Positions 1 to 64,000 of a stretch of 64,000 nt of DNA are shown piece after piece (position 1 is the stretch's first letter; each line of letters begins with the position of its first letter). The stretch covers positions 62,001 through 126,000 of the forward strand of contig NZ_JAOARO010000087.1 of the NCBI RefSeq assembly GCF_025211055.1. Reading direction: 5' to 3'. The notes under the pieces are model-generated. The model was not told the DNA's origin. It ran no database searches and worked only from the letters and a program-made list of their open reading frames with translations. The translations under genes were made by a program, and so were the position numbers. This DNA comes from Vallitalea sp. (GTDB lineage Bacteria > Bacillota > Clostridia > Lachnospirales > Vallitaleaceae).

Positions 1-146
1 ATTATTTACCAGTGACATTCAAGAAACCCCAAGAAATCCACAGCTATATTATTAATTCATTAGAACAATGCTCTGATTTAAATGAAAAAAATGCTTCTAA
101 GGAGTTATTGAGACAGGTAATAGATGATCTATCGCCTTTATCATAA
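1..146 (+). CDS. C-terminal end of an unidentified protein (partial)
   Basis: The window opens inside an open frame (codons from base 3) that runs 47 codons to a TAA at 144-146. The visible tail is mixed charged/hydrophobic, looks helical (…EIHSYIINSLEQ…, …KELLRQVIDDL…) and ends in …LSPLS. No motif or family is recognisable from this fragment. A weak AT-rich hairpin with a T tract follows, so the gene is probably the last of its transcript. The start and function lie outside the window. Confidence 0.55.
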   Translation, partial: YLPVTFKKPQEIHSYIINSLEQCSDLNEKNASKELLRQVIDDLSPLS

Positions 147-149
147 TTA

Positions 150-200
150 AATATTATTGGTTGCATAAAAAATACTTTTCTAATAATATTATATTTTTTT
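150..200 (+). terminator. Weak intrinsic terminator after the first gene
   Basis: AATATTATT (150-158) can pair with AATAATATT (182-190), and a run of seven T follows at 194-200. The stem is all A-T and the loop is long (about 23 nt), so this is only a moderate candidate. Confidence 0.35.
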
Positions 201-262
201 ATGGGTATAATATTATTATCAACTATGATTGATTAACAATTATACAAGAAAGGTAGACGAAA

Positions 263-433
263 ATGGAGCAAAAACAATTTACTAAATTCTTTGAGAACTA
301 TAAACACGCTGATGTAGATAGAAAAATTGAATTATATTGTTCTACACAAGGTTTATCTGAGAATCAATATATGCAGCTTCTTAGAGCTTTTCCTGTTAAT
401 AAGATACCTAAGCTTGAAAAAGCACTTAGCTAA
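263..433 (+). CDS. Small hypothetical protein, 56 aa
   Basis: A short frame starts at ATG 263 and ends at TAA 431-433. A Shine-Dalgarno-like AAAGG lies about 8 bases upstream and a good intrinsic terminator follows at once, which together support a real monocistronic gene. The product (MEQKQFTKFFENYKHADVDR…KLEKALS) is soluble, has no signal or membrane segment, and looks like a small helical bundle with an SENQYMQLLR helix and a PVNKIPKLEKAL tail. No family is recognised and no function is proposed. Confidence 0.6.
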   Translation: MEQKQFTKFFENYKHADVDRKIELYCSTQGLSENQYMQLLRAFPVNKIPKLEKALS

Positions 434-439
434 TAAGAA

Positions 440-484
440 TTATCCTTTCATTAAGATTACACTTGATGGAAGGATTTTTATTAT
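440..484 (+). terminator. Intrinsic terminator of the 56-aa gene
   Basis: ATCCTTTCATTAAG (442-455) pairs imperfectly with CTTGATGGAAGGAT (462-475), followed by TTTTTATTAT. It sits 8 bases after the stop of the small gene. Confidence 0.7.
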
Positions 485-517
485 ACTATAATACTATTAC
501 TTAATACCAAAAATATA

Positions 518-545
518 TTGTATTATAATTTTTTTTTGCTATACT
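518..545 (+). promoter_or_regulatory. Candidate sigma-A promoter for the 615 gene
   Basis: -35 TTGTAT (518-523), 16-bp spacer, -10 TATACT (540-545), about 60 bases before the start codon at 615. Found by eye. Confidence 0.45.
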
Positions 546-614
546 ATTAATATAAGTTATTTTGATGTTATTGATAATGCATCATTTAGAGTCATAGGTT
601 AAAAGGGTGTTTAT

Positions 615-929
615 ATGGAATATGCAGACAACATATATATAAGTAAAGAGATCAATGATAAAAAAGCAAATAAAATATTTAAGAAGCTAAAAAGAAAAAA
701 ACATATAAGGGATGTTTATTTTTTGACGTGTATAGAAGAATCAAAAAATCCTATGGAAATATTACTATCAACTGAATTATATAGACTACAAGATAAGGGA
801 AATACATTTTTAATAATAGGTATTGCCAAGGGCAGAGATAATGCATTTGAGTTGGTTAGAGACATATATGATGATGTGTATACCAGTTCTTCTACTGTTA
901 ATTTAAAAGCCTATTTTAAGACTAGTTAA
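615..929 (+). CDS. Hypothetical protein, 104 aa
   Basis: ATG start preceded by AAAAGGGTG. The protein has a very basic N-terminal third (KKANKIFKKLKRKKHIR) and then alternating hydrophobic and polar stretches (DVYFLTCIEES, NTFLIIGIAKGRDNAFELV) that suggest a small alpha/beta fold. There is no signal peptide or transmembrane segment. It lies 46 bases upstream of the Lit-like membrane protein on the same strand and is likely co-transcribed with it. I do not recognise the family. Confidence 0.6.
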   Translation: MEYADNIYISKEINDKKANKIFKKLKRKKHIRDVYFLTCIEESKNPMEILLSTELYRLQDKGNTFLIIGIAKGRDNAFELVRDIYDDVYTSSSTVNLKAYFKTS

Positions 930-975
930 TTATTTATATTACGATATATAAGGTTAATAAAGAAATGGGGATTCT

Positions 976-1677
976 ATGAAATACTTAAATATTGTTGGTA
1001 GTATTATAATTGGAGTTTTACTATTTTTTATTTTATTATTTACTTCAGTAGAAGTTGTTGCATACAATATAAATCATTATCAATGTCAGTATGAAAGACA
1101 TGACATTTTAGAACAAACAAACATGAGTCTTGATGAACTAACTAAAGTTACTATTAATATGATAGCCTATCTAAAAGACTCCAGAGAATCATTAGATATG
1201 AAAGCTGTTATAAATGGCAGAGAACAAGAGGTTTTTGGTGAACGTGAAAAAAGCCATATGGTTGATGTTAAAAAAATATTTGTTATAGGTACATATATAA
1301 GAAATATTAGTTTGATTATATTTGTTATAGCCATTAGTTATATGGCTATAACAAATAAGAAGATGCTGACCATTACATTTTCTATGGTTAAATATGTATT
1401 TGCTGTTATAATTATGTTGATATTAATACTAAGTGGCTTATTATTAATTGATTTCAATAAATATTTTACTATATTTCATGAAATATTTTTTTCTAATGAT
1501 CTATGGTTATTAGATCCTAAGACAGATATTCTAATTAATATAGTGCCAGAAATATTTTTCTTCCAAACAGCTATGATTATAGTAGGAATCTTTGTTGTAA
1601 GTGCCATTGTATCACTTATTATCATTGAGGTAACAAAGAAAAAATTATTTAAGCAGTATATTAAAAGTATAAAATAA
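976..1677 (+). CDS. DUF1461/TIGR01906 integral membrane protein, Lit-like
   Basis: 233-aa polytopic membrane protein with hydrophobic segments near residues 5-30, 103-125, 135-160 and 195-220. The signature is the FHEIFFSND block (His168), followed by WLLDPKTDILI and PEIFFFQ, plus a second conserved His at 94 (SHMVDVK). This is typical of the DUF1461/TIGR01906 family of low-GC Gram-positives. The family includes Lit, the lipoprotein intramolecular transacylase of Enterococcus faecalis and Bacillus cereus that makes lyso-form lipoproteins using two essential histidines. Two matching His motifs make a Lit-type role possible, but most family members are untested, so no symbol is given. It precedes the DUF2953-ytfJ pair with short gaps. 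Confidence 0.8.
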   Translation: MKYLNIVGSIIIGVLLFFILLFTSVEVVAYNINHYQCQYERHDILEQTNMSLDELTKVTINMIAYLKDSRESLDMKAVINGREQEVFGEREKSHMVDVKKIFVIGTYIRNISLIIFVIAISYMAITNKKMLTITFSMVKYVFAVIIMLILILSGLLLIDFNKYFTIFHEIFFSNDLWLLDPKTDILINIVPEIFFFQTAMIIVGIFVVSAIVSLIIIEVTKKKLFKQYIKSIK

Positions 1678-1696
1678 GGTATACAGGTGGTTAATT

Positions 1697-2635
1697 ATGT
1701 TATTTATATTACTTGGATTATTAAAAATTTTTTTATATATAATATTGTTTATAATACTATTTGTGGTATTATGTATATTAACTATACTGTTTGTACCAAT
1801 AAGATATAGTACTCAAGGTGAAAAATATGATACAATAAAGTTGGATGTGAAAGTTAATTGGTTACTTCATATAGTATCATTTAAATATCATATGGATAAT
1901 GATACCAAAATGAGCCTAAAAATATTTGGTAAAGACATTATGGCAGAAAAGAAACATAAAAAGGTAAAAAAAGTTAATAATAAAAAGAGTAGGAAAAAAC
2001 AAAAGAAAAAAGATATTATAGTTAAATCAGAATCTAAGGTAGATAATGTAGAGTGCAATATTAAAACCAAAAAAGATGATTTGCAAGGGAAAAAAGATGA
2101 AATAAAAGAAGACAAAAATGACAAAGTAAATTTGGGAGACAAGGTTAATCAAAAAAGTGAAGAATTAAATAAAAATAGAGTTAAAAAAAATAATAAAATA
2201 AAAGAAAAAAAGACCAAGAAGAAAAAGAAAAAAGATAATAAAGTTAACAAAGATAAGGCAACAAATAGTAAATGGAAACAAATATACAGTACAATAAAAG
2301 ATTTTATAAAAAATGAAGAAAATCGAGCTGTCATTAAAATGATAAAAGATAAAGTGTTAAAAATGATAAAACACATTTTACCTAAGAAATTTCAGTCTAA
2401 GTTGATTATTGGTACTGGTGATCCTGCTTCAACAGGATATGTAGTAGGTGTAGTAAGTATATTATATACTGTTACTGGTAATAAATTAAAAGTTGTCCCT
2501 GATTTCAATGAGAAAATACTTCAAGGATGTTTTTATGGAAAAGGGAAAATATATTTAATTGTGTTACTAAAAAATACATTAAGTATTATTTTAGATAAAA
2601 GAGTAAGAAAAATATATAAAACATATAAGGTATAA
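1697..2635 (+). CDS. DUF2953 domain protein (YtfI-like)
   Basis: 312 aa. An N-terminal membrane anchor (residues 2-32) is followed by the DUF2953 beginning (FVPIRYSTQGE…). A very Lys-rich, low-complexity linker covers roughly residues 95-195, and the C-terminal part of the domain (KFQSKLIIGTGDPASTGYVVG…) completes the protein. In Bacillus subtilis the homologous ytfI lies directly upstream of ytfJ, exactly as here (33-base gap), and both belong to sporulation-associated loci. Molecular function is unknown. The Lys-rich insert is longer than in typical homologues and is mostly AAA/AAG codons. Confidence 0.8.
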   Translation: MLFILLGLLKIFLYIILFIILFVVLCILTILFVPIRYSTQGEKYDTIKLDVKVNWLLHIVSFKYHMDNDTKMSLKIFGKDIMAEKKHKKVKKVNNKKSRKKQKKKDIIVKSESKVDNVECNIKTKKDDLQGKKDEIKEDKNDKVNLGDKVNQKSEELNKNRVKKNNKIKEKKTKKKKKKDNKVNKDKATNSKWKQIYSTIKDFIKNEENRAVIKMIKDKVLKMIKHILPKKFQSKLIIGTGDPASTGYVVGVVSILYTVTGNKLKVVPDFNEKILQGCFYGKGKIYLIVLLKNTLSIILDKRVRKIYKTYKV

Positions 2636-2668
2636 AAAATATATCTATGAACTTAAGGAGGAAAATAA

Positions 2669-3067
2669 ATGGAATCAAATTTTAAAAAAACTGTAGAATC
2701 ATTATTTAATGGAATGGAAAATTTCGTTTCTACAAAAACAGTAGTAGGCGAAGCCATTAATATTGGAAATACTATAATACTACCATTAGTTGATGTTTCA
2801 TTTGGTGTAGGTGCAGGGGCTTCTGAAGAAGCAAAAGAAAAAACAAAAGGTGTTGGTGGAGGAGCATTAGGTGCTAAGATTAGTCCAAGTGCTGTTCTAG
2901 TAATCCAAGATGGTCAAACAAAATTAGTTAATGTTAAAAATCAAGATAGCTTAACTAAAATAATTGATATGGTTCCTAATATAATGGATAAATTTACTGC
3001 AAAAAAGAAAGATAATGTTAAGGAAGAGAAAATAACAAAAGAAAAATACCCAGAAGACGAGGAATAA
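2669..3067 (+). CDS. ytfJ: GerW-family sporulation protein YtfJ
   Basis: 132 aa, preceded by a strong AAGGAGG. The order of motifs is that of the GerW/YtfJ family: an N-terminal helix (VESLFNGMENFVS), then TVVGEAINIGNTIILPLVDVS, a glycine-rich turn (GVGAGASEE), GGALGAKISPSAVLVI and a charged C-terminal tail. YtfJ is made during sporulation in Bacillus; GerW is needed for germination in some species, and the biochemical role is not settled. The pairing with the upstream DUF2953 gene supports the assignment. Confidence 0.9.
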   Translation: MESNFKKTVESLFNGMENFVSTKTVVGEAINIGNTIILPLVDVSFGVGAGASEEAKEKTKGVGGGALGAKISPSAVLVIQDGQTKLVNVKNQDSLTKIIDMVPNIMDKFTAKKKDNVKEEKITKEKYPEDEE

Positions 3068-3084
3068 TATTAGGAGAAAATATA

Positions 3085-3915
3085 ATGAAAAAATTATGTA
3101 AAACATTAATATGTTTATGTATGAGTTCCATTATTTTATTCAATGTTCCAGTATTAGCAATAGATAAAGTTCCCCCAATATCAGTAAAAGTAAATGATAA
3201 TTATATTATTATGGATACTGAACCAATCATGATGAATGATACTGTGTATGTACCACTAAGATCCATAGCCAATGCTCTAAGTGCAGAAGTTCTATGGGAT
3301 GGAGATACACATAAGATAACAATCAATGAAGCAGATAATAAAATTGAGTTATCTACAGACTCTAATATTGTAGATATTAATGGTGAGCAATATGAACTTG
3401 AAATTGTACCACCAGTAGTAGATGATAGAACTATGGTTCCTATAAGATTTTTTGCAGAAGGTATGAACTGCACAGTAGATTGGAAGAAGAAAGTATATAC
3501 TGTAAAAATACTTAGAGAAAATCTTGTTGTTCCAGCTACTAGTCTGCTTAACAGAGGTTATACAGACGAAGATCTGATTTTATTAGCCAAGATAATAACT
3601 GCTGAGGTTAATTATATAAGCTTTGATGCAAAGATTGCTGTAGCTAATGTTGTCATAAATAGGAAAAATAGTCCAGAGTTTCCTAGTACAATAAAAGGTG
3701 TTATTTATGACAAGACATATTGTGTGCAATTTCCACCAGCTCACAAAGCAAGTTTTGCAGAAAAAGAACCAACTACAGATTGTATCATCGCAGCTAAGAT
3801 GGCTTTAGAGGGAGTAAATAACATAGATAAATGTTTGTTTTTCAATCACAGGCCCTTTAAATCCAAGTCAAAAGATTTTTATAAAAAAATAGATACTGAA
3901 TATTTCTATTATTAA
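3085..3915 (+). CDS. Secreted copper-amine-oxidase-N-like domain plus SleB-type cell wall hydrolase
   Basis: 276 aa. A signal peptide (residues 1-25, ending …PVLA) is followed by a Cu_amine_oxidN1-like surface domain (about 33-148, with the repeated …VYVPLRSIA… and …MVPIRFFAEGM… motifs). A SleB/CwlJ Hydrolase_2 domain follows (about 160-276: LAKIITAEV, AVANVVINRK, FNHRPF). The Glu in ITAEV matches the proposed catalytic Glu of SleB lytic transglycosylases. It directly follows ytfJ and probably acts on spore cortex or sporulation peptidoglycan. The first domain is likely a wall- or substrate-anchoring module. The substrate is inferred. Confidence 0.85.
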   Translation: MKKLCKTLICLCMSSIILFNVPVLAIDKVPPISVKVNDNYIIMDTEPIMMNDTVYVPLRSIANALSAEVLWDGDTHKITINEADNKIELSTDSNIVDINGEQYELEIVPPVVDDRTMVPIRFFAEGMNCTVDWKKKVYTVKILRENLVVPATSLLNRGYTDEDLILLAKIITAEVNYISFDAKIAVANVVINRKNSPEFPSTIKGVIYDKTYCVQFPPAHKASFAEKEPTTDCIIAAKMALEGVNNIDKCLFFNHRPFKSKSKDFYKKIDTEYFYY

Positions 3916-4019
3916 TATAGAGATAGATGAGTTATAATAATAGGTGTTATGATGCCTATCAATTAGATAAAGTAATAATATGAGACCCATAACATGTTTT
4001 TTACAGAGAGGTGACCAAT

Positions 4020-4253
4020 ATGAGTAAGAAGTTTGCACCTATTTTTATAACAGTATTATTATGTTTGATAAATGCACTCATGCTATATGGCTTTTCGTTT
4101 AAAGCAATTATCTCAGACGTTCTAATAGTTAAGATTATTGGAGTGATATTTGCTATAGGTATAATATGGGTAATTATTGCACTTATAGTAAATCTTATAA
4201 GAAGACTAGATGAATTAAAGGAGGAAAATGAAGATGATCTTAGTAAATACTGA
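4020..4253 (+). CDS. Small membrane protein, 77 aa
   Basis: The ATG at 4020 is chosen over an in-frame GTG at 4011 because AGAGAGGTG lies 6 bases upstream of the ATG and overlaps the GTG. The protein has two transmembrane helices (about 6-28 and 35-60) and a charged C-terminal tail (RRLDELKEENEDDLSKY). It overlaps the following ybjQ-type gene, so translation is probably coupled. No specific family beyond small two-helix membrane proteins is recognised. Confidence 0.7.
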   Translation: MSKKFAPIFITVLLCLINALMLYGFSFKAIISDVLIVKIIGVIFAIGIIWVIIALIVNLIRRLDELKEENEDDLSKY

Positions 4254-4548
4254 TTACATCTCAGGAAAACAACTAGAAACACTATCAATCGTCAAAGGTT
4301 CCACTATTCAATCTAAACATGTTGGTAAAGATATTATGAGTTCATTTAAAACAATTGTTGGTGGTGAACTTGGTACGTATAATAAAATGATGAATGAAGC
4401 AAGAGCATTAGCTACAAAACGTATGGTTGAAGAAGCCACAGCTCTAAATGCTGATGGTATTGTTAATATCAGATATGCTTCTAGTGCTATCATGCAAGGC
4501 GCTGCTGAAGTTATTGCATATGGAACAGCAGTTAAATTTGTAGAGTAA
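4234..4548 (+). CDS. YbjQ/UPF0145 family protein
   Basis: The start MILVNTDY… at 4234 gives a 9-base gap to AAGGAGG (4218-4224). An ATG at 4228 is also possible, with only 3 bases. About 104 aa with the family pattern of an N-terminal beta strand, GEL.TYNKMMNEAR.LA, A…LNADGIVNIRYASS and VIAYGTAV. UPF0145/YbjQ proteins form pentameric rings and are often annotated as heavy-metal-binding on structural grounds; function is not established. It shares a transcript with the two-helix membrane protein and is followed by a terminator. Confidence 0.85.
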   Translation: MILVNTDYISGKQLETLSIVKGSTIQSKHVGKDIMSSFKTIVGGELGTYNKMMNEARALATKRMVEEATALNADGIVNIRYASSAIMQGAAEVIAYGTAVKFVE

Positions 4549-4552
4549 TATT

Positions 4553-4580
4553 AATCTAGGCATCTTGCCTAGATTTTTCT
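4553..4580 (+). terminator. Intrinsic terminator after ybjQ-like gene
   Basis: AATCTAGGC and GCCTAGATT form a 9-bp stem around a short loop, followed directly by TTTCT. A compact, classic Rho-independent terminator. Confidence 0.8.
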
Positions 4581-4657
4581 AATTATTTAAAAAAGATATT
4601 TAAAATATAAAATAAAAGCATTTGAACAAAATATAAGTAGAAAGGATACAAAAAAGT

Positions 4658-5548
4658 ATGTACTCACATGTAGATTGTATAGCTTGTATTATTAATAAAG
4701 CTAATCAACTAGCTGACAAATATATTGAAGACAAAAAAGAGAAATATAAATTTATGAACAAGGTTCTATTAGAAGTTGCTGATACTGAATATGAAAAAAC
4801 AGCTCCTTACATAAGCACTAAGGTAATGAGAATATTACATAATCTTACAGGTATTGAAGACTTTTATAAAGAAGAAAAGAAGCTTTTTAATGAAAAATTA
4901 TTAGCTATGGAAGATAATATAAAGACAATGCTTTATGATTCTGACAATAGATTCCTAGATGCTATTAGAATAGCTATGGCTGGTAATATAGTTGATTTTG
5001 GAGCTCTTGATAATATTACTATGAAGCTTGTTGAAGATATCATCAAAAGAACTATGGAGAGTGAAATTGATAAAGAGGTGTATGATAAATTCTATAAGGA
5101 ATTATCTAATGCAAAAGAAATATTATATCTAGGAGACAATACAGGTGAAATTGTTTTTGATAAAATTTTACTGGAAGAAATTAAAAAAGAGTTTCCTGAT
5201 ATAACAATCTATTTTGCAACAAGAGGTAAACCAGCACTTAATGATGCTAATGAAGAAGATGCTTATTTTGTTGGTATAGATAAACATGCCCAAATAATAA
5301 ATAATGGTACAGATATTCCTGGTACAGATTTAGATGAAGTATCTGACGAATTCAAAGAGGTATTTTATAATAAAGCAGATATGATTATATCCAAAGGACA
5401 AGGGAATTTTGAGACATTATCTGGTAGCGGTCATAACATTTTCTATCTGTTCCTATGTAAATGTGACATGATAACTAAGAGACTTAAGATAGATAAGTTA
5501 TCAGCAATGTTTCTATACGAAAAGGATATTGATAAAACTTTATTTTGA
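4658..5548 (+). CDS. DUF89/ARMT1-like metal-dependent phosphatase family protein
   Basis: 296 aa. The N-terminus has the family Cys pair (DCIACIINKANQ). Motifs that follow are IAMAGNIVDFGA (about 105-116), LYLGDNTGEIVFDK (metal-binding Asp-Asn), and further on ATRGKPALNDA and MIISKGQGNFE. This is the DUF89 fold, whose members are damage-control or phosphometabolite phosphatases using Mn/Co/Ni bound by Asp/Asn residues. The bacterial N-terminal-Cys subgroup has no firmly known substrate. It stands alone between two terminated units. Confidence 0.85.
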   Translation: MYSHVDCIACIINKANQLADKYIEDKKEKYKFMNKVLLEVADTEYEKTAPYISTKVMRILHNLTGIEDFYKEEKKLFNEKLLAMEDNIKTMLYDSDNRFLDAIRIAMAGNIVDFGALDNITMKLVEDIIKRTMESEIDKEVYDKFYKELSNAKEILYLGDNTGEIVFDKILLEEIKKEFPDITIYFATRGKPALNDANEEDAYFVGIDKHAQIINNGTDIPGTDLDEVSDEFKEVFYNKADMIISKGQGNFETLSGSGHNIFYLFLCKCDMITKRLKIDKLSAMFLYEKDIDKTLF

Positions 5549-5624
5549 TTTTCTTATTTCTTCATAACTTTTTCATATTGTTATTTTATAATTACAATAA
5601 CAAATCAAAAAGGAGGAAATATAT

Positions 5625-6077
5625 ATGAAAAAAACAAAGTTAATTACATTCGGTTTGTTAGGTTCACTATTAGTAGGAATGGCTGCATTTGCAGCTACTC
5701 CAGCACAAATTTATTCAGACCTTACTGGGATTACAGAAGAAGAAGCTTATGAATTAAGACAAGAAGGTAAGACTTTCGGTGAATTAGCTAAGGAAAATGA
5801 AGTCTATGATGAATTTGTAGATAAGATGGTAGAACAAAAAATAGCCTTGATTGAAGAGAAAGTAGAGCAAGGTCACTTAACTAGAGAGAAAGCTGATGAA
5901 TTCATAGCAAATATAAAAGAAAATGCTAGTAATTGTGATCCAAGTAATCCACAGAAATTAGGACGAAAAATTGGTCTAGGTCGTAGAAAGGGAAATGGAC
6001 GAGGAGCATGTAATGGTAATGGCTATGGAAGACGCAATGGCGGTAGAGGATTAGTCTATGGAAGAAGAGCTAAATAA
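5625..6077 (+). CDS. Secreted DUF2680 (YckD-like) protein with Arg/Gly/Asn-rich tail
   Basis: 150 aa, preceded by AAAGGAGG. A signal peptide (1-24, cut near AAFAATP) is followed by a DUF2680 domain (about 27-108; GITEEEAYELRQEGKTFGEL, VEQGHLTREKADEFI). The last 35 residues are a low-complexity tail rich in Arg, Gly and Asn (GRRKGNGRG, GYGRRNGGRG). DUF2680 proteins are small secreted proteins of Bacillota of unknown role. The gene has its own terminator and lies just upstream of a two-component system, a context suggesting an envelope-stress or surface role. The strongly cationic tail could bind wall polymers or nucleic acids (inference). Confidence 0.75.
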   Translation: MKKTKLITFGLLGSLLVGMAAFAATPAQIYSDLTGITEEEAYELRQEGKTFGELAKENEVYDEFVDKMVEQKIALIEEKVEQGHLTREKADEFIANIKENASNCDPSNPQKLGRKIGLGRRKGNGRGACNGNGYGRRNGGRGLVYGRRAK

Positions 6078-6093
6078 TACTTAATTCAAAAGA

Positions 6094-6126
6094 TGCAAAA
6101 GGCAGCTCATAGCTGCTTTTTTGCAT
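6094..6126 (+). terminator. Intrinsic terminator after DUF2680 gene
   Basis: GCAAAAGGCAGCT and AGCTGCTTTTTTGC form a strong stem with a tiny loop; the T run lies within and after the 3' arm. Confidence 0.8.
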
Positions 6127-6213
6127 ATATAAAGGTAATTTGATAAAATATAATAAAAGTACTATTTATATATTAACATCCAAGAACTTGATGACTATAT
6201 GAAAGGGAAAAAA

Positions 6214-6915
6214 ATGGAAGAAAAAATACTTATTATAGATGATGAACATGGATTGTTAGAAGTAGTGGAAGCATATCTTAAGAAAGAAGATTATGAGGTT
6301 TTTACTGCTGATAATGGGAAAGAAGGATTATCCCTCTATAAAAATATTGATCCCAATTTTATAATATTAGATTTGATGCTTCCAGATTTATCTGGTGAAA
6401 AGATTTGTGAAAAAATAAGAGAAGAATCAGATGTACCTATATTAATGCTTACTGCAAAAAGCTTGGAAGATGATAAAATAAATGGACTAGCACTTGGGGC
6501 AGATGATTACTTGACTAAGCCTTTCAGTCCTAGAGAATTGGTTATGAGGGTTAAGGCAATACTTAGACGTACTAATAAAAAAACTAAAATTAACAATGAT
6601 AATATAATATCATTCAATAATAATGACATAATAATTGATAAAGAAGAACACATTGTTAAGAAAGCTGGAGAGATACTTAATATTACTCCTAATGAATATG
6701 AAATTCTATTACTTTTTGTTAAAAACCCAAACAAAGTATTTACTAGGTCTCAAATAATAGATGTAGCTCTAGGTTATGAATTTGTAGGGTATGATAGAAC
6801 CATTGATGCACATATTAAAAACCTCCGTAAAAAATTGGAAGATAATATAAAAAAACCTGAATATCTTTTGACGGTTTATGGTGTAGGATATAAGTTTAAA
6901 GGTAAAAAGGATTAG
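6214..6915 (+). CDS. OmpR/PhoB-family response regulator
   Basis: Start MEEKILIIDDEHG at ATG 6214, 6 bases after GAAAGGG; an upstream in-frame ATG at 6199 lacks a ribosome site. 233 aa. Receiver domain about 1-120 with acidic pair D9-D10, phospho-acceptor D53 (IILDLMLPD), LTAKS Thr and LTKPFSP Lys. Winged-helix DNA-binding domain about 135-233 (…NEYEILLLF…, RTIDAHIKNLRKKL, YGVGYKF). Its stop is two bases from the kinase start, so the two form a cognate pair. The upstream DUF2680 gene is a likely target. Confidence 0.93.
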   Translation: MEEKILIIDDEHGLLEVVEAYLKKEDYEVFTADNGKEGLSLYKNIDPNFIILDLMLPDLSGEKICEKIREESDVPILMLTAKSLEDDKINGLALGADDYLTKPFSPRELVMRVKAILRRTNKKTKINNDNIISFNNNDIIIDKEEHIVKKAGEILNITPNEYEILLLFVKNPNKVFTRSQIIDVALGYEFVGYDRTIDAHIKNLRKKLEDNIKKPEYLLTVYGVGYKFKGKKD

Positions 6916-6917
6916 AA

Positions 6918-8303
6918 ATGGGTGAAATGGTTATGGTAAGTCTCAGTAAAAGAATAGTAAAAAATTCTATAATAATATCATTGGTTACAGTAATAGTAAT
7001 TATCATATTATCTAATATAGGAATAAAATATTATTTTACCGATTATGTGATAGAGCAAAATAAAGTTGATAATGAAGAAATAATAACATATGTTAATACT
7101 AGTATTGAGAATGATGGCATTATTGATAATAGAGAGCTGTCTTATCTGAAACAGCAAGCACATTTTAAGAATGTAGAGATTGTATTGCAAGATATAGATA
7201 AGGAAGTTATATTTGTCAGCAGTATGGGAATGGGTAAAGCCATTGGAATGGGTAAAGCTATGCATAAAAAACCTTTTAAGGAAGACTATACTTATTTAGA
7301 GAAAAAATTGAGTTATGAAGGTCAAACAATTGGATATCTTAGTATAGGACATTATAAAAACATTATCACTGCAAAAGAAGATAATGATTTTATCTATACA
7401 ATAAATATATTATATGTAATCTCATTTTTTATAGCTGTGTTACTTGCTATTTTTTTAAGCCTATTACTTGTTAGAAGACTTACACGTCCTATTATTGAGA
7501 TAAAGGATAGCACCCATAATATTTCAAAAGGTAATTATGAACGTGTAAAATCAATAAAAACTGATACAAAAGAATTAAACGAATTAGCAACTTCTATTGA
7601 AGAATTAGCTAGGCAGCTCAGTGAACAAGAACAATTAAGAAAAAGACTCAGTAACGATATTTCCCATGAACTTAGAAGTCCTCTGGCAGTACTTAGGAGC
7701 CAAATAGAAGCATTGATGGATGGAGTTCTAGAGCCATCACCAGAGAGACTTGCAAAATTGAATGATGAGATCGTGAGAATGACCAAACTAATTAATGATC
7801 TCAATGAATTAGTGATAGTTGAGAGCGAACACCTAAGACTTAATACAAGTAAGATAAATATTGAAAATGAGTTGTCAACTATAATTGAGGGATTCATACC
7901 ACTGATGGATAGTAAAGATATTAAGCTTATAGTTGAATTAGAAAAAGATATATATGTAAATGGAGATAGGGATAGATTGAAACAGATATTCGTTAACCTA
8001 CTAACCAATGCTTATAAATATACCAATAGTGGAGGCATTGTAAAAGTTACATTGACAAAAAACACAGACAAAGCCATAATTAGATTTATTGATTCTGGTA
8101 TAGGGATTAAGAAAGAGGATTTGTCGTATATATTTCAACGATTCTATAGAGGGGATGAATCAAGGAGTAGAAAGACAGGCGGTGCTGGTATAGGATTATC
8201 CATAGTTAAGGAACTAGTGAAAGCACATAAAGGCATAATAACAGTTGACAGTGAACTTGGAAAAGGATCTATATTTACTATTAAATTCAAGTTAGCCACT
8301 TAA
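6918..8303 (+). CDS. Sensor histidine kinase
   Basis: 461 aa. TM1 about 15-37, an extracytoplasmic sensor loop, TM2 about 158-180, HAMP about 182-235, HisKA with H250 (SHELRSPLAVLR). HATPase boxes follow: NLLTNAYKYT, DSGIGIKKEDL, IFQRFYRG and GGAGIGLSIV. The sensor loop carries a duplicated Met-Gly-Lys run with a nearby His (GMGKAIGMGKAMHKK), which could contact a metal ion or the cationic secreted neighbour; this is inference. Pairs with the preceding response regulator. No known orthologue assigned. Confidence 0.92.
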   Translation: MGEMVMVSLSKRIVKNSIIISLVTVIVIIILSNIGIKYYFTDYVIEQNKVDNEEIITYVNTSIENDGIIDNRELSYLKQQAHFKNVEIVLQDIDKEVIFVSSMGMGKAIGMGKAMHKKPFKEDYTYLEKKLSYEGQTIGYLSIGHYKNIITAKEDNDFIYTINILYVISFFIAVLLAIFLSLLLVRRLTRPIIEIKDSTHNISKGNYERVKSIKTDTKELNELATSIEELARQLSEQEQLRKRLSNDISHELRSPLAVLRSQIEALMDGVLEPSPERLAKLNDEIVRMTKLINDLNELVIVESEHLRLNTSKINIENELSTIIEGFIPLMDSKDIKLIVELEKDIYVNGDRDRLKQIFVNLLTNAYKYTNSGGIVKVTLTKNTDKAIIRFIDSGIGIKKEDLSYIFQRFYRGDESRSRKTGGAGIGLSIVKELVKAHKGIITVDSELGKGSIFTIKFKLAT

Positions 8304-8456
8304 AATTAATCTTAAAATAATGGGGGTAGAATCTTGATATAAGACTACTAAGAGAAACAATCAGTTCTAGCTGCTAGAAGAACAGGATGATAGGTATATT
8401 CAGAAGGATGCCCTCGTTGATAGGATTAGATATAATGCTAAGCTAATAAATGGAAA
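8304..8456 (+). other. Unexplained non-coding stretch before a terminator
   Basis: About 150 bases between the kinase stop and a bidirectional terminator, with no open frame. It holds a small perfect hairpin (TTCTAG-CTG-CTAGAA). It also contains words that recall the 3' end of 23S rRNA (AAGACTAC at 8341, GATGATAGG at 8386, GTTGATAGG at 8416). It could be a 3' UTR, a small RNA or a decayed rRNA fragment. No convincing promoter was seen. Confidence 0.3.
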
Positions 8457-8500
8457 AATGACTCTTCAAAAATATTAAGTATTGAAGAGTCATTTTATTT
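8454..8500. terminator. Bidirectional intrinsic terminator
   Basis: A perfect 13-bp stem, AATGACTCTTCAA (8457-8469) with TTGAAGAGTCATT (8482-8494). T-rich sequence follows on the plus side and five A lie on the other side, so it can stop transcription both from the kinase and from the minus-strand gene at 8520-8918. Confidence 0.85.
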
Positions 8501-8519
8501 ATAGTATTATTTTTAACAG

Positions 8520-8918
8520 CTATCTCTTTTTATTTGCTTTTTGCTGTTCCTTTTGATATGCTTGATCATATTTTTTCCATTGTTTATAATTTTTTTGTTT
8601 TTCTTTTTTTGTATCCTTTATTTGGTCATTTAATTTATCAATATTATTTTGATGATATTTTTGTATTTCACTACCTTTATATTTTTTCTTTTGTTCTTCT
8701 TGGTATTTCTTTTGCTTTTTATAATAATCAATTTTTTTATCGTTTTCTATATATTGTTTTGCATTTTCGTATGCTTTGTCTAAATTATTTTTTGCTCTTT
8801 TAGATTTTGGGACACGAATTCCTGTTTCATATTCTCTTATCCATTTATCTACTTCATAAGTTTTTCTATTACCTTGATGTTGGATACTATTTTCTTGTTC
8901 GCTATTAGTCATATTCAT
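8520..8918 (-). CDS. Lys/Gln/Tyr-rich hypothetical protein, 132 aa
   Basis: Minus-strand start at 8918 with AGAGG about 7 bases upstream, ending just before the bidirectional terminator. That arrangement favours this strand over the 89-codon frame on the plus strand. The protein is extremely hydrophilic and basic: an N-terminal segment (…DKWIREYETGIRVPKSKRAKNNLDKAYENAK) and then long charged helix (YYKKQKKYQEEQKKKYKG, KWKKYDQAYQKEQQKANKKR) likely to form a coiled coil. No signal or membrane segment. Family unknown. The composition resembles DNA-binding or spore small basic proteins, without a specific match. Confidence 0.6.
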   Translation of the reverse strand: MNMTNSEQENSIQHQGNRKTYEVDKWIREYETGIRVPKSKRAKNNLDKAYENAKQYIENDKKIDYYKKQKKYQEEQKKKYKGSEIQKYHQNNIDKLNDQIKDTKKEKQKNYKQWKKYDQAYQKEQQKANKKR

Positions 8919-9044
8919 TATAACCTCTTATTATTGTACTTGCTTCATTATATTTTAAGTTATGAAACATGTTACTCTAATAAATATAATGAACAATTAA
9001 TATAAGGTTAGTTATAGTCAAATTGATTGAGAATATTACTGGGT

Positions 9045-9395
9045 TTAAACAAGAATTTGATTTTTGTTATCTAGAACAACAACTTTTGGTTTATAGTTTT
9101 TAGCTTCTTCTTTATCCATCAATGCGTAGGCGATAATGATTATTATATCACCTGGTTGTACAAGTCTGGCAGCTGCTCCGTTTAGACATATGGTACCGCT
9201 GTTACGTTCTCCTTTTATTACATATGTCTCTAATCGAGAGCCGTTATTATTATTAACTATCTGCACTTTCTGTCCAGGCAATATATCTGCTAATTCCATT
9301 AGGTGTTCATCAATGGTGATGCTTCCTACATAGTTGAGGTTAGCATCAGTTACAGTTGCTCTGTGTAGTTTTCCTGTCATCATTTCAATTAACAT
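9045..9395 (-). CDS. panD: Aspartate 1-decarboxylase
   Basis: 116 aa. Converts L-aspartate to beta-alanine for pantothenate synthesis in the cytosol. The pyruvoyl-forming self-cleavage site is intact at Gly24-Ser25 (NYVGSITID), with K9 (GKLHRATVT) and the conserved [13 protein letters not shown] and CLNGAAARL blocks. Length is typical. It is the last gene of panG-panB-panC-panD, one base after the panC stop, so it belongs to a translationally close operon that supplies both halves of pantothenate. Confidence 0.97.
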
Positions 9396-9396
9396 A

Positions 9397-10245
9397 TTAG
9401 ATTACCTCCATTCTTAGATTATCAATCAATCTTGTTTGACCGATTTTAACAGCAAGAGCAATGAGAATATTACCCTGAATATAATCTATATCTTTAAGTG
9501 TATCTTCATTAACTATGCTTATATAGTCTATAGTTGATGAAGGTTTTTCTTCAATCATTTTTTTAATGATATCTTTTATGATTGTGGCTGATTGTTCACC
9601 GTTTTTGATACACTCTTTTGATTTTTGGAGAGATTCATATAAAATAGTAGCTTGATTGCGCTCTTCATGATTTAGGTATGTGTTACGAGAACTTAATGCT
9701 AGACCATCATTTTCCCTTACAATAGGGCAGATGATTATATCAATAGGCATGTTCATGTCTTTAACCATTTTCTTGATGACTATAGCCTGTTGAGCATCTT
9801 TTTGTCCAAAATAAGCTTGATTTGGCTGAACTATATTGAATAATTTAGTTACAATAGTTGTTACACCTCTAAAATGAGTAGGTCTTGATTTACCACATAG
9901 ATTATCTGTAAGATTGTTAACAGTGACATAAGTAGCGTGATTATCTAGGTACATTACCCCATTGGTTGGTATGAAAATAACATCTACTCCCGCTTCATTG
10001 GCAAGCTTTTTATCATTTTCTATATCTTTTGGGTATTTATCCAAATCTTCAGTAGGACCAAATTGAGTGGGATTTACATAGATACTTAGTACTGTTATAT
10101 CATTATCTGTAACTGATTTTTGTACTAAAGAGATATGTCCCTTATGTAGATATCCCATAGTAGGCACTAAACCTATAGTTTTGCCTTCTGTACGATAGAT
10201 TTCCAGATGTTTTCGCAGTTTATTTATATCATTAAATATTTTCAT
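9397..10245 (-). CDS. panC: Pantothenate synthetase
   Basis: 282 aa, the standard length. Condenses pantoate and beta-alanine with ATP. Shows the HIGH-type motif ([11 protein letters not shown]), the [14 protein letters not shown] substrate loop, the FGQKDAQQ motif and the KMSKS-like SSRNTYL region. The ATG overlaps the panB stop (ATGA) and GGAGGG precedes it, so it is translationally coupled to panB. Confidence 0.97.
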
Positions 10246-11090
10246 GATTTTTTCCCTCCACCATATATTGAATCAATTACATCCTGCTTTATATGAAAAA
10301 CGTGTTCTTTACTAGGAAAAGTCTTTTGTTTTACGTCTCTTATATAATTGCTGACAGCTTTCATGATTTCATCTTGTACATTAGAATACTGCTTAACAAA
10401 TTTTGGTACTATATCAGAATATAGGTTCAATATATCATTGGTGACTAATACCTGACCATCACAGTCAGAACCTGCACCGATACCTATAGTAGGAATTTCT
10501 ACCTTTTCTGTAATAAGTTTTGCTAATTCCGTTGGTATACATTCAAGTACAATTGCAAATGCTCCGGCTTCTTCTAGAGCCATTGCATCTTCAAGTAATT
10601 TTTTAGCTTTTTCTTCAGATTTTCCTTGAATATAATAACCGCCTAATTGATTAATTGATTGAGGGGTTAGTCCTATATGTCCCATAACAGGGATTCCTGC
10701 ATTTATAATTGCTTTGGTTTGCTTTATTACTTCTGTTCCGCCTTCAAGTTTTACAGCATTAGCTTTGCCTTCTTGAACTAGACGTCCTGCATTTCTCACA
10801 GCTTCGTATTTTCCTGTGTGGTAAGTTAGGAAGGGAAGGTCAGCAACGATTAATGAGTGTTTACTGCCTCTAGAAACTGCTTTTACATGATGAAGCATAT
10901 CTTCTATAGTTACCTCTGTAGTATTTTCATAACCTAAGATAACCATTCCTAATGAATCGCCAACCAATATTATGTCAATACCTGTTTCATCTAGTATAGC
11001 TGCTGTAGGGTAGTCATATGCTGTCAACATTGTTATTATTTTGTTATTCTTTTTCTTGTTCCTTATTGTTTGTGTAGTTACAGTTTTCAC
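10242..11090 (-). CDS. panB: 3-methyl-2-oxobutanoate hydroxymethyltransferase
   Basis: 282 aa. Makes ketopantoate from alpha-ketoisovalerate and methylene-tetrahydrofolate. Metal and substrate motifs are present: VGDSLGMV, VADLPFLTYH, AVKLEGG and the catalytic-Glu region VLECIP; GIGAGSDCDGQ near the end is also conserved. The start is GTG at 11090 with AAAGGAGG upstream. The first 15 codons overlap the end of panG in another frame (47 bases), an unusually long overlap, but no later Met would keep the N-terminal strand. Confidence 0.96.
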   Translation of the reverse strand: MKTVTTQTIRNKKKNNKIITMLTAYDYPTAAILDETGIDIILVGDSLGMVILGYENTTEVTIEDMLHHVKAVSRGSKHSLIVADLPFLTYHTGKYEAVRNAGRLVQEGKANAVKLEGGTEVIKQTKAIINAGIPVMGHIGLTPQSINQLGGYYIQGKSEEKAKKLLEDAMALEEAGAFAIVLECIPTELAKLITEKVEIPTIGIGAGSDCDGQVLVTNDILNLYSDIVPKFVKQYSNVQDEIMKAVSNYIRDVKQKTFPSKEHVFHIKQDVIDSIYGGGKKS

Positions 11091-11946
11091 CTTGTAATAC
11101 CTCCTTTAAAGTATTTAGAGTGTATTCGTTTAATTTGTTTTGTTTTTTTACTAGACTTAGAGTTCTATCACCTAGTAAACGATAAAATTGTTCCAGGCTT
11201 CTATCTTCTCTAGATAAAGCTCGTATATGTGTCTTGATAGTATGGACATCACCTCGAGCCATAGGTCCAGTCAGAGCATTCACAGTCCCTTTTTCAAAAA
11301 TGTTATTGATTGTTCCTTTTACTAAGGATTCTATTAGTTCTAATGATGATTCCTGCTTTAATCCAATTCTGTTAAGAGTTTCTAATCCTGTATCAATTAC
11401 AGTAACAAGATAGTTAGATACTATACAAGCTGCTGCATGGTATAGGGACTTTTGCTCTGAACTTATGTTGTGTATTTCTAAATTAATATTTAGCAGTATT
11501 TTTCTGAAATCATCAGTCAAGTTTCCTTTACCTTCTAATGTAAGTGGTGTTTGCGGTAACATGGTTAATGCATAATTAATATCAGCAAATGATAACATAG
11601 GATGTAGTGATAGGGTAGTTGAACCTAATTTGGAAAGAGGTTCAAGTATAGTGGAGGGATGAGTACCACTTGTATGACAAACCACTTTATCATCCCATTT
11701 TGCATTTATTGATATTAATTGAAGGACAACATCTTCTATTAAGTCATCAGGAGTAGTTATCATGATATATTTTGATGAATCAACTAATTGGGTAATATTT
11801 TCATAAGTATTGCTATTGGTTAAAGCAGCACTTTTCTTAGCTGATGCAAGTGACTTACTATTATAACCACTGATAGGTAGATGCATATTGTTAAAATACA
11901 TACCTAATGTTGTTCCAACTTTTCCAGCTCCTATAAATCCAAACAT
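11044..11946 (-). CDS. panG: PanG-type ketopantoate reductase (Rossmann/DUF2520)
   Basis: 300 aa. N-terminal Rossmann domain with the dinucleotide motif GFIGAGKVG, and C-terminal DUF2520 helical domain (HAAACIVSNYLV, LTGPMARGDVHTIKTH). It is not the classic PanE family. PanG was first shown in Francisella to reduce ketopantoate with NADPH, and homologues occur in several Clostridia and enterococci lacking PanE. Being first gene of panGBCD supplies the missing reductase and strongly supports the call. GGAGG lies 6 bases before the ATG. Confidence 0.85.
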   Translation of the reverse strand: MFGFIGAGKVGTTLGMYFNNMHLPISGYNSKSLASAKKSAALTNSNTYENITQLVDSSKYIMITTPDDLIEDVVLQLISINAKWDDKVVCHTSGTHPSTILEPLSKLGSTTLSLHPMLSFADINYALTMLPQTPLTLEGKGNLTDDFRKILLNINLEIHNISSEQKSLYHAAACIVSNYLVTVIDTGLETLNRIGLKQESSLELIESLVKGTINNIFEKGTVNALTGPMARGDVHTIKTHIRALSREDRSLEQFYRLLGDRTLSLVKKQNKLNEYTLNTLKEVLQGENCNYTNNKEQEKE

Positions 11947-11976
11947 TGAAACCTCCTATTTTTTCATAAGCTACAT

Positions 11977-12012
11977 TAAAAAAACCTTCTTAGACAGCGT
12001 CTAAGAAGGTAG
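11977..12012 (-). terminator. Intrinsic terminator between coaBC and panG
   Basis: On the minus strand ACCTTCTTAGAC and GTCTAAGAAGGT form a 12-bp stem with a 3-base loop, then six or more T. It lies downstream of coaBC and only about 30 bases before the panG start, so it could be the coaBC terminator or lie within a panG leader. Confidence 0.8.
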
Positions 12013-12094
12013 GATATAATAATTAATATACCATGTTTTTCCTTGATACTGTCTTTGTTCTATGAATCAAAGCAGATATTATCTATTAAATTTT

Positions 12095-13291
12095 TTAGAG
12101 ATTAGCTATAATATAATCCAGTATACTATGGGCTAATTGTTTTTTAGGCATAACTGGATAGGTTTTCTTATTACCTTTTTTGTCAATTAATGTTACACAA
12201 TTGGTATCAGTGCCAAAACCGGCATCTGCCCTAGTGACATCATTAACTATTATCATGTCAATATTTTTTTTCTTCAGTTTACTAATTCCATTTTCCATAA
12301 CATCGTTGGTTTCAGCTGCAAATCCCACTATTAATTGTTCTGGGGTTTTGTGCATGCCGATCCATTTTAGTATGTCTGGATTACGGGTTAGTGTAAGCTT
12401 GAAATCATCGTCTGATTTTTTTATTTTTTTATCTACATAAACCTCTGGGCGATAGTCTGCTACAGCTGCAGATTTAATAATTATATTCTGGTCTTTCAGA
12501 TTGTCTTTCACGGCAGTAAACATTTCTTCAGCTGATTCAATCTGAATATATTTTTTTAGGTTATTGGGTTTTTCTAAGGTAACAGGTCCAGATATTAATG
12601 TTACTTCTGCTCCTTTTATCACTGCTGCTTCAGCAATAGAATAACCCATTTTGCCAGAAGAATGATTGGTCATATAACGAACTGGGTCAAGAGCTTCTCT
12701 TGTTGGTCCAGCTGTTATCAATATTTTTTGTCCAGCAAAAGGTTTATCATCTAATAAATTCATGGTAATTGATTCAATAATAGTGTCTACATTGGCTAGT
12801 TTTCCTATGCCTAAGTCACCACATGCTAATCTTCCTGAATCTGGCTTAATGAATTTATAGCCATGATTCTTTAGTTTTTTAATATTATCTTGTACTATAG
12901 GATTTTGATACATGTTGGTATTCATAGCAGGGGCAATAACTATAGGTGCTTTAGTTGCCATGATGGTTGTTGATAACATATCATCTGCTATTCCATTTGC
13001 TATTTTACCTATTATGTTAGCTGTAGCAGGAGCAACTAGAAACAAATCAGCTGACTTGGCTAAAGCAATATGTTCAATATCCCATTGAACTATTTTATCA
13101 AACATATCTACAATCACAGGTTGCCATGATAATGATTGAAACGTCAAGGGTGCAACAAATTCTGTAGCTGATTTAGTCATAATTACATGTACATCAGCAT
13201 TTAATTTCTTTAGTTTACTAACAAGGTCACATACCTTGTATACTGCAATTCCACCACTTACACCAATAACGATAGTTTTTCCTTTTAGCAT
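12095..13291 (-). CDS. coaBC: Bifunctional phosphopantothenoylcysteine decarboxylase / phosphopantothenate-cysteine ligase
   Basis: 398 aa, typical length. CoaC domain (about 1-185): flavin-binding GVSGGIAVYK, active-site H74 (IEHIALA), PAMNTNMY, and the CGDLGIGKL loop with its Cys. CoaB domain (about 188-398): ITAGPTREALDPVR, MTNHSSGKMG, and the KKIKK Lys. Converts 4'-phosphopantothenate to 4'-phosphopantetheine in CoA synthesis. It lies upstream of panGBCD with its own promoter and a terminator in between, so most of the pathway sits in one block. Confidence 0.96.
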   Translation of the reverse strand: MLKGKTIVIGVSGGIAVYKVCDLVSKLKKLNADVHVIMTKSATEFVAPLTFQSLSWQPVIVDMFDKIVQWDIEHIALAKSADLFLVAPATANIIGKIANGIADDMLSTTIMATKAPIVIAPAMNTNMYQNPIVQDNIKKLKNHGYKFIKPDSGRLACGDLGIGKLANVDTIIESITMNLLDDKPFAGQKILITAGPTREALDPVRYMTNHSSGKMGYSIAEAAVIKGAEVTLISGPVTLEKPNNLKKYIQIESAEEMFTAVKDNLKDQNIIIKSAAVADYRPEVYVDKKIKKSDDDFKLTLTRNPDILKWIGMHKTPEQLIVGFAAETNDVMENGISKLKKKNIDMIIVNDVTRADAGFGTDTNCVTLIDKKGNKKTYPVMPKKQLAHSILDYIIANL

Positions 13292-13321
13292 TTGGAAATC
13301 TCCTTTCGGTGTAGTATCTTC

Positions 13322-13350
13322 AATATACCACTAGAAAAAGTAAAAATCAA
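13322..13350 (-). promoter_or_regulatory. Sigma-A promoter of coaBC
   Basis: Read on the minus strand: -35 TTGATT, 17-bp spacer, -10 TATATT, about 30 bases upstream of the coaBC start and its AAAGGAGA site. Confidence 0.65.
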
Positions 13351-13431
13351 TATTAATTTTAAATTTAATGTTATAGCTATAGTAAATTATTTTATGGAGT
13401 AACATGTAACATAGAATTATTATCTGTTTTA

Positions 13432-13440
13432 TGGTATAAT
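13432..13440 (+). promoter_or_regulatory. Extended -10 promoter of the diguanylate cyclase gene
   Basis: TGGTATAAT: a perfect -10 with the TG extension, no good -35. The expected start leaves a leader of about 110 bases before the TTG at 13558. I saw no c-di-GMP riboswitch signature in that leader. Confidence 0.5.
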
Positions 13441-13557
13441 ATGTACATAGTGCGAGTTATAAGTAATATATAGAATAACGATGTTTATTATTAAAAGAGT
13501 AAAGTTATTATGAATCTCTTCACTTGTTTGTAGACTGATAATACGGAGGGACTATAT

Positions 13558-14892
13558 TTGAAACTTAAAACAAAGAGACAACAATTTATCTGTTCTATGG
13601 GTATAGGTGTTTCTATAAGTATAGTTATTATGACATTGTTTTTTTTATCTATTGATACTATAGAAAACAAATATAATCAAAGACAGAGGTTAGAAGTTTT
13701 AGAAAGATTTCTTAGGTTTCAATCAAGAGCAGAAACTATTATTAATGAGAGTATTAATTTATTAGAAGGGTATATGACATATATAAAAATCAATCCAGAT
13801 ATTTCAGAAGAAGATTCGAATAAATATCTAGATAATCTTTTATCCACAAAAAAAACCCTTATAAGAAATATAGGGATTATGGAGGATACAACAGTAATAT
13901 GGAATTATCCAAGAGAAGGTAATAAAGAAGTTATAGGAGTCGATTTGACGACAATAACTAGTCAGAAAGATGATATAATTAAGGTAAAAAAAACATTAAA
14001 ACGCTTATTTATTGGACCTGTAAATTTAATTCAAGGAGGAGTTGGATTCATAGCTCGTTTACCAATAGTCTTTGAAGGAGAATATAAGGGGCAGATAAGC
14101 GTTGTTTTAGATGGAGATAAATATCTCGAATATATGGATGTAATTGCAGAAGAATCAAAGCTTAATGTAACCATATATAATCTAGAGGATTTCCCTTTGC
14201 AACCCTTTCATGGTGATAGCAAATTAATTGACAGAGAGGGTCTAGTTCTAAATATTGAAATTCTTAATAATAAATGGAAAGTTGTTATAGAACCATTACA
14301 TGGATGGAAAAAAAATAAAACAATAATTTTGGCTTATAGAGCGTTAAGTATATTAATCGGCCTAATAATTGGTATCTTTCTCCATATAATTTTCTATACA
14401 AGGTACCAGTTAAACTATCAAGCTATGAATGATCAATTGACAGGATTAAATAATAGATATTTTTTAGATTACTATTATCAAACTATATTAAAAAAAGCAG
14501 AAGCAAATAATGAATTTATTGGTCTATTCTTAATTGATATTAATCATTTTAAAGCCATAAATGATAATTATGGTCACAAGGTTGGAGATTTAGTCTTGAT
14601 TGAATTCGCTAAGAGAATCCAAGCTATTGGAATTAATAAAAAAAGAGGATTTAGAATAGGTGGGGATGAATTTCTTATCTTAGTTTCTGATATCAATGAA
14701 TTACAAGATTTAGAATATGCTTTTAGAATAATAAGGGAAGAAACATTATTTAGATTTAAATATCAAGATAATCATATTGAGGTTGTACCTAGTATTGGAC
14801 TTGCTACTTATCCAATAGATGGAGATACCCTAGAAAGAATCATGAATGTTGCAGATTCTAGGATGTATGAAGAAAAAAGATTGTCAAAATAA
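13558..14892 (+). CDS. Membrane diguanylate cyclase with CHASE-type sensor
   Basis: 444 aa, TTG start 7 bases after GGAGGG. TM1 about 11-31; extracytoplasmic CHASE-like domain about 32-255 (RNIGIMEDTTVIWNYPREG…IGVDL); TM2 about 260-283; GGDEF domain about 290-444 with an intact active site (FRIGGDEFLIL) and substrate motifs (DINHFKAINDNYGH). It should make cyclic di-GMP from GTP in response to an external ligand. The RxxD inhibitory site normally found upstream of GGDEF is not present (INKK at that place), so product inhibition is probably absent. Monocistronic. Confidence 0.93.
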   Translation: MKLKTKRQQFICSMGIGVSISIVIMTLFFLSIDTIENKYNQRQRLEVLERFLRFQSRAETIINESINLLEGYMTYIKINPDISEEDSNKYLDNLLSTKKTLIRNIGIMEDTTVIWNYPREGNKEVIGVDLTTITSQKDDIIKVKKTLKRLFIGPVNLIQGGVGFIARLPIVFEGEYKGQISVVLDGDKYLEYMDVIAEESKLNVTIYNLEDFPLQPFHGDSKLIDREGLVLNIEILNNKWKVVIEPLHGWKKNKTIILAYRALSILIGLIIGIFLHIIFYTRYQLNYQAMNDQLTGLNNRYFLDYYYQTILKKAEANNEFIGLFLIDINHFKAINDNYGHKVGDLVLIEFAKRIQAIGINKKRGFRIGGDEFLILVSDINELQDLEYAFRIIREETLFRFKYQDNHIEVVPSIGLATYPIDGDTLERIMNVADSRMYEEKRLSK

Positions 14893-14904
14893 TATTACAA
14901 AGGG

Positions 14905-14948
14905 CATCTTACCAAAATTTATCTATTGGTAAGACAATCTTTTATTTT
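14905..14948 (+). terminator. Intrinsic terminator after diguanylate cyclase
   Basis: TCTTACCAA (14907-14915) pairs with TTGGTAAGA (14926-14934), followed by a T-rich stretch. Confidence 0.75.
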
Positions 14949-14975
14949 ATTAAATTCATAGATTTTATTGTAAAC

Positions 14976-15029
14976 ATGAAATACTCTGTTCATGATGGTC
15001 CAGGAATAAAATTAGTTACTGTCTCATAA
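14976..15029 (+). pseudogene. Relic of a glycyl-radical-enzyme activating protein N-terminus
   Basis: A 17-codon frame reads MKYSVHDGPGIKLVTVS and stops. SVHDGPGI is the hallmark N-terminal sequence of pyruvate-formate-lyase-activating-enzyme family radical SAM proteins. It normally comes just before the RT.VF.KGCPL.C region and the CxxxCxxC cluster, none of which follow here. Codons just before the ATG continue the likeness (KFIDFIVN). This looks like the remnant of a gene otherwise deleted. It lies between the cyclase terminator and the patatin promoter. Confidence 0.55.
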
Positions 15030-15058
15030 TTGAAAAAATAAATGTTTTGTATTATAAT
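15030..15058 (+). promoter_or_regulatory. Sigma-A promoter of the patatin gene
   Basis: -35 TTGAAA (15030-15035), 17-bp spacer, -10 TATAAT (15053-15058). It argues against any start upstream of about 15065 for the patatin gene. Confidence 0.7.
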
Positions 15059-15112
15059 TATACCAATGTTTATGAATCATTCGTATGTAATTATAAGGTG
15101 GTGTATTATGTA

Positions 15113-15961
15113 ATGTATCAAGCAACATTGGTGTTAGAGGGTGGTGCTACTAGAGGAGTATATACAGCAGGTATTTTGGATTATTTTATGGAGCAAGAAT
15201 TAGTAGTGTCTAATATATTAGGGGTTTCAGCAGGATCATGTAATTGTGTAGATTATATTTCTGGACAGATTGGAAGATCTAAGGATTGTATGATAATTAC
15301 TAAGAAAGAAAATGTGTATTATGGTATTAGGAAGCTTGTTAAAAAAGGCAAATTGATAGATATGGATTTATTATTTGATGACTTTGCTAATATAGTTTTT
15401 CCATTTGATTATGAGGCTTTTTTTGATTCTGATACTGAATGTGAAATAGTTGCTACTAATTGTGTAAGTGGAAAAGCGGAGTATATGAAACCTGATAAAA
15501 AAGAGGAACTTATGTCCATATGCAGAGCTTCTAGCAGTGTGCCTTTGATTGCACCTATGGTATGGATTAATGATATTCCATATCTTGATGGGGGTATTGC
15601 TGATTCTGTACCTATAGATAGAGCAATGGAGTTAGGAAATAAAAAGATTGTAGTTATATTAACAAGAAACAAGGGCTATCGTAAAAAAGTACCTTCAAAA
15701 ACTATGATAAGATTGTGCAAACGAAAATATGCGGCTTATCCAAGATTAATTTCTGCTTTGGAAAATAGGTATAAAGTATATAACAAAACAATGGATTATA
15801 TAGATGAACTTGAGAAAAAGGGAGATATTTTTGTTATGCGTCCAACTCTTCCTCCTGTTTCCAGATTTGAAAAAAGTGTGGAAAAGCTTAATGAGTTCTA
15901 TAATCATGGTTATGAGGATGGGAAGAAGGAGTATACAACATTGTTAGAATACATAAAATAA
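15113..15961 (+). CDS. Patatin-like phospholipase
   Basis: The ATG at 15113 is chosen because the longer frame (from 15047) would begin inside the promoter and because MYQATLVLEGG is the usual patatin beginning. 282 aa. Oxyanion loop EGGATRG (9-15), nucleophile elbow GVSAG with S39, catalytic Asp159 in YLDGGIAD: a complete Ser-Asp dyad. This is the YjjU/RssA-like bacterial subgroup, cytosolic serine esterases probably acting on phospholipids or acyl esters. There is no signal peptide. Monocistronic; substrate unknown. Confidence 0.88.
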   Translation: MYQATLVLEGGATRGVYTAGILDYFMEQELVVSNILGVSAGSCNCVDYISGQIGRSKDCMIITKKENVYYGIRKLVKKGKLIDMDLLFDDFANIVFPFDYEAFFDSDTECEIVATNCVSGKAEYMKPDKKEELMSICRASSSVPLIAPMVWINDIPYLDGGIADSVPIDRAMELGNKKIVVILTRNKGYRKKVPSKTMIRLCKRKYAAYPRLISALENRYKVYNKTMDYIDELEKKGDIFVMRPTLPPVSRFEKSVEKLNEFYNHGYEDGKKEYTTLLEYIK

Positions 15962-15997
15962 AATGGAAAATTAATTCTTTTTTGTAAATATTTTTAC

Positions 15998-16026
15998 TTG
16001 ATTTTTCTTTATAGATATAATATAAT
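15998..16026 (+). promoter_or_regulatory. Strong sigma-A promoter of the structured RNA
   Basis: -35 TTGATT (15998-16003), 17-bp spacer, perfect -10 TATAAT (16021-16026). No coding frame follows for about 400 bases; the expected transcript begins near 16033. Confidence 0.7.
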
Positions 16027-16032
16027 ATTTCT

Positions 16033-16350
16033 TACAATTTTCAACAAAAACCAGCCTTATACTAGTCTTATTCTAAAAAGATAAGGGGTCGCTCCCAAAG
16101 AAATTTTCTAGTGGGTCAAGCGAATAGGAATATGGTATCTTCTAAGTGGCTATCTGCATGACGGAAATCGTAGCAGACCTAAGAGATAAAATTAACTATT
16201 CGTCATGGTTGCTTAATAAGGTTAGATAACTGTCTTGTTAAAGAGGGTTGTGATTATAATATTAGAGTTATATAAATTAAATTAAATAATGGATATAATA
16301 AAAGATCTCTCTTCTAGTTGTATATAGAACTAGGAGAGAGATTTTATTTG
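16033..16350 (+). ncRNA. Independently transcribed structured non-coding RNA of about 300 nt
   Basis: The 470-base gap between two genes has a strong promoter at its head and a 15-bp terminator stem at its end, but no open frame. Between them are several helices: CCTTAT/ATAAGG (16055/16081), CCCA…TGGG (16094-16115), a long-range GCGAATAG/CTATTCGT stem (16120-16127 with 16196-16203), TCTGC/GCAGA with inner ACG/CGT (16153-16177), and TTAATAAG/CTTGTTAA (16213-16241). Local G+C is higher than in other spacers. It does not read as tmRNA, RNase P, SRP or Bacillus-type 6S RNA. The widespread clostridial raiA-motif RNA is one family to test; I cannot confirm it. Confidence 0.6.
16305..16350 (+). terminator. 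Intrinsic terminator of the structured RNA
   Basis: ATCTCTCTTCTAGTT pairs with AACTAGGAGAGAGAT (15 bp, one wobble) around an 8-base loop, followed by TTTATTTGATTTTT. Confidence 0.85.
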
Positions 16351-16432
16351 ATTTTTATTTATGTTATATATCTATTATGTTATAATATAGTCGATAAATG
16401 TAAAAAATGGTAAGTTTAAAGGGGAAAAATAT

Positions 16433-17356
16433 ATGTTTCTATATAAGATAAATGGAACTAATCTAGAACAAGTAGTAGAAAAACCTTTTTCAAAAGAATA
16501 CGAATTACATAAGCTATGTGAAGATAACTTAGCAAATATTTTTGATTTGAAATTCGTCAAAAGAGAATTTGCTCTTAATAATTTTAGGCTTGATACTTTA
16601 GCTTTTGATGAGAACAGTAAAGCTTTTGTAATTATAGAATATAAGAATAATAGTAACTTCAGTGTTATAGATCAAGGATATGCATATCTTTCACTCATGC
16701 TTAATAATAAAGCTGATTTCATACTTGAATACAATGAAAACTGTAAAAGTGTTCTAAGAAAAAGTGATGTGGACTGGACACAATCTAGAATTATATTTGT
16801 ATCACCAACTTTTAATAATTATCAAAAAGAATCAATTAATTTTAAAGATCTACCTTATGAGTTATGGGAAATAAAGAGATTCAATAATGATACAATATAT
16901 TTTAATCAAATAAAAGCATCTAAGAAAGTAGAATCTATAAAAACTATATCAATTACAAGTAATGATATGGAAAAAGTAAATAAAGAAATGAAAGCTTATA
17001 CTGAAGAACAACATCTAATGAACTCAAGTGAAGATATAATTAAGTTATATAAAAAAATAAAAGAATATATATTGGCATTAGACAATACGATAGACATTAA
17101 GGCTAAGAAAATGGAAATAGGCTTTGTATATAATAAAAAGATTATGATAGATATATGTTTACAAAAAAAATCATTAAAGATATGGTTAAACACAAAAACA
17201 GGAACTATAGATGATAAAAGGAATATAACTAAAAATGTTACTAATATAGGTCATTGGGGTAATGGAGATTACGAAATACAGATAAGTAATGATAAAGATA
17301 TTAAATATATTTTTAGTTTAATACAACAAGTATACCAAAAGAGAACATTAGCATAG
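16433..17356 (+). CDS. PD-(D/E)XK nuclease-like / DUF5655 domain protein
   Basis: 307 aa. The N-terminal half (about 1-150) has a PD-(D/E)XK core: D54 (FRLDTLAF), E69-x-K71 (VIIEYKN) and a following Gln (DQGYAYLSLM), as in DUF91-like restriction-type nucleases. The C-terminal part (about 205-305: IKEYILALD…IDIKAKKMEIGFVYNKK…IWLNTK…GHWGNGDYEIQIS) matches DUF5655, a domain often attached to such nuclease folds. Likely a DNA-processing or defence-related protein, but no partner genes are adjacent and its activity is untested. The start follows AAAGGGG. Confidence 0.8.
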   Translation: MFLYKINGTNLEQVVEKPFSKEYELHKLCEDNLANIFDLKFVKREFALNNFRLDTLAFDENSKAFVIIEYKNNSNFSVIDQGYAYLSLMLNNKADFILEYNENCKSVLRKSDVDWTQSRIIFVSPTFNNYQKESINFKDLPYELWEIKRFNNDTIYFNQIKASKKVESIKTISITSNDMEKVNKEMKAYTEEQHLMNSSEDIIKLYKKIKEYILALDNTIDIKAKKMEIGFVYNKKIMIDICLQKKSLKIWLNTKTGTIDDKRNITKNVTNIGHWGNGDYEIQISNDKDIKYIFSLIQQVYQKRTLA

Positions 17357-17514
17357 GAAAAAGCAAAAGGGAATATGGAGCAGTGGAATAAAAATATTAA
17401 ATATTTTGCTATAATTAACAATTTATTCATATATAATTCAAAAAATAAATATAAAATAGTATTTATTGGTATTGCATAAAATATCATATTTGTATTACTA
17501 AGGAGGATTAAGAA

Positions 17515-18468
17515 ATGGAAATAACAAGTTTATCTGATAAACAACAGATAATATATTCACTAAGAGATGAAATAAATAAGGTGATTGTTGGTCAGGACTA
17601 TATGGTTGACAGAATACTTATTGGTCTTATGACTGGAGGACATATCTTATTAGAAGGTGTCCCAGGTCTAGCAAAATCCCTGACAGCAAGTACTATAGCT
17701 AAGGTAAGTGGAGTTGATTACAAGAGGATACAGTTTACTCCAGACTTATTACCAGCAGATATACTTGGTACAGAGATATATAATCAAAAGACTGGTGAAT
17801 TCATTATTAAGAAAGGACCTATCTTCAGTAATCTAATACTTGCTGATGAGATTAACCGTGCCCCTGCTAAGGTACAATCAGCTTTACTAGAAGCAATGCA
17901 GGAAAAACAAGTAACAATAGGGGATACTACTTATCAGCTTCAAAGACCATTTTTAGTAATAGCTACACAGAACCCACTTGAAGAACAAGGTACTTATCCA
18001 TTACCAGAAGCACAACAGGATAGATTCATGATGAAACTAAAAGTCCAATATCCTAATAGAAACGAAGAAAGTAAAATCATTGATCGTTTTACTATGGATA
18101 ATTATTATGAACCTAACCTTACTAATATTTTGTCATGCAGTGATATATTACATCTAAGAGAACAAATTAACGGTATTTATATAGATGATAATGTTAAGAA
18201 CTACGTACTGGATATCGTATTGAAAACTAGAGAGAAATCTAATTATATAGCATGCGGTGCATCTCCACGTGCTAGTTTAGGCCTTATCAAGTCAGCAAAA
18301 GGACGAGCATTCTTAGAAGGACGTGATTATGTAGTGCCAGACGATATAAAATCAATGGCATATGATGTTCTAAGACATAGAATATTACTCTCATATGAAG
18401 CTGAAGCTGATGATATTACTTCTGAAGATATAATAGCTGGAATTTTGGAAAAGGTTAACTTACCATAG
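17515..18468 (+). CDS. MoxR-family AAA+ ATPase
   Basis: 317 aa, preceded by AAGGAGG. Walker A GVPGLAKS (48-55), Walker B LILADEINRAP, sensor-1 region ATQNPLEEQGTYPLPEAQQD, and the C-terminal lid with ASPRASLGL. MoxR proteins are chaperone-like ATPases that act on von Willebrand factor A (VWA) proteins, and here six such partner genes follow in the same direction with tiny gaps or overlaps. It is the first gene of a Bat-type operon. Confidence 0.95.
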   Translation: MEITSLSDKQQIIYSLRDEINKVIVGQDYMVDRILIGLMTGGHILLEGVPGLAKSLTASTIAKVSGVDYKRIQFTPDLLPADILGTEIYNQKTGEFIIKKGPIFSNLILADEINRAPAKVQSALLEAMQEKQVTIGDTTYQLQRPFLVIATQNPLEEQGTYPLPEAQQDRFMMKLKVQYPNRNEESKIIDRFTMDNYYEPNLTNILSCSDILHLREQINGIYIDDNVKNYVLDIVLKTREKSNYIACGASPRASLGLIKSAKGRAFLEGRDYVVPDDIKSMAYDVLRHRILLSYEAEADDITSEDIIAGILEKVNLP

Positions 18469-18483
18469 ATAAGGAGTTAAACA

Positions 18484-19305
18484 ATGGTTTCAAGAGAAAT
18501 GATTAAGAAGATAAGACAAATTGAAATAAAATCCAATAAAATAGTTGAAGAAATATTTTCAGGTGAATATCGTTCCGGTTTCAAAGGTAAAGGAATGGAA
18601 TTTGACGATATTAGGCAGTACTATCATGGTGATGATGTTAGAAATATTGATTGGAACGTTACAGCTCGTCATAACAAAGCATATGTAAAACAATTCTGCG
18701 AAGAACGAGAACTGAACATGTTTTTAATAATTGATATGTCAAAATCAAGTGATTTTGGTAATAAAAAAGAATTGATAGCAAGTATTGGTGCAACATTAGC
18801 TCTATCAGCAAGTAAAAACAATGATAGAGTTGGTATGATTCTATTTACTAATGAAGTAGAGAAATTCATTCCTTCTAAAAATGGTAGAAAGCATGTTTTA
18901 TCAATTATAGAAAATATTCTTGATTTCAAACCTAAGAATAAAGGAACCAATCTTGGGAGAACACTACAATACTTCAACAGAATTGAAAAAAAGAGAAGTG
19001 TGGTTTTTGTTATATCAGATTTCCTTGATGAAGGTTATGCAAAAGATCTGAAAATAACTTCTGGACGCCATGATTTAGTTATGGTACGTGTTATTGATAG
19101 AACTGAAGAACTAATTCCTGCTGGAGCTATCTTTACTTTTGAAGACTTGGAGACAGGAGAGATAATAGCGCTAGATAATCTTAAGAAAGAATACAAATTA
19201 GATAATAACTTTAAGATGTATCGAAAAAATATAATTAACATATACACTGACGAAGATTATTATAAACCGTTAAAACAATTTTTCAGAAGAAGGGGTAATA
19301 GATGA
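18484..19305 (+). CDS. DUF58 domain protein
   Basis: 273 aa. The DUF58 signature is complete: GEYRSGFKGKGMEFDDIR, YYHGDDVRNIDWNVTARH, and a VWA-like fold starting FLIIDMSKSSDFG. DUF58 proteins are the constant partner of MoxR ATPases. It lies 15 bases after moxR and overlaps the next gene by 4 bases (ATGA). Soluble; probably the adaptor between MoxR and the membrane-bound Bat proteins (inference from gene order). Confidence 0.93.
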   Translation: MVSREMIKKIRQIEIKSNKIVEEIFSGEYRSGFKGKGMEFDDIRQYYHGDDVRNIDWNVTARHNKAYVKQFCEERELNMFLIIDMSKSSDFGNKKELIASIGATLALSASKNNDRVGMILFTNEVEKFIPSKNGRKHVLSIIENILDFKPKNKGTNLGRTLQYFNRIEKKRSVVFVISDFLDEGYAKDLKITSGRHDLVMVRVIDRTEELIPAGAIFTFEDLETGEIIALDNLKKEYKLDNNFKMYRKNIINIYTDEDYYKPLKQFFRRRGNR

Positions 19306-20093
19306 GAAAGAAGAAAGTTGCATTTTTAATTAGTTTAATATCTTTGTTGTTACTTATTACATCTATGACTATATTAGCTGAGGAAAGAAGTATATACGTT
19401 GGTGATTTGATTAAGATCGAGATAGAAACAAACTCATATAGTGAAGATGATATAAGAGCTAAATTCAAGGATTTTGAAATAGTTGATATAAATAATACTG
19501 ACAAAGGTTATTTATTGACTTTTCGCAGTTTTGAAACTGGTAAAAAAACTATTCAGTTAGACAATAATGTAATAGAACTAGATATAAAATCAACTCTTGA
19601 TGAGATTGATAGAGATAGTATATATGAAGGTGATGGGGGTACAAAGAGTTATGGATTCTCATTTAATTATAGTTATATATTTTATCTCTTGACAGCTATC
19701 TTTTTGATAATGGGTTGTATAAGTCTATGGCAATACATAAAAAGAAGAAAAACTAGTTTAGTTAGTGCTTTTGTTGCTTTTAAAAAGGCAACAGATGAAA
19801 TTTCATTAGAAGAACGTGATTGTTTTGTTATTATGACATTGAATCTAAAGAATTACCTACAAACAAAGTATTCATGTTCTATTAGAGGTAAAACATGTAA
19901 TGAAATAATAATTGAGATTTCATCAATAAATGTTTTAGAGTCTTTTATACCTAATATTAAATCTTGGCTTCAGATGTGTGATTACTACAAATTCACAGGA
20001 GTAGTAGTTACCACAGAACAAAAACAAGAATTACTTATAAGACTTGTAGAATTGGTGGAAAAAATTGAACAAGTAAAAGAGGTAGAAGTATGA
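19302..20093 (+). CDS. Membrane protein of the Bat operon (DUF4381 position)
   Basis: 263 aa. Signal/anchor segment 1-27, an extracytoplasmic beta-rich part (about 30-110), TM about 125-145, and a cytoplasmic helical domain (about 150-263: FKKATDEISLEERDCF, SWLQMCDYYKFTG). It occupies the place where a DUF4381-like protein usually lies between the DUF58 gene and batA; the DKFTG-like segment near the end recalls that family, but the match is loose. Overlaps both neighbours by 4 bases, so it is translationally coupled. Confidence 0.7.
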   Translation: MRKKKVAFLISLISLLLLITSMTILAEERSIYVGDLIKIEIETNSYSEDDIRAKFKDFEIVDINNTDKGYLLTFRSFETGKKTIQLDNNVIELDIKSTLDEIDRDSIYEGDGGTKSYGFSFNYSYIFYLLTAIFLIMGCISLWQYIKRRKTSLVSAFVAFKKATDEISLEERDCFVIMTLNLKNYLQTKYSCSIRGKTCNEIIIEISSINVLESFIPNIKSWLQMCDYYKFTGVVVTTEQKQELLIRLVELVEKIEQVKEVEV

Positions 20094-21058
20094 TACGATT
20101 AGCGAATTGGTATTTCTTATTATTTATACCTATAATTATATATTTTTTTATAATCAAAAAAAACAAAAGTACATTAAAATTTTCTAGTGTTAAGCTTCTA
20201 AAAAGTTCTGGACTCAAAAAAACTTTTAAGCATAAAATCGGTAAGTACATAATATGTTTGAGTTTAATAATATTAGTTGTAGCACTTTCTAGACCTCAGT
20301 TGACTAACCAACCAGATACCATACATGAAAAAGGGATAGATATTGCAATGGTATTAGATGTTTCTGGTTCTATGGAATCTGTGGATTTTAAGCCTAATCG
20401 TCTTGAAGTTGCTAAGAAGACTATTGAGGATTTTGTAGAAGATAGACCATCAGATAGATTGGCTCTAGTGATTTTTGCTGGAACTGCATATACTAGAATA
20501 CCATTAACACTTGACCATAACATTGTAAAGCAGTCATTAGAAGAAATAACCACAGAATCTGTCAATGATAAAGGTACAGCAATTGGTATGTCTATTTCTG
20601 TTGGACTTAACAGACTGAAAAAGAGTGATTCACAATCTAAGGTTATGATATTAGTTACTGACGGTGAAAATAACGCAGGAGCTATTAATCCCAGTACAGC
20701 ATCTGATTTGGCAGAAGAATTAGGCATTAAAATATATACTATTGGTGTAGGAACAGATGAGACCATATTTCCAGTAGACTTCTTTGGACAAACTAGATAT
20801 CAACGATATGAAGGTGGGCTTGATGAAGAATTATTAAAAGATATCGCTAAAAAAACTGATGGCAAGTATTATAGAGCAAAAGATCCTCAGGCTATGTCTA
20901 AGATATTTTCAGATATAAATGAACTAGAGAAGACAAAATTTGACAGGGACGATTTTGTACAGTACAAAGAACTTGCTTTTGATTTAATTAAAGTAGCTCT
21001 TATTATGCTGTTACTAGGTATTTTTCTTGACCGTTATTTTTATATTCAAATTCCATAA
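20090..21058 (+). CDS. batA: BatA-like VWA protein
   Basis: 322 aa. Two N-terminal membrane helices (about 5-23 and 52-67), a VWA domain about 82-280 with a complete MIDAS (D90, VLDVSGSM; …GTAI…; LVTDGENN), and a C-terminal helix (about 298-317). This is the BatA arrangement from the Bacteroides aerotolerance operon: membrane-anchored VWA protein that binds a divalent metal and partner proteins. Coupled to the upstream gene by a 4-base overlap. Confidence 0.88.
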   Translation: MIRLANWYFLLFIPIIIYFFIIKKNKSTLKFSSVKLLKSSGLKKTFKHKIGKYIICLSLIILVVALSRPQLTNQPDTIHEKGIDIAMVLDVSGSMESVDFKPNRLEVAKKTIEDFVEDRPSDRLALVIFAGTAYTRIPLTLDHNIVKQSLEEITTESVNDKGTAIGMSISVGLNRLKKSDSQSKVMILVTDGENNAGAINPSTASDLAEELGIKIYTIGVGTDETIFPVDFFGQTRYQRYEGGLDEELLKDIAKKTDGKYYRAKDPQAMSKIFSDINELEKTKFDRDDFVQYKELAFDLIKVALIMLLLGIFLDRYFYIQIP

Positions 21059-21095
21059 TGTATGCAGTAACTAAGATAGAAAGAGGGTTATTTTA

Positions 21096-22085
21096 TTGAA
21101 TGGTTTAGAATTTAGATATCCTTTTAATGTAATATATATCATAATTCTGATAGCATGTTTGGCTGTTTTTATACTAGGATATTATAAAAAGAAAAAAATA
21201 TTGATTTTGTTGAAGTTTGATGCTAAGGTGAGATTTATATCCGTCAAAATCATTCTAATGACTATTGCTATTGGTTTGATAGTATTTTCTCTTCTTGGAC
21301 CTCAAAAGCTAAAAGGGCTTACGGAAGTGAATAGGAAAGGACTTGACATATATGTTCTCATTGATACTTCCAAGAGTATGTTAGCTGAAGATATCAAGCC
21401 TAATAGGATTAGCAGAGCTAGGAAGATAGTTGAGAATATAATAGACAATCTTGAAGGAGATAGGATAGGTTTTATTCCTTTTTCATCATCAGCTTTTGTT
21501 CAAATGCCTTTGACTGATGATTATGATTTGGCTAAGATGTTTCTTAAGGTAATTGATACTGATATGATTGGTGGAGGAGGCAGTAATGTTGGTACGGCAA
21601 TTAGTCTAGCGGATAAATCTTTTGACCAGACTTCCAGTGCAGATAAAGTTGTAATTGTTTTGAGTGATGGAGAAGAACATGATTCCAACAGTTTGGAAGT
21701 ATTGAAAAAGATTAATGATGATAACTTGAAAGTATTTACTATTGGTATAGGTACGGATAAAGGCGGTTTAATACCTGTATATGATCCTATAACTAATGAT
21801 GTCATAGATTATAAGAAAGACCAGAATGGGCAACCAGTAATGTCAAAATTGAATTCTGATATATTAAAAAGATTGGCTTCTAGTGGTGATGGGGCATATT
21901 ATCAATCTTCATTAACAGGTGAAGAGATTAATTCCCTAATAAATGATATTCGTTATCTAAAAAGAGACGTACTGAAAACTAGAAAACTGAAGAGATATAG
22001 ATTGTTATATCAATACTTTTTAGGTGCAGGGATATTATTATTTGTTCTAGCATATTTAATTCCAGAAAGGAGGAAGTTGCAATGA
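21096..22085 (+). CDS. batB: BatB-like VWA protein
   Basis: 329 aa. TTG start at 21096, the only in-frame start matching AAGAGGG 9 bases upstream. Same architecture as BatA: helices about 10-30 and 47-67, MIDAS D90 (LIDTSKSM), GTAISLAD, VLSDGEEHDSN, and C-terminal helix about 308-325. BatA and BatB are paralogues side by side, as in Bacteroides and Leptospira. Overlaps batC by 4 bases. Confidence 0.87.
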   Translation: MNGLEFRYPFNVIYIIILIACLAVFILGYYKKKKILILLKFDAKVRFISVKIILMTIAIGLIVFSLLGPQKLKGLTEVNRKGLDIYVLIDTSKSMLAEDIKPNRISRARKIVENIIDNLEGDRIGFIPFSSSAFVQMPLTDDYDLAKMFLKVIDTDMIGGGGSNVGTAISLADKSFDQTSSADKVVIVLSDGEEHDSNSLEVLKKINDDNLKVFTIGIGTDKGGLIPVYDPITNDVIDYKKDQNGQPVMSKLNSDILKRLASSGDGAYYQSSLTGEEINSLINDIRYLKRDVLKTRKLKRYRLLYQYFLGAGILLFVLAYLIPERRKLQ

Positions 22086-22927
22086 AAAAGATTTCTTTTA
22101 TATCTGGATCATTAATATTAGTTATGTTGGTACTTTTTTTAACTGGGGTACTTGATTTTAATAATGGCATAAATAAATCTATAGTGCGTGGTAATAAATT
22201 ATATGCTTCAGAAGACTATGAGAAATCCCTAGAAGTTTATAGAAAGGGACTAGAAAAGAATCCTGAAAATACCATACTTAACTATAACTCTGGACAAGCA
22301 TCATATCAATTAAATAAATATGAACAGGCAATTGAATATTATGATAAAGCTTCTGATAGAGTAGACAAATATTTGAATCAAGGAAATTGCAGTTATAAGC
22401 TAGCTGATAGCAGTAATGACATGAATCAGAAAATGGAGAGCTACAGTAAGGCTCTGGAAGTTTATAAAAACGGTATGGTCAATTTCCCTAGAAATGTAGA
22501 ATTAAAATATAATTATGAGCTTGTTAAAAGTAAAATAGATGAGATGAATAAAAATAATCAGAATCAGCAAGATCAAAATCAACAGGATAACAAAGAAAAC
22601 CAAAATGAAGAATCTGATAGTGATGATGAAAATATAAACGAGAATGGAGAAGATAAAAACAAAGAAGAGGAACAAGAAAGTGAACAATCCAAGAATCAAG
22701 AAGGAAATCAAGATGATGATAAGAAGATTCAGCAAGAACAGGGCGAAAAGTCTGACGAAGATAAAGAAGATAGTAGCAGCATGAATAAGGAAGATACCTC
22801 CGAAGGTGAACAATATGATAAAGACATAATGCAGGTACTACAGATGTTGGAGAAACAAGAAGAGAGTAGTTTAAAAAATAATCAACAAGTAAAAAACAGT
22901 GGTAAGGAGGAGAAGTATGACTGGTAA
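22082..22927 (+). CDS. batC: BatC-like TPR protein
   Basis: 281 aa. N-terminal membrane helix (5-25), then TPR repeats about 34-160 (GNKLYASEDYEKSLEVYRKGL; NYNSGQASYQLNKYEQAIEYY). A very acidic, Gln/Asn/Glu/Asp-rich disordered tail of about 110 residues follows (NQQDQNQQDNKEN, SDSDDENINENGED). In Bat operons the TPR protein follows batB and is thought to scaffold the complex. It overlaps the next gene by 11 bases. Confidence 0.82.
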   Translation: MKKISFISGSLILVMLVLFLTGVLDFNNGINKSIVRGNKLYASEDYEKSLEVYRKGLEKNPENTILNYNSGQASYQLNKYEQAIEYYDKASDRVDKYLNQGNCSYKLADSSNDMNQKMESYSKALEVYKNGMVNFPRNVELKYNYELVKSKIDEMNKNNQNQQDQNQQDNKENQNEESDSDDENINENGEDKNKEEEQESEQSKNQEGNQDDDKKIQQEQGEKSDEDKEDSSSMNKEDTSEGEQYDKDIMQVLQMLEKQEESSLKNNQQVKNSGKEEKYDW

Positions 22928-24596
22928 AAGAATGAAAGTTAGAATTTCCTTCATATTATGTTTGATAACTACACTTATATTACTTACAGAAGGAAGCGTT
23001 TTAGCAAAAAAAGAGGCAGAGTTTCGTCTTGATATCGACAGTCTTAATCTAGAGGAAGGAGTTAGTACTAATCTAGTTTTTTCTATAATAAATGCTAATG
23101 GATGTAAGGATCTGGTAATAGACGGTTTAGATAATTTTGATGTATTATCAACAAGTCAATCCACATCTACTAGAATTATTAATGGAGATACAACTAGTCA
23201 GATTGATGTTTCTTATGTGTTGATGCCAAAGAAAGAAGGAGAATTCACTCTTCAAGGTAGTATCAATTATAAGGGAGATATACGTAAAACCAATTCATTG
23301 AAAGTAAATGTCAGCAAAAGGAATGATGATGTTCATAATGAGGAGGTCAAAGATATATTTTTAAAGACTTTAATCTCTGATGACGAAATTTATTTTGGGC
23401 AAAAGATTGGTTTGACTTATGAACTCTATTCACGTTATAGCATTGAAAGCTATGGTTTTGCAGATCAAATAGGTTTTGATGACTTTATGGTTAATGAAGT
23501 TGCCAATGATGACCTAAAAGGTAACTATGTTTATGTTGATGGTAATAAATATGTTAAATACGAAGCTAAGAAGATGTATTTATCACCAATAAAGACAGGT
23601 AAGGTAACAATACCTTCATATAAATTTCAAGCTAATATTGCTACATCGAATTTTTTTGATTCATCTAAACCAGTATACTTAGGGACAACTGAAAAAGAGA
23701 TAACTATTAAGCCTTTGCCAGAGGAAAATAAGCCTGATGATTTTTCGGGGCTGGTTGGTGACTTGAAAATAGAAGCTGAGTTTAATAAAGACCAGTTAGA
23801 ATATGGAGATTCACTGACTCTTAATGTTACAGCTTCTGGTAATTGCAACTTAGAGATTCTAGATAAGATAATAAAAGATGGGGTACGTGGATTTTCAGTT
23901 TACGAAACAGTAAAAGGTATGGATGAAAGCATTGAAAATAATCAATACAATGCTAAAAAGCAATTTGAAGTAATATTGGTTCCAGAAAAAAACGGAGATA
24001 TCAAGATTGATCCTATCTACATATCCTACTTTGATACTGTATCAGGAACTTATAAAAAAGCTGAGATACCTGGAAAGACTATTACCGTAACTGGTGAAGT
24101 CCCAGAAAATAATCAGTCTGATAATGGAGATAAAACAGATAACAAAGAATATGCAACGTCTCAAAAGATTAAAATTAATCAAGTCAGTTACAATATGACT
24201 GATAAGGATTACGTTACACTGAAAATGAGCAAGAAAGGTTTGTTGATAGCTTTTATTATACTCATTATCTTAATACTATTAGCTGTATTATTAATTGTTT
24301 TAAGGGCATATGCTAAGAAACAAGACAAAGAGCTTAAAAATATGTATAAGGGATTAAAGAACAGTGATAATGAAAATGATATCTACAATATTCTAAATGA
24401 CATGATAAAGCACCATTATAATATAAGCTTAAAAGCTAATTCTAAAGACTTTATAAGAAGTAGTATTGAGGAGCATGAAGTTGCTGATATTGTAGTGGAA
24501 ATCATTAATTATATGGAAAATAAGAAAGATAGCTCTAATAGAGATAATAAATATCTAAAAGAGAAAATTAAGGAGATATATAATAAGATTAAATAA
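22917..24596 (+). CDS. batD: BatD-like protein
   Basis: The ATG at 22917 is chosen because AAGGAGG (22904-22910) lies 6 bases upstream; a longer frame from 22899 would contain that site. 559 aa. Signal peptide 1-30, several immunoglobulin-like beta domains with BatD family motifs (FSIINANGCKDLVIDG; FFDSSKPVYLGT; LTLNVTASGNC), TM about 440-465, and a cytoplasmic helical tail. BatD is the large envelope-facing part of the Bat system. Last gene of the seven-gene unit. Confidence 0.83.
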   Translation: MTGKRMKVRISFILCLITTLILLTEGSVLAKKEAEFRLDIDSLNLEEGVSTNLVFSIINANGCKDLVIDGLDNFDVLSTSQSTSTRIINGDTTSQIDVSYVLMPKKEGEFTLQGSINYKGDIRKTNSLKVNVSKRNDDVHNEEVKDIFLKTLISDDEIYFGQKIGLTYELYSRYSIESYGFADQIGFDDFMVNEVANDDLKGNYVYVDGNKYVKYEAKKMYLSPIKTGKVTIPSYKFQANIATSNFFDSSKPVYLGTTEKEITIKPLPEENKPDDFSGLVGDLKIEAEFNKDQLEYGDSLTLNVTASGNCNLEILDKIIKDGVRGFSVYETVKGMDESIENNQYNAKKQFEVILVPEKNGDIKIDPIYISYFDTVSGTYKKAEIPGKTITVTGEVPENNQSDNGDKTDNKEYATSQKIKINQVSYNMTDKDYVTLKMSKKGLLIAFIILIILILLAVLLIVLRAYAKKQDKELKNMYKGLKNSDNENDIYNILNDMIKHHYNISLKANSKDFIRSSIEEHEVADIVVEIINYMENKKDSSNRDNKYLKEKIKEIYNKIK

Positions 24597-24642
24597 AATT
24601 AATGATAGTATTTAAAATTTTTATTGGATAATGAAGAGAAAA

Positions 24643-25332
24643 CTATTTTTTTCTTATGATACCTATAGGAGTTTGTTGATTTGATTGACCTAGAGGATTA
24701 TCTTTCAATATTTTGCAAAGGAGTTCTTCGGTGTATGGATTGTTGTCGGATAATCCCAAAATATTAATTCCAAGATCATTACAATCAATAATTGATACAT
24801 GGATATTATACATTTCAAATATATCTTGACATAGCTTCTTAGGATTATCCGGGAGTAGAACTACATAATTATTATAAGGTGGTAAAGTATATTCGCAAGG
24901 ACCATCAATACCTCTTGCTTTATCACCAACTATTTTATAGAACCACCCGCTTTTTTTAAATATTTTACCTAATATACTAATGAAACAACCTAACAAAATT
25001 CTTAAGGTACCACATTCCCTAAAAGCCATTTCCATTGTTTCGGGCATCCCCAAACCTATACCATAAGAAGATTTGGTTACATATTTTGATAAAATTTTGG
25101 CAAGTTTTCTTGGCTTGATATCTTTTATAGGAATAGCACGTTTTTGTGTACATGCTACCATTTTTTCTGATATAAATACTAAATCATCCTTTTTATAGTT
25201 ATCTAAAATATATTTTTCTACAATATCCATCAAATCATACTTATAGGTGATAACATGGGTTTTTATAGCCAATCTACTATAATTTATATTATCCACTGTA
25301 ATTATTTCTTTTTTATTATCGTTGACGTACAT
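24643..25332 (-). CDS. CofE-like (F420-0:gamma-glutamyl ligase family) protein
   Basis: 229 aa, start at 25332 after GAGAGGAG. The fold signature is that of the CofE/FbiB ligase family: MDIVEKYI…DDLVFISEKMVA (about 35-60), AFRECGTLRI, and DKARGIDGPCEYTLPPYNNY. The enzyme adds glutamate to coenzyme F420-0 in methanogens and actinobacteria. Clostridia generally lack F420, and no other F420 gene is in this window, so the substrate here is unknown. Encoded convergently to the Bat operon and divergently from the next two-component system. Confidence 0.75.
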   Translation of the reverse strand: MYVNDNKKEIITVDNINYSRLAIKTHVITYKYDLMDIVEKYILDNYKKDDLVFISEKMVACTQKRAIPIKDIKPRKLAKILSKYVTKSSYGIGLGMPETMEMAFRECGTLRILLGCFISILGKIFKKSGWFYKIVGDKARGIDGPCEYTLPPYNNYVVLLPDNPKKLCQDIFEMYNIHVSIIDCNDLGINILGLSDNNPYTEELLCKILKDNPLGQSNQQTPIGIIRKK

Positions 25333-25488
25333 AGGTATTCTCCTCTCTGTTATATAATATTAGTATAAAATCAACATATATAATAAGTTGTATTTACTTG
25401 TAAAGAAGTTGTAAATTAACATGTTTTCTATTGACCTTCATTTATATGTGATATAAAATAATACACATATTTACTAGGAGGTTATATA

Positions 25489-26145
25489 TTGAAAAGGAAT
25501 ATACTAATTGTTGAGGATGAAGTAGCGATATCTAATTTAATTAAACTTTATTTACAATCAGCAGGGTATTATACGGAACAAGCCTATGATGGTGAATTAG
25601 CTCTTGAACTTATATTAGAGAATAGTTATGATTTGATTTTATTAGATGTGATGTTGCCTAAGATAGATGGTTTTACATTGATGCAAAAGATTGAACATTT
25701 AGATATACCAGTAATATTCTTAACTGCTAAATCAGACGTTATCAATAGAGTAGAGGGACTGAAATTAGGGGCTGAAGATTATATAGTTAAACCTTTTGAA
25801 GCAATAGAGTTATTAGCAAGAATAGAAACTATTCTTAGACGTTTTAATAAAGTAAATAATATCTTAAGATTCAAGGATATTGAAATAAATGTATCTGAAC
25901 ATATTGTACGTAAGAATAATGAAATAATTGATTTGACACTAAAAGAATATGAGCTAATATGTATACTTGTCAAAAACAAAAACATCGCACTTTCACGAGA
26001 AAAACTTATAGAATTAGTTTGGAATTTTGATTATTTGGGTGGAACAAGAACTGTAGACATGCATGTTGGTACACTGCGTCGAAAACTGGACTTACAGAAT
26101 AACATCAAGACTGTTTACAAAATCGGATATCGATTGGAGGAATAA
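25489..26145 (+). CDS. OmpR/PhoB-family response regulator
   Basis: 218 aa, TTG start with AGGAGG 7 bases upstream. Receiver about 1-118 with phospho-acceptor D53 (LILLDVMLPK), LTAKS and VKPFEA motifs; winged-helix output domain about 125-218 (LTLKEYELICIL, TVDMHVGTLRRKLD, YKIGYRLE). Three bases before the kinase start, so a cognate pair. The small lipoprotein downstream is a candidate regulated partner. Confidence 0.93.
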   Translation: MKRNILIVEDEVAISNLIKLYLQSAGYYTEQAYDGELALELILENSYDLILLDVMLPKIDGFTLMQKIEHLDIPVIFLTAKSDVINRVEGLKLGAEDYIVKPFEAIELLARIETILRRFNKVNNILRFKDIEINVSEHIVRKNNEIIDLTLKEYELICILVKNKNIALSREKLIELVWNFDYLGGTRTVDMHVGTLRRKLDLQNNIKTVYKIGYRLEE

Positions 26146-26147
26146 TA

Positions 26148-27590
26148 TTGAAGATTTGGTTTAAAATGTATCTATTCTCGATAATCTTATTTTCTTTAAT
26201 CTTTTGGATTACAGTAGTTGTTATCATTGAAACATTTCATAATAATACCCTTACACAGCAAGTAACTAATAGTCTTAATGAACATCAAAACATATATAAT
26301 GGTATAAATATGGATATTCCAGCTTATGAAAAACTACAAAGATATTCAAGGGATACTCTATCTAGTACTCAAACCCTAATTTCTTCATTTAATGTATATG
26401 CTAATAATTATAATTCTGATAATTTTTATCTGGAACTCAATAATGATAAACAAGAAGTTATTTTCAGTAATACAGATTTCATTGATAATATTACAAGAGA
26501 GGATCTTAATAATCTAAAACCTAATACCAGACAATATATAATTAAGGATGTGGGAGATAGAAGTTATATATTTATATCCAGTATTTTAAAATTCAGTGAT
26601 GATAATTATTATTTTTCATATATATATGATTTGTCTAATATTTATGAGGAACGTATTGTACAATATGATTTTACATTAAAACTATATTTATGCTTTTTGG
26701 TTGTATTCTTGTTGTTGATGTTTATAATTAGTAATTTCTTGACTAAGCCTCTTTCGAAGTTGACTCAGGCTACAATAAAGATTACAAAAGGTAAATATTC
26801 TGAAAGAGTATCAATCCGTTCTGGGGATGAGATAGGTATATTGGCTGATAATTTTAATCATATGGCAGATGAGATATCCACTCGAATCGATAAGTTGCAA
26901 GAACAGAATAATGAAAAACAGCGTTTCATTGAAAATTTAACACATGAACTAAGGACACCTCTTACATCTATAATTGGTTATGCAGATTATCTGCTGCGTT
27001 CAAAATATGACGAGAAGGTATTTTATGAGGGACTAGAATATATTCATAAAGAAGGGCAGAGGTTGCAGCAGTTATCTTTTAAACTTATGGATCTATTATT
27101 AATAAAAAAGGATTCATTTGAATTTAGGAAATATGCAATAAAAGATATTTGCAGTCAATCGATTGGGACTCTAAGACCAAAACTCTTAGAAAAATCAATT
27201 GATATAAAATTAATAGGTGATGATTTTGATTGTTATATGGAGAATGATTTGATGCAAGTATTATTTATTAATCTTATAGAGAATGCAATACGAGCTTCTT
27301 ATGAAGATTCAAAAATATTGATATCAATAGATAGTATTGATCAACAAGTTACCATAACAGATTATGGTATTGGAATGGATAAAGAAAGTATTGATAAGAT
27401 TTTTGAACCCTTCTACATGATTGATAAATCAAGAACACGTTCAGAGAATGGAGCTGGATTAGGACTTGCATTATGTTCTAAGATTGCAGAATTTCATCAT
27501 ATCAAAATAGATGTAATGAGTGAATTAAGTAAAGGAACATCTATAGTGTTGACTTTCAATAATAATCAAGGAGGTAACCAGGATGCATAA
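26148..27590 (+). CDS. Sensor histidine kinase
   Basis: 480 aa, TTG start with GGAGG upstream. TM1 about 5-28, extracytoplasmic domain about 29-175, TM2 about 178-198, HAMP about 199-252, HisKA with H266 (THELRTPLTSIIGYADYL), and ATPase boxes NLIENAIRAS, DYGIGMDKES, IFEPFYMIDKSR and NGAGLGLALC. VanS/PhoR-like architecture; stimulus unknown. Its last codons overlap the lipoprotein start by 8 bases, tying the three genes together. Confidence 0.93.
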   Translation: MKIWFKMYLFSIILFSLIFWITVVVIIETFHNNTLTQQVTNSLNEHQNIYNGINMDIPAYEKLQRYSRDTLSSTQTLISSFNVYANNYNSDNFYLELNNDKQEVIFSNTDFIDNITREDLNNLKPNTRQYIIKDVGDRSYIFISSILKFSDDNYYFSYIYDLSNIYEERIVQYDFTLKLYLCFLVVFLLLMFIISNFLTKPLSKLTQATIKITKGKYSERVSIRSGDEIGILADNFNHMADEISTRIDKLQEQNNEKQRFIENLTHELRTPLTSIIGYADYLLRSKYDEKVFYEGLEYIHKEGQRLQQLSFKLMDLLLIKKDSFEFRKYAIKDICSQSIGTLRPKLLEKSIDIKLIGDDFDCYMENDLMQVLFINLIENAIRASYEDSKILISIDSIDQQVTITDYGIGMDKESIDKIFEPFYMIDKSRTRSENGAGLGLALCSKIAEFHHIKIDVMSELSKGTSIVLTFNNNQGGNQDA

Positions 27591-28269
27591 AAAATTAATA
27601 CTCCTTATAATATTATTGATAGCAAATTTACTCCTTAGTTCTTGTAGAATTAGTACTAAGATTAAAAAAGATACTCTATATGAAGAAGAATATGATCTAT
27701 CCAACCTTAGATTGGATACAGAGGAAAAAAGCGATAAGATAACTAAAGATGAAGCTCTTGTATATGCTTTGGAATTCATAGAGTATAACTTAGATAGAAA
27801 ACTTTATCTAAATGAGCTAAAGATAGAATGTATTTATGAAGATAAGGATTTATTAAAAGATTATAAGAATATCAGTGAGCAAGACCTTATAGACCTAGAA
27901 TTGGGATTTTATTCTATTAAGTTTGAGTTACCAAAAGTAGATGAGAGATTTTCTTTTTTTATTAATGCAAAAGATGGCAGAATAAGCGATTATAACCATA
28001 GTTTGCAAGCGTCTGAACCAAGTGATAAGGAAAATCTATCAGTAGAAGTTTTAAATGAGATAGCATTGGATTTCATTGATAAAAATAATATTAATCAAAT
28101 TGAAGAACCTAAAATAATTGATACCGTTAATAATTATATGTATACTTTAATTATAGAAGATGATAAAAATCTAGGAATATTTACTATTATTTATCTTAAT
28201 AAAAAAACTGGTGAAATAGTTTCTTTCTACACTATTTATGAAGAATTAAATAAAAAAGATATTCCATGA
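27583..28269 (+). CDS. Lipoprotein with PepSY-like repeats
   Basis: 228 aa. Lipobox LLSSC gives a mature Cys at residue 21. Two similar alpha/beta modules follow (ITKDEALVYALEFIEYN…FINAKDGRISDYN, and VLNEIALDFIDKN…IIYLNKKTGEIVSFY). Both have the PepSY pattern of a helix, then a strand ending in a D/KxGxI turn. Overlap with the kinase gene suggests it modulates or reports to that kinase at the outer membrane face. The PepSY call is by pattern only. Confidence 0.7.
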   Translation: MHKKLILLIILLIANLLLSSCRISTKIKKDTLYEEEYDLSNLRLDTEEKSDKITKDEALVYALEFIEYNLDRKLYLNELKIECIYEDKDLLKDYKNISEQDLIDLELGFYSIKFELPKVDERFSFFINAKDGRISDYNHSLQASEPSDKENLSVEVLNEIALDFIDKNNINQIEEPKIIDTVNNYMYTLIIEDDKNLGIFTIIYLNKKTGEIVSFYTIYEELNKKDIP

Positions 28270-28366
28270 TAAATAGACAAATTTATCTTTCTAATGTAAG
28301 AAAGACTGAGGAATCAAAATTGAGGACGGTTTTAAGATATAGGGTGCAGTATAAATAGATAAAATA

Positions 28367-28410
28367 AAACCTCCTAATGGTGAAATAATCATCAGTAGGA
28401 GGTTTTGATT
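28367..28410. terminator. Bidirectional intrinsic terminator
   Basis: AAAACCTCCTA (28367-28377) pairs with TAGGAGGTTTT (28396-28406); T-rich on both strands. It separates the convergent lipoprotein and ychF genes. Confidence 0.85.
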
Positions 28411-28427
28411 TTGTGCAATAACTTTAT

Positions 28428-29525
28428 TTACACATTGAATCTAAACAACATTACATCTCCATCTTGTACAACATATTCCTTACCTTCAACTCCAACTAAT
28501 CCTTTTTCTTTTGCAGCAGTATAATTACCACATGCGATAAGGTCTTCGTACTTGACTACTTCTGCACGGATAAAGCCTTTTTCAAAGTCAGTATGGATCT
28601 TACCAGCTGCACCAGGAGCTTTTGTACCTTTTGTAATTGTCCAAGCTCTTGTTTCTTTTTCTCCAGCAGTAAGGAAACTAATAAGACCAAGAAGACTGTA
28701 GCTTGCATTGATTAATTTTTCAAGACCAGCATCTTTTATGCCAAGATCCTCTAGGAACATTGCTCTTTCATCATCATCAAGTTCAGAAATCTCTTCTTCT
28801 ATCTTAGCACATATTACAAACGCCTCAGAAGCTTCTTCCTTAGCGAATTCTTTTACTAATTGTACATAAGGATTACTAGCTCCATCATCTGGAAGATCAT
28901 CTTCTGTAACGTTAGTCCCATAGATAACAGGTTTATATGTAAGAAGATTAAGGGATTCAACGAATTTGATATCTTCTTCTGAATTAAACTCAACGTTTCT
29001 TGCTGATTTACCTTCTTCTAATTCCTCTTTTAATTTCTTTAAGACTTCTATTTCTTTTGCAAGGGATTTATCTCCTTTTAGAGATTTAGTTGTTTTAGAT
29101 ATTCTTCTATCTAATATTTCAATGTCAGAGAAGATCAATTCAAGATTGATGGTTTCAATATCTCTTATAGGGTCGATAGAACCGTCTACATGAACTACGT
29201 TAGTATCTTCAAAACATCTCACTACATGAACTATAGCGTCTACCTCTCTTATATTTGATAAAAACTTATTACCAAGTCCTTCACCTTTGCTAGCGCCTTT
29301 TACTAGTCCGGCGATATCAACAAACTCTATAACTGCAGGTATAGTTTTTTTAGAATCATATAATTTAGTTAATTCATCAAGTCTTGGGTCTGGGACTGTA
29401 ACGATACCTATATTAGGGTCAATAGTACAGAATGGATAGTTAGCAGATTCTGCTCCAGCCTTAGTTAATGAATTGAATAACGTACTCTTACCAACGTTTG
29501 GTAATCCTACAATTCCTAATTTCAT
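28428..29525 (-). CDS. ychF: Redox-regulated ATPase YchF
   Basis: 365 aa, standard length. P-loop GLPNVGKST (7-15), switch regions (NYPFCTIDPNIG, DIAGLVKGASKGEGLGN), a helical coiled-coil insert, and C-terminal TGS domain (LISFLTAGEKETRAW, GAAGKIHTDFEKGFIRAE). YchF is an OBG-related protein that prefers ATP and binds the ribosome. Monocistronic on the minus strand with its own promoter and the shared terminator. Confidence 0.97.
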   Translation of the reverse strand: MKLGIVGLPNVGKSTLFNSLTKAGAESANYPFCTIDPNIGIVTVPDPRLDELTKLYDSKKTIPAVIEFVDIAGLVKGASKGEGLGNKFLSNIREVDAIVHVVRCFEDTNVVHVDGSIDPIRDIETINLELIFSDIEILDRRISKTTKSLKGDKSLAKEIEVLKKLKEELEEGKSARNVEFNSEEDIKFVESLNLLTYKPVIYGTNVTEDDLPDDGASNPYVQLVKEFAKEEASEAFVICAKIEEEISELDDDERAMFLEDLGIKDAGLEKLINASYSLLGLISFLTAGEKETRAWTITKGTKAPGAAGKIHTDFEKGFIRAEVVKYEDLIACGNYTAAKEKGLVGVEGKEYVVQDGDVMLFRFNV

Positions 29526-29571
29526 TGGTCGTCTTCCTTCCTAATTAATAATATTATTTTTTACTGCTGTT

Positions 29572-29601
29572 ATTATAAATATTATTTAGCAGTATTGTCA
29601 A
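29572..29601 (-). promoter_or_regulatory. Sigma-A promoter of ychF
   Basis: Minus strand: perfect -35 TTGACA, 18-bp spacer, perfect -10 TATAAT, about 45 bases before the start codon. Confidence 0.7.
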
Positions 29602-29660
29602 CTATATATATTGAAATTAATTATCTATATACCTATTTTAATAAGTTGCTTATATAAAAC

Positions 29661-29690
29661 AAACAAAAACCTAGGTTATTAACCTAGGAA
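29661..29690 (-). terminator. Intrinsic terminator of the small minus-strand gene
   Basis: CCTAGGTT (29670-29677) pairs with AACCTAGG (29681-29688); read on the minus strand it is followed by TTTTTGTTTG. Confidence 0.7.
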
Positions 29691-29702
29691 TTAATATACA
29701 AG

Positions 29703-29876
29703 CTATTTTCTATTCATTGCAAGTCCAATTAACCAACCTTGAATAAAACAAAATATAGCGATAATAATGGAAGTTTTTTTTATGTCAAATTCCATTATGC
29801 TTTTTTCCTGTAATTGTTGTTGTACTTGTTTTTCACCTACTCTATGATGTGGTCTTCTATGATTAGGTCTATTCAT
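29703..29876 (-). CDS. Small single-pass membrane protein, 57 aa
   Basis: Minus-strand frame from ATG at 29874-29876 with AAGGAGG just upstream, ending in TAG at 29703-29705 and followed by a terminator. The protein has a basic, His/Arg-rich start (MNRPNHRRPHHRVGEK), a Gln-rich stretch, and one transmembrane helix (about 36-55, IIIAIFCFIQGWLIGLAMN). The good ribosome site plus terminator make it a credible gene. No family recognised. Confidence 0.65.
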   Translation of the reverse strand: MNRPNHRRPHHRVGEKQVQQQLQEKSIMEFDIKKTSIIIAIFCFIQGWLIGLAMNRK

Positions 29877-30087
29877 TATAGTTCCTCCTTATTTTATCTA
29901 TGATATGTTATTATATTATAATTATATATTAGTATAACACAATATGATAAAAATAATCAATAATATATATTAAACTGATTTATTAAGTTAGTATACAACA
30001 ATATCACTTATATACAGTTAATGTACAAGAGGTTTTTGTCTGTATATGTCGTATAAAAAAATGTTATGGTAAATGTGGACGAAAAGT

Positions 30088-30116
30088 TTGCATTTTCTAA
30101 GAATATACTATATTAT
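30088..30116 (+). promoter_or_regulatory. Sigma-A promoter of lgt
   Basis: -35 TTGCAT (30088-30093), 17-bp spacer, -10 TATTAT (30111-30116), 35 bases before the lgt start. Confidence 0.6.
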
Positions 30117-30151
30117 ATTTGTAATATGATTTTTTATGGAGGAATGAAAAA

Positions 30152-31009
30152 ATGAATTTAACACCAGATATAATTTTTCCCAATCTAGGTATAGAGATAA
30201 AAAATATCGACCCAGTTGCATTTAGAATATTTGGTTTAGATGTATATTGGTATGGTTTGATAATAGGATTTGGGATACTCGCAGGATTATTTGTTGCAAT
30301 TCAATTAGCTAAGAGAAATGGAATAGATGAAGCCTTATACCCTGATTTTTTGATTTATGCACTTATCGTTTCAATAGTTTCTGCTAGATTATTCTACGTT
30401 ATATTCTCATGGGATGAATATAAAGATAATCTAGTGAAGATATTTGCATTCAGAGAAGGTGGACTAGCTATCTATGGAGGAATCATCGGAGCAGTAATAA
30501 CTCTAATCATATTTTCAAAGCGTAAAAAAGTTGATTTCTGGAATTTTGCAGATACTGCAGCTCCGGGCCTGATACTTGGACAAATCATTGGTAGATGGGG
30601 TAATTTCGTTAATATGGAAGCATTTGGGGGTTACACTGAGAATCATCTAGCTATGATGCTAAAAACTACTAAGGCTAAGTATATTCCTGTACAATTACTT
30701 GATAAAATCAAAACGGTAAATGGTGTAGATTATATACAAGTCCAACCAACATTTTTATATGAATCACTATGGAATTTAGGTGTTTTGGTTCTATTATTAA
30801 TTTATTTCAAAAGAAGAAAATTCAACGGAGAAATATTTGCACTATACCTTTTGGGATATGGTTTAGGTAGAGTTTGGATTGAAGGTCTAAGAACAGATCA
30901 ATTAATAATTGGTAGTTCGGGTATTCCAGTTTCACAATTACTTGCAGGGGTCCTTATAGTTGTGTCATTAGTGTTTATAATAATCATGAGGAGGAAGAGA
31001 ATAAGATAG
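30152..31009 (+). CDS. lgt: Prolipoprotein diacylglyceryl transferase
   Basis: 285 aa, polytopic membrane enzyme that adds diacylglycerol to the lipobox Cys of prolipoproteins. The Lgt signature GRWGNFVNMEAFG is intact, together with YWYGLIIGFGI near the N-terminus, REGGLAIYGG and PTFLYES. Start ATG follows GGAGG. It serves the lipoproteins seen in this window, and the Lit-like protein at 976-1677 would act later in the same pathway. A Spo0E-like gene follows. Confidence 0.97.
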   Translation: MNLTPDIIFPNLGIEIKNIDPVAFRIFGLDVYWYGLIIGFGILAGLFVAIQLAKRNGIDEALYPDFLIYALIVSIVSARLFYVIFSWDEYKDNLVKIFAFREGGLAIYGGIIGAVITLIIFSKRKKVDFWNFADTAAPGLILGQIIGRWGNFVNMEAFGGYTENHLAMMLKTTKAKYIPVQLLDKIKTVNGVDYIQVQPTFLYESLWNLGVLVLLLIYFKRRKFNGEIFALYLLGYGLGRVWIEGLRTDQLIIGSSGIPVSQLLAGVLIVVSLVFIIIMRRKRIR

Positions 31010-31062
31010 AAAACGAATGCTACAAATATTGAAAGATGCTTAAAAGCTAAGGGGAATGAGAA

Positions 31063-31233
31063 ATGCAGAATTACAATATTGAGCAGCTAAGGGAAATTCT
31101 TGACGAAATGATCGCTTGCAAAGCTGATCAACAAGAAATTTATAGAGTTAGTGTTGAACTCGACAAACTTATTGAAGGTTATTATGTTAAGGCAAATGTG
31201 ACAGAAAAGCAGTACGTTAAATTAAAAAATTAA
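31063..31233 (+). CDS. Spo0E-family aspartyl-phosphate phosphatase
   Basis: 56 aa, ATG at 31063 after AAGGGG, TAA at 31231-31233. Two short helices as in Spo0E proteins: IEQLREILDEMI and the signature helix VSVELDKLIEGYY (S-x-x-L-D-x-x-I-x-x-Y). Spo0E proteins dephosphorylate Spo0A~P and so delay sporulation. Located just after lgt and before mraZ. The LD..I..Y pattern is good, but the family is short and variable. Confidence 0.75.
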   Translation: MQNYNIEQLREILDEMIACKADQQEIYRVSVELDKLIEGYYVKANVTEKQYVKLKN

Positions 31234-31466
31234 TTTTCCTTAAAATATGGAAAATGGGTATTAGTACTTTTGAATTATTTGAAGTGAGAGTTAATTACTA
31301 TAAGTACATTAAGTAGTTTGAATTGTAAATTTAAATTTAAAATTTGTATAAAATAAATAGAAATATTATACCAAAAATACAAAAAATACTAAAAAGCATT
31401 CGTTTTAAATAGCAGTATCATTGCAAAAGTAGTAATAATGTATAAAAATCTAATAAAAATTTATAT

Positions 31467-31508
31467 AAAATAACAGATTGGATCCATGAGTCTGTTATTT
31501 TTTTTTGT
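31467..31508 (+). terminator. Intrinsic terminator upstream of mraZ
   Basis: AATAACAGA and TCTGTTATT form a 9-bp stem, followed by an uninterrupted run of eight or more T. It insulates the cluster from lgt transcription. Confidence 0.8.
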
Positions 31509-31516
31509 TCAAATAC

Positions 31517-31545
31517 TTGAAAAACTATTTCATATATACTATTAT
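31517..31545 (+). promoter_or_regulatory. Promoter of the mraZ/dcw cluster
   Basis: -35 TTGAAA (31517-31522), 17-bp spacer, -10 TATTAT (31540-31545). The expected start (about 31552) is immediately before the MraZ boxes. Confidence 0.7.
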
Positions 31546-31555
31546 ATGGATATAG

Positions 31556-31589
31556 GTGGTAGAAAGTGGTGTTAAGTGGTAGAAAGTGG
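31556..31589 (+). promoter_or_regulatory. MraZ operator: four GTGG boxes at 10-bp spacing
   Basis: GTGG occurs at 31556, 31566, 31576 and 31586, each in an A-rich AAGTGG-like context. MraZ is known to bind direct repeats of this kind (TGGGN in E. coli, AAAGTGG in mollicutes) once per DNA turn and repress its own operon. The location at the transcription start fits a repressor. Confidence 0.8.
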
Positions 31590-31629
31590 ATGAATAGATG
31601 AAACTATTTAAGGAGTGCAGGTGAATGCT

Positions 31630-32061
31630 ATGTTTATAGGTGAATATAAACATTCTATTGATGATAAAGGAAGATTAATAGTACCTGCAAAATTCAGGAC
31701 TCTACTAGGCGAGACTTTTTACATAACCAAAGGATTCGATAATTGTTTGATGGTATATACAGAAGAAGAGTGGAATAAATTCATTGAGAAGTTAAATAAT
31801 AACCCTATGAAGAAAAAAGATGCAAGAAGGATTCAAAGATTCTTTATCGCTTCAGCTAATGAATGTAATTTGGACAAGCAGGGTAGAATATTGATACCTT
31901 CACATCTTAGAGAATATTCATTGCTTGAAAAGGAAGTCATCTTAATTGGTGTTTCCAATAGGGTAGAGATTTGGTCCAAAGAGAATTGGGAAGAATACAA
32001 TGCTGATGACGATATTGATATAAGCGAATTAGCAGAAGACATGGAAGACCTAGACATATAG
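31630..32061 (+). CDS. mraZ: Transcriptional regulator MraZ
   Basis: 143 aa from ATG 31630 (MFIGEYKHSIDDKGR), chosen over a GTG at 31615 that lies within AAGGAGTG; AGGTG is 6 bases before the ATG. Two SpoVT/AbrB-like halves, each with a D-x-KGR (or DKQGR) core: IDDKGRLIVPAKFR and LDKQGRILIPSHLR. It represses the dcw cluster it heads, through the four GTGG repeats upstream. Confidence 0.95.
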   Translation: MFIGEYKHSIDDKGRLIVPAKFRTLLGETFYITKGFDNCLMVYTEEEWNKFIEKLNNNPMKKKDARRIQRFFIASANECNLDKQGRILIPSHLREYSLLEKEVILIGVSNRVEIWSKENWEEYNADDDIDISELAEDMEDLDI

Positions 32062-32102
32062 TTTAATAGACATAATAGACATAATAGAAAGAGGGAGTAA
32101 AA

Positions 32103-33044
32103 ATGGCATTTCAACATAAGTCAGTACTGTTAGAAGAATGCATAGAAGGACTTAACATTAAGCCAAATGGTATATATATTGATGGAACTCTTGGCGGAGC
32201 AGGGCATTCTTATGAAATATGTAGAAAACTTAATAGAGACGGATTGCTAATAGGTATTGACCAAGATGAAAATGCTATTAATGCAAGTACAATGAAACTA
32301 GCAGAATATAAAGATATAGTTAGAATTCATCGTGCTAATTTTTCAGAATTTGAATCAGTCCTTAATGAAGAAGATATTCCAAAAGTAGATGGTATCTTAT
32401 TGGACCTTGGCGTTTCATCACATCAACTTGATACTGCGGAAAGAGGATTTTCATATATGAAGGAAGCACCTCTTGATATGCGAATGGATACAAGACAGAC
32501 AGCTACAGCAGCTGATATTATAAATAACTATGAAGAAGAAGAATTATATAAAGTAATAAGAACATATGGAGAAGAGAAATGGGCTTCTAGAATTGTCAAA
32601 AACATAGTAGTAGCAAGACAAGAAAAACCAATAAAAACTACGTTAGAGTTAGTTGATATAATTAGAAAATCAATACCTAAGAAAGCTATGCAAAAAGGTG
32701 GACATCCTGCTAAGAGAACATTCCAAGCTATTAGGATTGAATTAAATGAAGAATTAAATGTATTAAAAGATACATTAGATGATATGGTAGATAGACTTAA
32801 TGATGGAGGAAGATTATGCATTATAACATTTCATTCATTAGAAGATAGAATTGTTAAAAGAGCATTTAAAGATAATAATGATCCTTGTACATGCCCTCCA
32901 GATTTTCCTATATGTGTTTGTAATAAAAAATCAAAAGGCAAGATAATAACTAGAAAGCCAATTATAGCTACTGAAGAAGAGTTGAGTAGCAATAATCGAT
33001 CTAAAAGTGCTAAACTTAGAATTTTTGAGAAAGTTGAGGTGTAG
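32103..33044 (+). CDS. rsmH: 16S rRNA (cytosine(1402)-N(4))-methyltransferase
   Basis: 313 aa, normal length. N-terminal [16 protein letters not shown]-binding [48 protein letters not shown] and the late [12 protein letters not shown]. Methylates N4 of C1402 in 16S rRNA. A short tandem of ATAGACATAATAGAC lies in the 41-base gap after mraZ. Same operon. Confidence 0.97.
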
Positions 33045-33047
33045 TAA

Positions 33048-33581
33048 ATGAGCAAAAAACAACACTATAATACTCATAATCAATTCTATGTGATAGGGAA
33101 TAATGCAGCCAAATTAGAAAGAGATTATAATACGTATAACAGAGATTCAATTAATGAAAATAATTTGAATGAAGTTAGAAGAAATAAGGCGCAGAGAAGA
33201 GTTGTTAAGAGATACAAATATAAGCTGAAATTCTCACTTATACTATGTCTTACCATGGTTATGTGCTTAATCATGATAAAAACACAATTTACCGTATCAG
33301 ATCGATGTGATAATATTGTAGCGTTAGAAAATAGACTCAATAATCTCAAGAAGAACAATAAATTAATTGAAGAAAGTATCAATGCTAATATTGACCTCAA
33401 TATAATATATGAAATAGCAACAACTAAGCTTGGTATGGTAGTACCTAGTAAAAATCAAATAAATAAATTAAATGTGGCACAGAATAGTTATACTGAACAA
33501 TTGACTGATATAACAAAACCAACCCAACAGAATAATGATTTTAACAAAATCGTAAGTTTTATTCTAACAAAGGGAAGGTGA
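33048..33581 (+). CDS. ftsL: FtsL-like division protein
   Basis: 177 aa. Cytoplasmic basic N-terminus (about 1-60), single TM about 61-78, short coiled coil (about 85-125, VALENRLNNLKKNNKLIEES), and the FtsL/septum-initiator ending EIATTKLGMVVPSKNQI. Position between rsmH and the first PBP is the invariant ftsL place. It bridges the FtsW-FtsI synthase and DivIB/DivIC at midcell. Sequence conservation is low, as usual for FtsL, so the name leans on topology and context. Confidence 0.85.
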   Translation: MSKKQHYNTHNQFYVIGNNAAKLERDYNTYNRDSINENNLNEVRRNKAQRRVVKRYKYKLKFSLILCLTMVMCLIMIKTQFTVSDRCDNIVALENRLNNLKKNNKLIEESINANIDLNIIYEIATTKLGMVVPSKNQINKLNVAQNSYTEQLTDITKPTQQNNDFNKIVSFILTKGR

Positions 33582-33586
33582 TATCA

Positions 33587-35383
33587 TTGAATAATACGAA
33601 AGATTATACATACAGAGCGAAAAGGAATCTAGTTTTCCTTTTCTTTATTTTTATTATATGCATTCTTTTATTATGCTTTCGAGTATATTCCATAATTAAT
33701 GCAGAAAGTTTGAACTATAAAAAACGTGTATTATCACAACAAGTTAATAATAGTGTTAGATATAATAATCTCTTAGAACCTAAGAGAGGGACAATATATG
33801 ATAGAAACGGCAGGGTTTTTGCAGAGAGCAAAAAAGTATATGATTTGATTTTTGATCCAGGAGTATTAGCTAAGTGTGATGAAGAAGATATAAATGAGAC
33901 TATTAATTTCTTAGTTAATACTTATGAAATTCAAGAGTCTGACCTAAAGGATTTATTGAAAAATAGAGCTTTCAGTAATTATGAGGTCTTAGCATATAAT
34001 CTTAATTACAGCGAAATAGAAAATGAATTTGAAGATATAAGAAAAAGGAAATATAAAGGACTTCATCTAAAGGAAGTTTATAAGAGGTTGTATCCTAACA
34101 ACAATATGTTATGTGATGTATTAGGATTTGTGGATAAGGGTAATCAAGGTAGATGGGGTATTGAAGAAACTTATGGTAATTATCTAAGAGGAGAAGAAGG
34201 TAGAGAATTTGGTGTTATCAATGATGGTAATTATATAGAAAATAAATACATAGAACCTAAAAACGGCAATGATGTAGTACTTACTATAGACCAAACTATT
34301 CAATACTATGCAGAAGAAGCTATAAAGGCTAACTTAGATAGTAATCCCAAGAATGTATATGTAGTTGCTACTAATCCACAAAATGGAGAAGTACTTGCTA
34401 TGGCTAGTTATCCTAATTATAACTTGAATGATCCATACGATTTGACTGCTTATTTCACGGAAGAAGAAATTAAGAATATGCCCCTAGAAAAGAAATCTAA
34501 TTTTCTTAATGGATTATGGCGTAATTTTAATATTAGTGATACTTATGAACCAGGTTCAACTTTTAAACCATTTGTAGCAGCTGTTGCTATAGAAGAAAAG
34601 AAAGTAACAATGACCGAAACTTATCATTGTGGAGGTAGCAAAAGGCTTTACGGCAGTAATATTTCATGCTGGAAATCAGATGGACATGGAGACTTGACAG
34701 TAGTAGGAGCATTAGAAAATTCATGTAATGTTGCTTTTATGGATATAGGTGCAAAAGTAGGAAAAGAGATCTTTTATGATTATCAACAGCTGTTTGGATT
34801 TGGATCAAAGACTAATATTGATTTAATAGGTGAGGGAGATTCGAAATATTATGGAATAGAAGGATTAGGACCAGTAGAACTTGCTACTTGTTCTTTTGGA
34901 CAAGGTTTTACTATAACTCCACTTCAATTAATAACATCTTTTGGTTCATTGATTAATGGTGGATATTTATATGAACCACATACGATGAAAAAGATTGTTA
35001 ACGAAAATGGTAATATTGTAAAAGCAAATGATTCCAAAAAAGTAAGACAAGTCATATCGTCAAAAACAGCCCAGACCATAAAAGAAGCGTTACATTCAGT
35101 TGTTGAGAATGGTACAGGAAAGAGAGTTGCTATTGAAGGATATGATATTGGAGGTAAAACAGGTACAGCAGAAAAATTACCTAGATCAGCAGAAAAATAT
35201 ATGGTATCTTTTCTAGGATTTGCACCAGTAGATAATCCAAAGATAGCGTTATTAGTAATTGTAGATGAACCTGAATCACCAAAGCCAACAAGTATATTTG
35301 CACAGAATATTTTTAAGAGTATAATGGAAAAGACACTTCCATATATGAATATTTATCCTCGTATAGAGGGTGAGAGGAATTAA
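33587..35383 (+). CDS. Division-type penicillin-binding protein 2 (FtsI-like)
   Basis: TTG start at 33587 is chosen because GGGAAGGTGAT overlaps the alternative GTG at 33578. 598 aa, class B PBP. TM about 17-38, dimerisation domain (EPKRGTIYDRNGRVFAES), transpeptidase motifs STFKPF (nucleophile S324), ENSCN and GGKTGTAEK. No PASTA domains at the C-terminus. With a second, PASTA-containing PBP next door, this one is the likely vegetative septal transpeptidase. Confidence 0.9.
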   Translation: MNNTKDYTYRAKRNLVFLFFIFIICILLLCFRVYSIINAESLNYKKRVLSQQVNNSVRYNNLLEPKRGTIYDRNGRVFAESKKVYDLIFDPGVLAKCDEEDINETINFLVNTYEIQESDLKDLLKNRAFSNYEVLAYNLNYSEIENEFEDIRKRKYKGLHLKEVYKRLYPNNNMLCDVLGFVDKGNQGRWGIEETYGNYLRGEEGREFGVINDGNYIENKYIEPKNGNDVVLTIDQTIQYYAEEAIKANLDSNPKNVYVVATNPQNGEVLAMASYPNYNLNDPYDLTAYFTEEEIKNMPLEKKSNFLNGLWRNFNISDTYEPGSTFKPFVAAVAIEEKKVTMTETYHCGGSKRLYGSNISCWKSDGHGDLTVVGALENSCNVAFMDIGAKVGKEIFYDYQQLFGFGSKTNIDLIGEGDSKYYGIEGLGPVELATCSFGQGFTITPLQLITSFGSLINGGYLYEPHTMKKIVNENGNIVKANDSKKVRQVISSKTAQTIKEALHSVVENGTGKRVAIEGYDIGGKTGTAEKLPRSAEKYMVSFLGFAPVDNPKIALLVIVDEPESPKPTSIFAQNIFKSIMEKTLPYMNIYPRIEGERN

Positions 35384-35463
35384 TTATTAAGTTTCCTTTA
35401 AATTAAGCATAACATTTATGAAAACTCATAGAATTATATAAAAGTTAATGTTATGGTGAAATA

Positions 35464-37389
35464 ATGTTAAGAACAAAAACACATAATAGAAAAAGAACGT
35501 TTTTTATATGTTCTGTGTATGTTTTATTACTTTTCATGCTATGTTTTCGTGTAGGTTATATAATGATTTGCAGGGCTGATTTTCTACAGGAAAAAGCAGA
35601 AGAACTTCATAATAGAGAACGAGTTATAAAAGCTGAACGTGGTAGTATACTTGATCGAAATGGTATACCTATTGCAGTTAATAAATCTGTCACATGCGTT
35701 TCTGTTATACATAACCAGATTACTAACAAAGAAAAAGTAATAGAAGTTCTATGCGACAAATTAGAATTAGAACATGATTTAGTTAAGAAAAAAGTTGAAA
35801 ATAAAGTAGCACTAGAAAGAATTAAGATGAACGTAGAAAAAGAGGTTGCAGATGAGATAAGAGAGTATGACTTGGATGGAATCATTATTGATGAAGATTA
35901 TAAAAGAATCTACCCATTTTCAACTCTAGGTTCTCATGTAATAGGTTTTGTTGGCAAGGATAATCAAGGGATTATTGGTCTTGAAGTAAAATATGATAAG
36001 TACTTAAAAGGCGAAGTAGGTATGATATTGACTAGGACCAATGCAAAAGGTATTGAAATTGAAAACTTAGCAGAAAGTAGAAAAGACTCAGTAGCAGGTT
36101 ATCATTTGGTTACAAGTATGGATGTTAACATTCAAAAATATGCAGAACAAGCACTTGAAAAAGTGCTTATATCCAAGAATGCTAATAGAGGCTCTATCAT
36201 AGTAATGAATCCTCAAAACGGAGAGATATATGCTATGGCAAATAAACCAGACTTTGACCTTAATAAACCTTTCGATCTTGGGGATTTACAAATAGAATCA
36301 AGTGAAGAACAACAAAAAATACTTAATCAAATATGGCGAAATTATTGTATTAACGATACTTATGAACCAGGTTCGACTTTTAAGGTAGTAACTGCTTCAG
36401 CAGGGTTAGAAGAAAAAGTAGTTAAACTGGATGATACTTTTTTCTGCCCTGGTTATAGTATCGTCGCTGATAGACGAATAAGATGTCATAAGGCAGGAGG
36501 ACATGGTTCAGAGACTTTTGTTCAAGGTGTTCAGAATTCCTGTAACCCAGTTTTTATGGCTGTAGCGGAGAGACTGGGAGTAGATAAGTTCCTTAAGTAC
36601 TTTGACAAATTTGGTTTGTTGACCAAGACAGGAATTGATTTGCCAGGTGAGGCGGTAAGTATAATGCATAAAAAGGCTGATATTGGACCTGTAGAGCTTG
36701 CTACCATGTCATTTGGTCAATCTTTTCAGATAACCCCGTTGCAGCTTATTAGAGCAGGTTCAGCAGTAGTTAACGGAGGTAAACTTATAACTCCTCATTT
36801 TGGTATAGAGATTCTTAATCAAGATGGAGAACCTATTGAAACCTTAAAATATGACAACTTGAAAACAGCTATTAGTAAGGAAACATCAGATACTATGGCT
36901 AATCTTTTAGAAAGTGTTGTTTCAGAAGGTACAGGTAGAAGATGTTATGTTCCAGGTTATAAAGTAGGAGGTAAAACAGCTACTTCAGAAAAACTTCCTA
37001 GAAGCAGTAACAAATATATATCTTCTTTCTTAGGATTCGCACCAGCAGATAATCCTCAGGTCATTGCCCTTGTATTAGTTGATGAACCAGAAGGAATATA
37101 TTATGGAGGTACTGTTGCAGCCCCTGTAATTAGAGAATTATATGAAAATATTTTACCATATATGGGAATTAACCCCAAATATATCCAAAGAGATTTTGAT
37201 GAATTTAAAGTTGGAGAGATTACTATACCTAATTTATTAGGTAAGAATATAGATGAAGCAAAAAAAATAATAAAAGATATAGAATTAGAGATAGTAAATA
37301 TTGGTAATGGTGAAACTATAACAGAGCAGTTTCCACTACCAAATGATAAAGTTAATAGAGACAGTAAATTAATACTCTTTGCAGATTAA
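35464..37389 (+). CDS. spoVD: SpoVD-type penicillin-binding protein with one PASTA domain
   Basis: 641 aa. TM about 14-35; ERGSILDRNGIPIA; transpeptidase motifs STFKVV (S304) and NSCNPV; C-terminal PASTA domain about 580-641 (IPNLLGKNIDEAKKII). This architecture and place match spoVD, the spore-cortex PBP. The third catalytic motif reads KTATSEK (K504) in place of KTG. That is a conservative Gly-to-Ala change in a critical beta strand, so the enzyme may still be active but with altered beta-lactam or substrate handling. Confidence 0.85.
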   Translation: MLRTKTHNRKRTFFICSVYVLLLFMLCFRVGYIMICRADFLQEKAEELHNRERVIKAERGSILDRNGIPIAVNKSVTCVSVIHNQITNKEKVIEVLCDKLELEHDLVKKKVENKVALERIKMNVEKEVADEIREYDLDGIIIDEDYKRIYPFSTLGSHVIGFVGKDNQGIIGLEVKYDKYLKGEVGMILTRTNAKGIEIENLAESRKDSVAGYHLVTSMDVNIQKYAEQALEKVLISKNANRGSIIVMNPQNGEIYAMANKPDFDLNKPFDLGDLQIESSEEQQKILNQIWRNYCINDTYEPGSTFKVVTASAGLEEKVVKLDDTFFCPGYSIVADRRIRCHKAGGHGSETFVQGVQNSCNPVFMAVAERLGVDKFLKYFDKFGLLTKTGIDLPGEAVSIMHKKADIGPVELATMSFGQSFQITPLQLIRAGSAVVNGGKLITPHFGIEILNQDGEPIETLKYDNLKTAISKETSDTMANLLESVVSEGTGRRCYVPGYKVGGKTATSEKLPRSSNKYISSFLGFAPADNPQVIALVLVDEPEGIYYGGTVAAPVIRELYENILPYMGINPKYIQRDFDEFKVGEITIPNLLGKNIDEAKKIIKDIELEIVNIGNGETITEQFPLPNDKVNRDSKLILFAD

Positions 37390-37475
37390 AAAAATTATGG
37401 TAATATTAATGGTAAATTATAGTTTGGGAATTACATAATAGTATTATATAATTCGCTCAGTTTGGAGGAGATAGT

Positions 37476-38933
37476 TTGAAATTACAAGGACTGTTAAAGA
37501 ATATAGATTATAAAGTTTTACAAGGAAATGAAGATATCAATATATCAAATATACAATATGATTCCAGAAAAGTAACTGATGCTAGTCTATTTGTTTGCAT
37601 AAAAGGTTTTAAAGTCGATGGACATAATTTTGCAAAAAGTGCAGTGTCAAAAGGTGCAAAAGCTATTTTGGTAGAAGATGATATTGAAGGAATTGATAAG
37701 GATATTGCTATACTAAAAGTTGCTGATACAAGAAAAGCTATAGCATATATTGCTGAAAGATATTATAATCATCCATCCAATAAGTTTAGGTTGATTGGTG
37801 TTACTGGTACCAATGGAAAAACATCAATAACTTATCTAACAAAGAGTATTATTGAAGAGTTCAATAAAAAAACTGGAATTATTGGTACAATTGAGAATAG
37901 AATAGGAGCTAAAGTGCTAAAGGCTAGCAGGACTACACCTGAATCACTTGATCTACAAGAATTATTCTATAATATGGTTCAGGAAAATGTTAATGCAGTA
38001 GTAATGGAAGTATCATCTCATTCACTTGCTCTTCATCGGGTAGATGCTTGCAAATTTGACGTAGGTATATACACTAATCTTACTTTAGATCACCTTGATT
38101 TTCATAAGACAATGGAAAATTACAGAGATGCCAAATTGAAATTATTCAAAATGTGTGATACAGGAGTAATAAATATAGATGACAAGTATGGACCATATAT
38201 GATAGAGAATGGTACGTGCAAAAGATATCTTACTTATGGTATTGAAAATGATAAAGCGGACTTGAATGCTACACAGTTGAGTATTGACCTAAGGGGAGTT
38301 ACTTTTAATGTGGTTTATGAAGGAGATTTATATGAGATAACTCTCAATACGCCTGGAAAGTTTAGCGTGTATAATGCATTAGCAGCTATGGGATCTTGTT
38401 TAGTTCTAGGTGTACCTATGGATGTAGTTATAAATGGACTTAAAAAAAACAAAGGAATTAGAGGGAGATTTCAATCTTTTACAAGCAGTAAAGGTTATAC
38501 AGTAATTATTGATTATGCTCATGCACCTGATGGATTACTTAATGTATTACAATCCATGAAAGAATTTGCAAAAGAAAGAATTATTACTGTATTCGGCTGT
38601 GGTGGAGATAGAGATACCAGCAAACGACCTATAATGGGTGAAATCGCTGGTAATAACTCTGATTATTGTGTAATAACTTCTGATAATCCAAGAACTGAAA
38701 ATCCAATTTCTATTATTGATGAAGTTGAAATAGGTATTAAAAAGACTCATTGTGAATATGTTAAAGTAGCTGATAGATTAAAAGGTATACACACAGCCCT
38801 TTCTATGGCAAAAGAAGGAGATTTAATCCTTATAGCGGGCAAAGGTCATGAAGATTATCAAATACTTCATGATAAAGTGATTCACTTTGATGATACTGAA
38901 GTAGTATTGAATTATTTTATGACAGAAGAATAA
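37476..38933 (+). CDS. murE: UDP-MurNAc-tripeptide ligase
   Basis: 485 aa, TTG start after GGAGGAGAT. ATP site GVTGTNGKTS, VMEVSSHSLAL, NLTLDHLDFH and DYAHAPDG. The substrate-selecting loop reads SDNPRTENP; DNPR is characteristic of meso-diaminopimelate-adding MurE, so the wall is probably of the mDAP type. Directly followed by murF. Confidence 0.96.
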   Translation: MKLQGLLKNIDYKVLQGNEDINISNIQYDSRKVTDASLFVCIKGFKVDGHNFAKSAVSKGAKAILVEDDIEGIDKDIAILKVADTRKAIAYIAERYYNHPSNKFRLIGVTGTNGKTSITYLTKSIIEEFNKKTGIIGTIENRIGAKVLKASRTTPESLDLQELFYNMVQENVNAVVMEVSSHSLALHRVDACKFDVGIYTNLTLDHLDFHKTMENYRDAKLKLFKMCDTGVINIDDKYGPYMIENGTCKRYLTYGIENDKADLNATQLSIDLRGVTFNVVYEGDLYEITLNTPGKFSVYNALAAMGSCLVLGVPMDVVINGLKKNKGIRGRFQSFTSSKGYTVIIDYAHAPDGLLNVLQSMKEFAKERIITVFGCGGDRDTSKRPIMGEIAGNNSDYCVITSDNPRTENPISIIDEVEIGIKKTHCEYVKVADRLKGIHTALSMAKEGDLILIAGKGHEDYQILHDKVIHFDDTEVVLNYFMTEE

Positions 38934-38960
38934 TTGCCTAAGAAAGGAAATGATTTATTA

Positions 38961-40349
38961 ATGAAGCAAGTAGATGTAGAGACTATTGCTGAAGTAGTAA
39001 AAGGGGATATTATAGGTAAAGAACTATTGAAGCAAGATAAAGGATATAATAATGTCTCAATTGATTCAAGAACCATACAAAAAAATGATATATTTATACC
39101 TATAAAGGGAGATAACTTTGACGGTCATAATTTTATATTAGCTGCATATGAAAAAGGTGCTATAATATGTTTTACGGAAGATAAAGCAAAGATACCTTCT
39201 GATAGACTAGGATTATTGGTGGATAATACAGGGCAAGCTTTAAAAGATTTTGCCAAGTATTACCTTTCTATGTTTGAAATACCTGTTATAGCTGTAACAG
39301 GTAGTGTTGGGAAAACCAGTTGTAAAGAAATGATTGGGTCTGTATTAAGTGCTAAATATCTTGTTCATAAGACTAGTGGGAATTTTAATAACGAGATAGG
39401 ACTTCCTCTAACTATATTCAAGTTAGAAGAAAAACATCAAGTAGTTATTCTTGAAATGGGTATGAATCATTATGGCGAACTTCATAGACTTAGCGAGATT
39501 GCTAATCCTGATATAGCTGTAATTACGAACATTGGTGAAGCACATATTGAATACTTTGGTACGAAAGACAACATTCTGAAGGCTAAGAGTGAAATACTAG
39601 ACTTCCTTAAGAAAGATGGTCTAGTAATATTAAATGGTGATGATCCTTATCTTAGAAAACTCAAGGATAGAATATCATTCAAGACACTTACTTTTGGTTT
39701 TGATGACAGTAATGATTTTTATATAGATGAATATAAAATATTAGGTTGGGATGGACTAGAAGGTACAGTAAAAGGAGATAATATAGAGTTTGATATCAGA
39801 ATAAATACACTTGGTAAACATATGTTATATAATATATTACCAGGGATTATAATTGGGAATCATCTAAATATGACTGTAAGTGAAATTGAACAAGGTGCCT
39901 GCAATTATAAACCTTATAAGATGAGAATGGATAAAATTATACTTGATAATGATATAGTAGTTATTAATGATGCTTATAATGCTAGTGTTGACTCTATGAA
40001 ATCAGCTCTGGATACATTGACTAACTTAGATACTAAGGGTAGAAAAGTAGCTATTCTAGGGGATATGTTCGAGATGGGAGAAAGGGCTAGGGACGCTCAT
40101 AGCAGAATAGGAGAAGAAGCAGCTGATAAAAATATCGATCTGCTCATATGTGTAGGTAAAGATGCCAAATATATTTTTGATAGTGCTACTACTCATGGAA
40201 TGGATAAAGATAAAGTATTATATTATAGTGCAAAAGAAAATCTGATAGGTGATATTGATAATTTGGTTAACAACAATGACACAATTATAATAAAAGCATC
40301 TAGAGGAATGCATCTTGAAAAGATAGTTGAAAAGTTGAAGGCATTATAA
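38961..40349 (+). CDS. murF: UDP-MurNAc-tripeptide-D-Ala-D-Ala ligase
   Basis: The ATG at 38961 (MKQVDVETIAEVVKGD) is preferred; a TTG at 38934 directly after the murE stop is possible but has no ribosome site. About 462 aa. AVTGSVGKTS P-loop, GNFNNEIGLPLT, EMGMNHYGEL, NIGEAHIEYFG, and C-terminal INDAYNASVDSMKSAL. Adds the D-Ala-D-Ala dipeptide in the cytosol. Confidence 0.95.
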   Translation: MKQVDVETIAEVVKGDIIGKELLKQDKGYNNVSIDSRTIQKNDIFIPIKGDNFDGHNFILAAYEKGAIICFTEDKAKIPSDRLGLLVDNTGQALKDFAKYYLSMFEIPVIAVTGSVGKTSCKEMIGSVLSAKYLVHKTSGNFNNEIGLPLTIFKLEEKHQVVILEMGMNHYGELHRLSEIANPDIAVITNIGEAHIEYFGTKDNILKAKSEILDFLKKDGLVILNGDDPYLRKLKDRISFKTLTFGFDDSNDFYIDEYKILGWDGLEGTVKGDNIEFDIRINTLGKHMLYNILPGIIIGNHLNMTVSEIEQGACNYKPYKMRMDKIILDNDIVVINDAYNASVDSMKSALDTLTNLDTKGRKVAILGDMFEMGERARDAHSRIGEEAADKNIDLLICVGKDAKYIFDSATTHGMDKDKVLYYSAKENLIGDIDNLVNNNDTIIIKASRGMHLEKIVEKLKAL

Positions 40350-40394
40350 ATAAAAGTAAAACGAAAGAATGAGAAATTTAAAGAGGTGGAACTT

Positions 40395-41363
40395 ATGACA
40401 AATACATCCTATATAATACCAGTACTGATTTCATTTTTTATTAGTGTGGTGCTGTGTCCAATTGTTATCCCATTTTTGGCTAGACTAAAATTCGGTCAAT
40501 TCGTTAGGGATGACGGACCAAGAACTCATTTGAAGAAAGCTGGAACACCTACAATGGGTGGTGTAGTTATACTAGCAGGTATACTTTTGACATCATTGAT
40601 TTATGTTGGAAGCAATCCTGATATTATACCTATACTATTCATAACAGTAAGTTTTGGTATTATAGGATTTCTAGATGATTTTATTAAAGTAGTTATGAAA
40701 CGTTCTCTAGGTTTAAAAGCATATCAAAAAATTATAGCTCAATTTATAATAACTGGATTATACTGCTATTACATGTTTAATGTAGCTTCACTAGGCACAG
40801 AGGTTTATGTTCCTTTTACAGGAGGATTAGCAATTGATCTTGGATGGGCTTATATACCATTAATATTTATTATTATGATTGGTACAGTAAATAGCGTTAA
40901 TCTTACAGATGGATTAGATGGTTTGGCTTCTGGTGTAACTGTATTGGTTGCTACATTTTTTACAGTAGTAAGCATAGGAATAAAAAGCGAGATTACACCT
41001 ATTACATGTGCTGCTGTAGGTAGTTTGCTAGGATTCTTATTATTTAATACTTACCCTGCTAAAGTATTCATGGGAGATACAGGTTCACTGGCATTAGGTG
41101 GATTTGTAGCTGCTACAGCTATATACTTGAAAATGCCTATATTTTTATTGATAGTTGGGTTAATATATGTTGTTGAAGCTTTATCAGTTATGATTCAAGT
41201 ATTTTATTTTAAACTTACTAAAAAGAGATTCTTTAAAATGGCGCCTATACATCATCATTTTGAATTATCTGGATGGAATGAGACAAAGGTTGTTGTGGTT
41301 TTTTGTATAATTACAGCAATCTTAAGTCTAATAGGATTATTAGCTTTTAATGGATTTTTTTAG
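40395..41363 (+). CDS. mraY: Phospho-MurNAc-pentapeptide translocase
   Basis: ATG at 40395 with AGAGGTGG 5 bases upstream. 322 aa, ten membrane helices. Signatures: GPRTHLKKAGTPTMGG, FLDDFIKV (aspartate-rich), NLTDGLDGLA and HHHFELSGW (histidine triad near the end). Makes lipid I at the inner face of the membrane. Confidence 0.96.
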   Translation: MTNTSYIIPVLISFFISVVLCPIVIPFLARLKFGQFVRDDGPRTHLKKAGTPTMGGVVILAGILLTSLIYVGSNPDIIPILFITVSFGIIGFLDDFIKVVMKRSLGLKAYQKIIAQFIITGLYCYYMFNVASLGTEVYVPFTGGLAIDLGWAYIPLIFIIMIGTVNSVNLTDGLDGLASGVTVLVATFFTVVSIGIKSEITPITCAAVGSLLGFLLFNTYPAKVFMGDTGSLALGGFVAATAIYLKMPIFLLIVGLIYVVEALSVMIQVFYFKLTKKRFFKMAPIHHHFELSGWNETKVVVVFCIITAILSLIGLLAFNGFF

Positions 41364-41383
41364 GATAAAGGAGTGCTGCTAGA

Positions 41384-42736
41384 ATGGAATTAAAGGATAA
41401 GAATATACTTGTTATTGGAATGGCATTAAGTGGTATAAGTGCAGCAAAATTATGCTTAGAAAAAAAAGCTAATGTCACAGTTTATGATGGAAAAAGTCAG
41501 AAGCAATTGGTAGATAGTATAAAATTATTTGATGGAAAAGAACCAAGATTTGTTTTTGGAGAATTTGATTATAATAATTTAGATAATACTTGGTTGGTAA
41601 TCATAAGCCCTGGTGTACCTCTTGATCTTCCTTTTGTGAAGAAGATTTTTGAATTAGGTATACCTGTTTGGAGTGAAATAGAATTATCATATAGATTCTG
41701 TGATGCTCCTATAGTAGCTATTACTGGAACTAATGGAAAAACAACTACAACAACTCTTGTTGGTGAAATAATGGAAAATTATAATAAGAATACTTTTGTT
41801 GTTGGTAATATTGGAATTCCTTTTTCACAGATAATTAATAAAACTGACAAAGATTCAACAATAGTAGCTGAGATAAGTAGTTTTCAGCTTGAGACAATAC
41901 ACGATTTTGCTCCTAGAGTCAGTGCAATATTGAACATAACTCCAGATCATCTTAATAGACATAAAACATATGATAATTACATTAACGCAAAACTTAGAAT
42001 CTCAGAGAATCAATCAAAAGACGATTATTGCATTATTAATTATGATAATGAAATATGTAGAGGGTTAGCTGATAGAATACCATGTAACGTCATATATTTT
42101 GGTAAATCTCCAATAGATGCTAAGGGAGTATACTTAAAAGATGGTTATATATGTACTAATATTCATGGAGCAGAAGAAAGAGTCATAGATATAAATAAAC
42201 TAGGTGAACACAATGTTGAAAACATTATGGCAGCAGTAGGGATTACAACATGCATGCAGGTTCCTACTAATGTGATTAGTGAAGTAATAGAGAATTTTAG
42301 AGGAGTTGCCCATAGAGTTGAATATGTAGCCACTATTAAAGGAGTTAAATATTTCAATGATTCAAAGGCAACTAATGAAGATGCTGCAATTAATGGAATA
42401 AAATCAATGAAAAATAATACAATTCTAATTGGCGGTGGTATGGATAAAGGTGGAAGTTACCATAGCTGGATACAAGCGTTCGATAATAAAGTGAAAGGTT
42501 TAATTCTATTTGGTGAAACAGCATATAAGATTGAAGATGCTGCTAGAGAGAATGGATTTGAATCAATATATCAAGTAAATAACCTAAAAGAAGCAGTAGA
42601 TAAGGCATATTTTTTGGCTGAAAATGGAGACAATGTTTTGTTATCACCTGCATGTGCAAGTTGGGATATGTTTAAAAACTTTGAAGAAAGAGGTAATTTA
42701 TTTAAGCAATATGTTAGTGAATTAGATAACCAATAG
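41384..42736 (+). CDS. murD: UDP-MurNAc-L-alanine-D-glutamate ligase
   Basis: 450 aa. Rossmann-like N-terminal domain (VIGMALSGISAAKL), P-loop ITGTNGKTTT, EISSFQLET, ILNITPDHLNRH, and C-terminal NDSKATNEDAA and SPACASWDMF. Adds D-glutamate. Canonical length and place in the cluster. Confidence 0.96.
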   Translation: MELKDKNILVIGMALSGISAAKLCLEKKANVTVYDGKSQKQLVDSIKLFDGKEPRFVFGEFDYNNLDNTWLVIISPGVPLDLPFVKKIFELGIPVWSEIELSYRFCDAPIVAITGTNGKTTTTTLVGEIMENYNKNTFVVGNIGIPFSQIINKTDKDSTIVAEISSFQLETIHDFAPRVSAILNITPDHLNRHKTYDNYINAKLRISENQSKDDYCIINYDNEICRGLADRIPCNVIYFGKSPIDAKGVYLKDGYICTNIHGAEERVIDINKLGEHNVENIMAAVGITTCMQVPTNVISEVIENFRGVAHRVEYVATIKGVKYFNDSKATNEDAAINGIKSMKNNTILIGGGMDKGGSYHSWIQAFDNKVKGLILFGETAYKIEDAARENGFESIYQVNNLKEAVDKAYFLAENGDNVLLSPACASWDMFKNFEERGNLFKQYVSELDNQ

Positions 42737-42745
42737 GGAGGGGTT

Positions 42746-43900
42746 ATGTTGCATGAAAAAACAATCAAGAGACATAGTAAGAAACGGTCGCTTATAAAGA
42801 GGAAAAACAATCAAACAGATTTTACTCTTGTTGCAATAGTGGTTATTCTTATTGTTTTTGGAATCATTATGATATATAGCTCTAGTTATTATTATAGTAT
42901 TGATATGTACAATGATAGTACTCATTACCTTAAGAAGCAAATTATGTGGGGTGTTCTAGGAATAATTGTAATGATGATTGTATCAAGAATAGACTTTCAT
43001 GTTTTTAATAGATTTGCTTTGTTACTTTACATAATGTCTCTAGGTTTTTTGGTTCTGGTATTACTTGTTGGTAAAGAAATTAAAGGGGCTAAGAGATGGC
43101 TGGTTATTGGACCTGTCAATTTCCAGCCTTCTGAGTTTGCCAAGTTGATGATTATTATTGTTATTGCTTATGTTGCATCAAAAATGGTAAGTCACTTAGA
43201 TAAATATAGATTAATGATGTTCATATTATTTATTATAGGAATTCCAACAGCGTTAGTTGGTGCAACCAATATGAGTACAGCTATTGTTGTTTTTGCATTA
43301 GGTGTGGCTATTTTATTTGTAGCAGTACCCAAAGTCTACAAACTGATGTTGATAACTGCTCTGCCAGGCGCTATAGGTGGTGGACTTGGAATATTGCTAG
43401 CTGGTTATAGAGCAGATAGAGTTAAGATATGGCTTGAAGGACCTTGGACAGATCCCCTTGGAAAAGGATATCAGACTATACAATCCTTATATGCTATAGG
43501 TACAGGTGGTTTATTTGGCACGGGTCTAGGTCAAAGTATGCAAAAAAGAGGTTTTATCCCTGAGGCACATAACGATATCATATTTTCAATAGTATGTGAA
43601 GAATTAGGTTTAATTGGAGCTTTGGCCCTTATCATTTTGTTCATCTTACTTATATGGAGATGTATGGTAATAGCTAGTAATTGCTCTGATCTTAATAGTT
43701 TGCTTATAGTTGTTGGTGTAATGGCACAGATTGGATTGCAAGTAATAATTAATATCGCAGTAGTTACCAATTCAATACCTGCAACAGGTATGCCTTTACC
43801 ATTCATTAGTTATGGAGGTTCGTCATTATTATTTCTTATGGTTGAGATAGGTATGGTACTTGGTATAGCTAGAAAATCAAAGATTAATAAAGCGGGATAG
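42746..43900 (+). CDS. ftsW: FtsW/SpoVE-family peptidoglycan glycosyltransferase
   Basis: 384 aa, ten membrane helices after a basic start (KTIKRHSKKRSLIKRK). SEDS motifs: GAKRWLVIGPVNFQPSEFAK, FALGVAILFVA, the catalytic-Asp loop region around WTDPLGKGYQ, GLGQS, PEAHNDIIFS and PFISYGGSSLL. In clostridia a single gene here often serves as both FtsW and the sporulation enzyme SpoVE. It partners with the class B PBPs upstream. Confidence 0.92.
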   Translation: MLHEKTIKRHSKKRSLIKRKNNQTDFTLVAIVVILIVFGIIMIYSSSYYYSIDMYNDSTHYLKKQIMWGVLGIIVMMIVSRIDFHVFNRFALLLYIMSLGFLVLVLLVGKEIKGAKRWLVIGPVNFQPSEFAKLMIIIVIAYVASKMVSHLDKYRLMMFILFIIGIPTALVGATNMSTAIVVFALGVAILFVAVPKVYKLMLITALPGAIGGGLGILLAGYRADRVKIWLEGPWTDPLGKGYQTIQSLYAIGTGGLFGTGLGQSMQKRGFIPEAHNDIIFSIVCEELGLIGALALIILFILLIWRCMVIASNCSDLNSLLIVVGVMAQIGLQVIINIAVVTNSIPATGMPLPFISYGGSSLLFLMVEIGMVLGIARKSKINKAG

Positions 43901-44065
43901 AAATACATAAAACAACCCGCACGTTACAATGATTAATCATTTATTGTTATATTAACCTTATATGTTACTATAATTGATTAAGGGATAAGTTATATAGTAA
44001 CATAAAAGCAGTAAATGAATACTATGAATTATATAGAATTGCTATTTGTGCGGAGGTCGCAGTAC

Positions 44066-45322
44066 ATGGGTAAATATATTATAGAAGGCGGATACAGTCT
44101 AAGTGGCGAAATAAAAGTGCAAGGGTCAAAGAATGCAGTTCTCCCATTACTTGCAGCTACTGTTTTGAATGAAGGGAAGACATATTTTCATAACTGTCCA
44201 AAAATACTAGATGTCTATAATATGCTCAACATACTAACTGCAATAGGGTGTACAATTAAATGGGATAAAGATGTATTAATAATCGACTCTTCCAATATAA
44301 CAACTCATATAATACCAGAAAAATATGTTCAGATGATGAGATCTTCCATTATCCTATTAGGTTCTGTTCTTGGAAGATTAAAAACTGTGAAGATATCTTT
44401 TCCAGGTGGTTGTTCTATTGGAACTCGTCCAATTGATTTGCACTTGAAAGCTTTAAAGCAGATGAATGTTGATATAAAAGATAGGCATGGGTTTATTGAA
44501 TGTAGCACTAACGAAATAATCGGCAATAAGGTTAGTCTTGATTATCCAAGTGTTGGAGCCACTGAAAATATAATGTTGACAGCAGTACTCTCAGAAGGAA
44601 TTACAACTATTAATAATGCTGCTAAAGAACCTGAAATAGTAGAATTACAAGAATTTTTATGTAAAATGGGAGCTAAGATAGAAGGGGCTGGAACAGATAC
44701 AATTATCATAAAAGGTGTTAATAAATTAAATTCAGTTGAATATAGGATAATGCCAGATAGAATAGTGGCAGGTACTTACATGTGTGCAGTTGCTGCTGCA
44801 GGAGGAGAAGTCCTATTAAAAGACGTATGTAAAGAACATCTAAACTCAACAATAACTAAAATTAATGAGATGGGATGTTTTATAAAAGAATTTGAAGATA
44901 GTATATTAATAAAAGCGCCCGAAAGATTAAAATCACTTGATCTAATAAGAACACAACCTTATCCGGGTTTTCCTACTGATATGCAAGCCCAGTTAATGAG
45001 TTGTCTTGTTACAGCTGATGGAACAAGTATTATAGCTGAAACAATATTTGAATCAAGGTATAAACATGTTGCCGAATTAGTTAGAATGGGTGCTGATATT
45101 ATTATAGATGGAAGAATAGCAGTATTAAAGGGAGTTAACAGATTAAATGGAGCAGAAGTTTTTGCAGAAGATTTAAGAGGTGGTGCGGCATTAGTACTAG
45201 CAGGCCTAGGAGCAGAAGGTAAAACTATTGTTAATAATGCTAGTCATATTTTAAGAGGATACGAAAATTTGGAAAAAGATTTAAGCTTGTTGGGAGCCAA
45301 TATAAAATACTCTTCAGATTAA
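44066..45322 (+). CDS. murA: UDP-GlcNAc 1-carboxyvinyltransferase
   Basis: The ATG at 44066 is chosen: GGAGGT lies 8 bases upstream and MGKYIIEGG is the normal beginning, whereas the longer frame from 44015 adds 17 unrelated residues. 418 aa. QGSKNAVLPLLAA, the catalytic Cys116 in PGGCSIGTRP (the fosfomycin target), YPGFPTDMQAQ and EDLRGGAALVLAG. First committed step of peptidoglycan synthesis. murG, usually between ftsW and murA or murB, is absent here. Confidence 0.95.
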   Translation: MGKYIIEGGYSLSGEIKVQGSKNAVLPLLAATVLNEGKTYFHNCPKILDVYNMLNILTAIGCTIKWDKDVLIIDSSNITTHIIPEKYVQMMRSSIILLGSVLGRLKTVKISFPGGCSIGTRPIDLHLKALKQMNVDIKDRHGFIECSTNEIIGNKVSLDYPSVGATENIMLTAVLSEGITTINNAAKEPEIVELQEFLCKMGAKIEGAGTDTIIIKGVNKLNSVEYRIMPDRIVAGTYMCAVAAAGGEVLLKDVCKEHLNSTITKINEMGCFIKEFEDSILIKAPERLKSLDLIRTQPYPGFPTDMQAQLMSCLVTADGTSIIAETIFESRYKHVAELVRMGADIIIDGRIAVLKGVNRLNGAEVFAEDLRGGAALVLAGLGAEGKTIVNNASHILRGYENLEKDLSLLGANIKYSSD

Positions 45323-45332
45323 AGGTGATAAT

Positions 45333-46088
45333 ATGTCTAATGTTATTTCGATGGAAAAAGTTAGAAAGCGTAAAAATAAAACAGGTAAATTTGTCTTATT
45401 AATAATTTGCTTAGTATTTATCCTAGTTATTTTTGCCTTTCAACTTATTAATGTAAATATCATTACTGTTATAGGAAATAAATTATATAGTGAAGAGATG
45501 ATTAAGAATATTGTAGGTATTCATGAAAAGACAAATTTGTTTGTATATAAATTAGCTTCTAAAGAGCTTTGTTTGGAAGAATATCCATATATTGAGAATA
45601 TAGATATTAAGTACCGTTCTTATAACAATGTAGATATTGTGGTAACTGAAAAAAGTGTAATATCCTATATTCCATATATGGGTAAATACCTATGTCTTAG
45701 TAAAAACGGTACTGTAATTGATTATACAAATGATTTGCAAGTTAATATACCTATTGTACACGGGCTATCTTTTGACCATTTTGTAATTGGGGACAAGTTG
45801 TTTGCGGATGATACAGACATTTTTAAAGCTATATTAGAAATCTCACATAAGATGAAAAAATTTGATTTCAAAATAGACTATATTGATTTTAATTACAATG
45901 ATCCAGAACAAATTATAATAAAAATCGACAAAATATCTATATCAATGGGCAACATAAATGACATTAATAGGAAATTTGAACTACTGAAAGGCTTAATGGA
46001 AAAAATACCTAAAGGTGTAGAAGGAACAATTGACTTAACGGATGCGGAAAAAAGAAAAATTATATTTACTCCCTATAATAGTAAATAA
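45333..46088 (+). CDS. divIB: FtsQ/DivIB-type division protein
   Basis: 251 aa. Short cytoplasmic basic N-terminus, TM about 18-38, POTRA-like domain (about 40-110: INVNIITVIGNKLYSEEMIKNIVG), beta domain (about 115-240; VVTEKSVISYIPY, KNGTVIDYTND). Position before ftsZ and topology fit FtsQ/DivIB, which links the FtsL complex to peptidoglycan. No ftsA gene follows. Confidence 0.88.
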   Translation: MSNVISMEKVRKRKNKTGKFVLLIICLVFILVIFAFQLINVNIITVIGNKLYSEEMIKNIVGIHEKTNLFVYKLASKELCLEEYPYIENIDIKYRSYNNVDIVVTEKSVISYIPYMGKYLCLSKNGTVIDYTNDLQVNIPIVHGLSFDHFVIGDKLFADDTDIFKAILEISHKMKKFDFKIDYIDFNYNDPEQIIIKIDKISISMGNINDINRKFELLKGLMEKIPKGVEGTIDLTDAEKRKIIFTPYNSK

Positions 46089-46279
46089 TGACTAGGTTTT
46101 AATAAGTAAAAACTTAAAATAGTTTTATTTTTAATTAAATACATAAAAAAATAATCAAAAAAATCAATTTTTATATTGATTAATTATCCAAAAAAATATA
46201 TTATTATGTGTAAGAGATTATGTAAATAAAATCACTTAAATACATATAGATTAAGAAAGATTTGTTAGGAGGAACTACT

Positions 46280-47398
46280 TTGCTTGAAATTAAGATGAAT
46301 GAAAAGGCAAGTGTGGCGAAGATTGTTGTCATTGGAGTAGGTGGAGGTGGAAATAACGCTGTTAATAGAATGATAGAAGATAGGTTAAATGGTGTTGAGT
46401 TTATAGCTGTTAATACTGATGTACAAGCTCTACAGTGTTCAAAAGCTTCTGTTAAAATTCAAATTGGTGAAAAACTCACTAGAGGACTAGGAGCTGGAGC
46501 TAATCCAGAAGTTGGTCTGAAAGCTGCTGAAGAGAGCAAAGAAGAACTATCTGAAGCTATTAAAGGCGCAGATATGGTATTTGTAACTGCTGGTATGGGC
46601 GGTGGTACTGGTACTGGTGCAGCCCCTGTAATAACTAACATTTCTAGAGAGATGGGGATTCTTACAGTTGGTGTTGTAACAAAACCTTTTGATTTTGAAG
46701 GCAGAGTTAGAATGAAGAATGCAGATGCAGGAATAACTGCATTAAAGAAATCAGTGGATACATTAATTGTCATACCTAATCAAAAATTGTTATCTATTAT
46801 TGATAGAAGAACAACGGTAAAAGATGCTTTCAAGAAAGCTGATGAAATATTACAACAAGGTGTACAAGGCATTTCGGATCTTATTTATACACCAGGTATA
46901 ATTAACCTTGACTTTGCTGATGTAGAAACTGTAATGTCTAATAAAGGTATTGCACATATTGGTATTGGAAAAGCTAAAGGTGATAATAAATCTGAGGAAG
47001 CTGCACAAATGGCTATTTCAAGTCCATTACTTGAAACAACTATTGATGGGGCGAAACACATACTTATTAACATTAGTGGTGATTCGAATATGTCCATGTT
47101 CGAGGCTAATGATGCAATTCAATTAATACAAGAAGCTACAGGCAATGATTCAAATATAATCTATGGTCAGATTATTGATGATTCTCTCGAAGATGAATTG
47201 GTAGTAACTGTAATTGCAACTGGTTTTGAAATACCTATTACAGAAGGTAAAACTGATAATCCTAGTAAGATTAGTTCTAAAACCAGTGAAATGGTTAGTG
47301 CTACTACTGAGACAGAGCAAAAGGTTCAGACAGATATACATATTGATGAAAAACCTATAGATATTCCACCATTTTTACAAAGAAAAAGAAATAGATAG
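46280..47398 (+). CDS. ftsZ: Cell division GTPase FtsZ
   Basis: TTG start at 46280 with AGGAGG 7 bases upstream (a longer frame from 46262 contains that site). 372 aa. GTP motifs [36 protein letters not shown] and the T7 loop region [11 protein letters not shown]; the C-terminal peptide [12 protein letters not shown] binds membrane-tethering partners. Followed by a terminator, which ends the cluster. Confidence 0.97.
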
Positions 47399-47408
47399 TA
47401 TTATTAAG

Positions 47409-47447
47409 TGAGAGGTTATTCCTTCGGGAGTAGCCTCTTTAATTTTT
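47409..47447 (+). terminator. Intrinsic terminator after ftsZ
   Basis: AGAGGTTATTCC pairs with GGAGTAGCCTCT around a TTCG tetraloop, then TTTAATTTTT. Confidence 0.85.
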
Positions 47448-47501
47448 GTCAACTTTATTGTTGAAAAATATAAAAAAAAAAACAGAATTCATTTATAGTT
47501 T

Positions 47502-47534
47502 TTGACAAATTATTCCAATTAAGCATGCTATAAT
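47502..47534 (+). promoter_or_regulatory. Spo0A-type spoIIGA promoter with 21-bp spacer
   Basis: Perfect -35 TTGACA (47502-47507) and perfect -10 TATAAT (47529-47534) are 21 bp apart, too far for ordinary sigma-A activity. The Bacillus subtilis spoIIG promoter has the same oddity and needs Spo0A~P bound at the -35. Here the -35 overlaps TTTGACAAA, whose complement TTTGTCAAA is one base from a 0A box (TTGTCGAA). Confidence 0.65.
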
Positions 47535-47635
47535 TAGCATAGCTTAAAGAATATGTGAATAAAATATACTATAGTATTCATATAGCAAAACTAAGAAAAC
47601 ATTGATTTATTACAAATTTGTAAAGGAGGGGGGGC

Positions 47636-48553
47636 GTGTATTTAGAAGTTTATATTGACATAGTCTTCATTATTAATTTGATAATGGACTATATTATACT
47701 ATGGATAGTTAAAATTCTAACTAAGAAAAATACCAAGAAGATTAGGTTATTTATTGGTGCTATGGTTGGAGCATTAATGATGTGTATTATAGTCATACTT
47801 CCTTATGACAGTTATTTTTTCAATGTTATCGTAGGATACTTGTTAACTAGTATATTATTAATATACATATCATTCAGACCTATAAGATTAAGTGAATTTG
47901 TAAAATTAACAATTATTATGTATTTGAGCGCAATCATGCTTGGAGGATTAATGTTTGCATTATATTACTATTCATTTATTGGAGTTGCTGTAAGCAAAGT
48001 AATAAATGGTACATATAATATGAATTTGAGAGTAGGGCTATTTGTAATTTTTGGAATAATTGCAATTATCATATTTAGAATCGTTAGAAAAGTAATGTCT
48101 AGTACAATTAGGGCTAATAAAAATTTATTTGGACTTGAAATCAATATTGACGATTGTAAGATTAAGGTTAATGGCTTATTGGATACAGGCAATAATCTAT
48201 ACGATCCTATAACAAAAAATCCTGTTCTTATTGCAGAAAGTGGACTATTAAAGAATTTACTAAAAAAAGATTGTTATGATAAGTTACTAAGTATCTCTAG
48301 TGATTTATATAACATTTCTAATTTTACAGATTTTGGTAAAAATAGTAATTTGAAATTAAGGCTTATACCATTTTCTTCACTTGGTAATGAAAATGGTATG
48401 TTACTAGGAATTGTTGCGGATAATATATGTATTAACCTTGGTGATGAAACAAAAGATTATAGAGATGTGGTGATTGCTGTTTATGATAAAAAGCTTTCCA
48501 ATGATAACAGTTACCAAGTCCTTATACATCCCGAATTAGTTAGTGTACATTAG
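47636..48553 (+). CDS. spoIIGA: Sigma-E processing peptidase SpoIIGA
   Basis: 305 aa, GTG start after AAAGGAGGGGG. Five N-terminal membrane helices (about 1-150) and a C-terminal aspartic protease domain with catalytic D183 in GLLDTGNNLYDPIT. SpoIIGA sits in the septum and removes the sigma-E pro-sequence after a forespore signal (SpoIIR in Bacillus). It directly precedes its substrate gene, as in other spore formers. Confidence 0.93.
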   Translation: MYLEVYIDIVFIINLIMDYIILWIVKILTKKNTKKIRLFIGAMVGALMMCIIVILPYDSYFFNVIVGYLLTSILLIYISFRPIRLSEFVKLTIIMYLSAIMLGGLMFALYYYSFIGVAVSKVINGTYNMNLRVGLFVIFGIIAIIIFRIVRKVMSSTIRANKNLFGLEINIDDCKIKVNGLLDTGNNLYDPITKNPVLIAESGLLKNLLKKDCYDKLLSISSDLYNISNFTDFGKNSNLKLRLIPFSSLGNENGMLLGIVADNICINLGDETKDYRDVVIAVYDKKLSNDNSYQVLIHPELVSVH

Positions 48554-48619
48554 AATATTATTGGTTATCTTTTGTTTTGATTCTAATATAAAGCAAGAGA
48601 TATAATAGGGGGAATAGAA

Positions 48620-49360
48620 TTGGTATGTAAAAGTAAAAACATATTTGATATTTTTAGCATAAAATTTATTGAGAGATTTAGAAAATTATTTTTGTGGGAT
48701 AATGGAGAGATTCACTACATTGGTGGTAGTGAGATATTGCCTGCTCCACTTGGGAATGAAGAAGAATCAAGGATTATTGCTATGCTTGGTAGTGAGAACG
48801 ATTTTAAGGTGAAATCTATACTTATTGAGCATAATCTAAGACTTGTAGTATATATAGCTAAGAAATTTGAAAATACTGGTATTGGAGTAGAAGATTTAAT
48901 TTCAATTGGTACCATAGGATTGATAAAATCTATAAATACTTTCAAACCTGATAAAAAAATCAAGTTAGCAACCTATGCTTCTAGATGTATAGAAAATGAA
49001 ATCCTTATGTATCTAAGAAGAAATAATAAAACAAAGTTAGAGATATCTATTGATGAACCCCTTAATGTAGATTGGGACGGAAACGAACTATTATTATCGG
49101 ATATACTAGGTACTGAGGAAGACGTTATTTATAGAAATATTGAAGAAGAAGTAGATAAAGAATTATTGAAAAAGGCTCTTAGCAAATTGTCTAATAGAGA
49201 AAGAGTTATTGTTGAACTTAGATTTGGACTGAAAGCAGATGGCGAAGAAAAAACTCAAAAAGAAGTTGCTGATATGTTAGGCATATCACAATCATATATA
49301 TCAAGGCTTGAGAAGAAAATTATAAAAAGATTACAAAAGGAAATTATTAGAATGCAATAA
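48620..49360 (+). CDS. sigE: RNA polymerase sporulation sigma factor E
   Basis: 246 aa, TTG start after GGGGG. N-terminal pro-sequence of about 25-30 residues with the membrane-binding [16 protein letters not shown] helix, then [15 protein letters not shown], region 2 ([36 protein letters not shown]), region 3, and region 4 HTH ([22 protein letters not shown]). Mother-cell-specific sigma, activated by SpoIIGA. Confidence 0.95.
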
Positions 49361-49388
49361 AAAAAGGTATAAATATATTACCACTGGC

Positions 49389-49428
49389 AATCATTTTAGT
49401 ATAAGGAAAAATATATGACAAAATGATT
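49389..49428 (+). promoter_or_regulatory. Hairpin facing the sigG ribosome binding site
   Basis: AATCATTTT (49389-49397) pairs perfectly with AAAATGATT (49420-49428); an outer CCA/TGG (49381-49383/49431-49433) would also engage the first G of the GGAGG site at 49432-49436. It would form in read-through transcripts from sigE. Confidence 0.5.
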
Positions 49429-49442
49429 ACTGGAGGTAGCGT

Positions 49443-50219
49443 ATGGCATTGAACAAAGTTGAAATATGTGGTGTGAATACATCTAAATTACCCATATTGA
49501 AGAATAAAGAAAAGGAAGAATTATTTAATAGGATACTTGATGGAGATCTTGCTGCTCGTGATGAATATATTCACGGTAATCTGAGGTTAGTATTAAGTGT
49601 AATCCAGAGATTTAGTAATTCAGGGGAAATGGTAGATGATTTGTTTCAAGTTGGTTGTGTAGGACTTATTAAGGCGATAGATAACTTTGATATTACTCAA
49701 AATGTTAAATTTTCAACATATGCCGTACCAATGATAATAGGGGAAATAAGAAGGTATCTAAGAGATAATAATAGTATAAGGGTCAGTAGGTCTCTTAGAG
49801 ATACAGCTTATAAAGCTTTACAAGCAAAAGAAAAGTTATTACGACAGAATAATAAAGAACCAACTATTATGGAAATATCAAAAGAGTTAGATATGAAAAA
49901 AGAAGATGTTGTTTTTGCTCTTGATGCTATTCAAGATCCTGTGTCACTATTTGAACCAGTTTATAATGATGGGGGCGATTCCTTATATATAATGGATCAA
50001 GTAAGTGACAAAAAGAATAAAGAGGAAAGATGGGTTAGATCAATAGCTCTTGGTGAAGCTATGAAAAAACTCCCTAAAAGAGAGTTTAATATACTGAAGC
50101 TTAGATTTTTTGAAGGTAAAACACAAATGGAAGTTGCTAGTGAGATAAGTATTTCTCAAGCACAAGTATCGAGACTGGAAAAATCAGCTATAAGACATAT
50201 GAAAAGATACTTAAATTAA
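49443..50219 (+). CDS. sigG: RNA polymerase sporulation sigma factor G
   Basis: 258 aa, ATG after GGAGGTAGCGT. Typical SigG beginning (NKVEICGVNTSKLPILKNKEK), region 2 (NLRLVLSVIQRFSNSGEMVDDLFQVG, FSTYAVPMIIGEIRRYLRD), region 3 and region 4 (QMEVASEISISQAQVSRLEKSA). Late forespore sigma. Gene order spoIIGA-sigE-sigG is conserved across spore formers. A GTATA-N14-GGCAATCAT element upstream (49367-49394) resembles a sigma-F/G promoter with a short spacer. Confidence 0.96.
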   Translation: MALNKVEICGVNTSKLPILKNKEKEELFNRILDGDLAARDEYIHGNLRLVLSVIQRFSNSGEMVDDLFQVGCVGLIKAIDNFDITQNVKFSTYAVPMIIGEIRRYLRDNNSIRVSRSLRDTAYKALQAKEKLLRQNNKEPTIMEISKELDMKKEDVVFALDAIQDPVSLFEPVYNDGGDSLYIMDQVSDKKNKEERWVRSIALGEAMKKLPKREFNILKLRFFEGKTQMEVASEISISQAQVSRLEKSAIRHMKRYLN

Positions 50220-50277
50220 CTAGTAAATTATTTAAAATAGTAATCTAAGTAAGGACAGCTTTTAGGGGGAAATTAGT

Positions 50278-50541
50278 ATGGTTAGAATATATGATATGAA
50301 ACAAAAAGAAGTTATAAATTCTAACGATGGTATTAGATTAGGATTTATAAGTGATATTGAAGTTGATTTACAGGAAGGTAAATTGATTAAACTAATTGTT
50401 CCAGGACCAGCTAAAATATTTGGAATGTTTGGTAGAGGCAAGGAATATCAAATACCCTGGGATAGCATAAAAAAAATAGGTGAAGATATTATTCTGGTTG
50501 ATATCAATGTGGATAAGTCATTGGTTGAATCAGAATACTAA
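50278..50541 (+). CDS. YlmC/YmxH family sporulation protein
   Basis: 87 aa. PRC-barrel-like small protein: KQKEVINSNDGIRLGFISDIEVDLQEGKL, then PGPAKIFGMFGRGKEYQIPWDSIKKIGEDIILVD. It belongs to the YlmC/YmxH family annotated as sporulation-related in Bacillota and lies after sigG as usual. Function unknown. ATG after GGGGG. Confidence 0.9.
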   Translation: MVRIYDMKQKEVINSNDGIRLGFISDIEVDLQEGKLIKLIVPGPAKIFGMFGRGKEYQIPWDSIKKIGEDIILVDINVDKSLVESEY

Positions 50542-50660
50542 TTATTAAAAGTATTTTAAATAATTATAAGTATTTAAAATCAAAGGTTGACCTTTTTCTG
50601 CTTATAACTTATAATATGACTAAAATAGTGGCTATAAGCGGAAAGTAGGGAGAATAACTT

Positions 50661-51116
50661 ATGAGATGTCCTTTTTGCAATGAGGATAATACAAAAGTAG
50701 TTGACTCAAGACCATCAGATGAAAACAATTTAATACGTAGAAGAAGACAATGTGAAGCATGTGGCAAAAGATTTACTACTTATGAAAAGATAGAAACAAT
50801 ACCTTTAGTCATTATTAAAAAAGATAAGACAAGAGAACCGTATAATCGAAATAAATTAATGAATGGTGTTGTTAGATCTTGTCATAAACGTTCTGTGTCA
50901 ATGAGTGAAATTGAAGGATTAGTAGATGAAATAGAAAATAGTTTGTATAATTCATTAAAAAAAGAAGTTAAAAGTAAAGATATCGGTCAAAAGGTGATGG
51001 AAAAACTTAAGACCATAGATGAAGTAGCATATGTTAGATTTGCATCTATATATCGTGAGTTCAAAGATATTAATACTTTTATGGATGAATTGAAAAAAAT
51101 ATTGAATGATAAGTAG
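50661..51116 (+). CDS. nrdR: Transcriptional repressor NrdR
   Basis: 151 aa. Zinc ribbon with C3, C6, C31 and C34 ([22 protein letters not shown]), then ATP-cone domain about 48-138 ([30 protein letters not shown]). Senses ATP/dATP and represses ribonucleotide reductase genes. The stop overlaps the base of the following terminator. Confidence 0.97.
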
Positions 51117-51148
51117 GTTTCCCAGTGGGAAGCCTCTTTTGTTTTTTA
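51115..51148 (+). terminator. Intrinsic terminator after nrdR
   Basis: AGGTTTCCCA and TGGGAAGCCT form a 9-10 bp stem with almost no loop, followed by CTTTTGTTTTTT. Confidence 0.8.
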
Positions 51149-51217
51149 TAGGAAAGTTCTTCTAATTAAGCATATGAAACAGAAGCATTTTCATATGCCA
51201 TCAAGGAAACTTTCCTA
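51149..51217. repeat. Nested dyad (possible cruciform)
   Basis: Outer arms TAGGAAAGTT (51149-51158) and AACTTTCCTA (51208-51217) enclose inner arms GCATATGAAA (51170-51179) and TTTCATATGC (51189-51198), both perfect 10-bp matches. No T run follows, so it is not a typical terminator. The AACTTTCC word recurs in the inverted repeats at 53579-53724. Confidence 0.6.
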
Positions 51218-51396
51218 ACGATTAAACTTCCTACGGAAGACGAGGTATAGTCTCTTTTAATGTATGGAATAATATAACACTTGTTAGTTTAGTATGAATA
51301 TAATAATCCTAATTCAGTTTGGAAAAGCTAGTATAAAAGGGGAACTTATTCTAATTATACCATGTAAAAATATTCAACTAGCTAGAGGTGAGAGAC

Positions 51397-51804
51397 TTGA
51401 AAATAAATAGGATGTTTATATTAATTTTAATAATTATATCTATAACTGGATGCTCAAACAAAATTAAACAGATTGACGATACCAAGTATCAAGAACTTAT
51501 TCAAACGACAGAACTAACTAAAGTATATGTTAGAGATGAAAAAGAAGTATGGAAGGAAATGCACATGATGGCCAACACTAAAATTGTTGCTGATGAAATA
51601 TGGGGTGAGATTGAGATTACTGAAGAAAGAGTAAACTACTTAATTACCGAAGTTCTTGTATCTGATTATCCTGATAAAAAGAGACTCTTGACTATATTAT
51701 ATAACTGGAAGAATGAAGATTTTTCCTGTACAGTTGATGAACATAATTATCTGTGGGATAAGTTAGGTGGAAGTGTCGGAAAAGCTTATAAATTAAAAGA
51801 ATAG
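51397..51804 (+). CDS. Small lipoprotein, 135 aa
   Basis: TTG at 51397 (MKINRMFILILIIISITGC), 6 bases after GAGGTGA; a GTG at 51388 overlaps that site. Lipobox SITGC puts the lipidated Cys near residue 19. The mature part is mixed alpha/beta with a charged middle (VYVRDEKEVWKEMHMMA) and ends DKLGGSVGKAYKLKE; one internal Cys. No family recognised. It stands between the nrdR terminator and the ComM gene. Confidence 0.7.
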   Translation: MKINRMFILILIIISITGCSNKIKQIDDTKYQELIQTTELTKVYVRDEKEVWKEMHMMANTKIVADEIWGEIEITEERVNYLITEVLVSDYPDKKRLLTILYNWKNEDFSCTVDEHNYLWDKLGGSVGKAYKLKE

Positions 51805-52026
51805 TCAATTTAGATTGTAGTACTTAGTGTTTAGTTATATTTAATTGAAATATTAATTTGTTATTAATAATATGATTATTTTATGATATAATTATGTAGA
51901 TTATTTATATACTAAAAATTACTAATAAGGTTAATGCTTTAATAAGTTGGACATAATAAATTCTTAAATTGTTTAACATTTCATTTTATTGCATAACCAA
52001 ATATACATATGACAAGGGGGGACAAC

Positions 52027-53565
52027 ATGTTTAACAGAGTTTATAGTGCTGCGTTGCTGGGCATAGACGGATACATTGTTGGGGTGGAGGTAGATATATC
52101 AAGCGGTTTTCCTAGACTTGATTTGGTCGGATTACCAGACTCTGCCGTTAAAGAATCTATAGAAAGAGTAAGAACATCTATTAACAATTCAGGATTTAGT
52201 TTTCCTTGCAAGAGAATAACAGTGAATTTAGCTCCAGCTGATATAAGAAAGGAAGGACCTGCATTTGATTTACCAATAGCTACCTGTATCTTATCATGTA
52301 TGGAGTTAATAGACACCAAATCATTGGATAAAACCTTAATCATTGGGGAATTATCTCTTAATGGAGAAGTTCAGAAAGTAAATGGTATACTTCCAATTGT
52401 TTATAGTGCATATAAGAATGGTTTTGAAAGATGTATCATGCCTATAGATAATGTTGATGAAGGTGCAGTGGTAGAAGGTATTGATGTTATCGGTGTTAGA
52501 AACTTATCTGAGGTTGTTGAATTATTAAATAACAATATTAAAATAGAACCAAAGGGAATTAATATAGAAAAGTTGTTCCATGAATCATGGGATAATGAAG
52601 AAAATATAATTGATTTTAGTGATATAAAAGGTCAAGAAAATGTTAGAAGGGCATTAGAAATAGCAGCCGCAGGGGCTCATAACGTTTTAATGATAGGTCC
52701 TCCTGGCTCTGGCAAAACTATGATGGCAAAGAGATTACCTACCATATTGCCAGATCTGACTTTTGAAGAAAGTATAGAAATAACTAAGATATATAGTGTA
52801 GCTGGATTGTTAAAAAAAGATCAGGCTCTAGTTACTAAGAGACCATTTAGGGCTCCCCATCATACGGTATCAAACTCAGCGTTGACAGGTGGAGGAAGAA
52901 TTCCAAGACCAGGAGAAATAAGTTTGTCTCATAATGGGGTATTGTTCTTAGATGAGATACCTGAGTTTAGCAAAAATGTATTAGAAGTAATGAGACAACC
53001 TCTAGAAGATGGTAAAGTAACAATTTCTAGGGTGAGTGCAACAATTACATATCCAGCTAATTTTATGCTTATAGCTTCTCTTAATCCTTGTCCGTGCGGA
53101 TATTATCCAGATAGAGAAAAATGTAGCTGTACTCCATTACAAATAAAAAGATATCTTAATAAAATATCTGGCCCACTACTAGATAGAATAGATTTGCATG
53201 TAGAGGCCAATAATGTTAACTACAATGAACTTAATAATAAGAAGACAATGGAAACTTCAAAGGATATTAAAAAACGAGTAATGAGAGCCCATGAGATTCA
53301 GCAAGAACGATATAAAGATTCTAAGATATATTTTAACTCAATGTTAAGTGCTACTCAGATTGAAAAATACTGTCAGTTAGATGATAAGTCTAGTGAAATG
53401 ATGAAGTTAGCCTTCCATAAGCTAGATTTGAGTGCAAGAGCATATCATAGAATATTAAAAGTTGCAAGAACAATAGCCGATCTAAATGGTAAAAATGACA
53501 TAGAAGAAAAACATCTAGCAGAAGCAATTCAATATAGATCTCTTGACCGTAACTACTTTGATTAA
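52027..53565 (+). CDS. YifB/ComM family Mg-chelatase-like ATPase
   Basis: The ATG at 52027 (MFNRVYSAALLGIDG) is preferred over 52009 because AAGGGGGG lies just upstream of it. 512 aa. N-terminal ChlI-like domain (VEVDISSGFPRLDLVGLPDSAVKES family block, about 20-45), Walker A GPPGSGKT, RAPHHTVSNSALTGGG, Walker B VLFLDEIPEF, a Cys-rich NPCPCGYYPDREKCSC loop, and C-terminal lid with RAYHRILKVARTIADL. ComM-type helicases promote branch migration in natural transformation. Together with dprA downstream this suggests a residual or functional DNA uptake route. Confidence 0.92.
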   Translation: MFNRVYSAALLGIDGYIVGVEVDISSGFPRLDLVGLPDSAVKESIERVRTSINNSGFSFPCKRITVNLAPADIRKEGPAFDLPIATCILSCMELIDTKSLDKTLIIGELSLNGEVQKVNGILPIVYSAYKNGFERCIMPIDNVDEGAVVEGIDVIGVRNLSEVVELLNNNIKIEPKGINIEKLFHESWDNEENIIDFSDIKGQENVRRALEIAAAGAHNVLMIGPPGSGKTMMAKRLPTILPDLTFEESIEITKIYSVAGLLKKDQALVTKRPFRAPHHTVSNSALTGGGRIPRPGEISLSHNGVLFLDEIPEFSKNVLEVMRQPLEDGKVTISRVSATITYPANFMLIASLNPCPCGYYPDREKCSCTPLQIKRYLNKISGPLLDRIDLHVEANNVNYNELNNKKTMETSKDIKKRVMRAHEIQQERYKDSKIYFNSMLSATQIEKYCQLDDKSSEMMKLAFHKLDLSARAYHRILKVARTIADLNGKNDIEEKHLAEAIQYRSLDRNYFD

Positions 53566-53578
53566 TAAATAATAGCTA

Positions 53579-53724
53579 AACTTTCCCACCTTTAATTTAA
53601 TGCAGGAAAATTAAGGGGTATATGTTTGGTTTGGAGAATAAAAAGATAGAAGAGATACCTATATTTTTATTCTGCAAAGCCTTTTAATTAGCTTACCTGC
53701 ATAGAATATTGAAGTGGGAAAGTT
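53579..53724. repeat. MITE-like element with imperfect terminal inverted repeats
   Basis: About 146 bases with no open frame, bounded by AACTTTCCCAC (53579-53589) … ATGCAGG (53600-53606) on the left and CCTGCAT (53696-53702) … GTGGGAAAGTT (53714-53724) on the right. The arms match in order and nearly in spacing. It could be a small mobile relic or a large RNA hairpin after comM. No clear target-site duplication. Confidence 0.4.
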
Positions 53725-53808
53725 AAGATAGTAACTTGATATTATTCCATAAACTGTTTATAATGTTAACTTAGGGAAATTAATAGAATGATTTGAGGAG
53801 GAAGACAA

Positions 53809-54912
53809 TTGTCTGATATCTATTTGGAAGTTAATCTTCATAACCTTTATTATAACCTATCCAAAATAAAAGAACAATTAAATAGTGACACTATGATTAT
53901 GGCAGTTGTAAAAGGTAATGCTTATGGACATGGAAGTGTAGAAATTGCAAAAGCATTAAGTGGTGATGTGAATTGTTTTGGAGTAGGATTATTAGACGAA
54001 GGTGTTGAACTTAGAAAAAATGGTTTAGAACAATCTATTTTTCTAATGGGACCCACTGAAGAGTTTGATATAGTTTATGAGAATAATATTACTATGAGTA
54101 TCTGTTCGTTGAATCAATTAAAAAAACTGATAGATTGGACAGAAAATAATAAAAAGACAATTAAGTTTCACTTAAAAGTAGAAACAGGAATGAATAGATT
54201 TGGTATTAAATATGACCAATTGGAAGAAGTTAAGTCGCTGTGTGAAAAAGCTACTTGTGCCATACTAGAAGGGATATATTCTCATTTTGCAACAACATAT
54301 AAAAACAATAGGTCTTATGTATTAGGACAAAAAGAAAAGTTTGATAAATATATAACTTTCTTTAATCAGCATTACAATGGCTTGATTTATCATATATGCA
54401 ATAGCGAAAATACAATAGACTATGAAGAAGCTCATTATAATATGGTAAGATTAGGTAATGCTTTATATGGTCCCTGTAATAGTAAAAAAAGAATAGGACT
54501 CAAAAAAATAGCTGATATTAGAGCCAAAATCATATATTCTAAAAATGTTAAAGCAGGAGAACATATAGGTTATGGCAATAGTTATAAATCAAAACAAGAT
54601 AAAACTATAGGAATAGTTCCAATGGGATTTTATTGTGGAATGGGATTAATTAAGAAACCTGTAGGTTCCAAATTAGGCTCGGTTATTATATATTATCTAA
54701 AAGAAATATATAGATATTTATTCAGGAATAAAACAGTAATATTTTATAAAGGAAAACCTTTGGAAATATTAGGAAGACCAAATATGCAGTATACTATTGT
54801 TGATCTTACAGGTATTGATGATTCTGATAAAATTATGGTTGAAATAAAAATCTCACCTATTTTTGTAAAAGAGAATATAAAAAGGACATACATTTCGGAG
54901 GTAAAGAGTTAA
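53809..54912 (+). CDS. Alanine racemase-like PLP protein (divergent C-terminus)
   Basis: 367 aa, TTG start after GAGGAGG. Fold type III barrel with PLP Lys35 (MAVVKGNAYGHG) and TGMNRFG. In the C-terminal domain the catalytic-Tyr motif survives (HIGYGNSY), but the usual GYADG reads GFYCG and the CMD motif reads NMQ (GRPNMQYTIVDL). There is also an insert of about 20 residues (LGSVIIYYLKEIYRYLF). It overlaps the FemAB gene by one base (TAATG), implying joint work on wall cross-bridges. It may be a true alanine or serine racemase or have changed activity. Confidence 0.75.
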   Translation: MSDIYLEVNLHNLYYNLSKIKEQLNSDTMIMAVVKGNAYGHGSVEIAKALSGDVNCFGVGLLDEGVELRKNGLEQSIFLMGPTEEFDIVYENNITMSICSLNQLKKLIDWTENNKKTIKFHLKVETGMNRFGIKYDQLEEVKSLCEKATCAILEGIYSHFATTYKNNRSYVLGQKEKFDKYITFFNQHYNGLIYHICNSENTIDYEEAHYNMVRLGNALYGPCNSKKRIGLKKIADIRAKIIYSKNVKAGEHIGYGNSYKSKQDKTIGIVPMGFYCGMGLIKKPVGSKLGSVIIYYLKEIYRYLFRNKTVIFYKGKPLEILGRPNMQYTIVDLTGIDDSDKIMVEIKISPIFVKENIKRTYISEVKS

Positions 54913-56141
54913 TGAAATTTGTTACACGCATAGATGAAAAAAATTATACTTTATTTAATGAAAACCATCCTAACGGACATGCTCTACAATCTATAGAATG
55001 GGGAAACCTAAAGTGTATTGGAGAGTGGACGAAGGAATTAGTTGGTTTAGAAGATGGTAGTGGTAATTTGCAAGCATCTGCTATGCTACTTAGAAGAAAA
55101 TTACCTGGATTATCAAGATATATTTTATATGCTCCAAGAGGATATGTTCTTGATTATGAAAATATTGACTTAGTTAAAGAATTCACAAAAGAATTAAAGC
55201 AATATGCTAGAAAGACAAAAGCAATTTTTGTGAAAATTGACCCATGTATAATATATAAGGAAAGAACTATAGATGGAGACATAAAAGATGATGGTATAAA
55301 TAACACTAAGCTTATAGAATCATTGAAAAATATGGGGTATGCACACAAAGGAACAAATCTTGATTTTGAAGGGATTCAGCCTAGATTTGTATTTAAGTTA
55401 GATGTTGATAAGGATAAAGATACATTATTCAAAAGTTTTCATCATAAAACACGATATAATATTAGACTCGCAGAAAAAAAAGGAATTGAAATATATGAAG
55501 GTAGTATAGATGACCTAGAAGAATTTGAAAGAATTATGCGAGTTACAGGTGCTAGAGATGGTTTCATTACAAGACCTCTAGAGTATTTTAAAGATATGTA
55601 TAGTACTATGGAAAAACAAGGTAAAATGAAGTTGTTCATGGCTAAATATAACGTTAAGAAAGCACTAGATAAAGCTATCAGTGACTTGGAAAAAGAAGAA
55701 AACTCAAAAAAACCTAACGAAGATAGAATTAATAAACTGCAAAGAGAAATTCCAGAGATGACAGAGTTGGTGGATAAAAATCCAGATGGAATTATTGTTT
55801 CTGGGGCAATAGTATTATTGAATGGGAAAAAAGCATGGTATCTATATGGAGCAAGTGATAACTTATATAGAAATCTAATGCCTAATTACTTATTGCAATG
55901 GCATATGATATCATATTCTATGGATTGTGGCTGCACATTATATGATTTTAGGGGGATTTCCGGCAATCTTGACCCAAATCATCACCTATATGGTTTATAC
56001 AGGTTTAAAAAGGGATTTAATGGTGATTTTGTTGAGTATATAGGTGAGTTTGATTTAGTGGTTAGCAAATTTTATTATAACCTATGGGAATTTTGGGTAC
56101 CAAAATTAAAAAAATTAATTAGAAAACTTAGGAAAAAATAA
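54912..56141 (+). CDS. FemA/FemB-family aminoacyltransferase
   Basis: 409 aa. Two GNAT-like halves with the Fem signature regions (HALQSIEWGNLK; FHHKTRYNIRLAEKKGIEIYEG; GAIVLLNGKKAWYLYGASDN; DFRGISG). A helical hairpin insert (about 252-295, KKALDKAISDLEKEEN…LQREIPEM), typical of FemA/FemX, probably contacts tRNA. These enzymes move amino acids from aminoacyl-tRNA to the peptidoglycan stem to build interpeptide bridges, so the wall may carry a branched bridge. Translationally coupled to the racemase-like gene. Confidence 0.9.
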   Translation: MKFVTRIDEKNYTLFNENHPNGHALQSIEWGNLKCIGEWTKELVGLEDGSGNLQASAMLLRRKLPGLSRYILYAPRGYVLDYENIDLVKEFTKELKQYARKTKAIFVKIDPCIIYKERTIDGDIKDDGINNTKLIESLKNMGYAHKGTNLDFEGIQPRFVFKLDVDKDKDTLFKSFHHKTRYNIRLAEKKGIEIYEGSIDDLEEFERIMRVTGARDGFITRPLEYFKDMYSTMEKQGKMKLFMAKYNVKKALDKAISDLEKEENSKKPNEDRINKLQREIPEMTELVDKNPDGIIVSGAIVLLNGKKAWYLYGASDNLYRNLMPNYLLQWHMISYSMDCGCTLYDFRGISGNLDPNHHLYGLYRFKKGFNGDFVEYIGEFDLVVSKFYYNLWEFWVPKLKKLIRKLRKK

Positions 56142-56157
56142 CTAAAGGATGATGCGT

Positions 56158-57255
56158 ATGGGGAGTGTTATGGAAAAGGAACACTATTGGTTATGGTTAA
56201 ATAACATAAAAGGTATTGGGCTGAAAAAAATAAAATATCTATTAAATTACTTTGATGAACCAAAGTATATTTGGGAAGCAACTGATGAACTGAACGAAGT
56301 AAAAGGCCTAAGAGAAATAGACAGAAAGGCTATTATCCAGTCTAGAAATAAAGAAAAGATAATAGAATATTATAACAGAATAAAAAAGAGTAACATTAAT
56401 TTTTATTCTATTGATGATGATTTATACCCAGAAAAATTAAAAAATATTTATGATTATCCCTATGGTATTTATGTAAAAGGAGATATAAAAGATGATTCTC
56501 CAATCTTGGCTATAGTTGGCGCTAGAAGGTGTACTGAATATGGTAGAGAAGTTGCAAAACTTTTTGGAAGAGAATTAGCGAAAATGGGAATTATAATTAT
56601 AAGTGGAATGGCAAGAGGCATTGATACTGCTGCTCATAAAGGTGCGTTGGAAGGCGGGGGCAAAACATATGCTGTACTTGGGTCAGGTGTTAATATATGT
56701 TATCCAAAGGAAAATTATAAATTAATGGATGACATTTGTCATAAAGGCGCTCTAATATCTGAATTTCCAGTTAATCAAATTCCAAAACCAGGTAATTTTC
56801 CGCTAAGAAATAGAATTATAAGTGGAATAAGTGATGGGGTATTAGTTATTGAAGCTGCAGGAAAAAGCGGTTCTCTAATAACAGCAGACCAAGCACTAGA
56901 TCAAGGAAAAGATGTCTATAGTATTCCTGGCAGGATAACAGATAAGCTAAGTGAAGGTACTAATAATTTAATAAAAATGGGTGCTAAATTGGTAACCAAT
57001 ATTGATGATATTTTAGATGAAATTTCTGTGATTTTCACCAAGGAAAAACAAAAAAATTCAGAAAATATTACTTTGGGACTTGCAGAAATTGAAAAAATAG
57101 TGTATTCTTGTTTAAGTTTAGAACCTTTATTTATTGACGATATACATATTAAGTCAAATATACCAATTGATGAACTTGGGTTGATATTAACAAAGCTGGA
57201 ACTTAAGGGCGTAATAAAACAACTGCCAAACAAATATTTTATTAAAAAATTGTAG
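56158..57255 (+). CDS. dprA: DNA-processing protein DprA
   Basis: The start is uncertain: ATGs at 56149, 56158 and 56170 are in frame; 56158 is 9 bases from AAAGG. About 365 aa. N-terminal HhH-like part (LNNIKGIGLKKIKYLLNYF), Rossmann DprA core (VGARRCTEYGREVAK, ISGMARGIDTAAHKGAL, GKTYAVLGSGVNICYPKEN, FPLRNRIISGISDGVLVIEA, KSGSLITA), and a C-terminal winged helix. Loads RecA onto incoming single-stranded DNA during transformation. dprA-topA adjacency is standard in Bacillota. Confidence 0.95.
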   Translation: MGSVMEKEHYWLWLNNIKGIGLKKIKYLLNYFDEPKYIWEATDELNEVKGLREIDRKAIIQSRNKEKIIEYYNRIKKSNINFYSIDDDLYPEKLKNIYDYPYGIYVKGDIKDDSPILAIVGARRCTEYGREVAKLFGRELAKMGIIIISGMARGIDTAAHKGALEGGGKTYAVLGSGVNICYPKENYKLMDDICHKGALISEFPVNQIPKPGNFPLRNRIISGISDGVLVIEAAGKSGSLITADQALDQGKDVYSIPGRITDKLSEGTNNLIKMGAKLVTNIDDILDEISVIFTKEKQKNSENITLGLAEIEKIVYSCLSLEPLFIDDIHIKSNIPIDELGLILTKLELKGVIKQLPNKYFIKKL

Positions 57256-57267
57256 TGGAGGGTAAAA

Positions 57268-59343
57268 ATGGCAAAGAATTTAGTAATAGTTGAATCGCCT
57301 GCAAAAGCAAAAACTATAAAAAAATTTTTAGGTAGTAATTATAAAGTTGAAGCTTCAATGGGACATGTAAGAGATTTGCCCAAAAGTCAGTTAGGGGTAG
57401 ACGTAGAAAATGATTTTGAACCGAAATATATTACTATAAGAGGTAAAGGAGAGCTCCTAAAACATCTTAGAAAAGAAGTAAAAAAGGCTAACAAAGTTTT
57501 TCTCGCTACTGACCCTGACCGTGAAGGTGAAGCGATATCATGGCACTTATTATTTTCTCTAAAGTTAGAAAACAAAAAATTTTACAGAATAACTTTTAAT
57601 GAAATAACAAAAAATGCAGTTAAAAATTCTATAAAACAGGCTAGAGAAATTAACATGGATTTGGTTGATGCTCAACAGGCTAGAAGGATACTCGACAGAA
57701 TAGTCGGTTATAAGATTAGCCCACTACTATGGAAAAAGATAAAAAAAGGACTCAGTGCAGGAAGGGTCCAGTCAACTGCTCTAAAACTGATTTGTGATAG
57801 GGAAGAAGAAATTAACAGTTTTATACCAGAAGAATATTGGTCATTAGACGCCAAGTTGCAAGATACGAAGTCAAAAGACGAATTTACTGCAACATTCTAT
57901 GGAAAAAGTAAAAAAATGAAGATATCTTCTAAAGAACAGGTTGATGAAATAATTGAATACCTTAAGGACAAAGAATATATTGTAAGTGATGTTAAAGAAA
58001 GTGAAAGACTAAAAAAACCACTTCTACCGTTTATTACGAGTACTCTTCAACAAGAAGCTGCTAAAAAACTTAATTTTACAACTTCAAAATCAATGAGAAT
58101 AGCTCAACAGCTATATGAAGGTATAGATGTAAAGGGAAAAGGTACTGTAGGACTTATTACTTATCTTCGTACTGATTCAACTCGTATATCTGATGATGCA
58201 GATAAAGCTGTAAAAGAATATATTTCAAGTAGTTTTGGAGAAGAGTATGTAAATAATAATAAAATCTCGAGCAATAAAAAGAATAATGTTCAAGATGCCC
58301 ATGAAGCTATAAGGCCAACTTATGTTGAGATTTATCCTGACGATATAAAAGAATCATTATCAAGGGATCAATTGAGATTATATAAGTTGATTTACAACAG
58401 ATTTATTGCAAGTAGAATGAAACCTGCAAAATATGCTACAAAATCAATTAAAATTAATGGAGGAGATTACAGATTCAATGCTTCTGGTTCTGTTTTAATC
58501 TTCGATGGATTTTTAAAAGTATATAATATCTCAGATGATAAAGAAGACAACCAAAAAATTGGTAATATTAATAAAGATTCTAATTTAAATATAATAGAGT
58601 TGAGCAAAAAACAGCATTTTACTCAACCAGCACCTAGATATACAGAAGCATCCTTAGTAAAGACATTAGAAGAAAATGGTGTTGGGCGACCAAGTACCTA
58701 TGCACCAACTATATCTACCATTCAAAAAAGAGGCTACGTTTCAAAAGAGAAGAAAAATATCTTCCCTACAGAGCTAGGAGAAATAGTTAATGACATAATG
58801 GGAAAATATTTTAAAGATATAGTAAATGTTAAATTTACAGCAGCACTGGAAAAAGAACTAGATGAAGTTGAGACTGGAAATATACAATGGAAAGAAGTAC
58901 TTCGAAAATTTTATCCAAGTTTTTATGAAACAATTGAATATGCTGAAGAAAAAATAGGCAAAATTGAAATAAAGGATGAAGTTTCTGATGTTCTGTGTGA
59001 TAAATGTGGTAGAAACATGGTAATCAAAATTGGTAGATACGGTAAGTTTTTAGCGTGTCCTGGTTTTCCAGAATGCAGAAATGCTAAACCTTTATATGAA
59101 AAAGTTGAAGGTGTATCATGCCCTAAATGTAGTGGCGAGATCTTTATCAAAAAGACTAAAAAGGGCAGAAGATATTATGGGTGTGAAAATAACCCAGAAT
59201 GTGATTTTATGACTTGGAATAGACCTACTAAGGAAATATGTCCTAAGTGTGGAACTATTATGGTTGAAAAGGGCAAATATCTAAAATGTAACAACGAAGA
59301 ATGTAATTATAGCGTTCTAAAAGAAAAGGAAGAACATGAATAA
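57268..59343 (+). CDS. topA: DNA topoisomerase I
   Basis: 691 aa, ATG after GGAGGG. Toprim domain (VIVESPAKAKTIKKFLG, DPDREGEAISWHL), catalytic Tyr299 (GLITYLRTDSTRIS), RPSTYAPTI, and three C-terminal four-Cys zinc motifs (CDKCGRNM…CPGFPEC; CPKCSGEIF…CENNPEC; CPKCGTIM…CNNEEC). Relaxes negative supercoils. In Bacillus the next genes are trmFO, xerC and hslVU before codY; here codY follows directly. Confidence 0.97.
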   Translation: MAKNLVIVESPAKAKTIKKFLGSNYKVEASMGHVRDLPKSQLGVDVENDFEPKYITIRGKGELLKHLRKEVKKANKVFLATDPDREGEAISWHLLFSLKLENKKFYRITFNEITKNAVKNSIKQAREINMDLVDAQQARRILDRIVGYKISPLLWKKIKKGLSAGRVQSTALKLICDREEEINSFIPEEYWSLDAKLQDTKSKDEFTATFYGKSKKMKISSKEQVDEIIEYLKDKEYIVSDVKESERLKKPLLPFITSTLQQEAAKKLNFTTSKSMRIAQQLYEGIDVKGKGTVGLITYLRTDSTRISDDADKAVKEYISSSFGEEYVNNNKISSNKKNNVQDAHEAIRPTYVEIYPDDIKESLSRDQLRLYKLIYNRFIASRMKPAKYATKSIKINGGDYRFNASGSVLIFDGFLKVYNISDDKEDNQKIGNINKDSNLNIIELSKKQHFTQPAPRYTEASLVKTLEENGVGRPSTYAPTISTIQKRGYVSKEKKNIFPTELGEIVNDIMGKYFKDIVNVKFTAALEKELDEVETGNIQWKEVLRKFYPSFYETIEYAEEKIGKIEIKDEVSDVLCDKCGRNMVIKIGRYGKFLACPGFPECRNAKPLYEKVEGVSCPKCSGEIFIKKTKKGRRYYGCENNPECDFMTWNRPTKEICPKCGTIMVEKGKYLKCNNEECNYSVLKEKEEHE

Positions 59344-59451
59344 TAATTTTGTTATTCATAAAAATTGTCAAAGTAATTAGAAATAAAATTCTAGGGCAGT
59401 TACTTTGGAGTTGAAAAAAGCTAAGTAATAGCGTCAATTATAAATATATAC

Positions 59452-59480
59452 TTGAATATTTAGAAGCTTCGTAATATAAT
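59452..59480 (+). promoter_or_regulatory. Sigma-A promoter of codY
   Basis: -35 TTGAAT (59452-59457), 17-bp spacer, perfect -10 TATAAT (59475-59480), leaving a leader of about 57 bases with a TATGC/GCATA hairpin possibility. Confidence 0.65.
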
Positions 59481-59543
59481 AAAATATGCAGCTTGGTTGA
59501 TGCTTTAGCTTAATAGCATAATAATTTAGGAGGGAAAAATTTA

Positions 59544-60311
59544 ATGAGTGTACAACTACTGGATAAAACAAGAAAGATCAACAGATTATTGCAAAGAACA
59601 GGTACACAAAGGGTAATATTTACCGACATATGTGAAGTGCTTAGTGATATTTTATATTCTAATGCATTAGTTATTAGTAAAAAGGGCAAATTACTAGGAC
59701 TTCATAACAGAGAAGAGATTGGTATTATTGAAGAGTTGTTACAAGATAAACTAGGAGCATGTATTGATGAAAATTTAAACGAGAGACTATTAAATGTTTT
59801 ATCAACTAAAGAAAATGTTAATCTTGAAACATTAGGGTTCTCTTCAAACGTAAACACAAACAATTATATTGGAATTATTATTCCAATAGATATTGCGGGA
59901 GAAAGACTTGGAACTTTATTCCTATATAAGAATAATGCTTCCTATGACATTGAGGACATAATATTAAGTGAATATGGTGCTACTGTTGTAGGACTAGAAA
60001 TCATGAGATCAATTAACGAAGAAAACACAGAAGAAATTAGAAAAACTACTATTGTTAAATCTGCAATTGGTACATTATCATTCTCAGAACAAGAAGCAAT
60101 TACTCATATTTTTGAAGAATTGAATGGTAGTGAGGGCATATTAGTTGCAAGTAAAATAGCTGATAGAGTTGGAATTACTAGATCTGTAATTGTTAATGCA
60201 CTTCGAAAATTCGAGAGTGCAGGAGTTATTGAATCTCGTTCACTAGGTATGAAAGGAACTTATATTAAGGTTCTTAATAACGTATTGATTGATGAACTCA
60301 AGAAACTATAA
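59544..60311 (+). CDS. codY: GTP-sensing transcriptional pleiotropic repressor CodY
   Basis: 255 aa, typical length. N-terminal GAF domain for branched-chain amino acids (LLDKTRKINRLLQR, FTDICEVLSDILYSNALVIS) and C-terminal winged helix (VASKIADRVGITRSVIVNAL, ESRSLGMKGTYIKVL). Represses nutrient-uptake, motility and sporulation genes when amino acids and GTP are plentiful. Its place upstream of flgB matches Bacillus; the terminator between them makes the flagellar operon a separate unit. Confidence 0.97.
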   Translation: MSVQLLDKTRKINRLLQRTGTQRVIFTDICEVLSDILYSNALVISKKGKLLGLHNREEIGIIEELLQDKLGACIDENLNERLLNVLSTKENVNLETLGFSSNVNTNNYIGIIIPIDIAGERLGTLFLYKNNASYDIEDIILSEYGATVVGLEIMRSINEENTEEIRKTTIVKSAIGTLSFSEQEAITHIFEELNGSEGILVASKIADRVGITRSVIVNALRKFESAGVIESRSLGMKGTYIKVLNNVLIDELKKL

Positions 60312-60326
60312 GATTTTTTAATAAGG

Positions 60327-60358
60327 AAAGAAAGCTTGATAAGAGCTTTCTTTTTTTG
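60327..60358 (+). terminator. Intrinsic terminator after codY
   Basis: AGAAAGCT (60329-60336) and AGCTTTCT (60344-60351) form the stem; a run of eight T follows. Confidence 0.8.
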
Positions 60359-60568
60359 GTTACAGAAAAAACTATTACTGTAAATTCTAGGTAATATTTT
60401 CAAAAATTGTTAAGTATATATTGTATATTATGACATAAACTGATACAATATATAGGATAAAAGTATTTTTTTGGAAGAGATAATTGAGTATTTAATAACT
60501 TAAATTAATTATTAAGTCTTATTTATTAGATTAGTATTAATTAAGTCTAATTGCTCATTACAAAAGCC

Positions 60569-60596
60569 TTGCAATTTTCGACATATAAATTATAAT
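60569..60596 (+). promoter_or_regulatory. Flagellar operon promoter containing a Spo0A box
   Basis: -35 TTGCAA (60569-60574), 16-bp spacer, -10 TATAAT (60591-60596). Inside the spacer lies TTCGACA (60577-60583), the exact complement of the Spo0A box TGTCGAA, in a TTTTCGACAT context. A protein bound there would block RNA polymerase, so Spo0A~P is a likely repressor of the fla/che operon. Confidence 0.6.
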
Positions 60597-60629
60597 TAAT
60601 ATTAATGGATAAAAAAGGCAGGTGGAATT

Positions 60630-61004
60630 ATGATAAGTAATAATATGTATAATGGAATTAATATTCTAAGTAAATCTTTAAATGCGAGTTTGATGAGGCA
60701 CAATGTAATTTCAGAAAATATTGCTAATGAAGATACACCAGGTTATAAAAGGAAAGATGTTAAATTTGAAGGCTTATTACAAGAGGCATTACTATCTAAT
60801 AATAAGCTATCAGATATAGATATTAATGCATTAACACCACAAGTAGTTGTCGATAAATCAAATCTAAGTTATAGATTAGATGGAAATAATGTAAATATCG
60901 ACACAGAAATGACAGAACTTACAAAAAATCAAATTAGATTCAACGTTTTAGTTGATCAAGTATCAAATGATTTTAGTAGAATTAAATCAGTTTTAAGTCG
61001 TTAA
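60630..61004 (+). CDS. flgB: Flagellar basal-body rod protein FlgB
   Basis: 124 aa. The rod-protein signature is near the N-terminus (SENIANEDTPGYKRKDVKFE), with flanking helices that drive assembly (LNASLMRHNVISENI; TELTKNQIRFNVLVDQV). Proximal rod subunit, exported by the flagellar type III system. First gene of the fla/che operon after codY, as in Bacillus. Confidence 0.95.
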   Translation: MISNNMYNGINILSKSLNASLMRHNVISENIANEDTPGYKRKDVKFEGLLQEALLSNNKLSDIDINALTPQVVVDKSNLSYRLDGNNVNIDTEMTELTKNQIRFNVLVDQVSNDFSRIKSVLSR

Positions 61005-61063
61005 TTACGAATAAAAGGTGTATATGTTATATAAATATTAATTATGATTGGAGGTAAAAGAAT

Positions 61064-61501
61064 ATGTCTTTTTTTAATTCAATGAATGTTAGTGCAACAG
61101 GCTTAACAGCCCAAAGGCTAAGGATGGACATTATTTCCCAAAACATTGCTAATATTAATACTACTAAAACTAAAGATGGTGGACCATATAAGAGAAAAGT
61201 TTTACTTTTTGAAGAACAAAAAAGTAATAATTTCAGTTCCATACTTAATGATTCAATTGACAATTATACAGCTTCAGGAGTTAAGGTATCCAAGATCATA
61301 GAAGATACCAAACCGCTTAAAAGAGTGTATAACCCTAATCATCCAGAAGCTGACAAGGATGGATATGTATTAATGCCTAATGTTAATACAGTCGAAGAAA
61401 TGGTTAATATGATTTCGGCCAATCGTTCCTATGAAGCTAATGTGACTGCAATGAATGCAACTAAATCAATGGCAATGAAATCTTTAGAAATTGGCAAATA
61501 A
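61064..61501 (+). CDS. flgC: Flagellar basal-body rod protein FlgC
   Basis: 145 aa, preceded by GGAGG. N-terminal rod motif (SATGLTAQRLRMDIISQNIANINTT), proline-rich middle (YNPNHPEADKDGYVLMPNVN) and C-terminal assembly helix (VEEMVNMISANRSYEANV). Proximal rod. Downstream of flgB with a 59-base gap. Confidence 0.95.
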   Translation: MSFFNSMNVSATGLTAQRLRMDIISQNIANINTTKTKDGGPYKRKVLLFEEQKSNNFSSILNDSIDNYTASGVKVSKIIEDTKPLKRVYNPNHPEADKDGYVLMPNVNTVEEMVNMISANRSYEANVTAMNATKSMAMKSLEIGK

Positions 61502-61538
61502 GAGATTAACATAAATGAGATGATTGGAGAGATGCAAA

Positions 61539-61844
61539 ATGGGAATTCAGATTGGGGATATTAGCAGCATTAATAATCTTATATCCAATGGAAATAAGAG
61601 AGAAAAAGAATCTGGACAATTATTTGAGGATATCTACAAAGCAGCAATTGGATTAATAGATGATACTAATCAATTGCAGAAGAAATCCGAGCAAGTAACT
61701 ACAGATTTTGCTGCAGGAAAAACTGATAATTTTGTTGATGTTCTAATCGCATCAGAAAAAGCTTCAGTAGCATTACAATATACAGTAAAATTAAGAGATA
61801 AATTACTTGATGCATATAATGAAATAATGCGTATGCAAGTCTAA
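61539..61844 (+). CDS. fliE: Flagellar hook-basal body complex protein FliE
   Basis: The ATG at 61539 is preferred (GGAGAG 7 bases upstream) over a TTG at 61524. 101 aa. Ends with the FliE signature KTDNFVDVLIASEKASVALQYTVKLRDKLLDAYNEIMRM pattern. Joins the MS ring to the rod. Confidence 0.93.
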   Translation: MGIQIGDISSINNLISNGNKREKESGQLFEDIYKAAIGLIDDTNQLQKKSEQVTTDFAAGKTDNFVDVLIASEKASVALQYTVKLRDKLLDAYNEIMRMQV

Positions 61845-61915
61845 ATAATATTTAGATGTCAAACCTAAACTAAGTTAGAAAATGGATGTGTGATTTATGT
61901 TAAAGGGGTGTACAT

Positions 61916-63511
61916 ATGCCTGGTTTTATAAGTAAAATTTCAGACCAAATAACCGGGTTCTGGAACAAGTTTGACAAAAAACAGAAGTTGCAAATAATTG
62001 CAGCTGTGGTAGTAACGGTTATTGCATTGAGTATATTGACAATAGCACTTAATAAAACAAGAATGGTTCCCTTTGTTTCAGGATTGGAACCAAAAACTAC
62101 TAACCAAGTAAAAACTTTATTACAAGAACAAGGTATAAAATATGAAGTTCGAGACAATGCTTCTTCAGTATATGTTGATAAAAAGAGAAAGCAAGATGCT
62201 CAGATGGCATTAGATAGTATGGGTATCATATCAAATACTGGTATGACATATAAAGAGGCTTTTAATTCTAGTCTTAGTACTACTGAAGCAGAAAAAAGAG
62301 CAAAACACAAATTAGCATTTGAAAATGAACTAGGAGATAAAATATCTGTTATTGAAGATGTTGAATCAGCTGTAGTTAAATTAGTTACACCAGATCAAGA
62401 TAGAACAATATTTGATGATGTGAAAGAAGCTAAAGCATCTGCTATACTTACTACGTCACATGAACTTACAGATGAGCAAGTAGTTGGTATTGCTAACTTT
62501 TTAGCATCTTCTGTAGAAAATTTAGCTCTTAAAAATGTAAGAATACTTAATAATTCTGGTGAAATGTTATACTACGGTGAAGATATTGATGCTAATGGAT
62601 CAAGTCTGAATAAGAAAATTAATTATGAAGTAACAATGGAAAATAAAATAGAAAAAGATGTTTTGTCTATTTTATTAGGAGAGTTTGATGATGCTGTAGT
62701 TACAGCAGATCTAATTATTGATTTTGATGCTCAGTCTTCCATAAAAGAAGAATATGCTACTCCAGAAGGACAATCAAAGGGGATACCTTCATCTGAGTAT
62801 CATTATATATCAGAAGGTTCTAATCAGACACCATCTGGTATACCTGGAACAGACTCTAATAATGGTACTACCGATTACCTTGTGCCAAACAATAGTAATT
62901 CTGATAGCAGTACCAAAATAGATAAAGTAGATTATGATGTGAGTAAAACTGTTACAAATGAAACTAAACATATAGGAAATATAAAATATAATGAATCATC
63001 TGTATCAATATCAGCTAAAAAATATAAAATATATGATCAAGCACTTTTGAAAAAGCAGGGTGTTTTAGATAACATATCATGGGAAGAATATAAGGCAATG
63101 AATAGCGAATCGAAGAAAATTACTATTGATGGTGACCTTATATCTCTTATCAAGAATGCTACTAATGGTTCAAAGGTTGAGATAATAGGTTATGAAGTTC
63201 CTACATTTATTCCTATTTCAGTTAAGAAGAAGCCTATTACAGATTATATCTTTATCGCTATTATTGTAATTATGATAGCATTGCTTGGATACGCAGTTTA
63301 TAAAGGTACTGAACCAGTGGAAGTTACTGAGATACAACCTGAATTATCTGTTGAAGATATGTTAGCAAGTACCAGAGAACAACAAGATCTAGAAGAGATT
63401 GAATTTGATGATAAATCAGATACAAGAATCCAAATAGAAAAATTCGTTGATGAGAAACCTGATGCAGTAGCACAGTTGCTTAGAAATTGGCTGAATGAAG
63501 ATTGGGAGTGA
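61916..63511 (+). CDS. fliF: Flagellar M-ring protein FliF
   Basis: 531 aa. TM1 about 22-42, ring-building motifs (VPFVSGLEPKTTNQVKTLLQEQGIKYEV, MALDSMGI), a linker rich in Ser/Asn/Gly (about 300-330), TM2 about 442-461, and a cytoplasmic FliG-binding tail (RIQIEKFVDEKPDAVAQLLRNWL). Forms the MS ring, housing for the export gate. Eight bases before fliG. Confidence 0.96.
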   Translation: MPGFISKISDQITGFWNKFDKKQKLQIIAAVVVTVIALSILTIALNKTRMVPFVSGLEPKTTNQVKTLLQEQGIKYEVRDNASSVYVDKKRKQDAQMALDSMGIISNTGMTYKEAFNSSLSTTEAEKRAKHKLAFENELGDKISVIEDVESAVVKLVTPDQDRTIFDDVKEAKASAILTTSHELTDEQVVGIANFLASSVENLALKNVRILNNSGEMLYYGEDIDANGSSLNKKINYEVTMENKIEKDVLSILLGEFDDAVVTADLIIDFDAQSSIKEEYATPEGQSKGIPSSEYHYISEGSNQTPSGIPGTDSNNGTTDYLVPNNSNSDSSTKIDKVDYDVSKTVTNETKHIGNIKYNESSVSISAKKYKIYDQALLKKQGVLDNISWEEYKAMNSESKKITIDGDLISLIKNATNGSKVEIIGYEVPTFIPISVKKKPITDYIFIAIIVIMIALLGYAVYKGTEPVEVTEIQPELSVEDMLASTREQQDLEEIEFDDKSDTRIQIEKFVDEKPDAVAQLLRNWLNEDWE

Positions 63512-63518
63512 TAATGAT

Positions 63519-64000
63519 ATGGCTAATAGAGATTTAAAAGGAATACAAAAAGCGGCTATATTGCTAATTGCTTTAGGTCCTGAGAAATCATCAAAAGTAT
63601 TTAAACATCTAAAAGAAGAGGAAATCGAACAATTAACTCTTGAAATAGCAAATACGAGAAGTGTTTCTCCAAAAGACAAAGAGGCTGTATTACAAGATTT
63701 TTATGAGGTGTGTTTAGCTCAACAATATATAGCAGAAGGTGGAATAGGATATGCCAAAGAGCTTCTTGAACATGCTCTTGGTTCTGATAAAGCAAAACAG
63801 GTTATTGGAAGACTTACTGCATCATTACAAGTTAGACCTTTTGAATTTGTTAGAAAGACAGAACCTAGTCAACTTCTTAACTTTATTCAAGATGAGCATA
63901 ATCAGACAATTGCACTTATCTTATCGTATTTAAGTCCATCTCAATCAGCAATGATACTTGCTTCGTTACCCCAGGAAAAACAAGCGGATGTTGCAAGGAG
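63519..64000 (+). CDS. fliG: Flagellar motor switch protein FliG (partial, cut by window end)
   Basis: ATG at 63519, open to the last base (160 full codons). N-terminal and part of the middle domain are visible: KGIQKAAILLIALGPEKSSKVFKHL, EEEIEQLTLEIANTRSVSP, RPFEFVRKTEPSQLLNFIQDE (armadillo-like), ILSYLSPSQSAMILASLP. Rotor protein that couples FliF to the stator and sets rotation direction. The C-terminal charged domain lies outside the window. Confidence 0.95.
   Translation, partial: MANRDLKGIQKAAILLIALGPEKSSKVFKHLKEEEIEQLTLEIANTRSVSPKDKEAVLQDFYEVCLAQQYIAEGGIGYAKELLEHALGSDKAKQVIGRLTASLQVRPFEFVRKTEPSQLLNFIQDEHNQTIALILSYLSPSQSAMILASLPQEKQADVAR

Follow-up and report, generated by a model that had tools for sequence, protein, structure and literature searches.

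The window, as we call the whole 64,000-nucleotide stretch of Vallitalea sp. DNA analysed here, contains a gap bounded by a patatin-like gene (stop 15961) and a DUF5655 nuclease-like gene (start 16433). No open frame of at least 60 aa lies within 16033-16350, in agreement with a preliminary description of the locus. Here, we describe the RNA encoded in this gap (Table 1), which to judge from its sequence is almost certainly homologous to domain 2 of OLE RNA (RF01071). Its core (16048-16210) is a miniature OLE homologue, in which the outermost 5' and 3' ends are combined with the conserved domain-2 core, and we refer to it as mini-OLE.

Table 1. Features of the mini-OLE locus, in window positions.
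Feature	Position	Strand	Basis or conservation
Promoter-like site: TTGATT (15998-16003), 17-nt spacer, TATAAT (16021-16026)	15998..16026	+	Arrangement TTG...-17-TATAAT also present in G004 and G003
Mini-OLE RNA core, 163 nt	16048..16210	+	95.6-98.8% conserved in two congeners
Closing helix P1, 5' strand AACCA, pairs with UGGUU 16206-16210	16049..16053	+	Sequence; OLE consensus; MFE of G003 copy
UAUACUAGU, counterpart of OLE 5' consensus UAUuCUAGU	16058..16066	+	OLE consensus; L084 copy; G003 MFE
Hairpin CUUAU...AUAAG, loop UCUAAAAAG	16067..16085	+	Sequence comparison, folding
Small GAAA hairpin (AAA-GAAA-UUU)	16097..16106	+	Counterparts in phage copies and OLE
OLE domain-2 core, 96 nt	16115..16210	+	Aligns without gaps to 7 other minis and to 25 OLE cores with P12.2/P13 removed
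Domain-2 outer helix GCGAAUAG, pairs with CUAUUCGU 16196-16203	16120..16127	+	Covarying; both sides altered in 9/10 pairs of the helix
Middle helix UAUCU, pairs with AGAUA 16184-16188	16136..16140	+	100% of cells paired; both sides altered in 4/5 pairs
Conserved internal loop CUAAGUGGCUAU, in the OLE consensus CUaAGUGGUAAU; ACCUAAG 16177-16183 on the facing strand	16142..16153	+	Alignments
P12 and terminal hairpin: UCUGC/GCAGA, ACG (16161-16163)/CGU (16169-16171), loop GAAAU 16164-16168	16153..16177	+	
Closing helix P1, 3' strand UGGUU	16206..16210	+	Sequence; MFE of G003 copy
Remnant of a glycoside-hydrolase-like gene, outside the RNA: its last 13 codons (LVKEGCDYNIRVI) with the stop codon	16234..16275	+	Intact 455-aa gene in G004
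Intrinsic terminator, from the deleted gene	16302..16345	+	Same terminator after the intact gene in G004

The preliminary description had seen a near-perfect promoter in TTGATT-17-TATAAT. The site is present, and the arrangement TTG...-17-TATAAT recurs in all three genomes that carry the RNA (the window's and those of congeners G004 and G003), with a different gene upstream in G003. TTGATT, however, agrees with the -35 at only 4/6 positions, and 14 promoter-like sites were found against 10.1 +/- 3.3 in shuffles, so that the promoter match alone carries little weight. The terminator noted in that description was confirmed, as a strong one (1 found versus 0.1 expected in shuffles), and it largely accounts for how stably the stretch folds as a whole (z -4.5; z -1.1 without it).

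The same description had taken about 270 nt and the terminator as one RNA, which places the 3' end wrongly: 16234-16345 is the tail and terminator of a deleted gene. A BLAST search of 59 related genomes detected the stretch in 2/5 other congeners, as two unequal halves. The first half (16033-16222) is 93-97% identical in the two congeners; in G004, 17 kb separate its counterpart from the terminator half. There, the 455-aa gene is intact (L032:435-1802), the identity to the window over 16234-16407 is 84.8%, and the last codons of the gene's frame, LVKEGCEYNIRVI and the stop, are still readable in the window; the name "glycoside-hydrolase-like" was given to it by eye from the sequence, without a family search. 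A convergent sulfatase gene directly follows the RNA in G003 and G004, and the window's lineage has therefore lost about 17 kb, leaving the RNA next to a dead gene's tail. In the window's genome, the terminator probably now ends the mini-OLE transcript.

The scar of the ~17-kb deletion relative to G004 lies at 16216-16302, where the RNA is fused to what is left of the last deleted gene, its tail and its terminator. The genes lost, as they stand in G004, encode a sulfatase, a dehydratase, a resolvase, an ABC transporter and the glycoside-hydrolase-like protein. On the far side, the DUF5655 protein (16433-17356) has a nuclease-like N-terminal half; the site may be a variable defence spot, because G004 carries type I restriction genes at the corresponding place. 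As the RNA lies on the same strand as the DUF5655 gene with a terminator between them, it could be read as a cis-acting leader (riboswitch or attenuator) of that gene. We consider this highly improbable: synteny contradicts it, since the next gene is convergent in two relatives and the RNA is thus no cis-regulator of a downstream gene, and the terminator and the DUF5655 gene were brought next to the RNA by the deletion.

P1 occupies the position of the terminal GUGGUG/CACCAC pairing of OLE RNA, which likewise has a CUAG element near its 5' end. In mini-OLE, ACUAG (16061-16065) pairs with CUAGU (16108-16112), the two CUAG strands being separated by only 42 nt, and the exact OLE 5' element GCAGTATTCTAGT is carried by phage copy L084. 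The loop UCUAAAAAG resembles the CUAAAAA loop of the first 5' hairpin of OLE, a likeness absent in the G003 copy, and the GAAA hairpin has counterparts in phage copies (GGGA-GAAA-UUCC) and in OLE (GAG-GAAAa-CUC). The same three nested helices as in OLE domain 2 (P11-P13) follow, with loops CUAAGUGG, GAAAU, ACCUAAG and AAaUU; the OLE consensus elements matched by the window RNA are the loops CUAAGUGG, GGAAAUC, ACCUAAG and AAAAUUnAC, the UAUnCUAGU element and the GAAA hairpin. P12.2 and P13 of OLE are inserted where mini-OLE has a 2-nt bulge (16159-16160).

Both helices singled out in the preliminary description, GCGAATAG/CTATTCGT and TCTGC/GCAGA, are present, and the covariation that it suggested looking for was found. 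Across eight minis, from this genus and from the phages described below, 94.8% of the cells of 24 pairs are paired, falling to about 40% when partners are slid by one column. Both sides have changed in 19/24 pairs, compared with 12.8 in shuffles, of which 0/500 scored as high. Folded unaided (MFE), the G003 copy forms P1 and P2 as proposed, together with the hairpins and domain 2, and folding of the window copy gives the same domain-2 helices.

An Rfam search, the first step the preliminary description had proposed (raiA RF03072, 6S and others), placed no family above its cut-off in the window, and a permissive scan at E 10 gave no credible match to any family, raiA, tmRNA, 6S and OLE included. 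A covariance model (R1) was then built from the three same-genus copies, with no OLE in it. Against 392 genomes of the order it matched only its source copies; against 391 genomes of the class it matched 13 other genomes, with E-values of 1.6e-4 to 0.044 that come, like all covariance-model E-values here, from shortened calibrations. All 13 of these matches are OLE RNA, at the same place near the OLE 3' end. A second model (R2), built from the eight minis, matched 131 other genomes in a 398-genome phylum sample (Bacillota), and 15/15 checked are full-length OLE.

The reverse search used a model (R3) of 25 OLE-only cores from which P12.2/P13 had been removed. R3 separated the window RNA from the rest of its 3.8-Mb genome as the single significant match (62.3 bits, E 1.9e-11, shortened calibration), and the two congener copies, at 65-66 bits, are each the single significant match in their own genome. 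In the 37 OLE sequences from which a core could be extracted by removing P12.2/P13, every core is 96 nt long, with the same length and register as the minis. The window keeps 31/37 columns invariant in OLE cores and 23/25 of the unpaired ones, an invariance of the loops that is partly built in, as the pattern used to cut the cores required core loops. Of the six changed columns, four make up a pair of compensatory swaps (25/71 and 43/59, both from G-C to C-G). The window RNA does not reach the RF01071 gathering threshold (50 bits).

The preliminary description had likened the RNA to the raiA motif (ModT, RF03072) or, failing that, proposed a new RNA class. Like raiA-motif RNA it is stand-alone and clostridial, and nothing rises above Rfam cut-offs; but no raiA match appears even at E 10, and the strong reciprocal covariance-model matches to OLE domain 2 contradict both ideas, which we regard as scarcely credible.

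The 163-nt core is 98.8% identical to that of G004 and 95.6% to that of G003, compared with 94.5% and 73.3% for the patatin gene and 99.4% and 94.5% for full-length OLE. The core is thus more conserved than the neighbouring patatin gene, and the RNA is therefore under strong constraint. Core conservation, covarying helices and the convergent next gene in two relatives bear out the preliminary proposal of a stand-alone structured ncRNA. The mini is present in only 3/6 congeners; G001, G002 and G005 lack both it and the neighbouring patatin gene. It was found nowhere else in bacteria by covariance-model searches of the order, class and phylum samples (about 1,150 genomes) and two pattern scans (~85,000 species genomes); all matches outside the genus in these searches are full-length OLE. 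One candidate (L083) was rejected as a full-length OLE with a short P13.

The window's genome also has a full-length OLE of its own, which lies on another contig than the mini, at one edge of C32, and is followed by an OapA-like gene; all congeners likewise have an OLE and an OapA-like gene. The OLE of this family has altered domain-2 loops, GGUUGUA-AGGUG...GACUAUAAG in place of GGACUAAGUGG...GACCUAAG, and R1 gave no match to it. The mini is therefore a second RNA and no fresh fragment of the resident OLE, and the idea of a truncated copy of the host's own OLE, with its differing core loops, was rejected. Among the OLE loci of the family (L061-L082), the change is coordinated on both loop strands, from CUAAGUGG/ACCUAAG to, for example, UUGUA-AGGUG/ACUAUAAG. 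This loop, near-invariant elsewhere, constitutes a natural covarying internal loop.

That the mini is a decayed OLE-gene fragment, or a transposed piece without function, would suit its presence in only 3/6 congeners and the rearranged 3' flank in the window's genome. Such decay is nevertheless very improbable. The core has stayed at 95.6% (OLE, 94.5%) while the neighbouring gene fell to 73%, 23/25 unpaired invariant columns are kept, the minis covary, the promoter is kept, and the host's own OLE, given its different core loops, is not the source. Mini-OLE is thus very probably a functional stand-alone RNA.

Its reduction goes beyond that of known OLE variants. OLE RNA is about 600 nt long and includes domain 1, its dimer and membrane part, whereas mini-OLE has 163 nt and lacks domain 1 (P3-P9.3) and P12.2/P13; a short P2-like pairing remains, and P4a, P5, P6, P12.2 and P13 are absent from the sequence. 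In published variants 1 and 2 (TANB77 and RF39 clades; 235-390 bits), only P7-P9 are shortened or lost, plus parts of P13; in variant 1 the end of P13, with its OapB site, is often missing (PMC11332333). Both are reduced OLEs like the mini, but the mini has lost all of domain 1 and the window copy goes unreported by the Rfam OLE model. In genomic context, ole stands in tandem with oapA, whereas mini-OLE lies between patatin and nuclease-like genes. The sites mapped on OLE are P2/P4a for OapA, the P5 k-turn for OapC, P6 for bS21 and P12.2/P13 for OapB (PMC9723947, PMC12054373), and the stem proposed to cross the membrane is P3 (PMC12265935). By comparison with these sites, mini-OLE would offer no complete mapped site for OapA, OapC, bS21 or OapB.

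Pattern scans of IMG/VR yielded five further candidate mini sequences in 11 contigs, which are mostly fragments. In L084, domain 2 is preceded by GCAGTATTCTAGT, a short linker and TCTAGAC; in L086, L087, L088, L090 and their copies, it is preceded by an 8-bp helix formed around GGGA-GAAA-UUCC. Phage genes were identified in both contigs checked (an endolysin in L084, a holin and a sigma factor in L088). In the five scanned phage loci, the minis lie amid many tRNA genes, and in four phage records a ROOL RNA lies ~6 kb from the mini. Full-length OLE and OapA were searched for in the mini-bearing phage records and neither was found. Mini-OLE resembles ROOL (RF03087) and GOLLD in being a structured RNA of phage tRNA islands, at about 1/4 of the size of ROOL; the ROOL and GOLLD covariance models gave no match to the mini, and ROOL is a separate RNA in the same islands. 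Looser viral patterns added chance matches only, and L085 and L096 are chance matches too.

The Rfam OLE model passes its cut-off for L084, L086, L087 and L090 (53-68 bits) and fails for L088 and the window. Searches of GenBank phages and plasmids by blastn, using the window RNA and L084 as queries, gave only short chance matches, as did those of GenBank phages using L090 and L088. A 2025 phage survey used GenBank phages and Rfam models (PMC12286853), a scope within which the minis are absent or near threshold. Our literature search, mostly outside subscription journals, found no paper on OLE-like RNAs in phages; within the literature searched, OLE is thus linked for the first time to phages and to ROOL-bearing tRNA islands.

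The window mini shares 50-58% raw identity with phage minis and 45-58% with OLE cores; these ranges overlap, and a closer likeness to the phage minis is not borne out. In a 96-column tree, a single branch separates the eight minis from 37 OLE cores, with support of 92/78, unstarred and not decisive, so that a single origin of the minis is not established. In the same tree, whose data are short and whose paired columns are not independent, the bacterial copies stand next to the L086/L087/L088/L090 phage set. We suggest, tentatively and against somewhat unfavourable odds, that the minis are a separate, phage-made lineage of stand-alone domain-2 RNAs that act in trans on the host factor recognised by OLE domain 2, for instance to disarm or imitate the OLE complex, and that this genus acquired one from such an element and kept it beside its own OLE.

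OLE, an abundant and membrane-associated transcript, is known only as part of a membrane RNP, and according to a 2025 review there is no evidence for portions of OLE functioning independently (PMC12265935). The part that the mini retains is a highly conserved part of domain 2, left unexplained by published work (PMC9723947, PMC12054373, PMC12265935). That the mini stands alone is supported by the kept promoter, the convergent next gene in G003 and G004, and the phage copies for which no OLE or OapA was found. The best overall explanation, to which we give a probability of roughly 0.55, is a soluble, trans-acting domain-2 module that binds a partner of OLE domain 2, possibly as a decoy. Under this model, transcription would start at about 16033 and yield mini-OLE as a free RNA. 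With OLE's mapped protein sites absent, it would stay out of the membrane RNP and act in solution and in trans. Its conserved loops CUAAGUGG, GAAAU and ACCUAAG would then bind the putative partner, and the odds that this is the same partner as that of OLE domain 2 seem to us evenly balanced.

In phages, and perhaps here, the partner would be captured away from the host's OLE stress complex. A net antagonism of OLE is doubtful, and the mini may oppose the OLE complex as a decoy, substitute for it or be unrelated to it. As the host OLE has an altered core, the mini is not a close mimic of it, which weakens a simple competitor model in this genus.

The mini could instead be an independent effector, in which the domain-2 core works by itself as a small-molecule sensor, a ribozyme or a translation-related RNA, unconnected to the host OLE complex. 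The differing host OLE core makes an interaction with the mini unnecessary, the phage copies lie among tRNAs and ROOL in records where OLE and OapA were not found, and conservation is highest in unpaired loops, as it would be at a ligand or active site. Against it, the parent RNA is known only within the membrane RNP (PMC12265935), and we hold this alternative to be a plausible but less probable one than the partner-binding module.

If the minis are such a phage-made lineage acting in trans, domain 2 would be an autonomous functional unit, open to study apart from the 600-nt membrane complex. As a naturally minimised, free-standing domain 2, conserved in a bacterium and present in phages, the mini is a candidate for an independently functioning portion of OLE, and it suggests that the transmembrane domain 1 is not needed for the role of domain 2. 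The 96-nt core is of a size open to synthesis, probing and crystallisation, and to use as bait for the missing domain-2 partner.

The phage tRNA islands hold further features. Mini and ROOL lie several times in the same orientation within one island. In the 402-kb record IMGVR_UViG_3300032167_000002 (L090, L092), two mini-OLE/ROOL sets lie ~204 kb apart, which means either that a jumbo phage carries its island in duplicate or that the assembly has joined two related genomes. An abiF RNA match (38.5 versus a threshold of 37 bits) occurs at L084:181-217 (- strand), in the same island as the mini. Both scanned contigs encode a DUF2828/DUF7788 vWA protein of phrog_850 ("RNA-binding protein"; L088:3656-5212, + strand, and L084:9431-9853, - strand), a possible protein partner of phage structured RNAs.
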